From the NCBI GenBank assembly GCA_001817915.1, contig MHJJ01000006.1, positions 1-53,033 of the forward strand: a stretch of DNA of 53,033 bases. The letters are read 5' to 3'. The notes under the pieces were generated by a model, which saw nothing but the letters and a program-made list of their open reading frames with translations, had not been told where the DNA came from and did not search any database. This document shows positions 1 to 53,033 of the stretch, one piece after another; the first letter of the stretch is position 1; each line of letters opens with the position of its first letter. The DNA comes from Candidatus Harrisonbacteria bacterium RIFCSPLOWO2_01_FULL_44_18 (GTDB lineage Bacteria; Patescibacteriota; Minisyncoccia; UBA6257; WO2-44-18). A program made the position numbers and the translations under genes.

Positions 1-5
1 AAAAA

Positions 6-302
6 CTAAACCCGCCAAATGTGCCTGCCTAAAACAAGCTTTTCTTTGAGTTTCTCAACAAGCTGCCCAATCACATTCTCGCGATATTCCTTACACAAAA
101 CTTCATAATTCGGGCTGTTTATAAGTTGTTCCGCGCTTATGCCATGGTATTTCGCAATCACCATATTTAGATCTTTCTTTTCGGCGGGGCATAACTTACT
201 TAATTCGTCATTGATCTCATCTAACTTAGTTTTATCAAACTTATCAGCGTCTAAACCTAGTAGTGCAGAACGTAATTCTAAGTCAGTATATGGAATTTCC
301 AT
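6..302 (-). CDS. Small hypothetical protein (98 aa)
   Basis: I do not recognise this protein. It is soluble, charged and probably helical, with no membrane segment or cysteine motif. The track starts it at a GTG, but that GTG lies inside the Shine-Dalgarno AAAGGAGGTGG. The ATG three codons later (MEIPYTDL) has correct spacing and is preferred. A plausible TTGACT-17-TATTTT promoter lies upstream. It is a stand-alone unit with the same leader style as other accessory genes in the window, notably the gene ending at 48036. Function unknown; that it is a real gene is fairly likely because promoter and ribosome binding site agree. Confidence 0.6.
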   Translation of the reverse strand: MEIPYTDLELRSALLGLDADKFDKTKLDEINDELSKLCPAEKKDLNMVIAKYHGISAEQLINSPNYEVLCKEYRENVIGQLVEKLKEKLVLGRHIWRV

Positions 303-350
303 CCTAGCCACCTCCTTTCAAAGAACATAAACTGCCTAGAATCCATCCCA

Positions 351-379
351 AAAATACATCCGCTCGCGATATGAGTCAA
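351..379 (-). promoter_or_regulatory. Promoter of the 98-aa gene
   Basis: On the minus strand TTGACT is followed after 17 nt by TATTTT. The spacer holds GCGAGCGGA and the sequence after the -10 is TTGGGATGGATTCT. The same arrangement recurs at 48077-48105, so spacer and leader may be a conserved regulatory unit and not chance hexamers. Confidence 0.5.
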
Positions 380-389
380 ATTTTCCGAA

Positions 390-521
390 CAAGCGAAGTA
401 TCTTCTCAAAGAAGGAAGCGTGATTGAGAAACGTGAGTTGTTATCTAACCTCAAAAGTGGCCTGAAGTTGAAGAATAAGCAGATTGTGATAGAGGGGAAA
501 TATATTGAAAAGATTCTGTAA
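390..521 (+). pseudogene. C-terminal remnant of a serine recombinase
   Basis: An open frame of 43 codons ends at a TAA and reads AKYLLKEGSVIEKRELLSNL then a lysine-rich tail. This resembles the extreme C-terminus of serine site-specific recombinases common in CPR genomes. No catalytic resolvase domain or start codon is present, so only a 3' fragment remains. It adjoins an IS30 remnant and a tRNA gene. Identification is by eye from a short segment and is therefore tentative. Confidence 0.4.
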
Positions 522-523
522 AC

Positions 524-975
524 TTAGTAACTTACGTAATAATCGTTAGTTTTGCTGTCGGGAGAGAATCGGAAAAACTTAATATTACCATAGCTGAAAA
601 ATTCCTTTGATACGCCGGGAAAAATTTCTCCCTCCTTAAACCAATTAATCGTTATATTTCTTCCGTCTGGATAGAATGCGTCGGGTAATTTCGTGGCAAC
701 TCCTGTTTCAATATCAAACTCATAGGCGGGTGAGAAATTATATCTGGATGTCGGTTTATAAGTATTTGATGTGTTGCTTTGAGTGACAATCAGCTGGCCG
801 GTTCTTACTAGCGCTTCGTCTGTATGGTTAGAAAGATATGGCGGAATGCTTCTAGATAAGTAGACCTTGCCGTCGTGGGTCGCAAAAATACTTCTGATAT
901 TTTCTAATTCACCGCTGGCTGATTTGATGAGGTTATAACTGCCAGACTTGGTGTCAATTTGATAAAATCCGGTTG
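524..975 (-). pseudogene. 3' fragment of an unknown beta-rich protein
   Basis: The frame from about TGFYQIDTKSG to the stop reads like a genuine beta-rich protein, with motifs such as THDGKVYLSR and YEFDIETG that resemble propeller or WD-like repeats. The first 20 or so residues of the ORF call (METNKAKKEKW) are an out-of-frame reading of an adjoining IS30 transposase fragment. The junction lies near 975. I read it as a protein 3' end fused to a transposon remnant, without its own start. Original function unknown. Confidence 0.4.
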
Positions 976-1215
976 AGGAATGCGGCTTCGGTGAACTTTG
1001 CGACCACTTTTCTTTTTTCGCTTTGTTCGTTTCCATGGCAAGTATTCAAAAAGATGGAAATGGGCATTCTCTGGCGCGTAAATATATTGATAGATAGCTT
1101 CATGGCTGATCAGACGATGTCCATATTTTTTCTCCAGTCGCCCAGCTTTTTGACATACCCGTATAGTATCAAATCTATACAAGTGGTCGGATTCCATTTT
1201 GAACTTTCTCGGCAA
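976..1215 (-). pseudogene. IS30-family transposase fragment
   Basis: The frame contains RLEKKYGHRLISHEAIYQYI, then a FEYLPWKRTKRKKKSGRK-like basic stretch ending in HRSRIP. This order is characteristic of the middle of IS30-family DDE transposases, between the N-terminal helix-turn-helix and the catalytic core. The sequence loses homology right after RIP, where IS30 proteins continue with RVSI-type residues. The N-terminus and the DDE core are missing, so it cannot be active. No terminal inverted repeats were found. Confidence 0.6.
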
Positions 1216-1256
1216 AACCCGGGGCCTCTCGGTCTCTCGATAAAAAATGTTGACTG

Positions 1257-1327
1257 CGGGGGCACAAGGAATCGAACCCTGATCTGCTCTTTTGGAGAGA
1301 GTTATTCTGCCGTTGAACTATGCCCCC
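1257..1327 (-). tRNA. tRNA-Trp (CCA)
   Basis: The minus strand folds as a cloverleaf: acceptor GGGGGCA/TGCCCCC, D arm GTTC...GAAT, anticodon loop CTCCAAA (anticodon CCA) and T loop TTCGATT. The anticodon stem has one A-C mismatch at its base. The discriminator is G, as usual for bacterial tRNA-Trp. The 3' CCA is not encoded. Confidence 0.9.
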
Positions 1328-1350
1328 AATCTTTTCTTAAACAATATAAC

Positions 1351-1376
1351 AAAAATCGGTTGCGTCGCGCAACCGA
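1351..1376 (-). terminator. Hairpin with T-run upstream of tRNA-Trp
   Basis: TCGGTTGCG and CGCAACCGA form a tight stem with a 3-nt loop. On the minus strand it is followed by ATTTTTG, as in an intrinsic terminator. It would stop transcription arriving from the right before tRNA-Trp; no minus-strand gene directly upstream is evident. Confidence 0.45.
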
Positions 1377-1395
1377 CATTTAAAAATACAAGTTT

Positions 1396-1423
1396 ATTCT
1401 AATGTTCTCAAGAACATTGGAAT
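1396..1423. repeat. Short palindrome, copy 1
   Basis: ATTCTAATGTTCT pairs with AGAACATTGGAAT around a CA loop. A near-identical palindrome occurs at 32067-32094 downstream of the membrane-protein gene there, so it is a dispersed intergenic repeat. Confidence 0.6.
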
Positions 1424-1472
1424 AACTCCTCTTCGCTGTTTTTGCTGATAATTCTATTTTATGAATAAATGC

Positions 1473-1500
1473 TTGCGCAGAACTGTGAATTTGCTATTCT
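1473..1500 (+). promoter_or_regulatory. Putative promoter of the 92-aa gene
   Basis: TTGCGC, a 16-nt spacer and TATTCT preceded by TGC (extended -10). It lies about 70 nt before the ATG at 1571. The -35 is a moderate match only. Confidence 0.4.
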
Positions 1501-1570
1501 AAAAGAGGCTCATTGAAAGCTCGCTTTCGTCCTGCTTGGTGAGGACTACAACAAGGCAAAGGAGGTGGCT

Positions 1571-1849
1571 ATGCCGCGAGAATCTCGCCGCTATTATGAA
1601 TACTCTATTATCGGAGCAAGCGGCAAGGTTAGAAAAAATAAAATCTATGAACTGACGGAGAAAGAAGCCGCAAATTGTGGATTGATCGGCACAGCCTCGG
1701 GACAAGATTTTCCCCACTGCCTATATCTTGCCGCCAGATACGGCGGCAAAGATTTCCATGAACGAGTCTACGGATACCGCCGCGCAATGTCTTCAGCGCC
1801 CAAAAATTGCGCGCTAAGTATTTCTTTTTACGAAGAACCCCGGAAATAA
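1571..1849 (+). CDS. Small hypothetical protein (92 aa)
   Basis: Not recognised. The protein starts MPRESRRYY and has two tyrosine-rich stretches and two well-separated cysteines, with no membrane segment. The track start (GTG at 1565) overlaps the Shine-Dalgarno AAAGGAGGTGG, so the ATG at 1571 is chosen. The stop codon sits in the loop of a strong terminator hairpin. It is a self-contained transcription unit like other accessory genes here. Function unknown; existence well supported by the signals at both ends. Confidence 0.65.
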   Translation: MPRESRRYYEYSIIGASGKVRKNKIYELTEKEAANCGLIGTASGQDFPHCLYLAARYGGKDFHERVYGYRRAMSSAPKNCALSISFYEEPRK

Positions 1850-1866
1850 ACCGGGGTTATTTTTTT
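1836..1866 (+). terminator. Intrinsic terminator containing the stop codon
   Basis: AACCCCGG and CCGGGGTT pair around AAATAAA, followed by ATTTTTTTG. The TAA of the 92-aa gene is in the loop. Confidence 0.85.
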
Positions 1867-1959
1867 GATGTTTTGCCTCATGGGATTTTATACGGATCTT
1901 GCCTTTATCGATATTTTAATTTAAGCTGGGGGTGTTGTTTGAAAATCAAATAAGGAGGT

Positions 1960-2139
1960 AGCCACCTCCTTTCACATAAATCTCTGACGCGTTGTTAGCC
2001 GACATCCGATATCCCAAAGATTGGGCATCCTTTGCCGCAGGCAATCCCGCCATCGGCGGGACGGATATCGGATGTCGCGATATTGATTCAACTAATCCGT
2101 ATTTCAATTTTTCGATTCCCGAAATCCTACGCGAATACT
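1960..2139. repeat. ITR element E1 (partial)
   Basis: It begins with the terminal sequence AGCCACCTCCTTTCACATAA, which on the minus strand is a Shine-Dalgarno (AAAGGAGGTGGCT), then GACGCGTTGTTAGCC and a nested palindrome (CGACATCCGATATCC ... GGATATCGGATGTCG). Positions 1977-2139 are identical, by eye, to 50072-50234. The opposite terminal repeat seen in E2 and E3 is missing, so this copy is truncated. The outer flank makes AAGGAGGTAGCCACCTCCTT, a perfect hairpin hiding the Shine-Dalgarno. The 1850-2234 stretch holds no other gene. Confidence 0.75.
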
Positions 2140-2202
2140 GCTTAATATTTGGGATTTCGGGAATCAAAAAATGAAACGGATTACGTAAGAAATATGAATA
2201 CG

Positions 2203-2230
2203 GCCCTCGATTTTCATCGGGGGCTTTTTT
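2203..2230 (+). terminator. Terminator hairpin without an evident + strand gene
   Basis: GCCCTCGAT pairs with ATCGGGGGC (one T-G wobble) and is followed by six T on the + strand. No + strand gene precedes it, only element E1. It may be left over from a lost gene or act against transcripts reaching the convergent rpmG. Confidence 0.55.
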
Positions 2231-2234
2231 CGTT

Positions 2235-2402
2235 CTATCTTTTAGATTCTTTATGGACTGTGTGTTTACGACACCAGCGACAATATTTAGATAATCCAAT
2301 CTTGCGCTCGACTAATTTTTTATTTTTCCGCGTATAATAATTCACCCGCTTGCAGGCCTCGCATTTCAACTTTATTAAATTAGCGCTGAATTTTGATGAC
2401 AT
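2235..2402 (-). CDS. rpmG: 50S ribosomal protein L33
   Basis: Too short for the track. The minus strand encodes 55 aa, MSSKFSANLIKLKCEACKRV, then NYYTRKNKK, YCRWCRKHT and a KESKR tail. This is the L33 pattern with two CxxC pairs for zinc (CEAC and CRWC) and the conserved NY-T-KNKK and KHT-H-E segments. It lies just downstream of tRNA-Thr(GGU), a common arrangement for rpmG. No Shine-Dalgarno is obvious; the ATG is the only sensible start. High confidence in identity. Confidence 0.88.
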   Translation of the reverse strand: MSSKFSANLIKLKCEACKRVNYYTRKNKKLVERKIGLSKYCRWCRKHTVHKESKR

Positions 2403-2465
2403 TGATAAATATCTTAACCCATTTAATCGGCGAGTTCAAGTCTATCCTGAGCTTGCCGAAGGATG

Positions 2466-2740
2466 AGCCGATGGTCGGGATTGAACCGACGACCTACTCC
2501 TTCGCTTACACCTCCATTTCTCCCGCTTAACGGAATTATAGAAGGACTAGACTGTATCTTACTCCGAATTAAAGACGGAGCCCCTTGTCAGTCGTTCGGG
2601 TCCCGCTTAGCGGGGCCACGGTCTTGTCCATTTAAAATGGATATTAACCGTAATTCGGGATTCACACTATTATTACTAAAAGTGTGGGCAGGGATCTTGC
2701 GACCCACCATGGAGTTGCTCTACCACTGAGCTACATCGGC
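2466..2740 (-). tRNA. tRNA-Thr (GGU), interrupted by a group I intron
   Basis: Removing 2503-2705 leaves a perfect 72-nt cloverleaf: acceptor GCCGATG/CATCGGC, D arm GCTC/GAGC, anticodon stem ACTCC/GGAGT, loop ATGGTAA (anticodon GGT) and T arm GTCGG-TTCAATC-CCGAC. Exon 1 is 2706-2740 and exon 2 is 2466-2502. The intron sits between positions 36 and 37. The discriminator is U and CCA is not encoded. Without splicing this tRNA cannot form. Confidence 0.9.
2503..2705 (-). ncRNA. Group I self-splicing intron (203 nt) in tRNA-Thr
   Basis: The intron follows U36 and ends in G (omega-G). Core helices can be read in order: P1 hairpin (GGGTC-GCAA-GATCC, with exon GGU facing GCC), P2 (CACAC/GTGTG), P4 (ACGGT/ACCGT), P5 (TCCATTT/AAATGGA), P6 (CCCGC/GCGGG), P7 (GACTG/CAGTC) and P8 (CTCCG/CGGAG). 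The R-like GAACGACTGACA and S-like AAGATACAGTCTAGTCC segments match the conserved group I core. There is no homing endonuclease ORF. Subgroup not assigned. Confidence 0.87.
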
Positions 2741-2855
2741 TTATTTTTAAATCAGTGCCCCGCCAACGGCGGTGGCTACATCGGCAAGGTATAACTAAAA
2801 TTAATATATCATTGATCGTCTATAAAAAGAAGTAGACTCGAATACATTGATGTAG

Positions 2856-2927
2856 AGCCGCCCCCCGGATTCGAACCGGGAACCTTCACTTTACAAAAGT
2901 GTTGCTCTGCCATTAAGCTAGGGCGGC
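2856..2927 (-). tRNA. tRNA-Thr (UGU)
   Basis: Cloverleaf on the minus strand: acceptor GCCGCCC/GGGCGGC, D arm GCTT...GAGC, anticodon loop TTTGTAA (anticodon TGT), T arm with TTCGAAT. The anticodon stem has an A-A mismatch at the base. Discriminator U, no encoded CCA. It is uninterrupted, unlike its GGU isoacceptor 115 nt away. Confidence 0.9.
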
Positions 2928-2978
2928 AAAAAATAGAGTCTATTTTCTTTTGGCACTGTAAGGCACAAATTTAGAATA

Positions 2979-3007
2979 TAAAAATAAGTTGCTTTGCGCA
3001 ACTTATT
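2979..3007 (-). terminator. Terminator of the 76-aa ORF
   Basis: AATAAGTTGC pairs with GCAACTTATT (sharing the central TTGC region as loop) and is followed on the minus strand by TTTTTATATT. It begins 4 nt after the stop of the small gene at 3011-3241. Confidence 0.6.
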
Positions 3008-3010
3008 AAT

Positions 3011-3241
3011 TTAATGCCAACCTCTGCAAGCGCACAGACCACCTATTACATCACATTTAATTCCGCCGCTAACACCCAAATCAACATACTCCTGATGAAC
3101 ACCAATTAGAGAAAAAATGACAATGCCATCAATAGTACAACAGATTATTAGATCATTGAGATTATGTCTGTGTTTGTTGGGGTGCAACTTGATATCTTTA
3201 AGAATACCGGCCTTTGTTCGCGCAACTTTCTTTCGCAACAT
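3011..3241 (-). CDS. Small hypothetical protein (76 aa)
   Basis: Not recognised. The N-terminal half is basic (MLRKKVARTKAGIL) and the C-terminal half contains hydrophobic stretches (IICCTIDGIVIFSLIGV) and four cysteines. The ATG is preceded by GGGAGGGCGTGG, a usable Shine-Dalgarno, and by a TTGACA-17-TACCAT promoter, and a terminator follows the stop. These signals argue for a real gene despite the lack of recognisable homology. It is placed between two tRNA genes. Confidence 0.55.
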   Translation of the reverse strand: MLRKKVARTKAGILKDIKLHPNKHRHNLNDLIICCTIDGIVIFSLIGVHQEYVDLGVSGGIKCDVIGGLCACRGWH

Positions 3242-3280
3242 CCACGCCCTCCCAAAAAAATTCTAAGGTTCTAGTAACAA

Positions 3281-3309
3281 ATGGTAGAAAAATAATCGTT
3301 TCTTGTCAA
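3281..3309 (-). promoter_or_regulatory. Promoter of the 76-aa ORF
   Basis: TTGACA, a 17-nt spacer and TACCAT on the minus strand, about 40 nt before the ATG. A consensus -35 with a fair -10. Confidence 0.55.
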
Positions 3310-3319
3310 ATCAAATTTG

Positions 3320-3402
3320 TGGGTGCGGCAGGACTCGAACCTGCGTAGCCATAAAGGCGCCACGTCTACAGCGTGGTGCAATTGCCGCTATGCGACGCAC
3401 CC
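3320..3402 (-). tRNA. tRNA-Tyr (GUA)
   Basis: Acceptor GGGTGCG/CGCACCC, anticodon stem CCACG/CGTGG with loop CTGTAGA (anticodon GTA), a long class II variable arm as bacterial tRNA-Tyr has, and T arm GCAGG-TTCGAGT-CCTGC. Discriminator A. CCA not encoded. Confidence 0.92.
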
Positions 3403-3407
3403 GTTTG

Positions 3408-3788
3408 CTAATTTTTAGGTTCTCCGGAGTTTTTGGAATCCGATGCCGCGTTATCAAACAAGTTAGTTCCGTTTTTAGAGCCGTTTAATCCTTTTCCGTT
3501 CCCGTTAACCTTTCTAATTTTATTAATATACATATTCAAAAGATTATCAACCTTCATCACGACGACTTTCGATTTTCTAAGAAACTTCTCAAAAAATGAA
3601 TTAAGAGCGGCGTCAATCTTGGAAAGCGGAAGCCGAGAACCAAGACGATCGAAATAACTGCGAAGACTGGAGGGCTTGCCCACATTTTCCTCGCCGCTAT
3701 CGCTAACCCGCGGAATAGCTCTCGCGAACAAATAAATAATTACTCCCAAACTAAGAACGGCAACGATTTGAAGAAAAAAATTGTACAT
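3408..3788 (-). CDS. Hypothetical single-pass membrane protein
   Basis: The first 25 residues (FFLQIVAVLSLGVIIYLFA) form one N-terminal transmembrane segment. The rest is basic and low in complexity at the end (GNGKGLNGSKNG). No enzymatic motif is visible. It lies downstream of tsf with 13 nt spacing and may be in the rpsB-tsf transcript. A TATAAT hexamer is present 12 nt before the ATG, so it could also have its own promoter. Function unknown. Confidence 0.6.
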   Translation of the reverse strand: MYNFFLQIVAVLSLGVIIYLFARAIPRVSDSGEENVGKPSSLRSYFDRLGSRLPLSKIDAALNSFFEKFLRKSKVVVMKVDNLLNMYINKIRKVNGNGKGLNGSKNGTNLFDNAASDSKNSGEPKN

Positions 3789-3801
3789 TGCTAGCCACTA
3801 A

Positions 3802-4242
3802 TTATAGTTCGTATCTGCAAAACCTTTCTATGCGAATATTTTCTCCGGTTTTGGCAACAACTCCTTTTATCAAATTTTCTACTGTCATTGATTCGTCTTT
3901 AATAAAGGGCTGTTTTAATAATTCTTCAACATTCTCCGGGTCCATAGCGGCAATCTGCATTGCCAGATTTTTTGCCAATTCTTTGAATGGATCAGAATGC
4001 GCCACAAAATCGGTTTCGCATCTTAACTCCAATAAAACTCCGACTCGGCCGTTATGAATGTACAACTCCAAAAAACCGGCGCCAGTCGCGCGCGTCGCCT
4101 TTTTTTCCGCTTTTATCAGTCCTCGCTCATTGATTAACTTGAGCGCCTCATCAAAATTTCCCCGGACATCCGCGAGAGCTTTTTTACACTCCATCACTCC
4201 AGCGCCGGTAATTTCACGAAGTCTTTGAATGTCTTTAGTCAT
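3802..4242 (-). CDS. tsf: Elongation factor Ts (short form)
   Basis: EF-Ts is the guanine-nucleotide exchange factor for EF-Tu. The start chosen is the ATG giving [20 protein letters not shown], the N-terminal UBA-like domain; the 28 residues upstream in the track are readthrough of rpsB sequence. The exchange core follows ([10 protein letters not shown], conserved TDFV motif; [14 protein letters not shown]). At 146 aa it is much shorter than the E. coli form of about 283 aa and keeps only one core subdomain. It follows rpsB by 7 nt, the standard operon. Confidence 0.92.
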
Positions 4243-4249
4243 AAGATGT

Positions 4250-5080
4250 CTATGCCGCTGGCTGTTGCGCGACTGGCGGTTGCTCAACCGCTTTCTGCAA
4301 TTTAGCTTCTTCAATGGCTTTATCAATTTTATTCAATATCCAAGCAATCGCCGAACGCGCCGAATCATTTGCCGGTATAGGATAAACGATAGCATCGGGG
4401 TCGGCATTGCTATTGATTATCCCCACGATAGGAATCTTGAGGCGGTTCGCTTCTCTTACCGCGGTAAGATGATTTTTGTAAGTCGTATCTACCACCAATA
4501 AAGCGTCCGGCAATTGAGAAAGACTCTCAATTCCTCCAAAAAAACGATTGAATTTTTCTATCTGCTTGTCCATTTCCAATCTTTCTTTCTTTGTGTATTT
4601 CTCAAGTTTTCCCGCGGCTTTGTCCGCTTTTAAATTCTTGAAGTGTTCAATTCGTTTGGAAATCGTTTTGAAATTGGTCAAAGTGCCGCCCAGCCAACGT
4701 TCTATTACGTAAGGCATATTGAATTTCTCCGCTAATTCTTTTACTAAATTCTGCGCCGCCGGCCTTGTCCCCACAATCAAAATCCGGCCGCCTTTTCCAA
4801 TAACTCCTTTGATAAAATCAGCGGCTTTATCGAGCATTTCCAATGTCTGCGGCAAATCAAAAATCTCGATCCCGTTGCGGATAGTAAAAATATACCTCTT
4901 CATCTTGGGATTAGTCTTGCTTTTCTTCCGGCCGTACATCGCGCCGGCTCGCATCATTTCTTCCAAAACCGCCGGGTCCGCGGACGGCCCCTGAGCCGCT
5001 TCCGAAACCTCTTGTTCGACGCCTGTTGTTATTTCATTGTTGGCGTCTAAATCAGACGCCGCATCTTCATTGTTCGACAT
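4250..5080 (-). CDS. rpsB: 30S ribosomal protein S2
   Basis: Small-subunit protein. Family motifs are visible: [46 protein letters not shown] and the C-terminal [13 protein letters not shown]. About 40 extra acidic N-terminal residues precede the conserved start and a proline-rich tail ends the protein. The ATG at 5080 is preferred over the TTG at 5107, because the promoter at 5124-5153 would put the TTG almost at the transcription start. No clear Shine-Dalgarno is seen. First gene of rpsB-tsf. Confidence 0.95.
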
Positions 5081-5123
5081 ATTAGGAGTGCGGGACTCTA
5101 GGTTCAAATCCTGCGCTCTAGAA

Positions 5124-5153
5124 AGTATATAGCAAATCCCATCAAAAAGTCAA
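5124..5153 (-). promoter_or_regulatory. Promoter of rpsB-tsf
   Basis: TTGACT, an 18-nt spacer and TATACT on the minus strand. The -35 overlaps the stop codon of the upstream glycosyltransferase. Predicted start lies about 35 nt before the rpsB ATG. Confidence 0.65.
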
Positions 5154-6238
5154 AATTTTTTTACCGCATCAAGAAATTGCCTTTTGAAATTCTCTCTTGA
5201 GAATTTTTGAACAGATTGGCTGATCTTTTGCCAATCAAAACGCATTTTTTCAAATCGCTGAATAGTAGCAACTAAACTTTCCGGTGTCTGTTGATCAAAA
5301 AATATGCCGCTTATGCCATCTTTAATAGTTTCCAAAGCGCCGCCTTTGGCATAGGCAATCACCGACGTACCGCGAGCCATTGCTTCAACCGGCGCGATCC
5401 CAAAATCTTCAACTTGCGGCATTAAAAAGGCTTTCGCGTTGGCAAGATAAAAATCCCGTCTTTCGTCATTTAATCCTCCTAGAAACTCCGTATGTTTGCC
5501 GGCTAATTTTTTAAGCCGCGCGAAATCCCGCCCGACTCCAATGATTTTAAGATTCCTGCCAATGGATTCGCAGGCCTTTATGGCGATATCAATTCTTTTA
5601 TAAGGAATCAGCCGCGAAACAATCAGATAAAATGGCTGTGTAATTCCTAATTCATAATTCTTAATTCTTAATTCTGCGCAGACTGGCGGATAAATCACTT
5701 TTTCGGTCTGGCGCCGATATTTTTCTCGCGCTTCCTTTTTTATATGCCGCGAGATCGGGATAAGAACATCCGGCCTTTGCGCGGCCGCGAAATCCCATTT
5801 TCTAAGACCTCCGACTGCTAGTCTTGCCAATGGCCTTAAAAACACCGGCAGTTCTTCATTGATCCGCTGTTCGGATTCATCCCACAAAAATCTGGTCGGC
5901 GTTAAGAGATAACAAAGATGCCTAGTCGGCGGCTTTGTCTTAACGCCTTTAGCAAAAGACGCGCTGATTGAAATAACCAAATCAAAATCGGAAAAATCCC
6001 ACCACTCAACCGCGAACGGCATCAACGGAAAAAACCAGCGATGGTGTTTCGCGGCTCCGGGAAAAAAATTTAAAAACGAAGCGATGATTTTTCTCCCTTC
6101 AAATTTGCCGCAGGTGCGCGCCGAATCGTATAAAAGCGCGTAAATCGGCGCTTCCGGAAAAATCTCCATCAAAACCTCCAAAACTCTTTCACCGCCGCCA
6201 TATTGATTCAAATAATCATAGACTAATGCCACACGCAT
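5150..6238 (-). CDS. Glycosyltransferase, GT4 family (group 1)
   Basis: Probably transfers a sugar from a nucleotide donor during cell-surface glycan synthesis. The N-terminus MRVALVYDYLNQYGGGERV is the acceptor-side Rossmann start with the glycine-rich loop. The C-terminal half has YLIVSRLIPYKRID and the EDFGIAPVEAMARG donor-binding segment (E-x7-E) typical of GT4 enzymes. Length 362 aa is normal. A short repeat-derived stretch (RIKNYELGI) lies between the two domains. It is divergently transcribed from a sugar-phosphate transferase, which fits a shared pathway. Acceptor and sugar cannot be told. Confidence 0.85.
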   Translation of the reverse strand: MRVALVYDYLNQYGGGERVLEVLMEIFPEAPIYALLYDSARTCGKFEGRKIIASFLNFFPGAAKHHRWFFPLMPFAVEWWDFSDFDLVISISASFAKGVKTKPPTRHLCYLLTPTRFLWDESEQRINEELPVFLRPLARLAVGGLRKWDFAAAQRPDVLIPISRHIKKEAREKYRRQTEKVIYPPVCAELRIKNYELGITQPFYLIVSRLIPYKRIDIAIKACESIGRNLKIIGVGRDFARLKKLAGKHTEFLGGLNDERRDFYLANAKAFLMPQVEDFGIAPVEAMARGTSVIAYAKGGALETIKDGISGIFFDQQTPESLVATIQRFEKMRFDWQKISQSVQKFSRENFKRQFLDAVKKF

Positions 6239-6244
6239 AAAGAT

Positions 6245-6254
6245 GTTATATAAT
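6245..6254. promoter_or_regulatory. Overlapping divergent -10 elements
   Basis: On the + strand TATAAT (6249-6254) lies 6 nt before the ATG at 6261. On the minus strand TATAAC (6245-6250) lies 6 nt before the ATG ending at 6238. The two hexamers overlap by 2 nt and the gap between start codons is only 22 nt. Both transcripts would be leaderless or nearly so. Confidence 0.55.
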
Positions 6255-6260
6255 TTTATT

Positions 6261-6863
6261 ATGCGCTATAAATCGGTAAAACGCATAATTGATATTTTGG
6301 GTTCGGGTTTTGGACTTTTATTGACAGCTCCGTTATGGCCCATTATTGCCTTGGCAATCAAATTAGACAGCCGCGGGCCGATGCTGGTAAAACTTGACCG
6401 AGTCAGCGATGGCCGGATTATAAAAGTTTATAAATTCCGTTCAATGATTGATAAGGCCCATAATTATAAACCGATTCTCAACCACCTTAATGAACGGCGC
6501 GATGGTCCGTTTTTCAAAATCAAAAATGATCCGCGCGTTACCAGAGTCGGGAAAATTCTGCGCCGTTTTCGCTTGGATGAAATACCTCAATTTATAAATG
6601 TGTTAAAAGACGACCTGGCTTTAGTCGGCCCAAGACCGCATGAACCGGAAGAAGTAATCCATTACCCGGGCGAACATAAACATCTTCTTTTGGCAAAAGC
6701 CGGGGCCACCGGACTTTCGCAAGTTAACGGCGCCTCAGCCTTGCCGTTTTTAAAAGAATTGGAATTTGACAGCCATTATGTAAAAAATCAGTCATTGCGG
6801 CTGGATGCCAAAATAATCGCCAAAACCGTTTCTATAATCTTTTTTGACCCAACCGCGGTTTAA
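6261..6863 (+). CDS. Polyprenyl-phosphate sugar-1-phosphate transferase (PglC/WcaJ type)
   Basis: Initiates glycan assembly by moving a sugar phosphate from a nucleotide sugar to a polyprenyl phosphate at the membrane. One N-terminal hydrophobic helix (IIDILGSGFGLLLTAPLWPI) is followed by the family's VYKFRSM, the catalytic Asp-Glu pair in RLDEIPQFINVLKDDLALVG and then PRP. About 200 aa is the size of the monotopic family. The ATG at 6261 (MRYKSVKRIID) is preferred to the track start, because the -10 lies between them. No Shine-Dalgarno. Paired with the divergent glycosyltransferase. Confidence 0.88.
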   Translation: MRYKSVKRIIDILGSGFGLLLTAPLWPIIALAIKLDSRGPMLVKLDRVSDGRIIKVYKFRSMIDKAHNYKPILNHLNERRDGPFFKIKNDPRVTRVGKILRRFRLDEIPQFINVLKDDLALVGPRPHEPEEVIHYPGEHKHLLLAKAGATGLSQVNGASALPFLKELEFDSHYVKNQSLRLDAKIIAKTVSIIFFDPTAV

Positions 6864-6877
6864 ATTCAGAAATATGC

Positions 6878-6883
6878 TAAAAT
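6878..6883 (+). promoter_or_regulatory. Extended -10 of the pilin-like gene
   Basis: TGC followed by TAAAAT (extended -10) lies 7 nt before the ATG at 6891, with no room for a Shine-Dalgarno. It suggests a leaderless mRNA. Confidence 0.4.
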
Positions 6884-6890
6884 AATAAAG

Positions 6891-7718
6891 ATGCGTAAAA
6901 ATTCCGGCTTATCGTTGATTGAGCTTTTAATTTATGTGGGCGTATTTTCCGTTGTCGCGGGACTTCTTTCAAGTATGCTGATTATCGTCACGCGGGTGCA
7001 AAATCAACAAACTGCCGCGGCGGAAGTCGGCAGTCAATTGAATTTTGTATTGCAAGTCATCCAAAGAATAATTAGACAATCAAGCGTCATTATAGTTAAC
7101 AACGATGGCAATCCGAACAATGACGCGCCCCCATTAGGTTCGTCTTACCCAAATCTGGTATTGAGAATGTCGGATCCAACTACGGATCCAACGAAAATTT
7201 ATTTATTAAATAATAAAATTTATCTCCAAACCGGCAACGGCGCCCCTACTCCGTTAACAACGGACAGAATTTTGGCGGATAGTCTTCAGTTTACCAAATA
7301 CGCCAATTATCCCGGCCACGATACGGTTTCAATTGATATCACTTTGAGTTTTAACACCCAAAATCCCCAGCTCGCTCTTTCGCGGACGCTCCGCTCGGCA
7401 ATCAGCAGGGTTTCGGCCGCAACCTTTGATTCCTCTTTAGTGCCGGGCGCGGGAAACGCATATGACGTTGGACAATCCACCGCTCGCTGGCGGAATGGCA
7501 ATTTCTCCGGAAGTGTTGATGTCGCCGAAGATTTAACCGTAGGCGCGGCTAATGGCTCCAGCGGGTATTTACAATTTAGAAGATTCGGCTCTGGAGCGCC
7601 GACTGATACTTGCACAGATACCGAACGAGGCCGCTTATATATCGATACCCTGAATAATCGCCTTTATCTTTGCAACGGCGACGCGCGCGGATGGGATTAT
7701 ATTCCGCTTGTAAACTAG
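6891..7718 (+). CDS. Type IV pilin-like protein with prepilin signal
   Basis: A short basic leader (MRKNSG) precedes LSLIELLIYVGVFSVVAGLL, the class III prepilin signal: cleavage after Gly, Glu at position +5, then the hydrophobic assembly helix. The remaining 230 residues are secreted and beta-rich with a cysteine pair near the end (DTCTDTERG, LYLCNGD). The C-terminal GSSGYLQF, RLYIDTLNNRLYLCNG segment resembles phage-tail or adhesin-like repeats. It could be a minor pilin or pseudopilin. No assembly ATPase or peptidase gene is in this window. Confidence 0.8.
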   Translation: MRKNSGLSLIELLIYVGVFSVVAGLLSSMLIIVTRVQNQQTAAAEVGSQLNFVLQVIQRIIRQSSVIIVNNDGNPNNDAPPLGSSYPNLVLRMSDPTTDPTKIYLLNNKIYLQTGNGAPTPLTTDRILADSLQFTKYANYPGHDTVSIDITLSFNTQNPQLALSRTLRSAISRVSAATFDSSLVPGAGNAYDVGQSTARWRNGNFSGSVDVAEDLTVGAANGSSGYLQFRRFGSGAPTDTCTDTERGRLYIDTLNNRLYLCNGDARGWDYIPLVN

Positions 7719-7774
7719 AACCCATCTCAAAAATACCTCCAGCCCGATGTACTTTTGAAATAAATTCTAATAAT

Positions 7775-7802
7775 TTGACCCTTTTCGTCAATCTGATAAT
7801 CT
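7775..7802 (+). promoter_or_regulatory. Putative promoter of the 111-aa gene
   Basis: TTGACC, a 16-nt spacer and TAATCT, ending 35 nt before the ATG at 7838. Confidence 0.45.
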
Positions 7803-7837
7803 CAAGATAATTTACTGTTCTTTGAACAAGGTGGCAA

Positions 7838-8173
7838 ATGGCAGAGCCGGCAAGACCATTGATACCATGGGATTCGGAAGACGCAAACCATCCGAAACTT
7901 ATCTGGAGAAATAAGATTGATAAAAGATTCCTTATTGAAGTGCGTCGCGCCGGAAATTATTCCGCCAAACTTTTTATTTTTGACCACCAAAAGAACGATC
8001 GGCCAATTGCTTGCTGGAGAGTTAGTTTGGCTTACGGAGCTATGTTTGGACCTGAGGTCGCGGATGTCAACGAATGGCAAGAAAAAGTAGTAAATTTCAT
8101 CGATAAGGCTTACCTTAAGCGGAAAAAAAACGGAAAAATCGGTAACAATCTTCCCCGCTTCACGCTGGCATAA
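7838..8173 (+). CDS. Hypothetical protein (111 aa)
   Basis: Not recognised. It is soluble and mixed alpha/beta, with two tryptophan-containing segments (LIPWDSED, IACWRVSLAYG) and a basic C-terminal part. AAGGTGG lies at Shine-Dalgarno distance from the ATG. The TAA sits in the loop of a terminator, so transcription and translation end together. It has its own promoter-like sequence and no operon partner. This is the accessory-unit pattern seen elsewhere in the window. Confidence 0.6.
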   Translation: MAEPARPLIPWDSEDANHPKLIWRNKIDKRFLIEVRRAGNYSAKLFIFDHQKNDRPIACWRVSLAYGAMFGPEVADVNEWQEKVVNFIDKAYLKRKKNGKIGNNLPRFTLA

Positions 8174-8191
8174 ATGCCAGCTTTTTCTTTT
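8164..8191 (+). terminator. Intrinsic terminator containing the stop codon
   Basis: GCTGGCAT and ATGCCAGC form the stem and TTTTTCTTTT follows. The TAA of the 111-aa gene is at the hairpin tip. Confidence 0.85.
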
Positions 8192-8241
8192 CCTCACGCC
8201 CCATGGCACTTCTATTACTTACTGACCAAGTCGCAGGAGTT

Positions 8242-8550
8242 TCATCTTAAGCCGGATTGTTTTCTTCGTTCTTCAATAATGCGCTCTTGCTCTAATTTTC
8301 TTCTTTCAACATCTTTATCAATTTCTTCCAATATTTTTGTTGCTCCTTCTTTGTGATTTGAGCAGTAAAATGATCCTTCGATAAACCATCCTTCTCTGTA
8401 AAATTGAAAATTAGTACCCCTGTCCATACACTTATCACATTGCCTGGATTCATCTTCTGACAACTGCGCTCTTTCAATTTGATAGCCCCTCTCACGAAGC
8501 TTTTCTTCCAAACTTTTCTCAATTTTTAGTTCTTTTTCCATATTTCTCAT
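8242..8550 (-). CDS. Hypothetical protein with a Cys/His metal-binding pattern (102 aa)
   Basis: Not recognised. The middle contains CDKC and, about 20 residues later, FYCSNH, a C-x2-C...C-x2-H set that could bind zinc. Both ends are highly charged helices, including an ERRKLEQERIIEERRKQ coiled-coil-like tail. GAGGAAG lies upstream of the ATG; a second in-frame ATG three codons later is also possible. It lies just downstream of the second SecA-type tail. Function unknown. Confidence 0.55.
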   Translation of the reverse strand: MRNMEKELKIEKSLEEKLRERGYQIERAQLSEDESRQCDKCMDRGTNFQFYREGWFIEGSFYCSNHKEGATKILEEIDKDVERRKLEQERIIEERRKQSGLR

Positions 8551-8625
8551 AATATCACTTCCTCATGACCCATGACACCTTTTACATTTCTTCCCGCTGC
8601 CGTCCGCCTTCTCCGCCAGCTGGCG

Positions 8626-11211
8626 TTATGGACCATGACAACGCTTATACTTGATCGAATGCCCATTTTCATCCTTCGCTCCGCAAGGACAAGGATCATT
8701 GCGCCCCACTTTTTCAATGTTTAATGTTGAATGTGCCATGTTAAATGTATTATTAACCGCGGTATTTTTCATATGGTCCGTACTATTTTCCTTGGCGCTC
8801 GGCACATTTAACTTTTCTTTATTTTCACCAACCCATTGGTCAAAGTCATGTAAAAGTTGCTGGAACAATAGGTGCCCTTCCCTTCGATACTCCACCAGCG
8901 GGTCATGCTGGCCATACGCTCGCAATCTTACTGATTCGGCTAGCGCTTCCATATTTTCCAAATGCGACATCCACAAAAAATCCAGCATTTGTAAAACTCG
9001 CGGCGCTACTCCATGGGATAGCGCTATCTTATGAGATAGTACCGTTCCTCCGTTTTCCTGTTTACTGTTTACTAATACCTTGTTACCTTCCAAAATTTCT
9101 TGCCGTTTTTTATAAATTGTCTGCCGCTGTTTGTTTAAAACATCGTCGTAATCAAGCAAGTGCTTACGGGCGTCAAAATTAAAGCCCTCCACCTTACTTT
9201 GAGCTTGCCCTATTGCTCGCGAAAGCATTCCGGAACGGATCGGCATATCCTCGGGAACATTCAAAGTTTCCATTAATTTTTTAATCCGTCCGCCGCCAAA
9301 AATTCGCATCAAATCGTCTTCTAAAGACAAAAAGAATTGCGAAGAGCCGGGATCGCCTTGGCGGCCGGCTCGGCCGCGAAGCTGATTGTCAATTCGTCGC
9401 GCTTCATGACGTTCAGTGCCAATCACATGCAAGCCTCCAAGGTCTTTCACTTTCTGCGCTTCTAAGATATCGGGTGGATTTCCTCCTAAAATTATGTCCA
9501 CGCCGCGGCCAGCCATATTAGTCGCGACCGTAACTGCTCCGGGTTTTCCGGTTTGAGCAATTATCGCACCTTCGCGTTCGTGATTCTTCGCGTTCAATAC
9601 TTCATGTCTTATACCCGCTTCTTTAAAAAACCGCGAAAGCACTTCGTTCTTTTCAATCGAAACCGTGCCCACCAAAACCGGCTGGCCTTTTTTCTGCTTT
9701 TCTTTAATGTCGTCAACTATCGCCCGATACTTTGCCTCAATGGTTTTATAAATCAAATCCGGATTGTCAGCCCTAATCATCAGCTGGTTAGTCGGAATGC
9801 TCGCTACTTCTAATCCATAAACTTTATCAAATTCTTCAGCGGAAGTTTGAGCAGTCCCCGTCATGCCAGCCAGCTTTTTATACAAACGGAAATAATTCTG
9901 AATAGAAATTTGCGCGTAGGTGCGCGACTCATTTTGAACCGCGACTCCTTCTTTTGCTTCAATCGCTTGGTGCAACCCCCCAGAATAACGCCGCCCCAGC
10001 ATCAATCGCCCCGTGAATTGATCGACAATGATAATTTCATTATTCTTTACAACATAATCGCGGTCTTTTAAAAATAGGGCTTTGGCGCGGAGACATTCCT
10101 GCAAATAATGAGTCAGGCGCAAATTCTCCGGAGCATATAAGTTTTTTATATTCAAAACTTTCTCAACTTTATCAATGCCCTCTTGAGTAATATCCACGGA
10201 TCGCAATTTTTCATCAACTAAATAGTCCGCCTCCTTTTCAAGTCGGTCTGCCACGCGCGCGAAAGTTTTATAAAATTGACTTGACTCGGCATCGGGCGCG
10301 GAAATAATCAGCGGCGTCCGAGCTTCATCAATTAAAATGCTGTCTACTTCATCAATCACAGAAAAACTGCGCGCTGATTCACGCTGATTAGTACGCGGAT
10401 TTACGCGGCATTGAACTTGATCCTCTAAGCGATAAACCAAATTATCACGCAGATAGTCAAAGCCGAATTCGTGATTTGTGCCGTAAGTAACATCAGCTTG
10501 ATATGCCTCGCGCCGACTGATTGGCCGCAGATATTCTTCTTGAACTAAATAACTGCCGGTTATGTCCCGTTCTTTATCCAAAAGTGCCGATTCTTCATGT
10601 CCGTCATTGCGAGGAGCCCCGTCACTGCGGGGCGACACGGCAATCCTGTGTGATTGCTTCGCTTCGCTCGCAATGACATTGCCGCGGAAATGCGGATCAT
10701 AAATCAACGCCCCCTCATGAACTAAACACGCCACACCTAGACCGAGCGCGTGATAAATCTGCCCCATCCAAACAGTATCGCGTTTAGCCAAGTATTCGTT
10801 GACTGTTATGATATGAACTCCTTTGCCAGCAAGCGCGTTCAGGTAGGCTGGCGCGGTGGCGGCAAGAGTTTTTCCTTCGCCGGTTCTCATTTCCGCGATC
10901 TTTCCTTGATGAAGCGCGATGCCGCCCATCAACTGAACATCAAAATGCCGCTGGCCCAAAGTGCGTTTAGCCACTTCCCTGACCAATGCAAAAGCCCGTG
11001 GCAGGAGTTGGTCCAAAATAATCTTTTGATGATTATCGTCGGTGGCAAGCTGGGCTTCTTTTTTAAGCAAACCGCTTTCCTGCAAAATCTGTTCTTCGTT
11101 TAATAACTTAACATCATGCTCCAGGGCATTGATTTGCTCAATAATTCTCCGCGATTCTCGATCGAATTTTCCGCCAAAGGCGGAAAATAATTTAAAAAAC
11201 CACTTGAACAT
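8626..11211 (-). CDS. secA: Preprotein translocase ATPase SecA
   Basis: ATP-driven motor of the Sec export pathway. Visible: Walker A (MRTGEGKTLAA), DEVDSILIDEARTPLI of NBD1, MAGRGVDIILGGNP and RIDNQLRGRAGRQGDPGSSQF of NBD2, and a C-terminal zinc tail starting NDPCPCG. The ATG at 11211 (MFKWFFKLFS) is chosen over the upstream GTG. Two repeat-derived insertions are in frame: GNVIASEAKQSHRIAVSPRS and following residues near NBD1, and CRVNPRTNQRES shortly before DEVD. The zinc tail is longer than normal and a second canonical tail follows in frame after the stop (see findings). Confidence 0.95.
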   Translation of the reverse strand: MFKWFFKLFSAFGGKFDRESRRIIEQINALEHDVKLLNEEQILQESGLLKKEAQLATDDNHQKIILDQLLPRAFALVREVAKRTLGQRHFDVQLMGGIALHQGKIAEMRTGEGKTLAATAPAYLNALAGKGVHIITVNEYLAKRDTVWMGQIYHALGLGVACLVHEGALIYDPHFRGNVIASEAKQSHRIAVSPRSDGAPRNDGHEESALLDKERDITGSYLVQEEYLRPISRREAYQADVTYGTNHEFGFDYLRDNLVYRLEDQVQCRVNPRTNQRESARSFSVIDEVDSILIDEARTPLIISAPDAESSQFYKTFARVADRLEKEADYLVDEKLRSVDITQEGIDKVEKVLNIKNLYAPENLRLTHYLQECLRAKALFLKDRDYVVKNNEIIIVDQFTGRLMLGRRYSGGLHQAIEAKEGVAVQNESRTYAQISIQNYFRLYKKLAGMTGTAQTSAEEFDKVYGLEVASIPTNQLMIRADNPDLIYKTIEAKYRAIVDDIKEKQKKGQPVLVGTVSIEKNEVLSRFFKEAGIRHEVLNAKNHEREGAIIAQTGKPGAVTVATNMAGRGVDIILGGNPPDILEAQKVKDLGGLHVIGTERHEARRIDNQLRGRAGRQGDPGSSQFFLSLEDDLMRIFGGGRIKKLMETLNVPEDMPIRSGMLSRAIGQAQSKVEGFNFDARKHLLDYDDVLNKQRQTIYKKRQEILEGNKVLVNSKQENGGTVLSHKIALSHGVAPRVLQMLDFLWMSHLENMEALAESVRLRAYGQHDPLVEYRREGHLLFQQLLHDFDQWVGENKEKLNVPSAKENSTDHMKNTAVNNTFNMAHSTLNIEKVGRNDPCPCGAKDENGHSIKYKRCHGP
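10369..10413 (-). repeat. In-frame repeat insertion in secA (upstream of DEVD)
   Basis: The stretch encodes about CRVNPRTNQRESARSF, absent from ordinary SecA between the LED segment and VIDEVD. The DNA contains ACGCGGATTTACGCGG, related to the ACGCGGACTTACGCGG repeats in murB (13269-13311) and between rpsK and rpsM (35633-35716). Confidence 0.55.
10603..10677. repeat. In-frame palindromic repeat in secA (75 nt)
   Basis: Begins GTCATTGCGAG and ends CTCGCAATGAC, a terminal inverted repeat with internal GC-rich palindromes. Length is 25 codons, so the frame is kept. It encodes VIASEAKQSHRIAVSPRS and following residues. Sequences of this kind occur dispersed in many bacterial genomes; here it sits within an essential gene. 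Confidence 0.75.
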
Positions 11212-11213
11212 GC

Positions 11214-11272
11214 CAAATTTGTATAAATTTTCTAGCTCAATTTGTAGCGACGAAAATTTATCTACAAATTTG
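11214..11272. repeat. Inverted repeat in the secA leader
   Basis: CAAATTTGTATAAATTTTC and GAAAATTTATCTACAAATTTG form a long imperfect stem (2-nt difference) directly before the secA start. In RNA it would be a strong hairpin just 5' of the ATG, so it may affect secA expression. The 11212-11509 stretch otherwise holds only a promoter on the + strand. Confidence 0.55.
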
Positions 11273-11415
11273 AGCACCCCGTACGTTTTACGAGACTGGC
11301 TTCACATTAACACAATCAAAGCCGGAGGCGTCTTGTTAGCAGAAACATCTCACTAAGAAAAACTTTTAAGAAAACGGTGCGGGGTTGATATGATTATACC
11401 CCCGAGTATGCGCAC

Positions 11416-11443
11416 TTGACAAATCTTATGGGTATGCTATACT
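11416..11443 (+). promoter_or_regulatory. Strong promoter of the GC-rich gene
   Basis: TTGACA, a 16-nt spacer and TATACT preceded by TATGC. The predicted transcript has a leader of about 60 nt. Confidence 0.65.
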
Positions 11444-11509
11444 GGTAGAATACTTGGGTCATGTGACTCGAGTGGAATCAGCTCTTTGGCAAAGTTTTTT
11501 GGAGGCGCT

Positions 11510-12058
11510 ATGATCACCGTGACGCCGACCAGAGTCAAGTCTGGCGAACACTTCGACTTCGGAGCGCGCCAGCTGACCACGGAACAAGCCATGGAATCGC
11601 TCGTGAAATACGAGCTCGGCTACGGTGGCAGGATCACCGAGGCTTCGCCAACCCGTATCGTGGTTCAAACCCGCGTCTTGGGACACTGTCTGGACACCAC
11701 GATCTTCGAGGGCTCAGAGGAAGAGATGCGCCCCCTGCGCGCGGCGACTTACTACTTTCTCCGAGCTTGCGGGGAACAGATGACAGACCTCGTCTTCGAG
11801 CAGGCATTCACCGATCTATCCAGGAAGGATGGGACGGCATTGCAGGCAATTGTCGCCTGGGCCGGCCCTTTGATCATCGGCCGACACCGAGTTCGAGTCG
11901 CCATGATGCTCGCCATCGGAATCACCTCCGAGGAAGACATCAAGGCGGCGCTCGCAATCCCGGATGGCGACTTCGTAGCCACGTTGGAGCTTCACTCCGC
12001 GAATCCCAACATGCCCCTCCGAGACATCATCCACCAGACAATGCCCAGCGCCGCCTAA
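11510..12058 (+). CDS. Hypothetical protein (182 aa), GC-rich and foreign-looking
   Basis: Not recognised. The protein (MITVTPTRVKSGEHFDFG...) is soluble and mixed alpha/beta, with two cysteines and no membrane segment. The ATG at 11510 follows GGAGG at good spacing; the track start is eight codons upstream. Its DNA is clearly richer in G and C, with C/G at most third positions, unlike the AT-leaning neighbours. It has its own promoter and a perfect terminator. Recent horizontal transfer as a complete unit is the likely explanation. Function unknown. Confidence 0.7.
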   Translation: MITVTPTRVKSGEHFDFGARQLTTEQAMESLVKYELGYGGRITEASPTRIVVQTRVLGHCLDTTIFEGSEEEMRPLRAATYYFLRACGEQMTDLVFEQAFTDLSRKDGTALQAIVAWAGPLIIGRHRVRVAMMLAIGITSEEDIKAALAIPDGDFVATLELHSANPNMPLRDIIHQTMPSAA

Positions 12059-12065
12059 AGCGACC

Positions 12066-12101
12066 GAGGCCCGTACACTGTGTACGGGCCTCATTTATTT
12101 T
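12066..12101 (+). terminator. Intrinsic terminator of the GC-rich gene
   Basis: GAGGCCCGTACA and TGTACGGGCCTC form a perfect 12-bp stem with a 3-nt loop, followed by ATTTATTTT. Confidence 0.9.
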
Positions 12102-12143
12102 CCTCTCAACTTCCTTAATTCTTTCTGTCCTCCAGAATCTTGC

Positions 12144-12604
12144 CAGGTAGTAGAAACTCGACCTTAATTTTTCAACCTTTTTGAATAAAAGTATTCTTTG
12201 AGCATTCGCTTTAATAATCTTGCGCCCTGATTAGTTTTTAAATAACGCTCTCTTCTTACAGCGTCATCTCCATTAAGAAATGCTTCACAATAAACGATAC
12301 GCCAAGGTTTATGAGACTTGGTTGAAAAATTTAAACCGCGATTATGTTCTTGCAACCTGGTTTTCAAATTCTTTGTAAGACCCACGTACAAGCTACTATT
12401 TTTGAGACTTTCTAAAACATAAACGTAGTGAAACATAATCGCGCAGTCGAGTTTTCACTAACCTGGCATACTAGGTAGTGAAAACTCGATTGCTCCGCCT
12501 TCGGTGGAGAAGGCTATCTGGCAAGGCGTTGTTTCCGAGGCAAACAAAGTTAAATAAACAAGTCGTAATTATTACTAATTAAAATCGAGTTTCTACTACC
12601 TGGC
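12144..12604. mobile_element. Inverted-repeat-bounded GIY-YIG unit (461 nt)
   Basis: A perfect 20-nt inverted repeat bounds the unit: GCCAGGTAGTAGAAACTCGA at 12144-12163 and its complement at 12585-12604, with weaker similarity continuing inward. Between them lie a GIY-YIG nuclease gene and an internal hairpin at 12447-12489 whose arms (TCGAGTTTTCACTA, AGTGAAAACTCGA) are variants of the same repeat. It looks like a small mobile or repeat-propagating unit. Mobility is inferred; no target duplication was identified. Confidence 0.55.
12164..12436 (-). CDS. GIY-YIG nuclease domain protein (90 aa)
   Basis: The whole protein is one GIY-YIG domain: MFHYVYVLES (YVY in place of GIY), SSLYVGLTKNLKTRL (YVG for YIG, conserved Arg), AVRRERYLKTNQGARLL with the metal-ligand Glu. 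This is the small UPF0213/YhbQ-like class, predicted to cut DNA. Start is the ATG; no obvious Shine-Dalgarno. It lies inside inverted repeats, and such proteins are abundant in CPR genomes. Whether it acts on the flanking repeats is unknown. Confidence 0.85.
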   Translation of the reverse strand: MFHYVYVLESLKNSSLYVGLTKNLKTRLQEHNRGLNFSTKSHKPWRIVYCEAFLNGDDAVRRERYLKTNQGARLLKRMLKEYFYSKRLKN

Positions 12605-12611
12605 ATGCGGC

Positions 12612-12986
12612 CTATAGTTTTCCACGCAAATCTCGGATCTTCCTTTGTCCATTAGAATCCTGCGGTCTGATTTTAGACATATATTTTTTAATCTCTTGCT
12701 GAAGTTCTTTTTTTATCTCATCAATACAGCGGCGAACGTCCCAGTCCTCGTGCGCGGCGCGCAAAAGCTTTCCGGGCAAAACGATATTGCATTCAGCTCG
12801 ATAAACCAAACCTTTTCGGTGATGTCTGGTGGTACGGCCAATTTCCACGTCAATATCAACACCCCCTTTTGTTTCGAGGTCTTGTAAAAATTTTTTCAGC
12901 GACCCAATCTTATCGTAAATATAATTCACAATCGATTGCGGCAAATCAATTCCTGTGGCTTTAAATTTTATATCGTGGCTAAACAT
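12612..12986 (-). CDS. hpf: Ribosome hibernation promoting factor, short form
   Basis: HPF/RaiA-family protein that binds the 30S decoding region and silences ribosomes in stationary phase. Seen: DIKFKATGIDLPQSIVNYI, DVDIEIGRTT-like strand and the basic AECNIVLPGKLLRAAHEDWD segment, with a basic tail. At 124 aa it lacks the C-terminal dimerisation domain of the long form. The gene ends 8 nt from the GIY-YIG unit and starts inside a 30-nt tandem duplication that separates it from murB. Confidence 0.85.
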   Translation of the reverse strand: MFSHDIKFKATGIDLPQSIVNYIYDKIGSLKKFLQDLETKGGVDIDVEIGRTTRHHRKGLVYRAECNIVLPGKLLRAAHEDWDVRRCIDEIKKELQQEIKKYMSKIRPQDSNGQRKIRDLRGKL

Positions 12987-13044
12987 AGTTCGACAAGCTC
13001 ACTATAAATAAATTATAGTTCGACAAGCTCACTATAAATAAATT
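12985..13044. repeat. Tandem duplication of 30 nt
   Basis: Two adjacent identical copies (12985-13014, 13015-13044) beginning ATAGTTCGACAAGCTCACTA. The first overlaps the hpf start codon and the second the murB stop codon. The unit is itself palindromic (TAGT...ACTA). Confidence 0.85.
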
Positions 13045-14024
13045 ATTTCCTCTTCTAATTCTACGCCGAATTTTTTCTTCACTTCTAATTTTACCAAATT
13101 TATAAGAGCTTTAACATCTACAGCCTTGGCATTCAAAACATTAACGATAAAATTCGGATGCTTCGGTGAAATCATCGCTCCCCCCCGGCTCACACCCTTG
13201 AGGCCGCATTCTGAAATTAGGTAAGCAGTCGGAACAACTGGAAAGGGATCCGTCTTCATCGGCGCGGTGAACGCGGACTTACGCGGACTTGAACGCGGAC
13301 TTACGCGGACTGTATCGCTATTAATCTGTGTTATTTGCGCTTTTAGATCCGCAATGATCTGCGCTAAAGGCACATTTTTAAAAATACTACCTATATTGGG
13401 ATAATCCAGCGGCTGGCGTTCTTGCCGATATTTGATCTTTTCTTCGGCGGCATCGCGGATTTCTTTTTTGTCGCCTTTTTTTATCGCCAAAGTCGCTTCT
13501 AAGATAATTTCCTTACCGTCGCGCATTTTAAATATGCTATTTCGATAGCCAAATTTACATTGCGCATTATTGCGTTTTACTAGCTTTGGCCGCTTACCGG
13601 AAATATCTAAACTAACAACTTCTTTTATAGAATCTTTAATTTCTCCGCCAAAAGCTCCGGCATTGCCGCGTATCGCGCCGCCAAGAGTTCCGGGCAAGCC
13701 GCCGGCCCATTCTAAACCGGAGAGAGATTTGGTTATTACGCAATTAAGTAATTGGGATACCGAAACGCCGGCGCCTACCTTGATTATATTGCCTTCAGTT
13801 TTTAACAAATTAATTTCTGGTTTAAGAACTAAGCCGTTAAAGCCTTCATCGCTTATCAAAAGGTTGGTTCCTCCTCCCAATACAAAAACAGGCAGTTGAA
13901 ACTGCCTTGCTTTTTCAATTGAGCGAATCAGCTGTTCTACGTTTTTTGCCCGATAAAAGTATCTTGCTAACCCGCCAATTTTATAATTGCTGTAATTGCT
14001 TAAATTGATTGACTGACTAAACAT
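13032..14024 (-). CDS. murB: UDP-N-acetylenolpyruvoylglucosamine reductase
   Basis: FAD enzyme reducing enolpyruvyl-UDP-GlcNAc to UDP-MurNAc in peptidoglycan synthesis. Seen: FVLGGGTNLLI and GNAGAFGGEI (FAD site), YPNIGSIFKN with the catalytic Ser, and ISPKHPNFIVN near the end. The ATG at 14024 (MFSQSINLSNYSNY) is the family start; the track's extra 39 residues cross a large hairpin. An in-frame repeat-derived insert (TVRVSPRSSPRKSAFTAP) interrupts the region after ADLKAQ, built on a 22-nt tandem repeat. Confidence 0.93.
   Translation of the reverse strand: MFSQSINLSNYSNYKIGGLARYFYRAKNVEQLIRSIEKARQFQLPVFVLGGGTNLLISDEGFNGLVLKPEINLLKTEGNIIKVGAGVSVSQLLNCVITKSLSGLEWAGGLPGTLGGAIRGNAGAFGGEIKDSIKEVVSLDISGKRPKLVKRNNAQCKFGYRNSIFKMRDGKEIILEATLAIKKGDKKEIRDAAEEKIKYRQERQPLDYPNIGSIFKNVPLAQIIADLKAQITQINSDTVRVSPRSSPRKSAFTAPMKTDPFPVVPTAYLISECGLKGVSRGGAMISPKHPNFIVNVLNAKAVDVKALINLVKLEVKKKFGVELEEEIIYL
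13269..13311. repeat. 22-nt tandem repeat inside murB
   Basis: Two successive copies of GAACGCGGACTTACGCGGAC(TT), itself built from a 10-nt subrepeat ACGCGGACTT. The frame of murB is maintained through it. Related sequence is found at 35633-35716 and in secA. Confidence 0.8.
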
Positions 14025-14036
14025 AAATGAATTGGG

Positions 14037-14092
14037 CACTGCCGCTCCACTCTTTCCATAAATGCCATTCTGGAAAGGGTGGAGCGGCAGTG
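14037..14092. repeat. Long hairpin upstream of murB
   Basis: CACTGCCGCTCCAC-TCTTTCCA pairs with TGGAAAG-GGTGGAGCGGCAGTG, giving more than 20 bp of stem with a short loop. It starts 13 nt before the murB ATG and could act as an RNA structure in the leader or be an inserted palindromic repeat. GCTCT..CCACTCCAC further upstream may be a partial second copy. Apart from this and the terminator at 14196, the 14025-14319 stretch holds nothing I recognise. Confidence 0.7.
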
Positions 14093-14195
14093 GTGACCTC
14101 CAATTCTTCTGTGTTGAATGAGTGCTCTCCTGCCACTCCACTTATAAATGTAATTTATTTTAAACAAAAATACAAACCCCATATAATACAAAACT

Positions 14196-14221
14196 AAAAC
14201 CCCGACTTGCGTCGGGGTTTT
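14196..14221 (-). terminator. Intrinsic terminator downstream of gtrA-like gene
   Basis: AAAACCCCGAC pairs with GTCGGGGTTTT around TTGC. On the minus strand it continues AGTTTTGT. It would end the operon that runs from tpiA to the GtrA-like gene. Confidence 0.8.
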
Positions 14222-14319
14222 AGCCACAGAAGAGGAAGGACAATCCTTAATCGATATCATCGTTAAGGGCTGTTCAGCGCTCATTCTAATCCCATTATAG
14301 CGCAAGAGCGCTAGAAAAG

Positions 14320-14964
14320 TCAAGACGCGATGGCGGGGGGATCCATCGAGTGAAATTTGGGTTTAAATACAAAAAACTTGTAGCCAAAAAAATTCCATAA
14401 AATGGCCACTGGCACGCCGATGAGCTTGGCTACATTTTCCCAAAACGCCGGAGATATACCGCCCGGCGAACCAATCAAGGTGGTCAAAATATAAACAATG
14501 GCGGTATTTATCAGTGCGCCGATGAAAGTTACAGATATAAAATACCAGTATTCCGATGCTCTGAGTTTATTTCTTTGCTCAAACGCCCAATATTTATTCC
14601 AGAAATAACTATTGGTCACGGCGATTGAAAAAGAAATTACATTAAAAAAGGCCAGCCATAAACCATGATAAATCCCAAAAATAGCGCTCAAAAAATTCAA
14701 GATTCCCAGATCTAAAAATGAATTAAAAGATCCGACGGCCGCGTATTTTGCAAACTGCCATATTGACGGCATCCAGCGCGCTAAAAAACCAGCGACACCA
14801 AGAGAAAAAATAGCGAAAAGTCCGAATCCTATGGCCAAGCCGATGATGCTGAAAAAACTAATCCTCCAAAAAGCCGGCTGAATATTCTCAAAAATTGGAA
14901 TAAAAAACAGGCCAAAGCCCACGCCAAGTATAAAGACCAAAAAATAATCTTTTTTTGTAGCCAC
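14320..14964 (-). CDS. GtrA-family membrane protein
   Basis: GtrA-like proteins are small polytopic membrane proteins linked to polyprenyl-sugar transport or glycan synthesis. The core starts at QFAKYAAVGSFNSFLDLGIL, followed by VTNSYFWNKYWAF and LIGVPVAILWNFFGYKFFVF, the family's signature ends. About 75 extra N-terminal residues hold two more membrane helices. It is followed by a terminator and lies 11 nt after the hydrolase gene. Substrate unknown. Confidence 0.85.
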   Translation of the reverse strand: MATKKDYFLVFILGVGFGLFFIPIFENIQPAFWRISFFSIIGLAIGFGLFAIFSLGVAGFLARWMPSIWQFAKYAAVGSFNSFLDLGILNFLSAIFGIYHGLWLAFFNVISFSIAVTNSYFWNKYWAFEQRNKLRASEYWYFISVTFIGALINTAIVYILTTLIGSPGGISPAFWENVAKLIGVPVAILWNFFGYKFFVFKPKFHSMDPPAIAS

Positions 14965-14975
14965 AAAATTAGCCG

Positions 14976-15725
14976 CTAATTATTTAAAAAACTAAAAATC
15001 TTGTCTATTACATCCGGTTGGTTTTCTAAAATAGCCGTGCCGTGGCCGCCGGTTTCATAAACAACCAGATCTTTAACAACGCCCTTCGGCGCCAAATCCG
15101 CCAATATTTCATTCATATTAACATTGTTGCCTCCGCTGCGGTCATCATCTCGAGCGGAAACAAGCATTATTTTTTGTCCTTTAGAAAGTTTTTTAACCAA
15201 TGGTTCTGTTTTAATGCCTCGATAATCCAATCCGGCGGAAAGAAGAACGGCTTTCTTATATTCCGGATTTTCCGCCAGATATTGAAGGCTTAAATTTGCT
15301 CCGATTGACGCGCCGATAAAATAAATTTTTTCTGGCGACGCGCCCCGCTCTTTCAAAAAATCCACAGCCGTCTGCAAATCCAAAATACTCTTTTGATGCT
15401 CGGTGTCGGAGAAATTTATGTAACCATTTGGGCCGCCATCGGATTCGCCGTGCCCGCGCAAATCAACGGCTATGCTCGAATAATTATTTTCCCGCGCTAA
15501 AACGGCGAAATCCTGCCATGACTCTTTAACGGCTGGCATCATATGAACCAATACCAAATAAGCCCTTGGCTTTTCCGCCGAATATAAATCGTAAGCAATT
15601 TTAAAATTGTCAGCGGCGGTAAAAAACATGTTCCCGTTAAACCTTACTATAGCCATTACCATGACTATAACAACGGCGATTACGCCAATTGCCAACGAAA
15701 GCGATGACCATTTAATCGTAGTCAT
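14976..15725 (-). CDS. Membrane-anchored alpha/beta hydrolase
   Basis: One N-terminal transmembrane segment (LAIGVIAVVIVMVMAIV) anchors an alpha/beta hydrolase fold outside the cytoplasm. Nucleophile elbow GASIGA gives the Ser; SARDDDRSG carries the likely Asp; GGHGTA near the end gives the His. VDLRGHGESDG is the usual strand-5 preceding loop. It is probably an esterase or lipase-like enzyme with unknown substrate. Spaced 10 nt from the SIMPL gene, so likely the same operon. Confidence 0.82.
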   Translation of the reverse strand: MTTIKWSSLSLAIGVIAVVIVMVMAIVRFNGNMFFTAADNFKIAYDLYSAEKPRAYLVLVHMMPAVKESWQDFAVLARENNYSSIAVDLRGHGESDGGPNGYINFSDTEHQKSILDLQTAVDFLKERGASPEKIYFIGASIGANLSLQYLAENPEYKKAVLLSAGLDYRGIKTEPLVKKLSKGQKIMLVSARDDDRSGGNNVNMNEILADLAPKGVVKDLVVYETGGHGTAILENQPDVIDKIFSFLNN

Positions 15726-15735
15726 TTGTCATCGG

Positions 15736-16488
15736 TTATCGTATCTCATATGTCACGCTCACCTGCAGTGTAACTTCCTGCGTGCCCGGCTCAATGGTTG
15801 GCGCCAGAGGCGACGACAATTCCCCGCCAATCTCGCTCTTGGCGTAAAGCGGCATCGGGGAATAACCCTGCGACTCGTAGAAATTAACTACCCTTTTTAA
15901 TCTCACGCCATTTTGTTTCGCCATTGATTCCGCTTTGACGCGCGCTTTTTCAAACGCTTCTTTACGAGCTTCATTTAGATATTGATCCGGCTCATCCACG
16001 TCAAACTGCAGTTGGCCAATTTCGTTTATTCCCAGTTCCGGCAACCCGCCTAAAATAGCCGAGATTTTAGAAAAATCGCGCAATTTTAATGAAATATTCT
16101 GACGCAATTCATAGCCGACAATCAATGATCGCCGAAGCTTTTCGTCATACTCATAACGGGGCGCGAGATTATATTGAGCGGTTTTTATATCCTCCGCTTC
16201 CACGCCCTGACTTTTTATAAATTCAAGAGCGCCGTTAACTTTTTTAGCATTATCAGTTTGAAGGTCAACCGGATTAGCGCCTTCGGAGATTACTCCGAAA
16301 TTTATTTTCGCGACATCCGGGATGACAACTGATTTTCCTTCAGCCGAAACTGAAATAACTCGCGCGGGATTCAAAGAGCGACTATAAAAACTGGCTGCTT
16401 TGATTCCATAAATTAATCCAACGACTAAAACTGCTAAAGCTACGTTTAATAAGACCCAAAATATCTTTTTTGCATCAAAACTAGGCAT
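15736..16488 (-). CDS. SIMPL (DUF541) domain protein
   Basis: One N-terminal transmembrane helix (WVLLNVALAVLVVGLIYG) precedes a SIMPL domain: ISVSAEGKSVVIPDVAKINF, the YNLAPRYEYDE segment, IVGYELRQNISLKLRD, and ARKEAFEKARVKAESMAKQNG. These are hallmark stretches of this periplasmic/outer-face family. Role unclear; homologues are implicated in stress or signalling. The start overlaps the tpiA stop by 8 nt, which suggests translational coupling. Confidence 0.87.
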   Translation of the reverse strand: MPSFDAKKIFWVLLNVALAVLVVGLIYGIKAASFYSRSLNPARVISVSAEGKSVVIPDVAKINFGVISEGANPVDLQTDNAKKVNGALEFIKSQGVEAEDIKTAQYNLAPRYEYDEKLRRSLIVGYELRQNISLKLRDFSKISAILGGLPELGINEIGQLQFDVDEPDQYLNEARKEAFEKARVKAESMAKQNGVRLKRVVNFYESQGYSPMPLYAKSEIGGELSSPLAPTIEPGTQEVTLQVSVTYEIR

Positions 16489-17209
16489 ATTTTTTTGAAA
16501 TTTCTACTATTTTTTTAATTTCTTCCGCATCAAGACTGGCGCCTCCAACTAAAGCGCCTTCAATTTCTTTGTGCTTTAAAAAATCTTTGGCATTCTTACT
16601 ATTCACCGAACCGCCGTAAATAATAATAGGGTTTAGGGTATAGCCACTAGCCAATAGGGTTTTTTTTATAAACTTTGCCATTTCTACTGTATTTTCCGGT
16701 TTGTCAGGAACGCCAGTGCCGATTGCCCAGATGGGCTCGTAGGCGATTATAATAGGGTTTAGGGTATAGCCACTAGCCACCAGAGAAAGATCGATCCTTA
16801 CTTCTTTTTCGAGAACTTCTTTTGTTTTGCCGGAAGCACGTTCCTTTTTTGATTCACCGACGCATAAAATCGGCGTTAGGCCGGTCTTAACCGCGGCCAC
16901 GATTTTTTTAGCTGCCATTTCATCGGTTTCCCCCAGTTTTCGTCTTTCGGAATGGCCGATTATTACATATTCAACCCCTAAATCTTTTAATTGAGCGCCG
17001 GAAACTTCTCCGGTGTAAGGACCTTCCTCTTCCCAAAATAAATCCTGCGCGCCAAGTTCCGCTTTTTTAATAACCTTTCCCGCTACTTTCAAAAATGGAA
17101 AAGGCGGGCAAATAACCAAACCTTCAATATCGCTTTCTTCGGCTAATTTTGTCGCGCGTCCTGTCGAATCCGGATTCATCTTCCAGTTGGCTATAATAAT
17201 CTTTCGCAT
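16481..17209 (-). CDS. tpiA: Triosephosphate isomerase
   Basis: Interconverts DHAP and glyceraldehyde-3-phosphate. Catalytic residues are in place: Lys in IIANWKMN, His in VIIGHSERR, Glu in AYEPIWAIGTG; the phosphate loop YGGSVNSKNA and GALVGGASL are present. Unusually, ASGYTLNPIII occurs twice, before the strand leading to YEP and before the strand leading to YGGS. Both come from the same 31-nt DNA repeat. Length (242 aa) remains near normal, so the repeats replaced native loop sequence or lengthened it slightly. Confidence 0.95.
   Translation of the reverse strand: MRKIIIANWKMNPDSTGRATKLAEESDIEGLVICPPFPFLKVAGKVIKKAELGAQDLFWEEEGPYTGEVSGAQLKDLGVEYVIIGHSERRKLGETDEMAAKKIVAAVKTGLTPILCVGESKKERASGKTKEVLEKEVRIDLSLVASGYTLNPIIIAYEPIWAIGTGVPDKPENTVEMAKFIKKTLLASGYTLNPIIIYGGSVNSKNAKDFLKHKEIEGALVGGASLDAEEIKKIVEISKKYA
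16623..16779. repeat. Two copies of a 31-nt repeat inside tpiA
   Basis: Identical 31-nt copies at 16623-16653 and 16749-16779 begin ATAATAGGGTTTAGGGTATA and end CCACTAGCCA. They are in the same orientation and both in frame. The CACTAGCCA end resembles the TAGCCACTAG array before rplQ (33664-33721). Confidence 0.9.
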
Positions 17210-17236
17210 ACTTTTCTAAGTTTAACATAAAATATA

Positions 17237-17260
17237 AACCCTCGCAGTGAAACGAGGGTT
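17237..17260 (-). terminator. Terminator of the 185-aa gene
   Basis: AACCCTCG and CGAGGGTT form the stem; on the minus strand TATATTTTA follows. The last bases of the stop codon form the start of the stem. Confidence 0.75.
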
Positions 17261-17816
17261 ATTGAGCGGCAAAAGTCGCGGAACCGAATTTAACCTGGGG
17301 CGTCCCTTTTCTTCTATCCAAACAGGTTAAGAAAGTCGTCCCCTTGTGTATCACTAAGGCAGGAGTGTCGCTTATATAATGCGTGGTGCCGGGCAACTCA
17401 ACCCAATGATGGAAAAGCGCTCCGCGATGCTCTCGGACAATCGCCAATCCTTCGGTTACGGTTGCCGGCGCTCGCTTTGCTTTTTGGCAAGACGCCAAAA
17501 CGACTTGCGGATGGTCGCCAAGCACATTGCTGCCGTCGTCAAAATCATAACGCCAGTAAAGATCGTCCGCGGGCGGATCAAAAAGATCAACGCAATAATC
17601 CAAATCTATGCTGCTAAAATCCACATTAAGCAATCCGCACTGCTTTGCCAAACTTATAAATTTTGAAGAAACTACTAAAAGCGGATTTGGCCTGTTCGGC
17701 GTTGGCAAAGGTATTCGATCCATAAAGATTTTCCCCGTCAGCCCCGCCGCCTTATGAAAACTCCTGCCGAGAAGATGCTGGCCTTGATTGTTCTTTTCAA
17801 GCTCTTCCGGCGTCAT
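17259..17816 (-). CDS. Hypothetical protein (185 aa)
   Basis: Not recognised. It is soluble, with aromatic-rich acidic middle (DLYWRYDFDDGSN), scattered cysteines and a beta-rich C-terminal half. The ATG at 17816 (MTPEELEKNN) is preferred over GTG two codons earlier, because the GTG lies in the Shine-Dalgarno AAAGGAGGTGG. That Shine-Dalgarno is the terminal inverted repeat of element E2. A terminator overlaps the stop. Single-gene accessory unit between two core operons. Confidence 0.6.
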   Translation of the reverse strand: MTPEELEKNNQGQHLLGRSFHKAAGLTGKIFMDRIPLPTPNRPNPLLVVSSKFISLAKQCGLLNVDFSSIDLDYCVDLFDPPADDLYWRYDFDDGSNVLGDHPQVVLASCQKAKRAPATVTEGLAIVREHRGALFHHWVELPGTTHYISDTPALVIHKGTTFLTCLDRRKGTPQVKFGSATFAAQ

Positions 17817-18083
17817 AGCCACCTCCTTTCACATAAGCTCCCGACGCGATACTGGCTAGTTTGCTGGATAACAAGGCGCGAAAGCGAAGGTGTATAAGCA
17901 TACTCCAAGCCTAAGCAACGAAGTTAGCCGGCAAACTAGCCGCATCCCGAAGGGTTGTTGCCAAAATTGTCCATCGCGACGTCGTTTCTCCTCGGAGTGT
18001 GCTTACACACCTTTGTCGTCACTCCTTGCGCTGAACAATTTTGGCTAACAACGCGTCAGGGATTTATGTGAAAGGAGGTGGCT
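17817..18083. mobile_element. ITR element E2 (267 nt)
   Basis: Ends are inverted copies of AGCCACCTCCTTTCACATAA followed by a GACGCG motif (about 32 nt, few mismatches). Inside are nested palindromes: GGCTAGTTTGC/GCAAACTAGCC and CCAAAATTGT/ACAATTTTGG, with a further inverted pair AAGGTGTATAAGCATACTCC and its near complement. Reading outward, each end offers AAAGGAGGTGGCT; the left end is the ribosome binding site of the 185-aa gene. No ORF inside. It is MITE-like; transposition is inferred from multiple related copies (E1, E3). Confidence 0.7.
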
Positions 18084-18135
18084 GCCGCTCCGTGAAATTT
18101 TTTTGAAGAACCAGTATCACTATAAAGTGAACTCG

Positions 18136-18621
18136 TTAGAAAGGCAAGGCCACTATGCCTTTAATAGCCGCGAGAACAATCAACCCGGATGTCAGAACTC
18201 CCAAACCAATTGCTAAAGCCGCTCGCCAAATGGGTATGCCGAAGACAAACGCCACTACCGAACCGCTCCAGGCGCCGGTAAAAGGCAGGGGTATGGCCAC
18301 AAAAACAAACAGTGCCCAGAATTCCAGCAACGGCCGCCAATGATGATGGTGATGATAATCAAATTTCTGCTGGTGCTTATCCCGAGTGTATCGGAATAAC
18401 CAACCAAAAAATCGATTAAAGAAAAATGATTTTTGCGTCAAAAAATTGCTTAATTTATACAAAACCAGCAAAGCCGGAATAACAGGAAGAAAATTGCCCA
18501 AGACACTCCAAAAATAAGCCTCCGCGGCCGTGAATCTAAAAATTCCCATAGCTATCGGTATGGCGCCGCGAAGCTCCAAAACAGGAGAAGCTCCCAAAAG
18601 CATTGTAAGAAATTCGTTCAT
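18136..18621 (-). CDS. Small multidrug-export-like membrane protein (COG2426)
   Basis: Polytopic protein with the family start ASPVLELRGAIPIAMGI and PLPFTGAWSGSVVAFVFG in the second half. The family is annotated as small multidrug export but its transport role is poorly established. An unusual histidine run (YHHHHHW) sits in the central cytoplasmic loop and could bind metal. The start overlaps the galT stop by 4 nt (coupling). Confidence 0.82.
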   Translation of the reverse strand: MNEFLTMLLGASPVLELRGAIPIAMGIFRFTAAEAYFWSVLGNFLPVIPALLVLYKLSNFLTQKSFFFNRFFGWLFRYTRDKHQQKFDYHHHHHWRPLLEFWALFVFVAIPLPFTGAWSGSVVAFVFGIPIWRAALAIGLGVLTSGLIVLAAIKGIVALPF

Positions 18622-19616
18622 TTTTTCACGAGTAGTTTTGCTGCTGTATCTGGATCAATAGAATTAATTTCAACTCCGGTGCCTAATTCAAAACCGGCAT
18701 AGATGGCAACCTTAGGTAAAATTTCTATGTGCCAATGATAATGTTTATAATCTTCTTTATTTTTTAGCGGCGCCGTGTGAATGAAAAAATTATAATCAGG
18801 ATCTTTAAGATTTTTGTAAATGAGCTTTAGGGTGTTTTGAAGCGCGTCAACCACGGCGGCCACATCATGGTCATAAGTATTTTCAAAAAACGGCAGGTGC
18901 TTTTTGGGAAACACGCGCGCCTCAAAGGGACTGCGCGAAACATAGGGCGCAATAGCGATAGCGCCGTCGTTTTCATAAATTATCCGCTTTTTCTCCTTCC
19001 GTTCCCATTCAATCATCAAACAATGCACGCATTTTTTGTGCTTGTCAAAATATTTTCGCGAACCGTTCAACGAATGCGTCACGTCCGGCGGCACCACGGG
19101 GATCGCGATCAACTGATAGTGAGGATGATAAATAGACGCGCCGGCGGTCGGCCCCCAATTGTGAAATATGGAAATATATTCCAGACATTTGTCGTTAAAA
19201 AGCGCCAAATAGCGATCGCGCATCGCTTGAAAAACTAAATTAGCTTCCGATTTTGTCAATTTGGGAAAGTTTTTGTTATGGTCGCGAGTAATAATAATAT
19301 CATGGTGACCAAAGCCCGGTTGAATCGCGTAAGGGCCGCGCCGAGAAACAACGCTGCATTTTTCGCCCAAATGCCGCACGGCTGGATATTTATTTTCCAC
19401 AATCTGAATAGCCCAAGTGTGCTTATTGGGATAAACAAGATATGGTTCAGTGTCATTATTCTCCGGGGAATTCTCAAACGGGCAGTTTTTAATCGGGGCT
19501 TTTTCGCGCGGCGCGTCACGGCGAATAAAATCGCGCGGGCGCTTGACGCGCCCCGGAGCAATAACAATCCAATCGCCGGAAACAAGATCTTGCCGCAATT
19601 CGGAATTTTTAATCAT
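18618..19616 (-). CDS. galT: Galactose-1-phosphate uridylyltransferase (or related HIT-superfamily transferase)
   Basis: Exchanges UMP between UDP-glucose and galactose-1-phosphate. Seen: LRQDLVSGDWIVIAPGR at the N-terminus, zinc-type residues (CPFE, CVHC), and the active-site YHPHYQL (His-x-His-x-Gln) with conserved GPTAGASI before it, then HYHWHIEILP. Length 332 aa is normal. A UDP-sugar pathway role fits the glycosyltransferases in the window. Close relatives such as ADP-glucose phosphorylases look similar, so the exact substrate is not certain. Confidence 0.88.
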   Translation of the reverse strand: MIKNSELRQDLVSGDWIVIAPGRVKRPRDFIRRDAPREKAPIKNCPFENSPENNDTEPYLVYPNKHTWAIQIVENKYPAVRHLGEKCSVVSRRGPYAIQPGFGHHDIIITRDHNKNFPKLTKSEANLVFQAMRDRYLALFNDKCLEYISIFHNWGPTAGASIYHPHYQLIAIPVVPPDVTHSLNGSRKYFDKHKKCVHCLMIEWERKEKKRIIYENDGAIAIAPYVSRSPFEARVFPKKHLPFFENTYDHDVAAVVDALQNTLKLIYKNLKDPDYNFFIHTAPLKNKEDYKHYHWHIEILPKVAIYAGFELGTGVEINSIDPDTAAKLLVKK

Positions 19617-19666
19617 AGTTAGATGGGGTATTAAATTTCCACGCCCTATACGCTAAACTCTAGTCG

Positions 19667-21583
19667 CTAGCGGCTAGTCGCTAATCTATTATCATAGTAC
19701 CATTCAAAAACATCTCTAGCGATCGGGACGGCATTAAGGCTTCCTTCTCGGGCATTTTCTATTAATACTAAAATCGCGATTTGCGGATTATCGGTCGGAC
19801 CATAACCAACAAAAAAAGCGTTAGTGCGCGTATTATCGGCGACTTGAGCGCTTCCGGTTTTTCCGGCGGTTTTAAAAGATAAATCAGAAAGCGTATAAGC
19901 AGTTCCGTATGGTTCGCCTACGGCGTCTTCCAATCCCCTTTGGACTTCTTTAATATCGCCGTCTAAATCGTCTAAATCAACGTAATTGGTTAACTCCTCT
20001 GCTTCAGTTTGTTTGATTAACTTCTGATTCGGGTCAATGACGCGTTTCACCAAAAACGGGCGGTAAATCTTTCCGCCATTGCCGATCGAAGCGGTAAAAT
20101 TTAAAAGCTGAAGCGGCGTCACCAAAATATCGCCCTGACCGATACTGACGTTATAAGTATCGCCAATGCGCCAAATCTGCCCGGTGCGTTTTTCTTTTTC
20201 TTCGGCGCCGGGTAAGAATCCGCTATTTTCGGCAGGTAAATCGATTCCGGTCTTCAAACCAAAAACGAATTTCTCCCAATAATGCCGAAGTTTATCTATG
20301 CCCAAGCCTTTGATGCTGTTAAAATCGCGGGTGGGGGCAAGATCGGCGCGAGGCAGGCCGCCGCCGACCGCATAAAAATAAATATTGCTGGACCTCGCCA
20401 AAGCCGAATAAAGATCTACCCAGCCGTGAGCTTTCCAATCCAAAAAACGACTGGGCTTTTCCGGATCGTAAGGATTGGGTATTTCCAAAGATCCAGACGA
20501 ATAAATCTGATCTGTCGCGTCAACGATATTTTCTTCAAGGGCGGCTAAAGCCACCAACGGTTTGATGGCGGAACCAGGGTTATAAACGCCGGAAATAGCC
20601 CGATTAAATAACGGCTTGTTGGCTGCCGCCAAAATTTTTTTGCGCTGATCATTAAGTCCGCCGGCGACAAAAATATTATTATCAAAACTGGGCAGACTAA
20701 TCAAAGACAAAATTTCTCCATTTTGAGGATTAAGCGCTATTCCGACCCCCGAATCACGGCCCAAAAATTCCAGAGCCGTTTTCAAGCGATTATAAAAATA
20801 ATTTTGCAGCTCCGCGTCAATCGTCGTTTCTAAACGATAGCCCGATCGCGGCTCCTCCGCCGCCTTTTCCTCAAGCGGCCGCGCTCGAGCATCGCGATAA
20901 ATTATGCGCTTGCCGTCAACGCCCTTCAACCAGTCGTCATAATAAGCCTCCAGTCCGGATTTACCGACAATGCCGCTTCCTTGATCGGCCATGCCGGTAT
21001 AACCAGTAATGTGGGCGAAGGCCGATCCACTGGGATATTTTCTGGTGTAATCATCAATAATTTCAACCGCCGGCAATTCAAGACCTTTTAAGGCAATGGC
21101 TTCCTCGGTGGCGATATTTCGATCAATGATTATTGAGCTGGTTTTTTCCAAATCAGCGTCATCAACCGCCCGAAACAAGAGTTGTTCATCAATGCTCAAA
21201 ACTTCGCTCAAGGTTTTCAATACGCCAGCCAACGAATCGGATTTGTCTTTAACCAATTCATTGATATTTAAAGAAACGCTGAAAGCCGGCGCGTTCTCCG
21301 CCAAAACATCGCCAAAACGATCAACGATAATTCCCCGGTTGGCCATCAAATTTATTTCTTTATGGACATTAGAATCGGCTCGGCTCTGATAAAAATTCTT
21401 TTTAAAAACATTCAAATAAAAAACACGCCCTAAGGCGATAAAACTAACTAAAAAAGCCAAGACGGCAACTAAAATAAAAGCTCTCTTGGATAAAGGCTGT
21501 TCCAGACTATCAAACCCGCGCGCAAAGTCATCAAAAACCACTTCATCAAAATCGAGATCTGATTGTTTTAATTTTTTTACCAT
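19667..21583 (-). CDS. mrdA: Penicillin-binding protein 2 (elongation transpeptidase)
   Basis: Cross-links peptidoglycan during cell elongation. One N-terminal transmembrane helix, a PBP dimer domain (NRGIIVDRFGDVLAENAPAF), then the transpeptidase triad: SxxK in NPGSAIKP, SSN in ARSSNIYFY and KTG in AGKTGSAQ. At 638 aa it is normal for PBP2. It ends the mreB-mreC-mreD-mrdA cluster and overlaps mreD by 7 nt. RodA is not in the window. Confidence 0.94.
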   Translation of the reverse strand: MVKKLKQSDLDFDEVVFDDFARGFDSLEQPLSKRAFILVAVLAFLVSFIALGRVFYLNVFKKNFYQSRADSNVHKEINLMANRGIIVDRFGDVLAENAPAFSVSLNINELVKDKSDSLAGVLKTLSEVLSIDEQLLFRAVDDADLEKTSSIIIDRNIATEEAIALKGLELPAVEIIDDYTRKYPSGSAFAHITGYTGMADQGSGIVGKSGLEAYYDDWLKGVDGKRIIYRDARARPLEEKAAEEPRSGYRLETTIDAELQNYFYNRLKTALEFLGRDSGVGIALNPQNGEILSLISLPSFDNNIFVAGGLNDQRKKILAAANKPLFNRAISGVYNPGSAIKPLVALAALEENIVDATDQIYSSGSLEIPNPYDPEKPSRFLDWKAHGWVDLYSALARSSNIYFYAVGGGLPRADLAPTRDFNSIKGLGIDKLRHYWEKFVFGLKTGIDLPAENSGFLPGAEEKEKRTGQIWRIGDTYNVSIGQGDILVTPLQLLNFTASIGNGGKIYRPFLVKRVIDPNQKLIKQTEAEELTNYVDLDDLDGDIKEVQRGLEDAVGEPYGTAYTLSDLSFKTAGKTGSAQVADNTRTNAFFVGYGPTDNPQIAILVLIENAREGSLNAVPIARDVFEWYYDNRLATSR

Positions 21584-22020
21584 ATCTTCTTATAAGTTCC
21601 TGCCCAAAATAAAACCGCGCCTAAGATAAGATTATACGCCGCCTCTGAAATAAAAATACCGACGCCGCGCGAAATAAAAGCCGGATCAATTAAAAGATAA
21701 AGCAGTAAAGTGCCGGCGAAAATCAATATTAAATTGTTGAGGGACGCGCGCCAAGGAAGCAATCGCCGGAGAAAATAAAATATGGCGGGAATCGCCGCGA
21801 AAACGATTATCGAAATTTCAAAACCAGCCGCGGTTTTTATTAATAACGCGCTAATAAGAATTAGAATCAGGTAGTCGGTGAATTTGTTGATAAAAAATCC
21901 TAAAACTATCAGCGCCGCCAAACTTAAATTAGGTTTGACGCCAGCTATGTTCAGCAAATCGGTATTTTGCAGGATGCCGGCGGCTATAACTAACAAAATG
22001 GCCGAAGCTAATCTAATCAT
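21577..22020 (-). CDS. mreD: Rod shape-determining membrane protein MreD
   Basis: A 147-aa very hydrophobic protein with four to five membrane helices, weakly conserved as MreD usually is. Identification relies on its position between mreC (8-nt overlap) and mrdA (7-nt overlap) and on the KPNLSLAALIVLGFF segment typical of MreD. It helps couple MreB filaments to the wall-synthesis enzymes. Confidence 0.8.
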   Translation of the reverse strand: MIRLASAILLVIAAGILQNTDLLNIAGVKPNLSLAALIVLGFFINKFTDYLILILISALLIKTAAGFEISIIVFAAIPAIFYFLRRLLPWRASLNNLILIFAGTLLLYLLIDPAFISRGVGIFISEAAYNLILGAVLFWAGTYKKIW

Positions 22021-22720
22021 GCACGTAAAGCTCGTCGAGATCGCTGAAATTATAAGACAAGTCCAATTCAGCTTCCTGAAACACCTCGGTTGGAGCTGTT
22101 TTTATATTTTTCACTTCTCCCAGCTTAATTCCATACGGGAAATCTTTACCGACAGAATACACTTCTTGCCCATTCTCTAAGACTTTATCTTTGGCGATCA
22201 TTGTGAGGCGCGGCAAGAGGCCTCCGACCATCAACGCCGTAATCCGTTCGTCTCCGATCTTAACCGACAGTCGCCAATCAGCGTCAAAAATGGTCCGGGT
22301 AACGCTGTAATCGTCAAAAACCTCAAGCACTTGTCCGAATAAAATATTTTCTCCCGCGGTAACCGGCGCTAATTCTTTAATGCCGGCCCGCCTGCCGGCG
22401 TTAATCGTTATCCGGCTTTGATTGTTAAGGGGATAGGTGGAATAAATTTTTACGAGAAGTTTCCGATGATCGCCGCCGCTTAAAATCTTAGCGGAATTTT
22501 TCAGCTGCGAAATCTGAGATTTTAAATTTTCATTTTCTAAATTCAGCGCGATGAATTCTTGGTAATTATTCGCGCCGATAAATAATGTCTTTATCAAAAG
22601 AATCGGCAGGGCGAAAGTTTGAGTCACCCTAGAAACAAAGATTCCTTTTTGAACAATAAAAAAATTTCCGTAAAAGAAAAGTAATAGTAGCGCCGCGACT
22701 ATAACAATTCGCAAAATCAT
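22013..22720 (-). CDS. mreC: Rod shape-determining protein MreC
   Basis: Bitopic protein: N-terminal membrane helix, a coiled coil (NLENENLKSQISQLKNSA), then the beta-domain with RITINAGRRAGIKELAPV and GENILFGQVLEV, VGGLLPRL. It forms the extracytoplasmic scaffold between MreB and PBP2. Length 235 aa is slightly short for the family. Confidence 0.9.
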   Translation of the reverse strand: MILRIVIVAALLLLFFYGNFFIVQKGIFVSRVTQTFALPILLIKTLFIGANNYQEFIALNLENENLKSQISQLKNSAKILSGGDHRKLLVKIYSTYPLNNQSRITINAGRRAGIKELAPVTAGENILFGQVLEVFDDYSVTRTIFDADWRLSVKIGDERITALMVGGLLPRLTMIAKDKVLENGQEVYSVGKDFPYGIKLGEVKNIKTAPTEVFQEAELDLSYNFSDLDELYVHD

Positions 22721-22738
22721 TTTATTACCCGCTTACCA

Positions 22739-22784
22739 ATTCCTAGTTCCTAGTTCCTAGTTACCAGTTACCAGTTCCTAAGTC
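22739..22784. repeat. Heptamer tandem array between mreB and mreC
   Basis: Imperfect tandem units TTCCTAG / TTACCAG. The array reaches into the last codons of mreB. Similar simple arrays separate several other genes in this genome (33664, 52289). Confidence 0.7.
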
Positions 22785-23824
22785 CTAATATCTCTTGGTA
22801 TCAAAGGATTATCTAAAATCTGCTTGTATTGATCAAAATTCTCTACCGCTATGCCCGTGCCTCGCGCCACGCAAGTCAACGGATCGTCAACAACCGCCGC
22901 ATTAACAGTTAAATCTTTGGCAATAAGCTGGTCTACACCCCTAAGCAAGCTTCCGCCGCCGCAAAGATAAATTCCTCTTCGTAAAACATCTCCTACCAAT
23001 TCCGGAGGAGAAACTTCTACGACCTCCTTAACGGCTTCTACAATGGCTTTAAGCGACTTGGCGAGCGCGGCTCGAATATGAGTGTCTTTAACCAGTATTT
23101 CCTTGGGCAAGCCAGTCGCCAAATCTCTGCCGCGAATAGTCATTTCCAATTTTTGATCTACCGGAACTGCCGAACCGATAGTTGACTTTAATTCTTCGGC
23201 AGTCGGCTCGCCGATCGCCAAACTAAATTCATCGCGGATAAAACGGATGATGTCTTCGTTGAATTTATCGCCGGCCACTTTAAGACTTTTGGAAGTTACG
23301 GTGCCGCCCATGGAAATCACTGCGATTTCCGTTGTGCCGCCGCCAATGTCAATAATCATATTCGCCGTCGGCTCGTTAATCGGCAATCGCGCTCCAAGAG
23401 CGGCCGCCAAAGGTTCTTCAATCGTATAGGCCTTGGAAACGCCGGCGCCAACAATAGCGTCCTCCACGGATTTTCTTTCAACTTCGGTCAAATTGCTTGG
23501 CACGCCGATAACCGCGCGGCGATAATTCAAAAACGCGCCGGAACCGCCGATTTTTTTCAAAAAATAACGCAGCATCTCTTGAGTCATATCAAAATCAGAA
23601 ATGACTCCGTTGATCAAAGGTTTAATGACATTAATATGTTGAGGCGTTCGGCCCAGCATATTTTTCGCTTCTGTCCCGATAGCCAAAATCTGGCTAGTCT
23701 TATTGTTTAGGGCCGCGATCGACGGCTCATTAATAACAATGCCTCGGCCGGCCAGATAAACCAATGAATTAGTCGTTCCCAAATCAATCCCGATGTCTTT
23801 TGAAAAATAATTGAATAGAAACAT
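22778..23824 (-). CDS. mreB: Rod shape-determining protein MreB (copy 1)
   Basis: Actin-like filament protein that positions wall synthesis. Phosphate 1 loop DIGIDLGTTNSLVYL, phosphate 2 MIIDIGGGTTEIAVIS, adenosine loop YLCGGGSLLRGVD. Length 348 aa is normal. It heads mreBCD-mrdA and starts 3 nt after proS. A second mreB-type gene is at 29500-30510; this one is the better candidate for true MreB by its cluster. Confidence 0.95.
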   Translation of the reverse strand: MFLFNYFSKDIGIDLGTTNSLVYLAGRGIVINEPSIAALNNKTSQILAIGTEAKNMLGRTPQHINVIKPLINGVISDFDMTQEMLRYFLKKIGGSGAFLNYRRAVIGVPSNLTEVERKSVEDAIVGAGVSKAYTIEEPLAAALGARLPINEPTANMIIDIGGGTTEIAVISMGGTVTSKSLKVAGDKFNEDIIRFIRDEFSLAIGEPTAEELKSTIGSAVPVDQKLEMTIRGRDLATGLPKEILVKDTHIRAALAKSLKAIVEAVKEVVEVSPPELVGDVLRRGIYLCGGGSLLRGVDQLIAKDLTVNAAVVDDPLTCVARGTGIAVENFDQYKQILDNPLIPRDIRT

Positions 23825-24060
23825 GAGTTAGTTGGCTAGTTGGTTGGTTAGTCGCGCAAGAGTAACTAGTTTAACGTTCTTCTGATTCCTTGCCTTGACC
23901 TCTATTTTGCTTCCGGTTTTCTCGCTGACTACCAGTCGATAGGGAATCCCGATTAAATCCGCGTCAGCAAACTTCTCTCCGGCTGACGCGTCTCTTTCAT
24001 CAAAAAGTATCTCAACGCCGGCTTTTTGTAAAGTATTGTAAATTTTTTCCGCTTTTTTCC

Positions 24061-24112
24061 TAATTTCTAATTTCTCATCTTGCCTGCCGGCAGACAGGTT
24101 TCTAATTTCTAA
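24061..24112. repeat. In-frame palindromic repeat in proS
   Basis: TAATTTCTAA words flank the core TGCCTGCCGGCAGACAGG. It encodes EIRNLSAGRQDEKLEIR within the anticodon-binding part and preserves the frame. Confidence 0.7.
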
Positions 24113-24798
24113 CAAATGAGCTTTATACGGCGCAACAGACTCCGGCCAAACGATACCGCGCTCGTCATTATAAATTTCAACTAGCGTGCCCATCAATCTT
24201 GTAGGACCGATGCCGTAAGAACCCATGATCACCGGTCTTGAACTGCCGTCTTTATCGCGGAATTTTAAACCATAGGCGTCTGAATAACGAGTGCCTAATT
24301 TAAAAACATTGGCGACCTCAATTCCGCGCGATTCCTTAATTTCTCCGCCGCACCGCGGACATTTCAACATTTCGACATTTCGATATTTCGACGTATCAAC
24401 TATTTCTTTATTTTGAGAAAAATCACACTGCGCACAATGAAAAATAGTATCTTCGCCTGCCGGCGATAAAACTTGGAATTCATGCGTATATTCTTTGGTA
24501 AAAGCTCCGCCGGCGGCTTCGGTAATTTTTGCGTCAAGCGAAAGTCTTTTTATAATTTTTTTATAAGCGGTAATTACTTTTTGATAATAATTGTCTAAAT
24601 CCTCCTTGCCGGCATGAAAACTGTAAAGATCTTTCATTAAAAATTCGCGGCCGCGCAATAATCCGTTTTTGGCGCGCGGCTCATTGCGGAATTTAGTTTG
24701 AATCTGATAAGCGCCCAACGGCAAGTCCTTGTAAGAATGGATGAAATCGGTGGCAATGTGAGTTATAGCTTCTTCGTGAGTCCAACCAAGGCCAAAAC

Positions 24799-24849
24799 TT
24801 GGTAATTGGTAACCTGCCTGCCGGTAGGCAAGGTTGGTAATTGGTTAAT
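24799..24849. repeat. Palindromic repeat causing the proS frameshift
   Basis: TTGGTAATTGGTAA and GGTAATTGGTTAA flank the core CCTGCCTGCCGGTAGGCAAGG. The core matches that at 24061-24112 while the AT-rich flanks differ, so core and flanking words seem modular. Frame change across it corresponds to an excess of 2 nt (mod 3). Confidence 0.75.
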
Positions 24850-25168
24850 TTTAAACATAATATCCGCGTCCCATCTGCCAGATTTTTCCCAGTATTCTTT
24901 AGCAACCAACGAGGGCATCATAAGCTCTTCCGCGCCGATGGCGTTCATTTCTTCGCGGATTATATTATTTATTTTCCCAAGCACCCGCCAACCGAGCGGC
25001 AAATAGGCGTAAACACCGGCTGAAAGTTTGCGAATAAAACCCGCCTTAATCAAAAGTCGAGCGTTAATTGCTTCCTCGTCTCTGGGAAAAGTTTTTGAGG
25101 TTTTAGTAAAAAGTTGGGACTGTTTCATAACTTGATATTTCGATATATCGATATGTCAATATATCGAG

Positions 25169-25636
25169 TTACTCTTCTCCATACATCCTCTCATAAACTT
25201 CCGGCGCGTATTGCTTTATTAATTCTTTCGCCGGATCTGCTTTTGGGATATGTTTGAACTGCAACCCGCGCCTTGATCCGCCTTTAACTTTTTCTGAAAA
25301 ACTTTGAATTAACCGCGAACATTCATCTGTTAATTTTAAACCATCTCGAAATTTCGATATATCGATATATCGTCTGTCGCTTGCTATGTACAATTGACTT
25401 CTTACTTCGCCAACTTCGCCTTTAGCAATAAATAACGCGTCAACAAACTCAGCTTGGGTGCCACGATCAAATCCCTCGGCAATATTTGACATTGGAGAAG
25501 TCGCCGCTCGCCTTATTTGACGCTTCAAATCCGGATCGCGAAATTTTGAATCGTCGGTAATATCATAAACGAAATTTGCAAGCGCTTTTGCTTTCTGCCA
25601 ACAAATCAAATCTTCAAATTTTTGAATAGAAGCCAT
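25169..25636 (-). CDS. Four-helix-bundle protein (23S rRNA IVP-like)
   Basis: Matches the family first found in rRNA intervening sequences: FEDLICWQKAKALANFVYDI, LKRQIRRAATSPMSNIAEGF and FIAKGEVGEVRSQLYIA. The ATG giving MASIQKFEDL is chosen; residues upstream in the track are repeat-derived. An in-frame stretch (DRRYIDISKFRDG) comes from a TCGATATATCGA-type repeat also found on both sides of the gene. The C-terminal tail (KYAPEVYERM-like) is longer than usual. Molecular role unknown. Confidence 0.82.
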   Translation of the reverse strand: MASIQKFEDLICWQKAKALANFVYDITDDSKFRDPDLKRQIRRAATSPMSNIAEGFDRGTQAEFVDALFIAKGEVGEVRSQLYIASDRRYIDISKFRDGLKLTDECSRLIQSFSEKVKGGSRRGLQFKHIPKADPAKELIKQYAPEVYERMYGEE

Positions 25637-25748
25637 ACTCGATATTTCGACATATCGATATTTCGATATATCAATTGTCTTGAGTATATAGTCTTTTAAG
25701 ATAAAAAAAAAGCCTCGCGTCAAAAGGCGGCAGGGGGCAAGAAAAGAA

Positions 25749-26633
25749 CTAAACAGCGCCTGACTCGACTCGCTTATTGTACGACTTGTATGACGACCGC
25801 CGGCCGAGTTCGTAAAGAAGGCTTAGGATATTTGTGGCGTAATAAGCGACAATACCCCAAGACAAAACCGGGTGCGCAGAGAAAAAAATAATGAAATCGT
25901 TCAGTTCAAGGACGTCGGATACCGCTATCAACGATAGCGCCAATAACAAAAGTGTGACAAGACTAATGACTGCTATGGGCGGTATAAAACAGACGCAATC
26001 ATCATGATAAGCGCCGACGTTGTGTTCCTTGTCACACTTGCGCTTAACCGTAGCGGTAAAAAACGATCGCAGTACAAACTTCGTTGTGCCACTCAATGTA
26101 TACTTGATAATCGTAAAAAGTTCGATAAACGGATAGCTGACCGGCAAGAGAATCGGCTTGAGGGGTTTAAGCACAAACGCGGAAAGCAGAGCTAGCGGCC
26201 AAAAGATGATATATCGCAACATCCCGATGAGACTTACGACGCTCACGCTAACAATTGCCAATACCAGCGATAAATACGCCAAGTTGACATGCGCTAGGAC
26301 TTGATTAGGTGTAGACATCTCTGAAATCAAAACGGAATCAACTCCTCCAGTTGGTCTTGATTCCAGATCCAAGATACCAACGCCGTGCAAAAAAAAATAC
26401 AGGAAAAAGATGGCCGGAGCAAGAATGACGACGGCGGCCGTAAAAGGGCTAAGACCGGGCTTACCAGCAATTGCCGGCTCTGGATACAAAAGCTCTGCCG
26501 AAGGCGGATTCGGTTGCTCCGGATTAACAGAAGCTTGAATCGCAATATGCAGTTCCTGATGACGCTCGCAAAAAGGGCAAGTTTCATCAAATCCCGGATT
26601 ATGACACAAGACGTGAGAAATGTACACAAGCAA
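25749..26633 (-). CDS. Hypothetical multi-pass membrane protein with N-terminal Cys/His motif
   Basis: Not recognised. The N-terminus has CHNPGFDETCPFCERH, a likely small zinc ribbon, followed by a proline-rich linker and at least five hydrophobic helices (AAVVILAPAIFFLYFFLHG and others), with a cysteine-rich loop (KCDKEH, CVC) between helices. The start is uncertain: the track uses a TTG and no Shine-Dalgarno is seen. The 5' side is a repeat-filled region, so the N-terminus may be truncated. Confidence 0.55.
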   Translation of the reverse strand: MLVYISHVLCHNPGFDETCPFCERHQELHIAIQASVNPEQPNPPSAELLYPEPAIAGKPGLSPFTAAVVILAPAIFFLYFFLHGVGILDLESRPTGGVDSVLISEMSTPNQVLAHVNLAYLSLVLAIVSVSVVSLIGMLRYIIFWPLALLSAFVLKPLKPILLPVSYPFIELFTIIKYTLSGTTKFVLRSFFTATVKRKCDKEHNVGAYHDDCVCFIPPIAVISLVTLLLLALSLIAVSDVLELNDFIIFFSAHPVLSWGIVAYYATNILSLLYELGRRSSYKSYNKRVESGAV

Positions 26634-26639
26634 TCGAAA

Positions 26640-26935
26640 CCGCCTACGGCAGACGGCGGTGAATCAATTTTGGAACTCCCGGAAGCGGGGTCAATATTTG
26701 GGATTTCGGAAATCCGCTGGATTCCCGAAATCCACTATCCGTTTCGAGAATCACCAAATTGAATTACGTTCAATATTAATTACAATTCAATATTTGTCTC
26801 CCTGCAGGAGATGTCCCGCAGGGACAGGATTTCGGGAACCTGTGGAAAAATTTCGATCGTAGATTCATGGATTCCCGAAACCAATAGATACCTCTATTGG
26901 TTTCGGGAATCCCAAAATCCCAAATATTAAAAAAG
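26640..26935. repeat. Composite palindromic repeat region
   Basis: No gene. It contains ACCGCCTACGGCAGACGGCGGT, several copies of GGGATTTCGGRAATC-type words in both orientations, a GAGATGTCCCGCAGGGACAG palindrome and a terminal hairpin (GATTCCCGAAACCAATAG ... CTATTGGTTTCGGGAATC). The same words occur at 2100-2172, 28540-28600 and 50205-50330. It ends inside the last codons of rseP. Confidence 0.75.
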
Positions 26936-27949
26936 CGCAGCGACGTCTTTAATGGTAATTGCCAGCATTAAAGCAAGCAGAAAAGCAAGGCCAAGGCCGT
27001 TGGCTACCGCTTCTAAACGGGGCGCCATAGGAGAACCTTTGATTTTTTCAATTATGATAAATAGCAAACGTCCGCCGTCTAGCGCCGGAAACGGAAAAAT
27101 GTTTAAAACAAAAAGATTCAGCGAGATAATACCGATTAACTGCAAAAGATAGATGTAGCCGAGTTGTCCCGCTTGAGTCGCGACCCCGAAAATTCCCACA
27201 GGCCCAACAAGGTTTTCAAAAACCCGCGCGCCGGTAAAAACGCCGATGATTAACGATAGAAGCCCGGTAAATATCGCGCTTACTATCTGGATTGAAGTTT
27301 TAAATCCTTCAAACAAACTTCCGAAAAAAGATTTTTGAGGGAAACCAGTTTCCGTAATGGCCACGCCCAGCGCTCCCTCGCCCTCGGGAACATTGACTCG
27401 AGGAACGACTAAAACATTTAAAATTTCCCCTCCTCGCCTTATGTTCAAATTCACTTCTTCACCTTTGCGCGCGTCGACAAAACTAATAAATTCATCGGCG
27501 GTTTTAAAATCCGACAGTTGATCTCCCGACTTCAAGCCGGCAATCGCCGCCGGAGTATCCTGCAAAACATTAGTCACTAAAAGCGCGCTAGGCGCGCCAA
27601 CCATAAATATGAATGAAACAATTAGCCAGCCGATAAAAAAATTCATCAAGACGCCGGCGATGATAATGAGAGTTCGCTTGCCGGCGTTCTGACTGGAAAA
27701 ACTCCGGTGTTTTTCCGTTTCCGGAACCGGCGCCGCCGGACTTTCTCCTAAAAGCTTTACAAACCCGCCTAACGGCAAAAGATTGATGCTATATTTCGTC
27801 TCACCAACTTGTTTATAAAACAATCGTGGCGGAAATCCAAAGCCGAATTCTTCCACTTTAACGTTAAAAAACTTGGCCGCCAAAAAATGCCCCAATTCAT
27901 GAACCAGTATTAATATGGAAATTCCCAGTACGACTAATAAAATGGTCAT
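26927..27949 (-). CDS. rseP: Site-2 metalloprotease RseP
   Basis: Intramembrane zinc protease. HELGH in the first membrane helix gives zinc ligands and the catalytic Glu; FPFPALDGGR near the C-terminus supplies the Asp of the LDG motif. A PDZ domain (LQDTPAAIAGLKSGDQL) lies between. Length 340 aa is close to the single-PDZ family. Its start overlaps the frr stop by 4 nt. Confidence 0.93.
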   Translation of the reverse strand: MTILLVVLGISILILVHELGHFLAAKFFNVKVEEFGFGFPPRLFYKQVGETKYSINLLPLGGFVKLLGESPAAPVPETEKHRSFSSQNAGKRTLIIIAGVLMNFFIGWLIVSFIFMVGAPSALLVTNVLQDTPAAIAGLKSGDQLSDFKTADEFISFVDARKGEEVNLNIRRGGEILNVLVVPRVNVPEGEGALGVAITETGFPQKSFFGSLFEGFKTSIQIVSAIFTGLLSLIIGVFTGARVFENLVGPVGIFGVATQAGQLGYIYLLQLIGIISLNLFVLNIFPFPALDGGRLLFIIIEKIKGSPMAPRLEAVANGLGLAFLLALMLAITIKDVAALF

Positions 27950-28503
27950 TGTTCATTTATCTCTTTAGTTTTTGCTTCCAGCAGATTTTCTATTTCTTTA
28001 TTGATTTTATCAATCGCGTCCTGAATTTGTTTTTTAAGTTTAAATTTCTGATCTTCGCTGATTTTTTTATCTTTGAAGGTCTGCTCTATTTTTTTGTTAG
28101 CATCGTCGCGCAAATTCCGAACTTTTATTTTTGTTTGCTCGGTTACTGATTTTACCAATCTTGTAAGCTCCTGCCTTCGCTCATCGGTCAAAGTCGGCAA
28201 ATTAATTCTGATCAAATTGCCGTCAATGTTGGCGCTGACACCTAAACTCGACGCCTCAATGGCTTTAGCAACTGGAGCAACGGCATTTTTATCCCAAACT
28301 TGAATATTAATTTCTCTCGGCGGCACAACGCTGATTGATCCCAATTGCTTGACCGTCAGTTTTTGATCAAAATAATCAACTTTAATATCTTCCACTAATT
28401 TGGGGCTTGGCCGATTCGTCCGAAGAGTAATAAATTCCTGCTTCAAGGCGCCAAACAGCGGCCGTATTCGATTTTCTAAATCTTTTAAAACTTCATCATT
28501 CAT
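27946..28503 (-). CDS. frr: Ribosome recycling factor
   Basis: Splits post-termination ribosomes with EF-G. Seen: LRTNRPSPKLVEDIKVDYF, the PPREINIQVWDKNAV loop, LPTLTDERRQEL and VRNLRDDANKKI. The ATG at 28503 (MNDEVLKDLENRI) is the family start; the 16 extra residues in the track come from a repeat region. 185 aa is normal. Confidence 0.95.
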   Translation of the reverse strand: MNDEVLKDLENRIRPLFGALKQEFITLRTNRPSPKLVEDIKVDYFDQKLTVKQLGSISVVPPREINIQVWDKNAVAPVAKAIEASSLGVSANIDGNLIRINLPTLTDERRQELTRLVKSVTEQTKIKVRNLRDDANKKIEQTFKDKKISEDQKFKLKKQIQDAIDKINKEIENLLEAKTKEINEQ

Positions 28504-28529
28504 ATAGGATAGACTTAGCTTATGGGATC

Positions 28530-28600
28530 CAAGAAACCCGGGCAGGATCAATATTCGGGATTTCGGTCCCGTCGTGGCGGGACCGAAATCCGCTATCAGT
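28530..28600. repeat. Palindromic repeat upstream of frr
   Basis: GATTTCGGTCCCG pairs with CGGGACCGAAATC around TCGTGG, preceded by AATATTCGGGATTTCGG. Same word family as 26640-26935 and 50205-50330. Confidence 0.65.
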
Positions 28601-28684
28601 TTACGGCTTGCAAACTAACGGCAAAAAATACAAAAGTATGCCGGCAAAGACTACGAATAAAATTATAATAAGGGCTTTATCCAT
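28601..28684 (-). CDS. Possible 27-aa membrane miniprotein
   Basis: Below the track cutoff. The minus strand ORF reads MDKALIIILFVVFAGILLYF followed by LPLVCKP and a stop, that is, one transmembrane helix with a short polar start. It fills the gap between the holB-like gene and frr. No Shine-Dalgarno is seen. The clean membrane-helix composition is the only support, so it remains tentative. Confidence 0.35.
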   Translation of the reverse strand: MDKALIIILFVVFAGILLYFLPLVCKP

Positions 28685-28690
28685 ACGCTT

Positions 28691-28775
28691 ACTAATTACA
28701 AATGAAAACTAATTAGGCGAATGGCAAATAACATTATTAGCCATTAGCTTAATTCGGTCAGTATTCGTAATTGGT
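28691..28775. repeat. 85-nt dispersed repeat, copy A
   Basis: Matches 38283-38367 with two differences in 85 nt by eye. It starts ACTAATTACAAATGAAAACT and ends GTATTCGTAATTGGT. The stop and last codons (NQLRILTEL) of the holB-like gene lie within it. Confidence 0.88.
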
Positions 28776-29463
28776 TAAGGGCGGCTTCTAGCTGTAATCT
28801 CTTATTTGTATTATATCGCCTAATTAATGTCCAGCGTTTAAGCAGTTCTTTAATAGTCCGCCAGTTATTCATTGTATCACGGCGCAATTCGCTTATTAAG
28901 CCGGTAACAAAATCTTCCAGCTTTCCATCGTCTTCAATGACCTCTTTAATGATTTCTTTGCGCCTCGCCGGCGAAGCTTTTAAAAATTCTTTAGCGATCT
29001 TGTTCGCGTCATTCGCGTTTTCCTTCGTATTTTTCGCGTCGGTAAAGTATATTTTCTGAAATCGCGAAACCACGGTTGGCAACAACGTCTCAAGATTATT
29101 GATCAAAAGAATGATAAGCGCGTGTGCCGGCGGCTCTTCGGCGACTTTTAAAATCGCGTTTTGGGCTTCCGGGGTCAAATTTCTCGCGTCCGGTATTATG
29201 AGAGTTTTACGCGGAGATCTAACCGGCTTTTGCCACAAAAAATTTATGCCCGCCCGAACGTCGTCTATCCCGTTGCCTATTATTCTAAAATCTAAAAGCG
29301 GCGCGGATGATTTTCCCCATCGGTTATTCTCTAAAAAATTAGCTAAGCCGTTGGCAAAATCTAATTTCTCCGCCGATTCTCCAAAAAAAATATAGCCGTG
29401 AAATAAATTTCCCTTTTTCAATAAACGGGTGAAATCTTTTTTAAGCTCTGGTACGCTTGCCAT
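28744..29463 (-). CDS. holB: DNA polymerase III delta' subunit-like protein
   Basis: Clamp-loader subunit. The N-terminal part has GYIFFGESAEKLDFA in place of a functional P-loop, then KTLIIPDARNLTPEAQNAILKVAEEPPAHALIILL and LPTVVSRFQ (SRC-like arginine-finger motif without Cys). This matches ATP-nonbinding delta'. An in-frame repeat-like stretch (TDAKNTKENANDANKI) follows. 239 aa is short and the last ten residues come from a dispersed repeat. Confidence 0.82.
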   Translation of the reverse strand: MASVPELKKDFTRLLKKGNLFHGYIFFGESAEKLDFANGLANFLENNRWGKSSAPLLDFRIIGNGIDDVRAGINFLWQKPVRSPRKTLIIPDARNLTPEAQNAILKVAEEPPAHALIILLINNLETLLPTVVSRFQKIYFTDAKNTKENANDANKIAKEFLKASPARRKEIIKEVIEDDGKLEDFVTGLISELRRDTMNNWRTIKELLKRWTLIRRYNTNKRLQLEAALNQLRILTELS

Positions 29464-29499
29464 TTATTACATTTTATCGGTACCACCTTTTGCAGAACC

Positions 29500-30510
29500 C
29501 TACCTCTTATTCAAAAGAGTCCTCTTATAAACATCCAAATGATTTAAGATCAGGCCGGTGCCTTTGGCAACGCAAAAAAGCGGCTCCTCGGCTATATAAG
29601 TTTGAACGCCGCCGCTCATTCTTTTGAAAAATTCGTCAATGTAACGGAGATGGGCTCCGCCGCCCGACAAAATAATCCCCTTTTCCATAATATCAGCCAC
29701 CAATTCGGGCGGAGTGCTGTTAAAAACATTTTGAACCGAAGCGGCAATGTCCAACAAATGGGGCTTTAACGCTTCGGCTACTTCATTGGCATTAATCACT
29801 AAATCTTTTGGCAGACCGGACATCAAATCTCTGCCTCTTATTTGAAACTCTAATTTTTCCTTAGTGGGAAGAGCGGCGCCTATTTCAAATTTGATATTTT
29901 CCGCCATCTGCTCGCCGATGGATATGGCATACTTCTTTTTAACATAATCCGTAATGGCCTGATCAAATTTATTGCCGGCTACCCGCAAACTGGACCAAGA
30001 AACAATGCCCCCTAGAGAAACAACGGCCACTTCGGAAGTGCCGCCGCCAATGTTAATTATCATATTGCCGGAAGGAGAATTGATGGGAATGCCCGCGCCC
30101 AAAGCCGCTAAAATCGGTTCCTTAACAATGTAAGCTTCGCGAGCGCCGGCATCGAGCGCGGCATTAAGCACCGCCCTTCTTTCCGTCGGAGTAATTCCGG
30201 CGGGTACTGAAATCACGACTTCCGGTTTAAAGATATTTAATGAACCGACTGCTTTGGCAACGAAATATTTCAACATCGCCCGGGTAATATAGTAATCGGC
30301 GATTACTCCGTCTTTAAGAGGACGGTAGGCGACAATGTCGTCGGGCGTCCGACCAATCATTTCTTTTGCTTCTTTCCCAACGGCAAGCACGGTATTGTCG
30401 GGCAAACTTAAAGCCACGATTGTAGGTTCGTTAATAATAAAACCGCGGCTCGGCACAAAGACGATGGTATTAGCAGTTCCAAGATCTATTCCTATTTGAC
30501 GGGTAAACAT
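29500..30510 (-). CDS. MreB/Mbl-type actin homologue (copy 2)
   Basis: Second bacterial actin in the window: IGIDLGTANTIVFV (phosphate 1), MIINIGGGTSEVAVVSLGG (phosphate 2) and GIILSGGGAHLRYID (adenosine). It is only partly similar to the copy at 22778 and is not clustered with mreC/mreD. It may be an Mbl-like paralogue. It sits upstream of holB-like and downstream of murA, so it could still serve wall synthesis. Its start codon directly adjoins a repeat also found at rpsM. Confidence 0.9.
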   Translation of the reverse strand: MFTRQIGIDLGTANTIVFVPSRGFIINEPTIVALSLPDNTVLAVGKEAKEMIGRTPDDIVAYRPLKDGVIADYYITRAMLKYFVAKAVGSLNIFKPEVVISVPAGITPTERRAVLNAALDAGAREAYIVKEPILAALGAGIPINSPSGNMIINIGGGTSEVAVVSLGGIVSWSSLRVAGNKFDQAITDYVKKKYAISIGEQMAENIKFEIGAALPTKEKLEFQIRGRDLMSGLPKDLVINANEVAEALKPHLLDIAASVQNVFNSTPPELVADIMEKGIILSGGGAHLRYIDEFFKRMSGGVQTYIAEEPLFCVAKGTGLILNHLDVYKRTLLNKR

Positions 30511-30565
30511 GATGTTACATGCGAATGACTAGTGCGAATGTTTGCGAATTATATACGAATATCGG

Positions 30566-31861
30566 CTAATGGACTCGTTTTATATCTGCTCCCAATTGCC
30601 CTAATCTTTCATCTATTCTTTCATATCCTCTGTCAATTTCTTCAACTCCGCTGATAACTGATTCCCCTTCGGCGATCAACGCGGCGATTATGTGCGCGAT
30701 TCCAGACCGCAGATCTCTTACCTCAAGATTCGCCGCTTTTAACGGGGTCGGGCCGTTTATCAGCGCGCTATGCTGATAATTTTCGCCGCTAAACCGGCAA
30801 GAAAGTTCGCCTAGACACTTCGTAAACACTGTAATATCCGCGCCCATTAAATTCAAGTCCTTGGTATAACCAAAGCGATCCTCGTAGATAGTCTCGTGAA
30901 TAATAGAATTTCCTTTTGCCTGCGTCAGCAAAATAGTGAACGGCTGCTGCCAATCGGTCATAAAGCCGGGATGCGTGTCCGTTTCTACTTCGACGCCGCG
31001 CAAATTATCGCGCCGGTAAAAAGCAATGCCGTCGTCTAAAACATCGTACTCTCCGCCAACTCGCCGAAGCATATTCAGGAATGTTATTAAATCATCCTGA
31101 CGCGCGCCTTTTACTAAAATTCTCCCGCCGGTCGCGACAGCAAGGCAAGCGAAAGAAACTGCTTCATTGCGATCGGGCAAGATCCGATGCCGCGCGCCGC
31201 GCAGTTTATCAACGCCGTCAATGTAAATGGTTCGGTTTGTTCCCAAAGAAATAATCGCGCCCATTTTTTGAAGCATCTTTATCAAATCCGTAATTTCCGG
31301 TTCGGTGGCGGCATTTTGAATAATTGTTCTGCCCTTTGCCAAAACCGCGGCCAAAATCGTATTCTCTGTCGCGCCAACGCTGGGAAACCGCAAAGCAATT
31401 TTCGCGCCATGAAGGCCGTTTTTCGCTTCCGCCGCGTAACTATTCTGATTAATTTTGATAGCGGCGCCCATAACCCGCAAAGCGTCCAAATGGATGTCCA
31501 CCGGACGGGGGCCAATTTTATCACCGCCCAAAATCGGCACCTCGGCTTTGCCAACGCGCGCCAAAAGCGGCCCCAAAGCTAAAATCGGAATGCGATTTCT
31601 TCTGGTCAAAGAGGTGACGCGAAAAGTTTTAATTTCCGGCGTATGAATGTCCAATCTGCCCGATTGAATATCTACTTTACTGCCCACCGACCTGCAAAGT
31701 TCGGCCGTAATGTGTCCATCGCCGATCTCGGGAAAATTTTCTAAAGAGCAGGCCTCTTCGGTCAATAAAGACGCAACCATCATTTTTGTGGCCGCGTTTT
31801 TCGCGCCGGACAAACTAATTTCTCCGTTCAATTTTCTCCCGCCCTTAATAACAAACTTCAT
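30566..31861 (-). CDS. murA: UDP-N-acetylglucosamine 1-carboxyvinyltransferase (Asp-type active site)
   Basis: First committed step of peptidoglycan synthesis. Seen: GRKLNGEISLSGAKNAA (Lys-Asn pair), RVGKAEVPILGGDKIGPRP, TDWQQPFTILL and EDRFGYTKDL. The loop residue that is Cys115 in E. coli (GGCTIGARP) is Asp here (GGDKIGPRP). Asp at this position is known from mycobacterial and chlamydial MurA and confers insensitivity to fosfomycin. 431 aa is normal. Confidence 0.95.
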   Translation of the reverse strand: MKFVIKGGRKLNGEISLSGAKNAATKMMVASLLTEEACSLENFPEIGDGHITAELCRSVGSKVDIQSGRLDIHTPEIKTFRVTSLTRRNRIPILALGPLLARVGKAEVPILGGDKIGPRPVDIHLDALRVMGAAIKINQNSYAAEAKNGLHGAKIALRFPSVGATENTILAAVLAKGRTIIQNAATEPEITDLIKMLQKMGAIISLGTNRTIYIDGVDKLRGARHRILPDRNEAVSFACLAVATGGRILVKGARQDDLITFLNMLRRVGGEYDVLDDGIAFYRRDNLRGVEVETDTHPGFMTDWQQPFTILLTQAKGNSIIHETIYEDRFGYTKDLNLMGADITVFTKCLGELSCRFSGENYQHSALINGPTPLKAANLEVRDLRSGIAHIIAALIAEGESVISGVEEIDRGYERIDERLGQLGADIKRVH

Positions 31862-31865
31862 ACGC

Positions 31866-32030
31866 TTGCGCTATCGTAATACTAATATACTAATTCATTC
31901 GAATGATACTAATGGCTACAAATATTATTAGTATTTATCCGTATAATTAACATGAATTCGCAGATTAGTATTTTCATAAGTATCATTAGTATGCATTCGT
32001 ATATTGGTATCGCATTACAAATATACCTAA
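31866..32030. repeat. AT-rich intergenic repeat region
   Basis: No gene. Repeated words ATACTAAT/ATTAGTAT and CGAATGATACTAAT occur in both orientations, making several nested palindromes. It lies upstream of murA and may contain its promoter, but none can be picked out with confidence. Confidence 0.65.
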
Positions 32031-32066
32031 ATTCAAAAAAATAGCCAACGGCACGTAGCGTTTCTT

Positions 32067-32094
32067 ATTCTTAAGTTCTCAAGAACATTAGAAT
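32067..32094. repeat. Short palindrome, copy 2
   Basis: ATTCTTAAGTTCT and AGAACATTAGAAT around CA, matching the palindrome at 1396-1423. It overlaps the end of the membrane-protein gene at 32088. Confidence 0.6.
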
Positions 32095-32552
32095 AAAAAT
32101 TTTTTCGCGCTAAGCGCGTAAAATGCCAAGGCGGCAAGAATTCCACCGGCGAAGTCCAAGAAAAGATCAGATAAGGTATCCACTCCCCACTCGGCCGTGC
32201 CGACCCAATGGTCCTGAAAAATAAATCCGACGGCGTATTCAAAAAATTCCCAGACAATCCCAACAAGCGCCACGAAACTTAAAACGAAAAAAGCCGTCAG
32301 CCAGCGATTTTGATAAATATTGAAAAGGCGCAGCCGATTAATAAAAAAATATAAAAAAATCGTCGCCATCCAAACGCCTCCAAAAAAATGCAACAACTGA
32401 TCCCAAATATCCCAACGGAGTCGAGCTCCGGTTGTCTCTCCGATCGATTGAAAAACAAAGATAAAAATTGTGAGCCCAATGAGGATATAACCCAAAATCC
32501 CGTCTTTACCGCTTTGCCCACTGGGGGGCCCGCCTTGCTTTTTTAAGTCCAT
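32088..32552 (-). CDS. Hypothetical membrane protein (VanZ/YjdF-like topology)
   Basis: Four membrane helices. Conserved-looking polar residues lie in the helices: WDQLLHFFGGVWMA, GIVWEFFEYAVGFI and DTLSDLFLDFAGGILAAL. This H-GG, E, D-x3-D-GG pattern resembles the DUF2238/YjdF or VanZ-like families; the match is suggestive only. Its first 15 codons overlap the 3' end of rpsI, so translation is probably coupled. Confidence 0.65.
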   Translation of the reverse strand: MDLKKQGGPPSGQSGKDGILGYILIGLTIFIFVFQSIGETTGARLRWDIWDQLLHFFGGVWMATIFLYFFINRLRLFNIYQNRWLTAFFVLSFVALVGIVWEFFEYAVGFIFQDHWVGTAEWGVDTLSDLFLDFAGGILAALAFYALSAKKFLF

Positions 32553-32967
32553 ATTTTTTGCGCTCCACCATCCTGGAATCTCGAGTTAAAAACCCAACTC
32601 GACGCAATCGCTTCTTAAAATTATCGTTAAACTTAACCAGGGCGCGCGAAAGTCCATGACGAACCGCCTCTGCTTGAGCCGTCAATCCACCGCCGGACAC
32701 CTTAACCGTCGCGCCCAAAGTATCAGTCATTTTCATTGTCTCAAGCGGAGCAATGACAATTTGTTGATGTTTGGGCGCCTTAAAATATTCCCGAAAATCT
32801 TTATCGTTGATTAAAATTCCTGTCCGCTTGCTGTAAAGCCGCACTCTGGCAATCGCGGTTTTGCGTCCGCCTCTTGCCTCGTAATATCGCTCCTTAACAA
32901 CCGGCTTCTCATGCGCCGCCGGTTTAATCCTTTTAGCTTGGGGTTCGGCTGTTTTCGGCTTTGCCAT
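32506..32967 (-). CDS. rpsI: 30S ribosomal protein S9
   Basis: The conserved YYEARGGRKTAIARVRL, VSGGGLTAQAEAVRHGLSRAL and RVGFLTRDSRMVERKKYG identify S9. The ATG at 32967 (MAKPKTAEP) is chosen; it is 1 nt from the rplM stop. A basic N-terminal extension of about 30 residues precedes the core. The C-terminus differs from the usual KKAR-FSKR by reading APQWAKR, with the final KR kept. Confidence 0.95.
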   Translation of the reverse strand: MAKPKTAEPQAKRIKPAAHEKPVVKERYYEARGGRKTAIARVRLYSKRTGILINDKDFREYFKAPKHQQIVIAPLETMKMTDTLGATVKVSGGGLTAQAEAVRHGLSRALVKFNDNFKKRLRRVGFLTRDSRMVERKKYGLKKARRAPQWAKR

Positions 32968-32968
32968 T

Positions 32969-33310
32969 TTATTTTTTAACAATTAATCTTTTCAATCTTT
33001 CCGCCCTTAACTTATTCTTGGGCAGCATATTATAAACGGCCGTCCATAAAACCTTTTCCGGAGATTTAGCAAATGCCTCGCGATAGCTCTTTTCCTTTAA
33101 ATGCCCCATATAGCCGGTATGGCGATAATAAATTTTCTTTTCAAATTTTTTCCCCGTCACCTCAATCTTAGAAATATTTTCAACAATAACTCTGTCCTTA
33201 CCGGCAAGACGCGGCTCGTAGTCGGGCCGCAGCTTTCCTTGTAAAATCAACGCTATTTTTGAAGCTAAACGTCCCAATTTTTGATTTGTGGCGTCAATAG
33301 TATAATCCAT
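32969..33310 (-). CDS. rplM: 50S ribosomal protein L13
   Basis: Seen: IDATNQKLGRLASKIALILQGK, YYRHTGYMGHLKEKSY and AVYNMLPKNKLRAERLKRL. At 113 aa it is short (about 140 usual), lacking N-terminal residues before the DAT motif and part of the C-terminus. Forms the usual pair with rpsI. Confidence 0.95.
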   Translation of the reverse strand: MDYTIDATNQKLGRLASKIALILQGKLRPDYEPRLAGKDRVIVENISKIEVTGKKFEKKIYYRHTGYMGHLKEKSYREAFAKSPEKVLWTAVYNMLPKNKLRAERLKRLIVKK

Positions 33311-33325
33311 AGGTTGTGCCAGTTG

Positions 33326-33661
33326 CTATCGAATGAATTCTATTGTCGCTAATGGCGCGCCGTCGCGTTTTCTCGCCCTAGCTTCTTTAATAATGCGGAG
33401 ATAGCCGCCTTTCCGTTCTTTATAGCGAGGCGCCAGATCGTAATAAAGTTTTTGGGCGGCGTCTTTGGGAAGACGGGAAAGCAAAAGGCGCAAACCGGCC
33501 AAGTTCTGTTTTTTGGCTAAGGTTACCGATTTCTCCACTAACGAACGGATTTCCTTTGCCCGCGCTTCTGTCGTTTCAATTTTCTCTTTCAGTATTAAAT
33601 TATTCGCCAGTCCTTTCAAAAAAGACCGGCGAGGTCCGCGTTTGCGATGAAACTTGCGCAT
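33326..33661 (-). CDS. rplQ: 50S ribosomal protein L17
   Basis: Recognised by RKFHRKRGPRRSFLKGLANN, EKIETTEARAKEIRSLVEK and the RYKERKGGYLRI loop. The internal ATG at 33661 (MRKFHRK) is preferred to the GTG four codons upstream, since L17 starts with M-R/K-H and the upstream bases belong to a TAGCCACTAG repeat. Confidence 0.94.
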   Translation of the reverse strand: MRKFHRKRGPRRSFLKGLANNLILKEKIETTEARAKEIRSLVEKSVTLAKKQNLAGLRLLLSRLPKDAAQKLYYDLAPRYKERKGGYLRIIKEARARKRDGAPLATIEFIR

Positions 33662-33663
33662 AA

Positions 33664-33721
33664 ATCTAGCCACTAGCCACTAGCCACTAGTATCTTTCTA
33701 GTCGCTAAGCACTAGCCGCTC
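33664..33721. repeat. TAGCCACTAG tandem array
   Basis: At least three direct TAGCCACTAG-type units plus degenerate ones (TAGTCGCTAAGCACTAG). It fills the rpoA-rplQ spacer. A related word lies in the tpiA repeat. Confidence 0.7.
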
Positions 33722-33725
33722 ACTA

Positions 33726-34502
33726 TTATTTCTTCGCTGCCTTTTTTGCTTTCTTGGTTTTTTTAGCCGATTTGGTTTTACTTTCCGGAACTGCTGTCTC
33801 TGACTCTTTTACTTCTATCTGCGATATCTTGCTAAAATGATCCTGTAAAATATTGCTTGCCTTGCGGAGGGCGGCCGAAGGAGTAATGCTCCCGTCGGTT
33901 TCTATCGTCAACCTTAAACGGTTGTAATCCGTTCGTTCTCCGACGCGCATGTTTTCCACCGAGAAATTAGCTTTTACCACCGGGGAAAAAAACGCGTCCA
34001 ACGCGACCACGCCTATGGGCAACTTTTCCGCTTTTCTCGCTTCTATCGGTACATATCCAAGCCCTCGTTCAAGAGTTAATTCCATTTCTAATTCAGCGCT
34101 CCTGCTGGTTAAAGTGGCAATATGAACATCGGGGGTGATGAGCTCGACTTGCGCGTTAGTCTTAATATCCGCCGCGGTTACCGCTTTTTCTCCCCCTGCT
34201 TTCAAAGTTAAAATCTGGGATTCATTGGTATGAATCCTGAATCGAATTTTTTTAAGATTAAGAGTGATCTCCACTATGTCTTCCACGACATTGGGCAAAG
34301 TAGAAAATTCATGGCCCACCCCCTTAATCTTTATTTGAGTAATGGCGGCGCCGGGCAAAGAAGAAAATAAAACTCGGCGGAGGGCATTGCCGATTGTTAT
34401 GCCATACCCGGAATACAATCCCTCGATTTCAAAAACTCCCTCTCTGTCTATCTCCGAGACTTTTTTAATTGTTACGTTATCGCTAAGATAAACTATTTCC
34501 AT
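33726..34502 (-). CDS. rpoA: RNA polymerase alpha subunit lacking the C-terminal domain
   Basis: Assembles the polymerase core. The N-terminal domain is complete: GPLYSGYGITIGNALRRVL-like start, LPGAAITQIKIKGVGHEFST, YNRLRLTIETDGSITPSAAL and the closing ILQDHF helix. After about residue 230 only a Lys/Ala-rich tail (AKKTKKAKKAAKK) follows; the alpha-CTD that binds UP elements and activators is absent. 258 aa versus about 330 in E. coli. Confidence 0.95.
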   Translation of the reverse strand: MEIVYLSDNVTIKKVSEIDREGVFEIEGLYSGYGITIGNALRRVLFSSLPGAAITQIKIKGVGHEFSTLPNVVEDIVEITLNLKKIRFRIHTNESQILTLKAGGEKAVTAADIKTNAQVELITPDVHIATLTSRSAELEMELTLERGLGYVPIEARKAEKLPIGVVALDAFFSPVVKANFSVENMRVGERTDYNRLRLTIETDGSITPSAALRKASNILQDHFSKISQIEVKESETAVPESKTKSAKKTKKAKKAAKK

Positions 34503-34505
34503 AAT

Positions 34506-35126
34506 TTATTGTATTTTAGAATAGTAATCTACGACCTTGTTAACGTCAAATGATATGTCGGAATCGCGAGGCAAAGAAATCACCCGTCCTTCAATTTTTT
34601 CTTTATCAAGATTAAGCCAGACGGGGGGGTCATATTTTTTAATGCTCGCCGCCAAATCATTAAAAACCGGGTGATCCTTCGATTGCGGCCTGATTGAAAT
34701 GATGTCATTCACTTTGACCCGATAAGAAGGAATGGTGACTTTGCGATTATTGACTAGAATATGGCCGTGCCCCGTCAACTGTCTCGCGACTGACCTGCTC
34801 GGCGCCAAACCAAGCCTAAAAACGACATTGTCAAGGCGCCGCTCCAATAAATTGACGATCATCTCGCCGGTTACTCCCGGATTTTTCACCGCCGCCGAAA
34901 AAATCTTTCTCATTTGGGCCTCCCGAATGCCATAAGTAAATCTGAACTTCTGTTTTTCCTGAAGCTGTTGTCCCATTTCTGAAAGCGCGCGCCGCCGCGC
35001 TTTACCATGAACACCCGGCCGTTGCGGCCGTCTTACCGTAACGCATTTGGGAGAATTACAGCGGTTCGCTTTCAAAAAAAGCTTGGTGCCCAGAGATCGT
35101 TCTTTTTTTTCTTTGGTATCAAACAT
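34506..35126 (-). CDS. rpsD: 30S ribosomal protein S4
   Basis: Primary rRNA-binding protein. Seen: PGVHGKARRRALSEMGQQLQ, EKQKFRFTYGIRE and the S4 RNA-binding domain RLDNVVFRLGLAPSRSVARQ, TGHGHILVNN. 206 aa is standard. The N-terminus has a CNSPKC pair reminiscent of zinc-binding S4. Ends 4 nt before rpoA. Confidence 0.96.
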   Translation of the reverse strand: MFDTKEKKERSLGTKLFLKANRCNSPKCVTVRRPQRPGVHGKARRRALSEMGQQLQEKQKFRFTYGIREAQMRKIFSAAVKNPGVTGEMIVNLLERRLDNVVFRLGLAPSRSVARQLTGHGHILVNNRKVTIPSYRVKVNDIISIRPQSKDHPVFNDLAASIKKYDPPVWLNLDKEKIEGRVISLPRDSDISFDVNKVVDYYSKIQ

Positions 35127-35165
35127 TTCGCGATATTTAAATATTTAAATGTTTAAATATTAAAG

Positions 35166-35615
35166 TTATACTCTTCGAACCTTCTTCGGTCTTGGACCGT
35201 TATGCGGGATCGACGTCACGTCTTTAATTGATAGCAAATTAAAACCTTGATTGGCCAAAGTGCGAACAGCCGAATCCCGACCGCTGCCGATGCCGTTCAC
35301 GAATACTCGGACGCTGGAAGGACCGGACTTTCTAAGTTTTTCGGCAAGAGCGGCAACTACCTTGGAAGCGGCAAAAGGAGTCGATTTTTTAGGTCCTGAA
35401 AAACCGAGCGCTCCGGCAGACGACCAAGCAATCAAATTCCCCTTGTCGTCCGTAACAGAAACAACAGTATTGTTGTACGACGCGTGTACGTAAACCCGGC
35501 CGGTTTCAAACTTTTTAGCCACGGTCTTGCCGGTTTTGGCCATCGCCGTTTCTAGCGTTTCTTTTTCTTTTAACGCTTCTTCTTGCGTTTGTTGAGTGAT
35601 TTTTTTCTTTCCCAT
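35166..35615 (-). CDS. rpsK: 30S ribosomal protein S11
   Basis: Seen: GRVYVHASYNNTVVSVTDDKG, WSSAGALGFSGPKKSTPFAA and the C-terminal VTSIPHNGPRPKKVRRV. A charged N-terminal extension of about 35 residues precedes the core. A repeat-filled spacer separates it from rpsM. Confidence 0.96.
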   Translation of the reverse strand: MGKKKITQQTQEEALKEKETLETAMAKTGKTVAKKFETGRVYVHASYNNTVVSVTDDKGNLIAWSSAGALGFSGPKKSTPFAASKVVAALAEKLRKSGPSSVRVFVNGIGSGRDSAVRTLANQGFNLLSIKDVTSIPHNGPRPKKVRRV

Positions 35616-35632
35616 TGTTCGCTATCGCTCAC

Positions 35633-35716
35633 CGCTGACTTACGCCGACTTTACGCGGACTTGCGCTGAAAAAATTTCTGCGTAGTTCTGCGTTCATTCT
35701 GCGTCGGTCTGCGGTT
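35633..35716. repeat. ACGCGGACTT-type repeat between rpsM and rpsK
   Basis: Contains CTGACTTACGCCGACTTTAC, GCGGACTTGCGCTG and TCTGCGTAGTTCTGCGTTCA, related to the repeats inserted in murB and secA. No gene. Confidence 0.65.
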
Positions 35717-35731
35717 TTACGAAGTAAAACA

Positions 35732-36115
35732 TTATTTCAGCTCAACCTTCCTTTTTCCGCTGCCGGCTGTCTTGCGAACATTGCCCCGAACCGTCCTGGA
35801 ATTAGTTCTGGTTCGCTGGCCTCTAACCGGCAAATGTCTCATATGTCTTATGCCTCGATAAGTCTGGAGGTCTTTTAAAAGATTTATATTTTGTTTAATA
35901 ACTTGCCTCAATTCGCCCTCGATTTTATAGTTTTTCTCCGCGTATTCTTTGATTTTATTAATCTCCAGCGGCGTCAAATCCTTTGCTCTTTTATTCAAAT
36001 CAATCTTGCTCCCCGTCAAGATTTTACGCGACAAAGAAGGGCCAATCCCGTAAATATAGGTTAGGGCCACTTCAATTCTTTTATGGTCGGGGATATTTAT
36101 ACCGATAATCCTCAT
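35732..36115 (-). CDS. rpsM: 30S ribosomal protein S13
   Basis: Seen: MRIIGINIPDHKRIEVALTY at the start, GIGPSLSRKIL, and the RGIRHMRHLPVRGQRTRTNS tail. The ATG at 36115 is the family start; the track's 23 extra residues are a repeat. 127 aa is normal. Confidence 0.96.
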   Translation of the reverse strand: MRIIGINIPDHKRIEVALTYIYGIGPSLSRKILTGSKIDLNKRAKDLTPLEINKIKEYAEKNYKIEGELRQVIKQNINLLKDLQTYRGIRHMRHLPVRGQRTRTNSRTVRGNVRKTAGSGKRKVELK

Positions 36116-36205
36116 GGTGTTACATGCAAATGACTGGCGCGAATCTTTGCGAATTTTATGCGAATATTGGCATATCATTCGCATCGCATATATATTCGCG
36201 TGTCA

Positions 36206-36319
36206 CTAGCCTTGTCTTTGTTTATGTTTCGGATTTTTGCAAACGACATAAATCCTGCCCTTCCGTCGAACGGTCTTGCACGATATACAAATTGTTTTAA
36301 CTGATGAACGTACTTTCAT
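36206..36319 (-). CDS. rpmJ: 50S ribosomal protein L36
   Basis: Below the track cutoff. 37 aa reading [20 protein letters not shown] then [17 protein letters not shown]. This is L36 with the zinc ligands CISC, C and H in place. It is located between infA and rpsM, its usual site. Confidence 0.95.
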
Positions 36320-36409
36320 CGAAGTGTTCGCTAATAATACTAATTTCAGCAAATAATGCGAATTCGCGTTATTTTGAAGCGGATTCGCGTTGTTCGCGAT
36401 TACTCCGTT

Positions 36410-36628
36410 TTATAGTCTTCTTACTATCCTTCCTCGTTTTGTGTCGTAGGGGCTTAACTCCACCGTAACCCTATCGCCGGGCAAAATCTTAATATAATAT
36501 ATCCTCATCTTTCCGGAAAGATGCGCCAAAACTTCCTGCCCGTCGGCGAACCGAACCCTAAAAGTGGTTGCCGGAAGCGCTTCCGTAACTATTCCATCTA
36601 CTCGCTTAACATTCTTATTATTGGGCAT
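36410..36628 (-). CDS. infA: Translation initiation factor IF-1
   Basis: A 72-aa OB-fold protein: [39 protein letters not shown] and [13 protein letters not shown]. Standard length. First gene of the infA-rpmJ-rpsM-rpsK-rpsD-rpoA-rplQ set, preceded by its own promoter. Confidence 0.96.
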
Positions 36629-36637
36629 TGATTACAA

Positions 36638-36667
36638 ATGGTAGCATATCGCGCAATTGAAAGTCAA
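36638..36667 (-). promoter_or_regulatory. Promoter of the infA ribosomal operon
   Basis: TTGACT, an 18-nt spacer and TACCAT preceded by TGC. The -10 ends 9 nt before the infA ATG, leaving a leader of only a few nucleotides. Confidence 0.5.
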
Positions 36668-36669
36668 AT

Positions 36670-38271
36670 TTATTCAATGACAATCTTCACTTTATTCTTA
36701 TCATTGGGAACTTTCTTTACCCAAAACGGCCAAAGGGAAATCTGCGCGCTTTCCAATCCGGGCAAGGCGAAAATTAAAGATTTAAGATCTATTTCTGATT
36801 TCCCCAAGACCCGTTCTCTTAAAAGTTCAACGTCAACTTGCCTGGCCGCGACGCCCTTAAAATCAATCGGAAAAGTTATCTTCCCGGCGCCGAAATCCCC
36901 TCTGGCAACGCCGTACGTCAATTCGGAACTGTTAAATTTATAATCTTCGCCCAACTCCTTTTTAACTCTGCCTGCCAGCATTGACAAAACATCCTCTTCT
37001 CGAAAAGCAACCAACTCCATCTCTCCTTCAACAAATACGCCGAAATTGCCGGATTCATCGACTTCAGAATTAACCTCCTGTTTTGTCAAATCAAACCGGC
37101 TGGCGCCTTCAATCGCTTTAAATTCTTTAGGCGCTTGAGCGAATAACGCTATCTTGGCCGCGTCTTCTAGGGTCTTGGCGGTTTCTGTTTCTGCTTTTTT
37201 AATATCCCCTTCGGTCGGATAAGCGACCTCGCCGATAAATCCGCCGCTCATTGATTTTTTAGTCTCACCGTAAAATCCCGCGTATTTAGGAGTATCTTTA
37301 AAGCCGGGTATGCTGAAATAATTGACTGGCCCGATATTATAGTCCTCGCCGGGCTTGTCAGCGACTACCTGCGTTTCAATGTTTGAGGGAACAATTTTGC
37401 CCTCCACGATCTTGGCGCCGGGAACCGTAATATTCGCGGTCAGTCTAAAAACTTTGCCATCCGGGGTGACAAAGCGGGTTCGCGCCACCAACGGTTGCGG
37501 GTCAGAACTATAGGCGTTGTAAACTATCATCGCGCCGCCGGCCGCTTTCTCAACTTTTTTCTTCCCGGTGGCCCGAAAAGAAATTTGAGCGTTTTTCTTT
37601 TGAACAAAAACTTGACCGGGAATTTTGGCCGCGGCGGCGTCAATAACAGCCGTTGATTTTTCAGCAGCCACTGAATCTTTATAAGCCCAATTAGTTTTTT
37701 GCGTAACAATTTTTATTTCCGCTCGCGGTAACACCTTTACGGCAAACAAAACCGCTAATGCCGCGACAATCAAACTGGCGCCGACAAAAATCGCGGCTCG
37801 GCCGGGGATTTTAAAACTCGGCATCTTCCATTGTTTCCGCGTTTTTTGGGATTCTTTTTCCGGCTCCTCAACTACCTCTTTGATTTTCTCTTCTTTTTTA
37901 CTGCTTTTCATTTGTTCGCCGCGAACCTCTTCCATCCCGCGCGTAACGTTTCTACGAGCCGGATCCATCCCGCGTTTTGTTCCGGGAGCGGCAATATCAG
38001 AAAATTGCTTCTGCGATTTGGCAAAAAACGGGTTGATCGCATCTAGCCCGCTCATCTCGGCCAACTCCACAACGCGATCATCGACAGATTCAATAATAAT
38101 TTTTTTGCCCAAGGCCTCGGCCTCTCTTTTTATCAAATGAAAATTGCTTAATGAATCGGCTAAATGGGAAAATTTAGGAATATTCAAAACGATTTCCTTA
38201 GAATCGGAATCAATAATTTTTTCCGCGACTAACGCGACTTCATCGCTTTTATTGGTATAGATCTTCTTCAT
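36670..38271 (-). CDS. Baseplate J-like domain membrane protein
   Basis: Probably cell-surface or envelope-associated. The first 90 residues resemble a conserved small domain of CPR proteins (LNIPKFSHLADSLSNFHLIK). A charged linker follows, then one transmembrane helix (AAIFVGASLIVAALAVLFAV) and a large outer region including PGEDYNIGPVNYFSIPGF, a hallmark of baseplate-J-like proteins. Such proteins are common in Parcubacteria; function is not established. Paired with the FtsA-like gene downstream of alaS. Confidence 0.68.
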   Translation of the reverse strand: MKKIYTNKSDEVALVAEKIIDSDSKEIVLNIPKFSHLADSLSNFHLIKREAEALGKKIIIESVDDRVVELAEMSGLDAINPFFAKSQKQFSDIAAPGTKRGMDPARRNVTRGMEEVRGEQMKSSKKEEKIKEVVEEPEKESQKTRKQWKMPSFKIPGRAAIFVGASLIVAALAVLFAVKVLPRAEIKIVTQKTNWAYKDSVAAEKSTAVIDAAAAKIPGQVFVQKKNAQISFRATGKKKVEKAAGGAMIVYNAYSSDPQPLVARTRFVTPDGKVFRLTANITVPGAKIVEGKIVPSNIETQVVADKPGEDYNIGPVNYFSIPGFKDTPKYAGFYGETKKSMSGGFIGEVAYPTEGDIKKAETETAKTLEDAAKIALFAQAPKEFKAIEGASRFDLTKQEVNSEVDESGNFGVFVEGEMELVAFREEDVLSMLAGRVKKELGEDYKFNSSELTYGVARGDFGAGKITFPIDFKGVAARQVDVELLRERVLGKSEIDLKSLIFALPGLESAQISLWPFWVKKVPNDKNKVKIVIE

Positions 38272-38282
38272 GCGCTTACGCC

Positions 38283-38367
38283 ACTAATTACAAATGAAAA
38301 CTAATTAGGCGAATGGCGAATAACATTATTGGCCATTAGCTTAATTCGGTCAGTATTCGTAATTGGT
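38283..38367. repeat. 85-nt dispersed repeat, copy B
   Basis: Two differences from 28691-28775. It fills the spacer between the FtsA-like gene and the baseplate-J-like gene. Confidence 0.88.
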
Positions 38368-38369
38368 AT

Positions 38370-39584
38370 CTATGGTAATAACCATCTAACTCTTCTTCGG
38401 GCCATCCTGCTTATTTTATCATTTTGCGGCGAAAGATGGGATTCAAGCAAAGTGGCTAGAGTCGCGAATTTATTATTCATCTTGAGACCCTTCTTAAATT
38501 TTACCTTAATACCGAGTTTTTCGCCAAAAAAGTCAGAGGAGGCAAGATCCATTCGAATCGGTTTGTCAAAAACCCCGCGGAACCCCGACGAAAATACAAC
38601 CGGCGGTAAATTATAAAATGAATTTAAATAAACAAACTTAGCGTCGGTTTTATTCGTCGCCGTTTCAAGATGTTTTGCTAAAACTCGTAGCTCTTCCATA
38701 AGCACTTTTTCAATCTTTTTAATAAATGCCGGCGATCCTTTGTTCTCAAAGTAGATTTTAAAAATCGCGCTGGATGTTTCGGGAGAAACCGCCAAATGCC
38801 TTGCTAAAACCGAATGAAGATTTTTTTCTCCCCAACCAATATGCCCCCAATGGCAAACTCTGCCGTCATCCGCGTGGAACAAAGACGTCTGCTCGGGAAA
38901 TAAATTAACCAGTAAAAAACTTCCACTTTCCTCGGATTTCAACAAAACATTAGACCAAGCCGCTCCCGCTTCAGTAACAAACAGCAACCGATCTTCCGGT
39001 AAAAACTCTTTAAGTTCTTTTATGAAAGCGCGAGGGGCGAAAGTCTGGCTAAGATAAAACTCCACGGACTTGGCTTGAAATCCGAGAGGATTAATCACTC
39101 GATGGCCGTCTAATTTAATTCCCCGAATACGGACATCAGTCAATAAAACATCAACATCGCTGATTTTCATTTTTACCGCCACTCGATTTCGCTGGCGATC
39201 AAAAAATTTCCAGATGGCTTGAGAAATTAAATTATCCAGTTCGGCTTCGTCAATCGGCTCTTTAGTATGCTGATGAACCAAGGCGGAGGAAGAATAAACC
39301 GTGGTCGCCAAACTGGAATCCAAACTCAAAATAATCCGATATTTGGATAGATTTTTAATCTTGAGTAAAAATTTTCTAATCGCGTCTAGCGGGTTTTGAT
39401 TATTTTCAAGAGAAATTGGCGTTTGCCAAACTTTTTTGACAAAAATTTCCTTATTGGCAAAATCGGCGTTGATTGAAGCGGCGCGCAGTTCGTGGTGTAA
39501 AATTTCGACAACTAAAAACCTATCTTCGTTTTGAAATAACGACAAAAAATTTGAAAATAGTTCTTTAAAATTGACTAATCTCAC
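38370..39584 (-). CDS. FtsA/PilM-like actin-fold protein (tentative)
   Basis: The opening FLVVEILHHELRAASIN and central GSFLLVNLFPEQTSLFHADD resemble the phosphate loops of SHS2/actin-like FtsA or PilM proteins, and VFSSGFRGVFD could be the adenosine loop. Motif matches are loose. In CPR such genes often precede the baseplate-J-like gene. GTG start; a TATAAT lies 7 nt upstream, with no Shine-Dalgarno. Role probably in division or surface-structure assembly, unproven. Confidence 0.6.
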   Translation of the reverse strand: MRLVNFKELFSNFLSLFQNEDRFLVVEILHHELRAASINADFANKEIFVKKVWQTPISLENNQNPLDAIRKFLLKIKNLSKYRIILSLDSSLATTVYSSSALVHQHTKEPIDEAELDNLISQAIWKFFDRQRNRVAVKMKISDVDVLLTDVRIRGIKLDGHRVINPLGFQAKSVEFYLSQTFAPRAFIKELKEFLPEDRLLFVTEAGAAWSNVLLKSEESGSFLLVNLFPEQTSLFHADDGRVCHWGHIGWGEKNLHSVLARHLAVSPETSSAIFKIYFENKGSPAFIKKIEKVLMEELRVLAKHLETATNKTDAKFVYLNSFYNLPPVVFSSGFRGVFDKPIRMDLASSDFFGEKLGIKVKFKKGLKMNNKFATLATLLESHLSPQNDKISRMARRRVRWLLP

Positions 39585-39591
39585 TACCCTT

Positions 39592-39597
39592 ATTATA
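39592..39597 (-). promoter_or_regulatory. Consensus -10 of the FtsA-like gene
   Basis: TATAAT is separated from the GTG start codon by 7 nt (AAGGGTA). The transcript would begin at or next to the start codon. Confidence 0.5.
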
Positions 39598-39665
39598 ACA
39601 CAATTTAAAAAGAAAAAGCCGCGGAGAAAAACATTTCTCGCAAGCTAGTGACCCAAGTTAATAAC

Positions 39666-39699
39666 CATATTCTGGTATTCTGCAGAATACCAGAATATG
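39666..39699. repeat. Perfect 34-bp palindrome
   Basis: The half-site CATATTCTGGTATTCTG is followed immediately by its exact complement, with no loop. It lies 10 nt after the alaS stop. No T-run follows on the minus strand, so it is not a standard terminator for alaS. Confidence 0.9.
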
Positions 39700-39708
39700 C
39701 TTAAAAAA

Positions 39709-41487
39709 TTATGGAAATACGGCGGCGCGGATGCGACGCGCTCCCGCGCCCACTGCCTCCTCCTTTATTATCTTAAATTTTCCTATAACAAGCGTGTTTC
39801 CAACATGCGGGCCGCCGCAAAATTCTTTGGAAAAAGCGTCTTTTAGCGAATGACCGACATAATAAACTTTTACACGCTCCGGGTATTTTTCTCCGCCTCC
39901 ACCGGAGGTCGATCCTCCTTCGGAGGAAGAGGCGGAGAAAAAATGCAACGCCCCGGTTTTCTTAGCTTCCTCAAGCGGCATTTCAACAAAACCCACCGGC
40001 AAATCTTTCTGGATAACCTCATTCACCAAATTTTCCGCCTTTTTAATTTCTTCCTGCGTGAGTTTCCGAGAAAAAGTAAAATCAAAACGCGTACGCTCGA
40101 CAGTAATGTCAGAACCCATTTGCTTTACTTCCGGCCCCAAGATTTTTCGCAAAGCCGCTTGAAGCAAATGAGTAGCGGTATGAAGCCGCGTAACTTTTTT
40201 AAGTTCTTCTTCGTCTTTAGCTTTAAGTTCGCCTGTATTAAACAACAGTCCGTGACCGCCGAATTTTTTCTCCGCTCCTGCTCGAGAAATTTCCTGATGT
40301 TTTTTAAATTCCTTTTCAAAATCTTTATATTCCAAATCTTTAACTGCTCCCGGCGGCGCCAATTCTTTGATCAATTCAAACGGCAAACCAAAAGTCTCAT
40401 ATAAATAAAAAGCGTCCTGCGCGGAAATTTTGTCGCGCTTTTTCAATTCGAACAATCCCGCGGCGATTGCTTTTTGGAATTTATTTTTTTCACCTTCAAA
40501 AACTTCTCCGATTTCCTGAGTTTTTTTAACTTCAAGATAAAATGGGCCAAATTTATCTTTTATAAATTTTAACGCTTCCGAAAATAGATCGGCGTGAATG
40601 TCATATTTTATCTGATAGGCCAAAGTCCTGCGCAATAAACGGCGCAAAATGTAGCCGGCTTCCTTATTTGACGGACGGACGCCATCGGCGGTCAAAAAGA
40701 TCGCGGCGCGCAAATGGTCGGCAAAAACTCTTACTTCTCTGTCCTTCAAATGCGGGGCGATTTCGTTAATTTTTTTGATTATCAGCTCAAAAATATCAGT
40801 TTGAAAAACATTTTCAACGCCCTGCGTAACCTTCACGATTCTTTCAAATCCCCAACCAACATCTACGCCTTTCTTAGGTAACGGTTTTAAAGTTTTGTCT
40901 GGCAAACAATAAAATTCCATAAAAACTAAAGTAGCCACCTCCATATCATCAACGTAAACCTCATTAGCGGCGCCGCAAGGACCCTCGCTACCGGCAGGAC
41001 CCCAAAAATTATCTTTTCTCTGTCCTTTGCGAATTTTGGAATGCGACAAAAACTTGGACCAAGCGTCAAAAGATTCTTTATCAAAAGCCACCGCTTCATC
41101 GCCAGTAAAAACAGTCGCGGATATTCTCTCGGGCTGGACGCCGAATGCTTCGGTCAGTAATTGATAGGTCCATTCTATGGTTTCCTTTTTGAAATAACCG
41201 CCGAATGAAAAATGGCCCAGCATTTCAAAAAAAGTCAGATGGGTTTTATCGCCCACTTCATCAATATCCGAAGTCCGGAAGCATTTTTGGATTGAAACGG
41301 TATTTTTACCGCCGAAATCTTTTTGCGCGTCCAGCTCGCCGGTGAAATATCGCCTGAATTGCTGCATGCCGGCGGTAGTCAAAAGCACCGACGGATCATC
41401 GGGCATTAGCGAAGAAGAGGGCACTATTACATGCCCTCTTTCTCGAAAAAACTCTAAAAATTTTTTACGGATTTCTTCGCTTTCCAT
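39709..41487 (-). CDS. alaS: Alanyl-tRNA synthetase, short form
   Basis: Catalytic domain: SSSLMPDDPSVLLTTAGMQQ, CFRTSDIDEVG, FEMLGHFSFGGYFK, GWGFERIV. Editing domain: HTATHLL (HxxxH) and CGGPH. 592 aa; the C-Ala domain is missing, so it is shorter than the E. coli enzyme (about 875 aa). A palindromic insertion (FSASSSEGGSTSGGGG) interrupts the editing domain in frame before VKVYYVG. GGTGGAG eight nt upstream of the ATG may act as Shine-Dalgarno. Confidence 0.95.
   Translation of the reverse strand: MESEEIRKKFLEFFRERGHVIVPSSSLMPDDPSVLLTTAGMQQFRRYFTGELDAQKDFGGKNTVSIQKCFRTSDIDEVGDKTHLTFFEMLGHFSFGGYFKKETIEWTYQLLTEAFGVQPERISATVFTGDEAVAFDKESFDAWSKFLSHSKIRKGQRKDNFWGPAGSEGPCGAANEVYVDDMEVATLVFMEFYCLPDKTLKPLPKKGVDVGWGFERIVKVTQGVENVFQTDIFELIIKKINEIAPHLKDREVRVFADHLRAAIFLTADGVRPSNKEAGYILRRLLRRTLAYQIKYDIHADLFSEALKFIKDKFGPFYLEVKKTQEIGEVFEGEKNKFQKAIAAGLFELKKRDKISAQDAFYLYETFGLPFELIKELAPPGAVKDLEYKDFEKEFKKHQEISRAGAEKKFGGHGLLFNTGELKAKDEEELKKVTRLHTATHLLQAALRKILGPEVKQMGSDITVERTRFDFTFSRKLTQEEIKKAENLVNEVIQKDLPVGFVEMPLEEAKKTGALHFFSASSSEGGSTSGGGGEKYPERVKVYYVGHSLKDAFSKEFCGGPHVGNTLVIGKFKIIKEEAVGAGARRIRAAVFP
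39887..39942. repeat. In-frame palindromic insertion in alaS
   Basis: TTTTCTCCGCCTC and GAGGCGGAGAAAA are terminal inverted repeats; inside are two smaller hairpins (CCTCCACCGGAGG and TCCTCCTTCGGAGGA). It encodes the Ser/Gly-rich loop. Confidence 0.8.
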
Positions 41488-41494
41488 TATTTAT

Positions 41495-41586
41495 ACTCCA
41501 CCAATATGGCTAATCTAGCGCCAATATACAAATGCGCGAATTCGTTATATTGGTATATCCGTGCTTGATTCGTATATTAGTGGAGT
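41495..41586. repeat. ACTCCACCAATAT inverted-repeat element (copy 1)
   Basis: Starts ACTCCACCAATATGGCTAAT and ends CGTATATTAGTGGAGT. The 92-nt spacer between alaS and the secreted protein consists entirely of it. A relative lies at 45255-45346. Confidence 0.75.
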
Positions 41587-44004
41587 TTATTCAACTACCT
41601 CAATTATGCCCGTATTGCCCGGATTTAAATGATCGTGATACTTCCAAGAACCTACTTTATCAAAAATAAATGAGTATGTTTTGCCAGGATTTATTTCACC
41701 AAGAGCGTCAAAACCGGGATAAACAGTATGGGTCGGGTGAATAGCTGAAGCCGGCCAAACCGATTTTTGACTCTTGTTGGTCCAAGTTACTTTGCCGCCT
41801 TTTTTGACTTTCACCGTGGTGGGCGAAAACTGACCGCTTTCATCAATGGCCACGAAAACATCAAAGAAACTATCTATAGGAGTAACGGCGGCTGGCGTTG
41901 GCGCCGGAGCGCCGCCAGCGGTTCCGGCAGACGGTTCTTTACATTCCCCCTTAAATTGAATCTTAACATCGCTTGCGTTGGCAACGCATTCATTGGAATA
42001 AGTTTTACCATTGACGCCGCAAACCGGACTATAATCCTGCGCGCAAACCTCTGTCGCTGAAGGCGAAACGGGAACTGGGAGCGCCGATGTTGGAAGCGGA
42101 GCCGAAGATGGAACCGACTCCTTTTCGCAAGTTGAAAGTTCTTTTTTCAACGATTCGTATTTTAGCTTGTAGTCTTGTTCGCTAATCCGTCCAGCTTTTA
42201 GCAACTCGTCCAGCTCATTAAGATTTCGTTTGACGGCTTCACATCTTGAAACAACTCTTTGAGGAGCCGCGGAGGGTTGAGCGGGGGCCGGAGCGACTGC
42301 CGGAACGGGCGCGACGCCAAACAACTCTCGAAGCAATTGCTCAATAGTTGACAAGTGTAACTTTACATTCCTGATCGCGTCAACAATTTTGGCGGGGTCG
42401 GCTTTGGCATTGATCAGATTGGAAAGTTCAAGAAGTTGCCTTTCCGCTTCGGCAACAAGCGCGAAAAGTTTTGGATATTTTTCCTCTGAAAGATTTAATT
42501 CCTGGATCTTCTTTATTAATGAATCGTAATAATTCTTCAAGCTTGCAATATCCCGAGAATAATCTTCGGCCGTAGTAGTCAACGGCCTTAACGCGTTTTT
42601 AGCCGCTACTGCCGCCGCGTTTGCCTGACCAAAAGCATTGCCGTACTTTTGAGCGTCGTAAGCGGCGCGAGCTTGATTAAGTTGAAACTCAGCCCTTTCC
42701 AACAGTTGCCGCACGGCATTAGAAATATCCCCCTCGCGAGCGCTTACCGCGCCCCGAAGTTCGTTAATCAGGCGCTCGGCTTCCAAAATCATTTTTTTAG
42801 CTTCTTCGGCGCCAATCTCTTTTTGCTCTTCGGCCTGGCGAAGAACATCTTGTCTGGCGACGTTAAGCTGGCTTTTTACGCTGGGACTCGCTTTTTCCCT
42901 GACTTCATCTAAAAGCTTTAAGCGGCGCGACTGATCGCCGGATAGATCTCGTAAATCCTGAATGGTTGTTTGAAGCGGCGCGGGCGCCACGGGCGTCGGA
43001 GCTGCGGCCGCTTCCGCTCTAATAATTTCCTGCGCCTCCAAACGAGCGCCGAATTTCGATACAAAATTGTCCTTTAAAGCAGAAATCTCATTTCTTAATT
43101 TGGCGTTTTCTTCCCGAATTTTAGCCAATTCTTCTTTTAGTTTAGCGATGTCTTCCGGCACGGCCTTTTCAACTTTTTCCCCAATCTCAACTAGTTTTTT
43201 CTCGGTATTTTCCACGAATTTTTCTTCCAGGCGGTCAACAAGTTCTGCCGCTCTTAATTCCCTGAATTCTCCTTTCTGACTTTGGACTACATTTTCAAGT
43301 CTCTGTCCAAATTTAGCGATATCCTCAAATTTTTCCGGAACAACCGCGACTGCCGTCAAAATCGCCTCTTGGGCCTTGCTAGCTCCTTCGACAAATTCCG
43401 CGTTGTTCTCAAATTTAACCTTTAATTCATCAAAAAGCTCTTGATGTTTTAGGCTGCGATCGGCTAATTGATCCGCGAGTCTGGCAATATTCGGATTTTC
43501 GCTGGTTTCCTGAAGTCCATCAAGGCGCGCTTTCAACCGCTCAACATTCTTTTGATAATTAGCGGTCGCCTTGGTAATCGCTTCAATATTTTGAGGCGCG
43601 ACGCTTTTTAATTTTTCAATTTCGGTAGCTCTTTGATTGGCAATTTCCAGTTCAAGTTCGGCTTTTTTAACCGGATTAAAAGTAAAAACTTGGCGAATGG
43701 TTCTTGTCCAATTTTTGAAGAAATAAAATGGGTTAGTCGGCAAAAGGCCCGCGTTTTCAACTTCGAGATCCTGCGCGGTTACCCCTTCTACCGCCCGCGT
43801 CCCGCTGCACGGATCAGGATCATCATCGCAGGTTGTCCCATTGCCGGCATACCTAACTCCGCCGGAATTAGTGCAATTCTGCGCGGTAGTTGCTTCAGCG
43901 CATTCACCGCCGCTAAAACAACAAGCGCCAGAAGCGCCGACGCTATTAACCGCGCCCACCAATAAAAACATCGCTACGACCAAAACTATAAAAATTTTCT
44001 TCAT
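41587..44004 (-). CDS. Secreted multidomain protein: Cys-rich domain, coiled coil (DUF5667-like), Kazal and cupredoxin-like domains
   Basis: Start chosen at MKKIFIVLVVAMFLLVGAV, a signal peptide. Order: cysteine-rich segment (ACCFSGGECAEATTAQNC), a DUF5667-like start (LLPTNPFYFFKNWTRTIRQV) and long helices to about residue 560, Ala/Pro linkers, a Kazal protease-inhibitor domain (CAQDYSPVCGVNGKTYSNEC), and a C-terminal cupredoxin fold (VKKGGKVTWTNKS ... GSWKYHDHLNPGNTG). The usual Cu-ligand Cys is replaced by a YHDH motif, so copper binding is uncertain. 805 aa. Likely exported and exposed; role unknown. Confidence 0.8.
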   Translation of the reverse strand: MKKIFIVLVVAMFLLVGAVNSVGASGACCFSGGECAEATTAQNCTNSGGVRYAGNGTTCDDDPDPCSGTRAVEGVTAQDLEVENAGLLPTNPFYFFKNWTRTIRQVFTFNPVKKAELELEIANQRATEIEKLKSVAPQNIEAITKATANYQKNVERLKARLDGLQETSENPNIARLADQLADRSLKHQELFDELKVKFENNAEFVEGASKAQEAILTAVAVVPEKFEDIAKFGQRLENVVQSQKGEFRELRAAELVDRLEEKFVENTEKKLVEIGEKVEKAVPEDIAKLKEELAKIREENAKLRNEISALKDNFVSKFGARLEAQEIIRAEAAAAPTPVAPAPLQTTIQDLRDLSGDQSRRLKLLDEVREKASPSVKSQLNVARQDVLRQAEEQKEIGAEEAKKMILEAERLINELRGAVSAREGDISNAVRQLLERAEFQLNQARAAYDAQKYGNAFGQANAAAVAAKNALRPLTTTAEDYSRDIASLKNYYDSLIKKIQELNLSEEKYPKLFALVAEAERQLLELSNLINAKADPAKIVDAIRNVKLHLSTIEQLLRELFGVAPVPAVAPAPAQPSAAPQRVVSRCEAVKRNLNELDELLKAGRISEQDYKLKYESLKKELSTCEKESVPSSAPLPTSALPVPVSPSATEVCAQDYSPVCGVNGKTYSNECVANASDVKIQFKGECKEPSAGTAGGAPAPTPAAVTPIDSFFDVFVAIDESGQFSPTTVKVKKGGKVTWTNKSQKSVWPASAIHPTHTVYPGFDALGEINPGKTYSFIFDKVGSWKYHDHLNPGNTGIIEVVE

Positions 44005-44056
44005 ATTTATATTTTTCTTAACTATTTTTCCGACTATTTTTAAGCATAACACAAAT

Positions 44057-45250
44057 CTAATATCCTTCCAAAGTATGCGACTTCTCGTGATCTTTTATCC
44101 GCGTAATGGCCTTGGCCTCAATTTGCCGAATTCTTTCCCTGGTCACGCCGAATTCTTTTCCCACTTCTTCCAGGGTATGGGTTATGCCATCTTCCAAACC
44201 AAACCTCATTCTCAAAATCTTTTGCTCTCTGGGCGTTAAATCTACCAAAATCTCTTTTATCCTTTCTTTCAAAAGCGTTTGCGAAGCAATTTGAGAAGGA
44301 GTGAGGTTGCGCTCATCCTGAATAAATTCTGAAAGCGTTGAATCCTCGTCATCGTCGCCGACGGGCGATTCCAAAGAAACGACATCCTGGGAAATTTTTT
44401 GAATATGATGAATTTTATCAAGCGGTATTCCCATCTCAATGGAAATTTCCTCGGCTAACGGCTCGCGCCCCAATTCTTGAACTAATCGCCTTTTGACTTG
44501 AGTAAATTTGGAAATCGTTTCCACCATATGAACCGGAATTCGAATAGTTCTTGATTGATCGGCCAAAGCCCGAGTAATGGCCTGCCGAATCCACCAAGTG
44601 GCGTAAGTTGAAAACTTAAAACCGCGGCGGTAGTCAAATTTATCAACTGCCCGCGAAAGGCCGATATTTCCTTCCTGAATCAAATCTAAAATGCTCAAAT
44701 TGGGAGTGCGATTAACATAACGTTTGGCGATAGACACCACCAATCTCAAATTGGCTTGTATAAATCGTTGACGCGCTTCTTCGTCGCCTTTTTCATGTTT
44801 TTTGGCCAACTCCTTTTCGTCGGCAGAAGTTAAAAGCGGAGTCCGGCCTATCTCTTTTAGATACATCTGAACCGCGTCGGGCAACTCTCCTTCAATCCTG
44901 GTAGCCTCCGCTAATTCTTTGGCGCTGATTTCTTCGCCGGGCATCTCAATCAACTGACTGGTCTCAATGACTTTAATGTTGACTTTATCCAAGCGGTCAT
45001 AAATCTCTTCAAGAAAACTGACATCTTCTTCAATGCGCGGGAAAAAATGCAAAACCTCCGTGTCGGTAACAAAGCCCCTGCCTCGGCCGCGATCAATAAG
45101 TTCCTCGAGCGCCTGCAAATCTAACGCGTGCTTTTTTTCTTTTCCGGTTAGCTCTTTTTTCTTCGGTCTTCTAATTCTTTTAGATTTGCCGGTTTTTTTA
45201 GACTTTCTAACCGAGGTTTTTCGCAACTTTTTTCTTTTAGATTTTTGCAT
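44057..45250 (-). CDS. rpoD: Primary sigma factor (RpoD, sigma-70)
   Basis: Region 1.2 ([21 protein letters not shown]), region 2 ([39 protein letters not shown]), region 3 and region 4.2 ([20 protein letters not shown]) are all present. 397 aa: region 1.1 is replaced by a short Lys/Arg-rich stretch and the non-conserved spacer is absent. Directly downstream of dnaG, the classic order. Confidence 0.96.
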
Positions 45251-45254
45251 AATA

Positions 45255-45346
45255 GACTACACTAATATAACGAATCTAGCGCGGATATTCCAATATACGA
45301 ATTTGTAAATTAGTATATCGGCGCTTGATTGGCATATTGGTGGAGT
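45255..45346. repeat. ACTCCACCAATAT inverted-repeat element (copy 2)
   Basis: Same design as 41495-41586: starts GACTACACTAATAT, middle TCTAGCGC...GCGCTTGATT, ends GCATATTGGTGGAGT. It spans the rpoD-dnaG spacer. Confidence 0.75.
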
Positions 45347-47041
45347 TTAAATATTCTGCATCATTTTTGAAACTTGGTCAAATTCTTTGAGCGCCTCCTG
45401 CAGAGCTGTTTCATTGTTTGAGGCCTCGGCTTTTTTAATGCGCTCGCCAATCAATTGCCGCTGTTCCTTAAAATGTTCCCGCTTTAATTGCTTGGTTAGG
45501 GCGCTAAATTCATCCTGAATCTTTTTTTCATCAAGATTCGCGGCCATCAAACTGGAACGAAGACTTGCCAAATTTATCAGATTTTTAGTGTCGGCCGACG
45601 CCGCCTGATATTGAAATGGCAAATATGGCTTGAGCTTCGGCATTTCATCCATCAACTCTTTTTTTGCCAAAACCAAACTGATAATTCTTTGAGCGATAAC
45701 GTCTTTTCGGGAAATTTCGGCTTCTTCATCCGGCTTTTGAAAATTCTCGGCAGACAAACGTTGGGGCGCGATTTTTAACGCCTCCATCTCTTCAAACAAA
45801 GGACGCTCGTCAATGTTAATTAAAATAGACAATTGCTTTAACCAGTGCGACCTCTCTACCGGACTATAAATGTTTTTAATTTTCGCCAAAACCGCGCGGA
45901 TGTTCTTCTTAAAACCAACCGGCCCTTTATCCTCCGCTTTTTTTATCAGATATCGATCAAAATAAAACTCCATTGCCGATCTTGCCTTAGTTATCAAAGC
46001 CGCCATTAACCCGGGACTTTCTTTGACCACATCGGCCGGATCTTTCGCCTGCATTTCCAAAACTTTTACGGAAAAGTCGCTTGCTTCAGCCAAATCAATG
46101 GTTCTTTCGGCCGCCGTTTGTCCGGCTTCATCGCTGTCAAAACTCAAAACCAGTTCGTCGGCATAACGTTTCAAAACTTTAAGATGGTCGCCGGTCACGG
46201 CGGTGCCGGAAGTAGCAACGGCATTTTTAACGCCGTCTTGCCACATCATCAAAAAATCCATTTGCCCTTCCACCAACACTGCGGATCGCGAATCGCGAAT
46301 CGCGTCTTTTGATTTATGCAGGCCATAAAGCAATTTTGATTTATTAAAAATCGGCGTCTCGGGGGAATTAACATATTTACCGACATTTTCATTTTCATAT
46401 CCGGGCATAATCCGACCAGTAAACCCCGCCACTTTCCCAAAATGATTATATAAAGGAAACATCAGTCGGTTTCGGAAACGATCCCAATACAAACCTTTTT
46501 CCGATTTAACAACCAAACCGGCTTTTTCCGCGTCAACGATATTAAAGCCGGATTTTATCAGATGTTTTAGTAAGGCATCGAATTCTTTTGTTGAAAGTCC
46601 CAATTCGAATTCTTTAACAGTTTCCTCTTTAAGACCTCGCTCTTTTAAATATTTAAAGACGGCGCCATCGGCATAAAAATTTTTTTGAAAAAAATTTTTG
46701 GCCGCTTCATTGATTTCATAAAGAACGTTATATCGCTTGTAATCCTGTCCGCCGCTGGTTTTAAAATCAACGCCGGCTTTTTCGGCCAAAATTTTCAGCG
46801 CTTCGACAAACTCCAAGTTTTCATAACGCATCAAAAATTTGATAACATCGCCGCCATCGCCGCAGCCGCCGAAACAATGCCAAATTCCCCGATCGGGCGA
46901 AACAACAAAAGAAGGAGTTTTTTCTTTATGAAAAGGACAAAGGGCTTTGTAATTTTTTCCCGCCGGCGTTAATGTCACATATTGCCGGACAAATTCTATG
47001 ATATCCAACCGCTCTTTAATTTCTTGAACAATATCTTTCAT
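45347..47041 (-). CDS. dnaG: DNA primase
   Basis: Makes RNA primers for replication. N-terminal zinc finger CPFHKEKTPSFVVSPDRG with WHCFGGC (CHC2 type), DnaG core with YPLYNHFGKVAGFTGR-like region, TOPRIM motifs VLVEGQMDF and SFDSDEAGQTA. 564 aa; the C-terminal helicase-binding domain is short. The start ATG abuts an inverted repeat; no Shine-Dalgarno. Confidence 0.95.
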   Translation of the reverse strand: MKDIVQEIKERLDIIEFVRQYVTLTPAGKNYKALCPFHKEKTPSFVVSPDRGIWHCFGGCGDGGDVIKFLMRYENLEFVEALKILAEKAGVDFKTSGGQDYKRYNVLYEINEAAKNFFQKNFYADGAVFKYLKERGLKEETVKEFELGLSTKEFDALLKHLIKSGFNIVDAEKAGLVVKSEKGLYWDRFRNRLMFPLYNHFGKVAGFTGRIMPGYENENVGKYVNSPETPIFNKSKLLYGLHKSKDAIRDSRSAVLVEGQMDFLMMWQDGVKNAVATSGTAVTGDHLKVLKRYADELVLSFDSDEAGQTAAERTIDLAEASDFSVKVLEMQAKDPADVVKESPGLMAALITKARSAMEFYFDRYLIKKAEDKGPVGFKKNIRAVLAKIKNIYSPVERSHWLKQLSILINIDERPLFEEMEALKIAPQRLSAENFQKPDEEAEISRKDVIAQRIISLVLAKKELMDEMPKLKPYLPFQYQAASADTKNLINLASLRSSLMAANLDEKKIQDEFSALTKQLKREHFKEQRQLIGERIKKAEASNNETALQEALKEFDQVSKMMQNI

Positions 47042-47149
47042 CCCGTTAGAAGTGGGACCAATTTTGACGCGAACCTTTAATCATCGTTTTATTACCAAGC
47101 ATATCCCGTATAGTTACAGCGGCCGCGTTGGGCGCCACTTCTAACGGGA
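47041..47149. repeat. Inverted repeat spanning the dnaG leader
   Basis: TCCCGTTAGAAGTGG at 47041 and CCACTTCTAACGGGA at 47135-47149 enclose about 80 nt, including a GC-rich palindrome (GCGGCCGC). The last base of one arm is part of the dnaG start codon. Confidence 0.7.
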
Positions 47150-47191
47150 TGAGTCGCTTTAACAGTATAACTCTTTGTGGGGTTTTTCAAT

Positions 47192-47217
47192 AAAAAAGCG
47201 GCTCATTATCGAGCCGC
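47192..47217 (-). terminator. Terminator of the 270-aa gene
   Basis: GCGGCTC and GAGCCGC form the stem; on the minus strand TTTTTTATTG follows. It starts 6 nt after the stop. Confidence 0.88.
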
Positions 47218-47223
47218 AATCGT

Positions 47224-48036
47224 CTATCGTTTCTTTATAAATTCTAGCCACGCCCTTGACCACTCTCGACGCTCCAACTCATTCTCTAATTTGCGCCAAT
47301 TACAAACCACTTTCTCTCGTGAATCTTTGCGCAGCGCCGTTAAAACTTTTTTAATAATCGCGTCGGATCCTCGAAGCCTAGCCGCGCGACGAGCTAAAAA
47401 GGCTGCGTCAATCGGCCAATCAAAAACCATTTGATTATACCAAAGGGTTTTTAAAGCTTTTTCGATATTTGAAGACATCGGGTCAATGGACAATAAAGCA
47501 CTAAACGCGTAGGCGGACAAATTAGGAACTCTAAGAAGAGACTTCAAAAAAGAAATGTCAATCGCGTTAGTGTAGCCGCAGTACGCCCTCATGGCCGCTT
47601 GGAGAATACCAGGACATATATTAACATTCCGACTCTGATTCATAAGCGTAGCCATCAAACACCGAGCGTAATTCTCTAATTCTGGAGGCGACACTATGTC
47701 TATAATCCAACAAAATCTAATAAAAACATCCGAGCTATTTTTAGCTCTGGCGTTCCTCAAACGATTATCATTAAATTCGCCCAGAATCATCCAATCAACT
47801 ATCTTGGCGTAAATATCCCCGCAGCCTTTCATGATGGCCTCGCGAACATTTCCAGGAAGCTCACTGTCGCGTAAAAGTTGAATAATCAATTCCTCGCTTG
47901 GTTCGTCGTCTCCGAAACCGCAACCATAGAATACGGAATAAATATCTGCCCCCAAAATACGATCTCTCGTTAATTTTCTAATCCTGCCATTAGTCATATT
48001 TTTAATGTACAATCGGGCTTGATCTTTCAATGTCAT
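47224..48036 (-). CDS. Hypothetical helical protein (270 aa)
   Basis: Not recognised. Mostly alpha-helical with cysteines spread through the sequence and a basic C-terminus; possible helical-repeat fold (LLRVPNLSAYAFSALLSID). The ATG at 48036 (MTLKDQARLY) follows GAAGGAG at 8 nt and is preferred to upstream starts. Promoter and terminator are both present, so it is a single-gene unit. Its promoter and leader match those of the 98-aa gene at 6-302. Inserted between dnaG and rpmB. Confidence 0.6.
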   Translation of the reverse strand: MTLKDQARLYIKNMTNGRIRKLTRDRILGADIYSVFYGCGFGDDEPSEELIIQLLRDSELPGNVREAIMKGCGDIYAKIVDWMILGEFNDNRLRNARAKNSSDVFIRFCWIIDIVSPPELENYARCLMATLMNQSRNVNICPGILQAAMRAYCGYTNAIDISFLKSLLRVPNLSAYAFSALLSIDPMSSNIEKALKTLWYNQMVFDWPIDAAFLARRAARLRGSDAIIKKVLTALRKDSREKVVCNWRKLENELERREWSRAWLEFIKKR

Positions 48037-48076
48037 CACGGCAACTCCTTCAAAAGTCTTGCCAGAACCCATTTCA

Positions 48077-48105
48077 AAAATACCTCCGCTCGCAATATTA
48101 GTCAA
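48077..48105 (-). promoter_or_regulatory. Promoter of the 270-aa gene
   Basis: TTGACT-17-TATTTT on the minus strand, with GCGAGCGGAGG in the spacer and TTGAAATGGGTTCTGGCA after the -10. This closely matches the 98-aa gene (351-379). A third copy without a good -35 is at 7719-7749. Confidence 0.55.
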
Positions 48106-48152
48106 TTTCCGCATTTGCTAAATTGCTGTTTATCTATTATTCTTAATCAAAT

Positions 48153-48338
48153 ATGAGACATTGTTCCAATTGCGGTAAAACTTCTATTATGGCCGGTACC
48201 CGGCGTTTGCTTAGGGGCCACTACAATCCGACGAACTGGAGCCGCAAATATCCCAATCTGCAAAAAACTAAACTGCCGAACGGCAAGAGAGTTTTGGTTT
48301 GCGTAAAATGCCTTAAGGGCCTCGCAAAGAGCAAATAG
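48153..48338 (+). CDS. rpmB: 50S ribosomal protein L28
   Basis: 61 aa with HCSNCGKTSIMAGTRRLLRG, YNPTNWSRKYPNLQ and LVCVKCLKG. The two CxxC pairs indicate the zinc-binding form. One of the few core genes on the + strand here. No Shine-Dalgarno; TATTCT lies 9 nt before the ATG. Confidence 0.92.
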   Translation: MRHCSNCGKTSIMAGTRRLLRGHYNPTNWSRKYPNLQKTKLPNGKRVLVCVKCLKGLAKSK

Positions 48339-48497
48339 CAAATAGTTAACGTGTTTAGATATGTATAAAAAGGCTGCGTTACTAATTAGGAAAGTGCGCG
48401 GTTTTAGTCATCCGTTAAAATAACCATTGGCAATTTGCCATTTACGATTTGCAGTAAGACGGGCGTTAAAACGGGCTATAGTATAAAAGCAGTATAC

Positions 48498-48866
48498 ATG
48501 CATGGGGTGCATGAGGCCCCGGAGCATTACCGGGTAGCCCGACAAATGCGATTATATTTAGAAGACAAAACAAAAACTAAAAATCCGGCGGCGCTTTTGC
48601 GGCAAGCCGACTATCATCAGGAAACCGATCGAAAAACGGGTGAAGTTTCTTTTGTTAAAAATATTGACGGCCGCGACTTCCCTCGTTTTCACATTTACGC
48701 CGAAGAAAAAGAAGGCGGCTGGCAAATCAATCTCCATCTTGATCAAAAACGGCCGTCATACAGCGGCACTTCCGCGCATGCCGGAGAATACGACGGCGAA
48801 GTTATAGAAAAGGAGGCTGGCCGCATAAAAACAATTATTCCGCAATTGCAAATTTTAAACGGCTGA
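48498..48866 (+). CDS. Hypothetical conserved-looking protein (122 aa)
   Basis: Not recognised. The ATG at 48498 (MHGVHEAPEHYRVARQMRLY) is preferred: the upstream 21 codons in the track derive from repeat-like DNA. Short alpha/beta protein with IDGRDFPRFHIYAEEKEGGW and HLDQKRPSYSGTSAHAGEYDG, which look like a compact beta-rich core. TATAGT and TATAAA hexamers lie just upstream. No catalytic motif assigned. Confidence 0.55.
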   Translation: MHGVHEAPEHYRVARQMRLYLEDKTKTKNPAALLRQADYHQETDRKTGEVSFVKNIDGRDFPRFHIYAEEKEGGWQINLHLDQKRPSYSGTSAHAGEYDGEVIEKEAGRIKTIIPQLQILNG

Positions 48867-48902
48867 TTTATATTAAAATCAGTCCATTGAAATGAGGTCA
48901 TC

Positions 48903-49469
48903 GTGGCAAAACCAAAGATAGTCAACGCGACAAACAAAGTGATCCCGCCAAAAAAATTAAAAATTGTTGAACAAAAACAGTCCAGTACCTGCGGCCCGGC
49001 GGCGCTAAGGATTCTGCTTTCCTTTTTTGATATTGACAAGTCCGAAACATACTTGGCGCGGCTTTGCCGAACAACAAAAAGAGACGGCACTCATCCATGG
49101 CAGCTGGTTACGGCTTTAAAAAAGATTGGCTTCAGAACCAAATCTGAAAAGTGGGGGACGTGGGAAAAACTTGATTACTGGATTAATAAACGCGGCTTGC
49201 CGGTAATCGTTGACTGGTATTCTCCGGCCGACGATCTGCACGACAGCGATGGCCATTATTCCGTGGCTTATCGTCTGTCAAAAACCCACATCTGGTTAGC
49301 CGACCCCAAAGAGCACCTTCGGAAAGAGCGCAGGCGGAAACTATCTTGGGACGACTTTCAGCGGCACTGGTTTGATTTCGAAGGCAACTACATTCGCCGC
49401 CTAAAGGATATGGAAGTCCGCTGGTGGCTGGCGGCTTATCCAGCTCCGCTTTCAAAAATTAAAAAATAA
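48903..49469 (+). CDS. C39-like cysteine peptidase, stand-alone
   Basis: The catalytic pattern is visible: Gln and Cys in EQKQSSTCGPAALRILLSFF, His in DSDGHYSVAYRL and Asp in LADPKE. This is the C39 fold that removes double-glycine leaders or serves other processing. No ABC-transporter domain and no signal peptide, so it acts in the cytoplasm or leaves by another route. GTG start with GAGGT upstream. The TAA is the beginning of a terminator stem. No obvious substrate gene adjoins it. Confidence 0.78.
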   Translation: MAKPKIVNATNKVIPPKKLKIVEQKQSSTCGPAALRILLSFFDIDKSETYLARLCRTTKRDGTHPWQLVTALKKIGFRTKSEKWGTWEKLDYWINKRGLPVIVDWYSPADDLHDSDGHYSVAYRLSKTHIWLADPKEHLRKERRRKLSWDDFQRHWFDFEGNYIRRLKDMEVRWWLAAYPAPLSKIKK

Positions 49470-49498
49470 CCCCTCCCGAATCACCAGAGGGGTTTTTT
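49468..49498. terminator. Bidirectional terminator shared by two convergent genes
   Basis: AACCCCTC and GAGGGGTT form the stem. T-runs follow on both strands (TTTTTTAA on +, ATTTTTTAAT on -). The TAA of the C39-like gene is at the base and the TGA of the DUF502 gene lies in the loop. Confidence 0.88.
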
Positions 49499-50053
49499 AA
49501 TCTCTAAATTCTTTAAACCGTAAGATGTGGCAAACAAAGCCAGTTTGCCAATTTTCCGGCTGGTATAATACAAGTCTTGCTTCTTGACAAGAAACATCAA
49601 ACCAGTGAAAGGCGCCGGCGCGGTAGGCATAAAAACTGTGCAAAGTATTGCCTTGTCGCCATTCTTATCAACAACTTCTTGTTCGTTCGTTACGGCCCCG
49701 GGCACCCACATATATTCATTCCATTTTACAAGCACTTCATCGAATTCATTTTTTCTCAACTTATTTTCGTCAGGAAAAACAAATTCGACGAAGATTGAAA
49801 TGACGGGTATTTTACCTAAAATCGTTCGGATCCCGCTCCTCAACCAGCCCAGCCAAGATCTTTCCAAAAACCAGCCAACAAAATAGGCAATCACTATTAG
49901 TCCAAGCAGATTAACCGCGAAATTCAAAAAAACATTGCCAAAAAAAGCCCAAGAAGTCAGCAAATTCCAAATCCACTTAAAAATCAGCGCTAGAATAAAT
50001 ACCGGTATAAGAGCAATCAAACCGGCCTTGAGGGTAGAACCAAGCTTTTTCAC
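49481..50053 (-). CDS. DUF502 family membrane protein
   Basis: Two N-terminal membrane helices (AGLIALIPVFILALIFKWIW, NLLGLIVIAYFVGWFLE) and a soluble C-terminal part with EYMWVPGAVTNEQEVVDKNG, CTVFMPTAPAPFTGLMFLV; the PTAP-P-TG stretch is a DUF502 hallmark. GTG start after AAGGAGGTGG, and this Shine-Dalgarno belongs to the terminal repeat of element E3. Function of the family is unknown. Confidence 0.83.
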   Translation of the reverse strand: MKKLGSTLKAGLIALIPVFILALIFKWIWNLLTSWAFFGNVFLNFAVNLLGLIVIAYFVGWFLERSWLGWLRSGIRTILGKIPVISIFVEFVFPDENKLRKNEFDEVLVKWNEYMWVPGAVTNEQEVVDKNGDKAILCTVFMPTAPAPFTGLMFLVKKQDLYYTSRKIGKLALFATSYGLKNLEIKKPLW

Positions 50054-50054
50054 T

Positions 50055-50361
50055 AGCCACCTCCTTCCGTGTAAATCTCTGACGCGTTGTTAGCCGACAT
50101 CCGATATCCCAAAGATTGGGCATCCTTTGCCGCAGGCAATCCCGCCATCGGCGGGACGGATATCGGATGTCGCGATATTGATTCAACTAATCCGTATTTC
50201 AATTTTTCGATTCCCGAAATCCTACGCGAATACTACGCAATATTTGTCTCCTTTCGGTCATCCCTTCGGGAGATATCCCGTAGAGATAGAGATGTCCCGC
50301 AGGGACAGGATTTCGGGAATCAATCAGCATCGCATCGGGAGCTTACATGGAAGGAGGTGGC
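50055..50361. mobile_element. ITR element E3 (about 307 nt)
   Basis: Left end AGCCACCTCCTTCCGTGTAA then a GACGCG motif; right end is its inverted relative (GATGCG-like, then CTTACATGGAAGGAGGTGGC). Positions 50072-50234 equal E1 1977-2139. An extra segment with GAGATATCCCGTAGAGATAG and GATGTCCCGCAGGGACAG words is inserted near the right end. The left end supplies the ribosome binding site of the DUF502 gene; the right end forms AAGGAGGTGG-CAA-CCACCTCCTT followed by T's. No ORF inside. Confidence 0.72.
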
Positions 50362-50400
50362 AACCACCTCCTTTTTGAATGTGCCGAGAGGCCGACGGCG

Positions 50401-50925
50401 CTAAACCTTATCAGGCCGTGGTAATATCCATCTTATAATAACTGCGCTTGTAAGCGCAACTAGCGCTCCAGCTAAGATGTCAAGCGGCCAATGGACGCCG
50501 ACAAAAATCCTTGCTAATCCCATTAAGACCGTGACAGCCAAAAACCATAAAAACCAGCGCCTATCAATAAACCAAACGGCAAAAGCCAGGGCGAAAAAAA
50601 CGGCGGCATGTCCGGATGGAAATGCCCAGCCAGCCGGGGGACTGATTAAGGGCGCGAAACCAAGCTCTACGAATGGACGGGGGCGATTATAAACAAAGCG
50701 GATTATTTCGGTAATTACCCATCGAGATAAAAGAACGGATAGGGCTATCAAAGATAAGTAAAAAAATCGCGAACGCCAATCTTTTTTTAAAAACAGCAAA
50801 ACCAAAACGGCCAAAATTAAAAAATAGCCAACATAGTTAGCTAAAAAAATACCGACAAAATCTAAGAACTTGGACTGCCTAGATAAACTGTAAATTGCTT
50901 CAAAAACTGCCCGATCGTAAAACAC
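50401..50925 (-). CDS. PAP2-family phosphatase (undecaprenyl-diphosphatase-like)
   Basis: Membrane phosphatase with the three signature motifs: RFVYNRPRPFVE (KxxxxxxRP-like), PSGHAAVFF and ARIFVGVHWPLDILAG (SRxxxxxHxxxD with A for S). Five to six membrane helices. Probably recycles undecaprenyl pyrophosphate for wall synthesis; lipid phosphatase activity is an alternative. 174 aa is typical. Confidence 0.87.
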   Translation of the reverse strand: MFYDRAVFEAIYSLSRQSKFLDFVGIFLANYVGYFLILAVLVLLFLKKDWRSRFFYLSLIALSVLLSRWVITEIIRFVYNRPRPFVELGFAPLISPPAGWAFPSGHAAVFFALAFAVWFIDRRWFLWFLAVTVLMGLARIFVGVHWPLDILAGALVALTSAVIIRWILPRPDKV

Positions 50926-51054
50926 AAAATTCTCATGATATTAAGTTATTAAGAAATTAGGTTATTAAGAAATTGAAAATTTCAAAAAGTTTATTTCTGA
51001 AATTCATTTTTCTCAATAACCCAATAACCAATCACTTAATAACTGTTAAAATAT

Positions 51055-51255
51055 TTATCTTCTCACAAAAGGCAATAATCCCATAAAACGGGCTCGTTTT
51101 ACGGCTTTGGCCAACTTGCGCTGATGTTTAGCGCACGTGCCGGTATAGCGAGGATCTATGATTTTTGCTTGCCCTGAAGTAAACCTCTTGAGAAGTCCGT
51201 GTTCTTTATAATCAACCTCTTCTAAATTTTGCGAACAAAAGAAACATTGAGTCAT
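51055..51255 (-). CDS. rpsR: 30S ribosomal protein S18
   Basis: Seen: CFFCSQN (zinc-type cysteines), LLKRFTSGQAKIIDPRYTGT and KHQRKLAKAVKRARFMGLLP. The ATG at 51255 (MTQCFFCSQN) is chosen. Last gene of rpsF-ssb-rpsR. Confidence 0.95.
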   Translation of the reverse strand: MTQCFFCSQNLEEVDYKEHGLLKRFTSGQAKIIDPRYTGTCAKHQRKLAKAVKRARFMGLLPFVRR

Positions 51256-51297
51256 TTGTTTCAAAATAATAGGTTCGCGTTGTTCGCGATTACTTCG

Positions 51298-51756
51298 TTA
51301 AAACGGCAGATCTTCCGCCTTCACTTCTTCTTCGTCTAAATTAATTGTTGGCACCTCGCCGGATTGCTTGGCATCTTCCGCCGCCCCATCTCTCGCCGCC
51401 TCGCTTGACGAAGCGGACCTCGCCCCTCCGGGGCGGGGGCCTAACTGCATTCTCTCGGCAACGATCTCGGTGGTTTTTCGACTTTGTCCTTGTTTGTCCT
51501 CCCAACTTCTAGTCTGGAGCCGTCCTTCGATCAAAACTAAACTGCCTTTCTTCAAAAATTGACTGGCAATCTCCGCTTGCCGAGCCCAAACAACAACATT
51601 GTGAAATTCAACCGATTCTTGCTTAGCTCCGGCTTTATCCGTCCAGACACGATTGGTGGCAACTGAAAAACTGGCCACCGATTGGCCGCCCGAGGTTGTC
51701 CTCAACTGGGGATCGGCCGTCAACCGACCCAATATAAATACTTTGTTTAAATTCAT
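51298..51756 (-). CDS. ssb: Single-stranded DNA-binding protein
   Basis: OB fold with NKVFILGRLTADPQLRTTSG, SFSVATNRVW and EFHNVVVWARQAE, GSLVLIEGRLQTRSWEDKQG. The C-terminal acidic tip ends AEDLPF, used for protein partners. The start MNLNKVF is preferred to the track start. The linker contains a Ser/Ala-rich, repeat-like stretch (GARSASSSEAARDGAAEDA). Confidence 0.95.
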   Translation of the reverse strand: MNLNKVFILGRLTADPQLRTTSGGQSVASFSVATNRVWTDKAGAKQESVEFHNVVVWARQAEIASQFLKKGSLVLIEGRLQTRSWEDKQGQSRKTTEIVAERMQLGPRPGGARSASSSEAARDGAAEDAKQSGEVPTINLDEEEVKAEDLPF

Positions 51757-51846
51757 ACGCCTACGCTTAATATAATACAAATCTACAAATTCATACAAAT
51801 GCTACGAATATATTTGTGGCATTCGTGTTTCATTTGTAGATTAGTA

Positions 51847-52287
51847 TTACTTCAAAATTTCTTCTAATTTTTCTTCCAATAATTCATTGCTTAAAATTTC
51901 TTGTCTTGGCGGTTTGATGTCAATCTCCGCGGGCGCCGCCGCTGGTTTAACCGGAGCGCTCGGCCTAGGAGCGCGGCGGCCGGCGTCAGTTTTTGATTGA
52001 ACAGGAGGCGTTATCAGCAAATATCTCAATACTGACGGCTTTAAAAGCAAAAACTCGCTGACTTTTTGGGCATCTTCCGGCTGGCCGCGAAAATAACAAA
52101 AACCAAAATAAGCCGAACTCTGCTTCTTAATCGGATAAGCCAATTTAATCTCGGAAACGGGACTTTTCTCGAATATCTCTAGCTGATGCTGGCTTAAAAC
52201 ATCCGCGATTTCTGTTTCTGCCTCCGGCATCTTCAGCAGAAAAGAAAGTTCATAATCTCTTTTTTGTAATTCAATATCTTGCGCCAT
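51847..52287 (-). CDS. rpsF: 30S ribosomal protein S6
   Basis: Recognised by RDYELSFLLKMPEAETEI, LAYPIKKQSSAYFGFCYF and VLRYLLITPPVQ. The C-terminus has a long Ala/Pro-rich linker and a final helix (LSNELLEEKLEEIL). First gene of rpsF-ssb-rpsR. Confidence 0.93.
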   Translation of the reverse strand: MAQDIELQKRDYELSFLLKMPEAETEIADVLSQHQLEIFEKSPVSEIKLAYPIKKQSSAYFGFCYFRGQPEDAQKVSEFLLLKPSVLRYLLITPPVQSKTDAGRRAPRPSAPVKPAAAPAEIDIKPPRQEILSNELLEEKLEEILK

Positions 52288-52288
52288 A

Positions 52289-52340
52289 GGATAGTAGTTA
52301 GTAGTTAGTGGGTAGTGGGTAGTGGGTAACGACTGGTGGC
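52289..52340. repeat. Simple tandem array between rpoC and rpsF
   Basis: TAGTTAGTAG followed by GGGTAGTG units. Similar to other TAG/CTAG-type spacers in the window. Confidence 0.6.
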
Positions 52341-52377
52341 TGATGGCTATTATTGAAATAATAAAGATTTACGGCCA

Positions 52378-53033
52378 TTAGTCAATTCCTTTTTCCTCCG
52401 GTTTTTTAAGGCCCGTGCCGACGGGAATTTTGCGGCCGATAATAACATTTTCCTTCAAGCCGCGAAGAATATCAACTTTGCCTTCGGTCGCCGCGTTAAT
52501 TAAAACTCTGGCGGTTTCCTGAAAAGACGCCGCCGACAAAAAGCTCTCGGTCGAAAGCGCGACTTTTGTAATTCCCATTAACAACTGCAGACCCGTTGCC
52601 GGTTGCCCGCCGGATTTTTTAATTTGGCGGTTGGCCTCCAAAAACTTCGATTTTTCAAGAACGTCGCCCGCGACAAAATCACTGTCGCCTGAATCTTTTA
52701 TTTTTATCCTGGAAAACATTTGCCTGATAATAATTTCCAGATGTTTATTATTAATAGAAGCGCCTTCAGACAGATAAATTTTCTGAACTTCTTTGATAAT
52801 ATAACGCTCCACGGCCCGAGTGCCGCCAAGCCCGAACAATTCTTTAAGATCCAAGTGGCCCTCGCAAAGCTGATCGCCTTTCTTAACCGCGTCATTAACC
52901 TTGAAGAATATTTCGGTCGTTCGAGAAACGGGATATTCAAAAATTTTCGCTTTTTTCAATCGGCCGCTTTTCGCTTTCACCTTGATAATTTTGAGCGACC
53001 CCTTTTCTTCAATGACATCTATTATTCCGTCTT
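52378..53033 (-). CDS. rpoC: RNA polymerase beta' subunit, C-terminal part (partial)
   Basis: The frame is open to the window edge, so the gene continues beyond 53033. The visible C-terminus has VNDAVKKGDQLCEGHLDLKE, GTRAVERYIIKEVQKIYLSE, NNKHLEIIIRQMFSRIK and ALSTESFLSAASFQETARVL, GLKENVIIGRKIPVGTG, all standard rpoC ends. The track's start at 52980 is an internal GTG. Confidence 0.95.
   Translation of the reverse strand, partial: DGIIDVIEEKGSLKIIKVKAKSGRLKKAKIFEYPVSRTTEIFFKVNDAVKKGDQLCEGHLDLKELFGLGGTRAVERYIIKEVQKIYLSEGASINNKHLEIIIRQMFSRIKIKDSGDSDFVAGDVLEKSKFLEANRQIKKSGGQPATGLQLLMGITKVALSTESFLSAASFQETARVLINAATEGKVDILRGLKENVIIGRKIPVGTGLKKPEEKGID

Follow-up and report, generated by a model that had tools for sequence, protein, structure and literature searches.

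Group I introns in bacterial tRNA genes are short, contain no reading frame, interrupt the anticodon loop just behind a U, fold around a P1-P9 core and end with a G (PMC8450103, PMC3984707). The known bacterial hosts are tRNA-Leu(UAA) and tRNA-fMet of cyanobacteria, tRNA-Ile(CAU) of Azoarcus, Acidovorax and Burkholderia, and tRNA-Arg(CCU). In CPR bacteria the group I introns of rRNA genes are well described (Tsurumaki 2024, PMC11270868); they interrupt 16S and 23S genes, many of them carry homing endonucleases, and a search of the main text of that study for tRNA cases gave none. A study of circularised CPR genomes states that some tRNAs carry group I introns (PMC8172020), the same general observation as made here, in passages that do not specify the host tRNA, the intron family, its structure or its distribution.

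The window, a 53,033-nt stretch of the genome of Candidatus Harrisonbacteria bacterium RIFCSPLOWO2_01_FULL_44_18 (contig MHJJ01000006.1), contains on the minus strand at 2466-2740 a tRNA-Thr(GGU) gene with a 203-nt insert between U36 and A37. The insert has in common with the known bacterial tRNA introns the anticodon-loop site after a U, the short length without an ORF, the P1-P9 helices and the terminal G. In contrast to them, the family it represents occupies tRNA-Thr(GGU), is hosted by Patescibacteria and has a core divergent enough to be missed by the Rfam group I model RF00028. With the CPR rRNA introns it shares the phylum and the ribozyme class but neither the location in 16S and 23S genes nor the homing endonucleases. 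The earlier note named no case in tRNA-Thr(GGU), and the literature searched, which included few subscription journals, likewise yielded no previous description of this family or of any group I intron in tRNA-Thr. The bacterial group I introns gain from it a further host tRNA as well as a divergent branch, in a phylum whose genomes are very reduced.

Exon 1 (2706-2740, minus strand, 35 nt) ends with the anticodon GGU, whose last base is U36, and has the same layout as the intact tRNA-Thr(GGU) of relatives. Exon 2 (2466-2502, minus strand, 37 nt) starts with A37 and A38 and includes the discriminator base; CCA is not encoded. The intron between them (2503-2705, minus strand, 203 nt) ends with the omega G at 2503. 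Neither ARAGORN nor Rfam identified a tRNA in the unspliced segment 2466-2740, whereas the joined exons form a 72-nt RNA that folds as a clean tRNA-Thr(GGU). In many relatives the gene is intact and positions 1-35 of the segment run straight into positions 239-275, an exact empty site. Because these empty sites are real, they define the intron boundaries and the insertion point U36|A37, which lies after a U in the anticodon loop as is characteristic of bacterial tRNA group I introns. The claim that the tRNA is complete only when 203 nt between positions 36 and 37 are removed therefore agrees with both the spliced fold and the empty sites. ARAGORN, when introns were allowed, read the gene as tRNA-Arg(GCG) with a different cut; this assignment is rejected, since the empty sites as well as P1 and the final G of the intron all lead to GGU|A.

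The upstream neighbor, tRNA-Thr(UGU), was located by tRNA search at 2855-2927 on the minus strand and is intact, as the earlier note had stated. Downstream, a 55-aa ORF (2235-2402, minus strand) resembles ribosomal protein L33 by eye, and no integrase is present at this place. The gene order Tyr, Thr(UGU), Thr(GGU), Trp is that of an intronless relative, which places the window intron in an ordinary chromosomal gene. Just upstream of tRNA-Thr(GGU), within 2740-2800 of the minus strand, the tRNA start recurs as an 11-nt copy (GCCGATGTAGC), and a GC hairpin follows it; both are also present in an intronless relative (L011).

Folded as a whole, the segment is more stable than shuffled sequences (z -4.9). 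On a first alignment, which comprised seven relatives with the same insert as the window, the helices could be read directly in the order P1, P2, P3, P4, P5, P6, P7, P3', P8, P7', P9, i.e., a pseudoknotted P3/P7 core with P4-P6 and P8 in the canonical group I order. P1 (2687-2708; all helices on the minus strand) is formed by the exon bases GGU (2706-2708) and the intron bases GCC (2687-2689), with a U-G wobble at the 5' splice site, and the layout GGU|...GCC recurs in the members read directly. In P2 (2663-2686) eight of the nine pairs have changed on both sides; its GNRA-type loop, GUAA in the window and of GNRA type in 106 of the 108 members scored, is compatible with subgroup IC3. The 5' strand of P3 (2657-2659) pairs in the pseudoknot with 2582-2584, and one of its pairs has changed from C-G to U-A, a compensatory replacement found in three sequences. 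P4 (2647-2651 with 2618-2622) encloses P5 (2636-2641 with 2627-2632) in the region 2618-2651; in the alignment of 31 sequences P4 is invariant and P5 contains compensatory changes, which also occur in two of the three P6 pairs (P6 with its extension, 2599-2617). The window sequence has one C-A mismatch in P6 and one mismatch in P2. The region 2550-2593 contains P7 (2589-2593 with 2550-2554), the 3' strand of P3 (2582-2584), P8 (2576-2581 with 2561-2566), which covaries in all six pairs, and J8/7 (AAGAUA, 2555-2560). P7 reads GACUG/CAGUC in essentially all sequences, with 99.4% of the cells paired, and P9 (2511-2545) covaries in four of its five pairs.

Among the 31 homologues, 95.9% of the cells of the 43 pairs are able to pair, compared with 29-44% when the partners are slid, and double-sided changes affect 24 of the 43 pairs, compared with 8-12 in the slid controls; the covariation support for the pairing thus lies far above that of both shuffled and slid sequences. 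Since six of the 31 rows of the covariance-model alignment begin P1 wrongly at the D-loop, the junctions were also read directly. A U before the intron and a G at its end were obtained for 111 of 111 members (110 named loci and the window), a count that means that such a solution exists, as the host-finding script demanded a final G and yielded a result for 110 of the 115 named loci. The conservation of P7 and J8/7 among the named loci arises by construction because the search pattern selects on both. The introns of the family, 175-243 nt in length, encode no endonuclease, and their longest stop-free stretch comprises 74 codons. The earlier reading of the insert as a group I intron that follows a U, ends in G and has recognizable helices is in agreement with these data; junctions, helices, covariation and homology support this assignment, with tRNA-Thr(GGU) as the host.

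A match to the Rfam group I model, proposed earlier as a check, was not obtained: even at E≤10 RF00028 did not match the window intron, and the Rfam search produced chance hits only. This result reflects the sensitivity of RF00028 rather than the absence of structure; within the order the model does detect such introns, in 140 of 243 genomes. A covariance model built for the family, designated R1, scores 201 bits over the full length of the window intron, the window being among its training sequences, and in the survey of the order it finds the family at E values of about 1e-40 or better. R1 also matches, weakly, RF00028-positive 23S introns of the kind known from CPR rRNA genes (26.8 bits, E 5.6e-6 in one genome), which ties the family to group I independently of the drawn helices. 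The poor covariance-model score that had been named as a refutation is thus formally given by Rfam, but it is outweighed by R1, which recognizes introns that RF00028 itself accepts. From the 30 R1 loci retrieved from the order, 24 splice cleanly at the ends set by the model; in the other six the start was misplaced at the D-loop and the exon sequence is the same. The junctions of a 31st carrier in the order read like the others. Brute-force splicing of the 115 named loci with ARAGORN was too permissive and explicit stem checks were used instead; at 110 loci the junction is GGT|A and the anticodon stems pair, and five gave no solution with the script. Since standard tRNA and Rfam searches miss the gene, the genome appears to lack an essential tRNA, and the same holds for many Patescibacteria.

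The genome (752 kb in 14 contigs, 96.8% complete) contains 45 RF00005 matches, and 44 intact tRNAs were read, 41 outside the window and those for Trp, Thr(UGU) and Tyr inside it. No second tRNA-Thr(GGU) is among these 44, with a missing copy being possible in an assembly of 96.8% completeness. Splicing should therefore be essential, as the tRNA is needed for the ACC and ACU codons. The boundaries, the fold, the covariation, the homology and the single copy in the assembly are properties of the sequence itself, from which we infer the chemistry of splicing and its occurrence in the cell. The gene would be transcribed together with the intron, which would fold around the P3-P8/P4-P6 core such that its guide GCC pairs with GGU of exon 1 and creates P1 with the U-G wobble. 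The intron would then excise itself through the two usual guanosine-started transesterifications, and the joining of U36 to A37 would yield a normal tRNA-Thr(GGU) that reads ACC and ACU. Very probably, then, a self-splicing group I intron restores the only tRNA-Thr(GGU) found in this genome.

If the insert were instead non-catalytic or the tRNA dead, the interrupted gene would be decaying and another tRNA would cover its codons. Rfam's failure to recognize the insert is in line with such a decay, but the core is strictly conserved and its helices covary across 31 genomes, the exons are intact and no second tRNA-Thr(GGU) gene was found in the genome, which makes this explanation highly improbable. 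Removal of the intron by proteins is less probable still. Protein-spliced tRNA introns of archaea, which form a bulge-helix-bulge, and those of eukaryotes are located in the anticodon loop near 36/37, close to the position found here; however, the window intron has a complete group I core, the U-G pair in P1 and the terminal G, and the archaeal splicing endonuclease is not known from bacteria.

Beyond what the earlier note contained, the family is widespread and in some relatives linked to an integrative element. Strong R1 matches were found in 31 of the 244 genomes of the order (~13%), 53 of the 384 genomes of the class (~14%) and 17 of the 380 genomes of a phylum sample. The earlier suggestion of a selective gain or loss of the intron fits this patchy spread. 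A pattern scan of genome contigs revealed at least 115 contigs with the intron, almost all from Patescibacteria where a phylum is named, and in every resolved case the host is tRNA-Thr(GGU). Viral contigs did not contain the pattern, nor plasmids or phages the intron. A tree built from 68 introns has weak resolution; family labels nevertheless cluster beyond chance (36 changes compared with at least 39 in shuffles). The hypothesis that the order forms one clade is rejected (AU p 0.0097), whereas one clade for the family of the window is not. The tree, weak as it is, suggests a mixed history of vertical and lateral inheritance.

In about a dozen relatives the intron-bearing tRNA-Thr(GGU) occurs together with an integrative element; the window contains no such element. 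In contigs assigned to Niastella populi (Bacteroidota; L087) and to the archaeon Ca. Methanoperedens nitroreducens (L177), a tyrosine recombinase follows directly after the intron-bearing tRNA-Thr(GGU), and the two recombinases are 65% identical. At least five further Patescibacteria have the recombinase directly behind their intron-bearing tRNA, and relics are present in two others. Both flanks of the Methanoperedens contig are matched by sister genomes, so that the contig appears to be archaeal and the cassette an insertion; Niastella has an intact Thr(GGU) of its own elsewhere. The two cassettes would be cases of lateral transfer, if not of assembly mixing. Searches of viral contigs and of plasmids did not detect the integrase of the element.

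At nine of ten recombinase loci a copy of the anticodon-loop sequence, WTGGTAA, precedes the intron-bearing tRNA by 128-147 nt, compared with three of 146 loci for which no recombinase is recorded (Fisher p ~2e-11, a descriptive value since the motif had been seen in a few loci before the counting). Of the three exceptions, one belongs to a genome that already provides a counted case and another runs off the contig. To the left of the copy, eight loci contain the 5' half of another tRNA-Thr. The missing 3' half of this host tRNA was found in seven of 16 genomes (six of them different), and the control with a reversed pattern gave none; in the Niastella and Methanoperedens contigs no right-hand half-site was found. 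When rejoined, the host halves gave tRNA-Thr(GGU) in five of five cases, although the test is not a strict one, as it was also passed by 12 of 20 mismatched partner combinations. The acceptor stems of the rejoined halves do fit each other, however, and differ in two genomes from the tRNA that the element carries. In a Doudnabacteria genome (L205, L299; contig 3:94.9-119.9 kb) both halves of tRNA-Thr(GGU) lie on one contig, 25 kb apart, and enclose two integrases, a ParB protein, an SNF2 helicase with a type ISP methylase, a FokI-like nuclease, and NERD, PD-(D/E)XK and AAA proteins, among them restriction- and defense-like genes. A sixth genome (G305) has the same arrangement spread across a contig break.

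Some integrative elements insert in tRNA genes and restore them. The one described here, seen in some relatives, appears to resemble them in the tyrosine recombinase next to a tRNA and the crossover within the tRNA; it would differ in that the host tRNA is broken at the anticodon loop and a complete second gene is brought along, with the intron inside the same seven bases. According to a tentative model, to which we assign somewhat less than an even chance, the element would insert in the anticodon loop of tRNA-Thr(GGU), destroy the host gene and bring a replacement whose intron divides WTGGT|AA, the same seven bases that are cut in the host. The integrase could not act on the split site, from which the replacement would thereby be hidden, and splicing would still restore the tRNA; the cassettes in the Bacteroidota- and archaeon-assigned contigs would belong to the same scheme. 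That the intron is kept in the element-bearing relatives because it splits the crossover site is likewise conceivable, though slightly less likely than its opposite, and is compatible with self-splicing. The architecture of the element and the split host tRNAs speak for this model, as does a class sample unselected for introns, in which integrases at tRNA-Thr go with intron-bearing tRNA-Thr, compared with ~14% intron carriers among the genomes of the class. In that sample four of 315 genomes contain the integrase, two directly after an intron-bearing tRNA-Thr, one with a join at a contig break and one beside an intronless tRNA-Lys. However, the unselected cases number only three, the integrase also adjoins a tRNA-Lys that lacks an intron, and most carriers of the intron, including the window, have no element; moreover, introns and integrases both favor anticodon loops, so that their overlap could be due to chance. 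The link to the element offers a testable explanation of how an intron in the anticodon loop of a tRNA might be useful and not merely tolerated. If the intron does conceal the crossover site, intron-bearing chromosomal copies such as that of the window would share this immunity to the element.

Within the order, other tRNAs commonly carry group I introns as well. The genome of the window itself has RF00028 introns in 16S and 23S rRNA genes (L253, L254; contigs 2 and 4) and in tRNA-Phe(GAA) (L252, contig 9:1-3000; intron 1007-1296, 76 bits), and no intact tRNA-Phe was found in it. Many more tRNA hosts in the order (L222-L251) were obtained with ARAGORN with introns allowed, the anticodon calls being uncertain; tRNA-Phe(GAA) is the most frequent, and Thr(UGU) and others also occur. 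In one genome (L064/L230, G031 contig 11) an RF00028 intron lies within the anticodon between U35 and U36 of a tRNA best read by eye as tRNA-Asn(GUU), which ARAGORN calls Tyr. Elsewhere in the genome of the window (L221, contig 8:15800-17200), a Thr-like tRNA contains an insert of ~230 nt with a complete tRNA-Thr(CGU) and hairpins, and a similar hairpin sequence (TCCCGATATTG...CGAGGATCCTCGAT) follows the 5' half of a broken tRNA-Thr at another locus (L301). A complete tRNA-Thr(UGU) is located between tRNA-like 5' and 3' halves in a further genome (L065, G033 contig 4), with the inverted repeat CCCCGTTAGATA/TATCTAACGGGG on the flanks.
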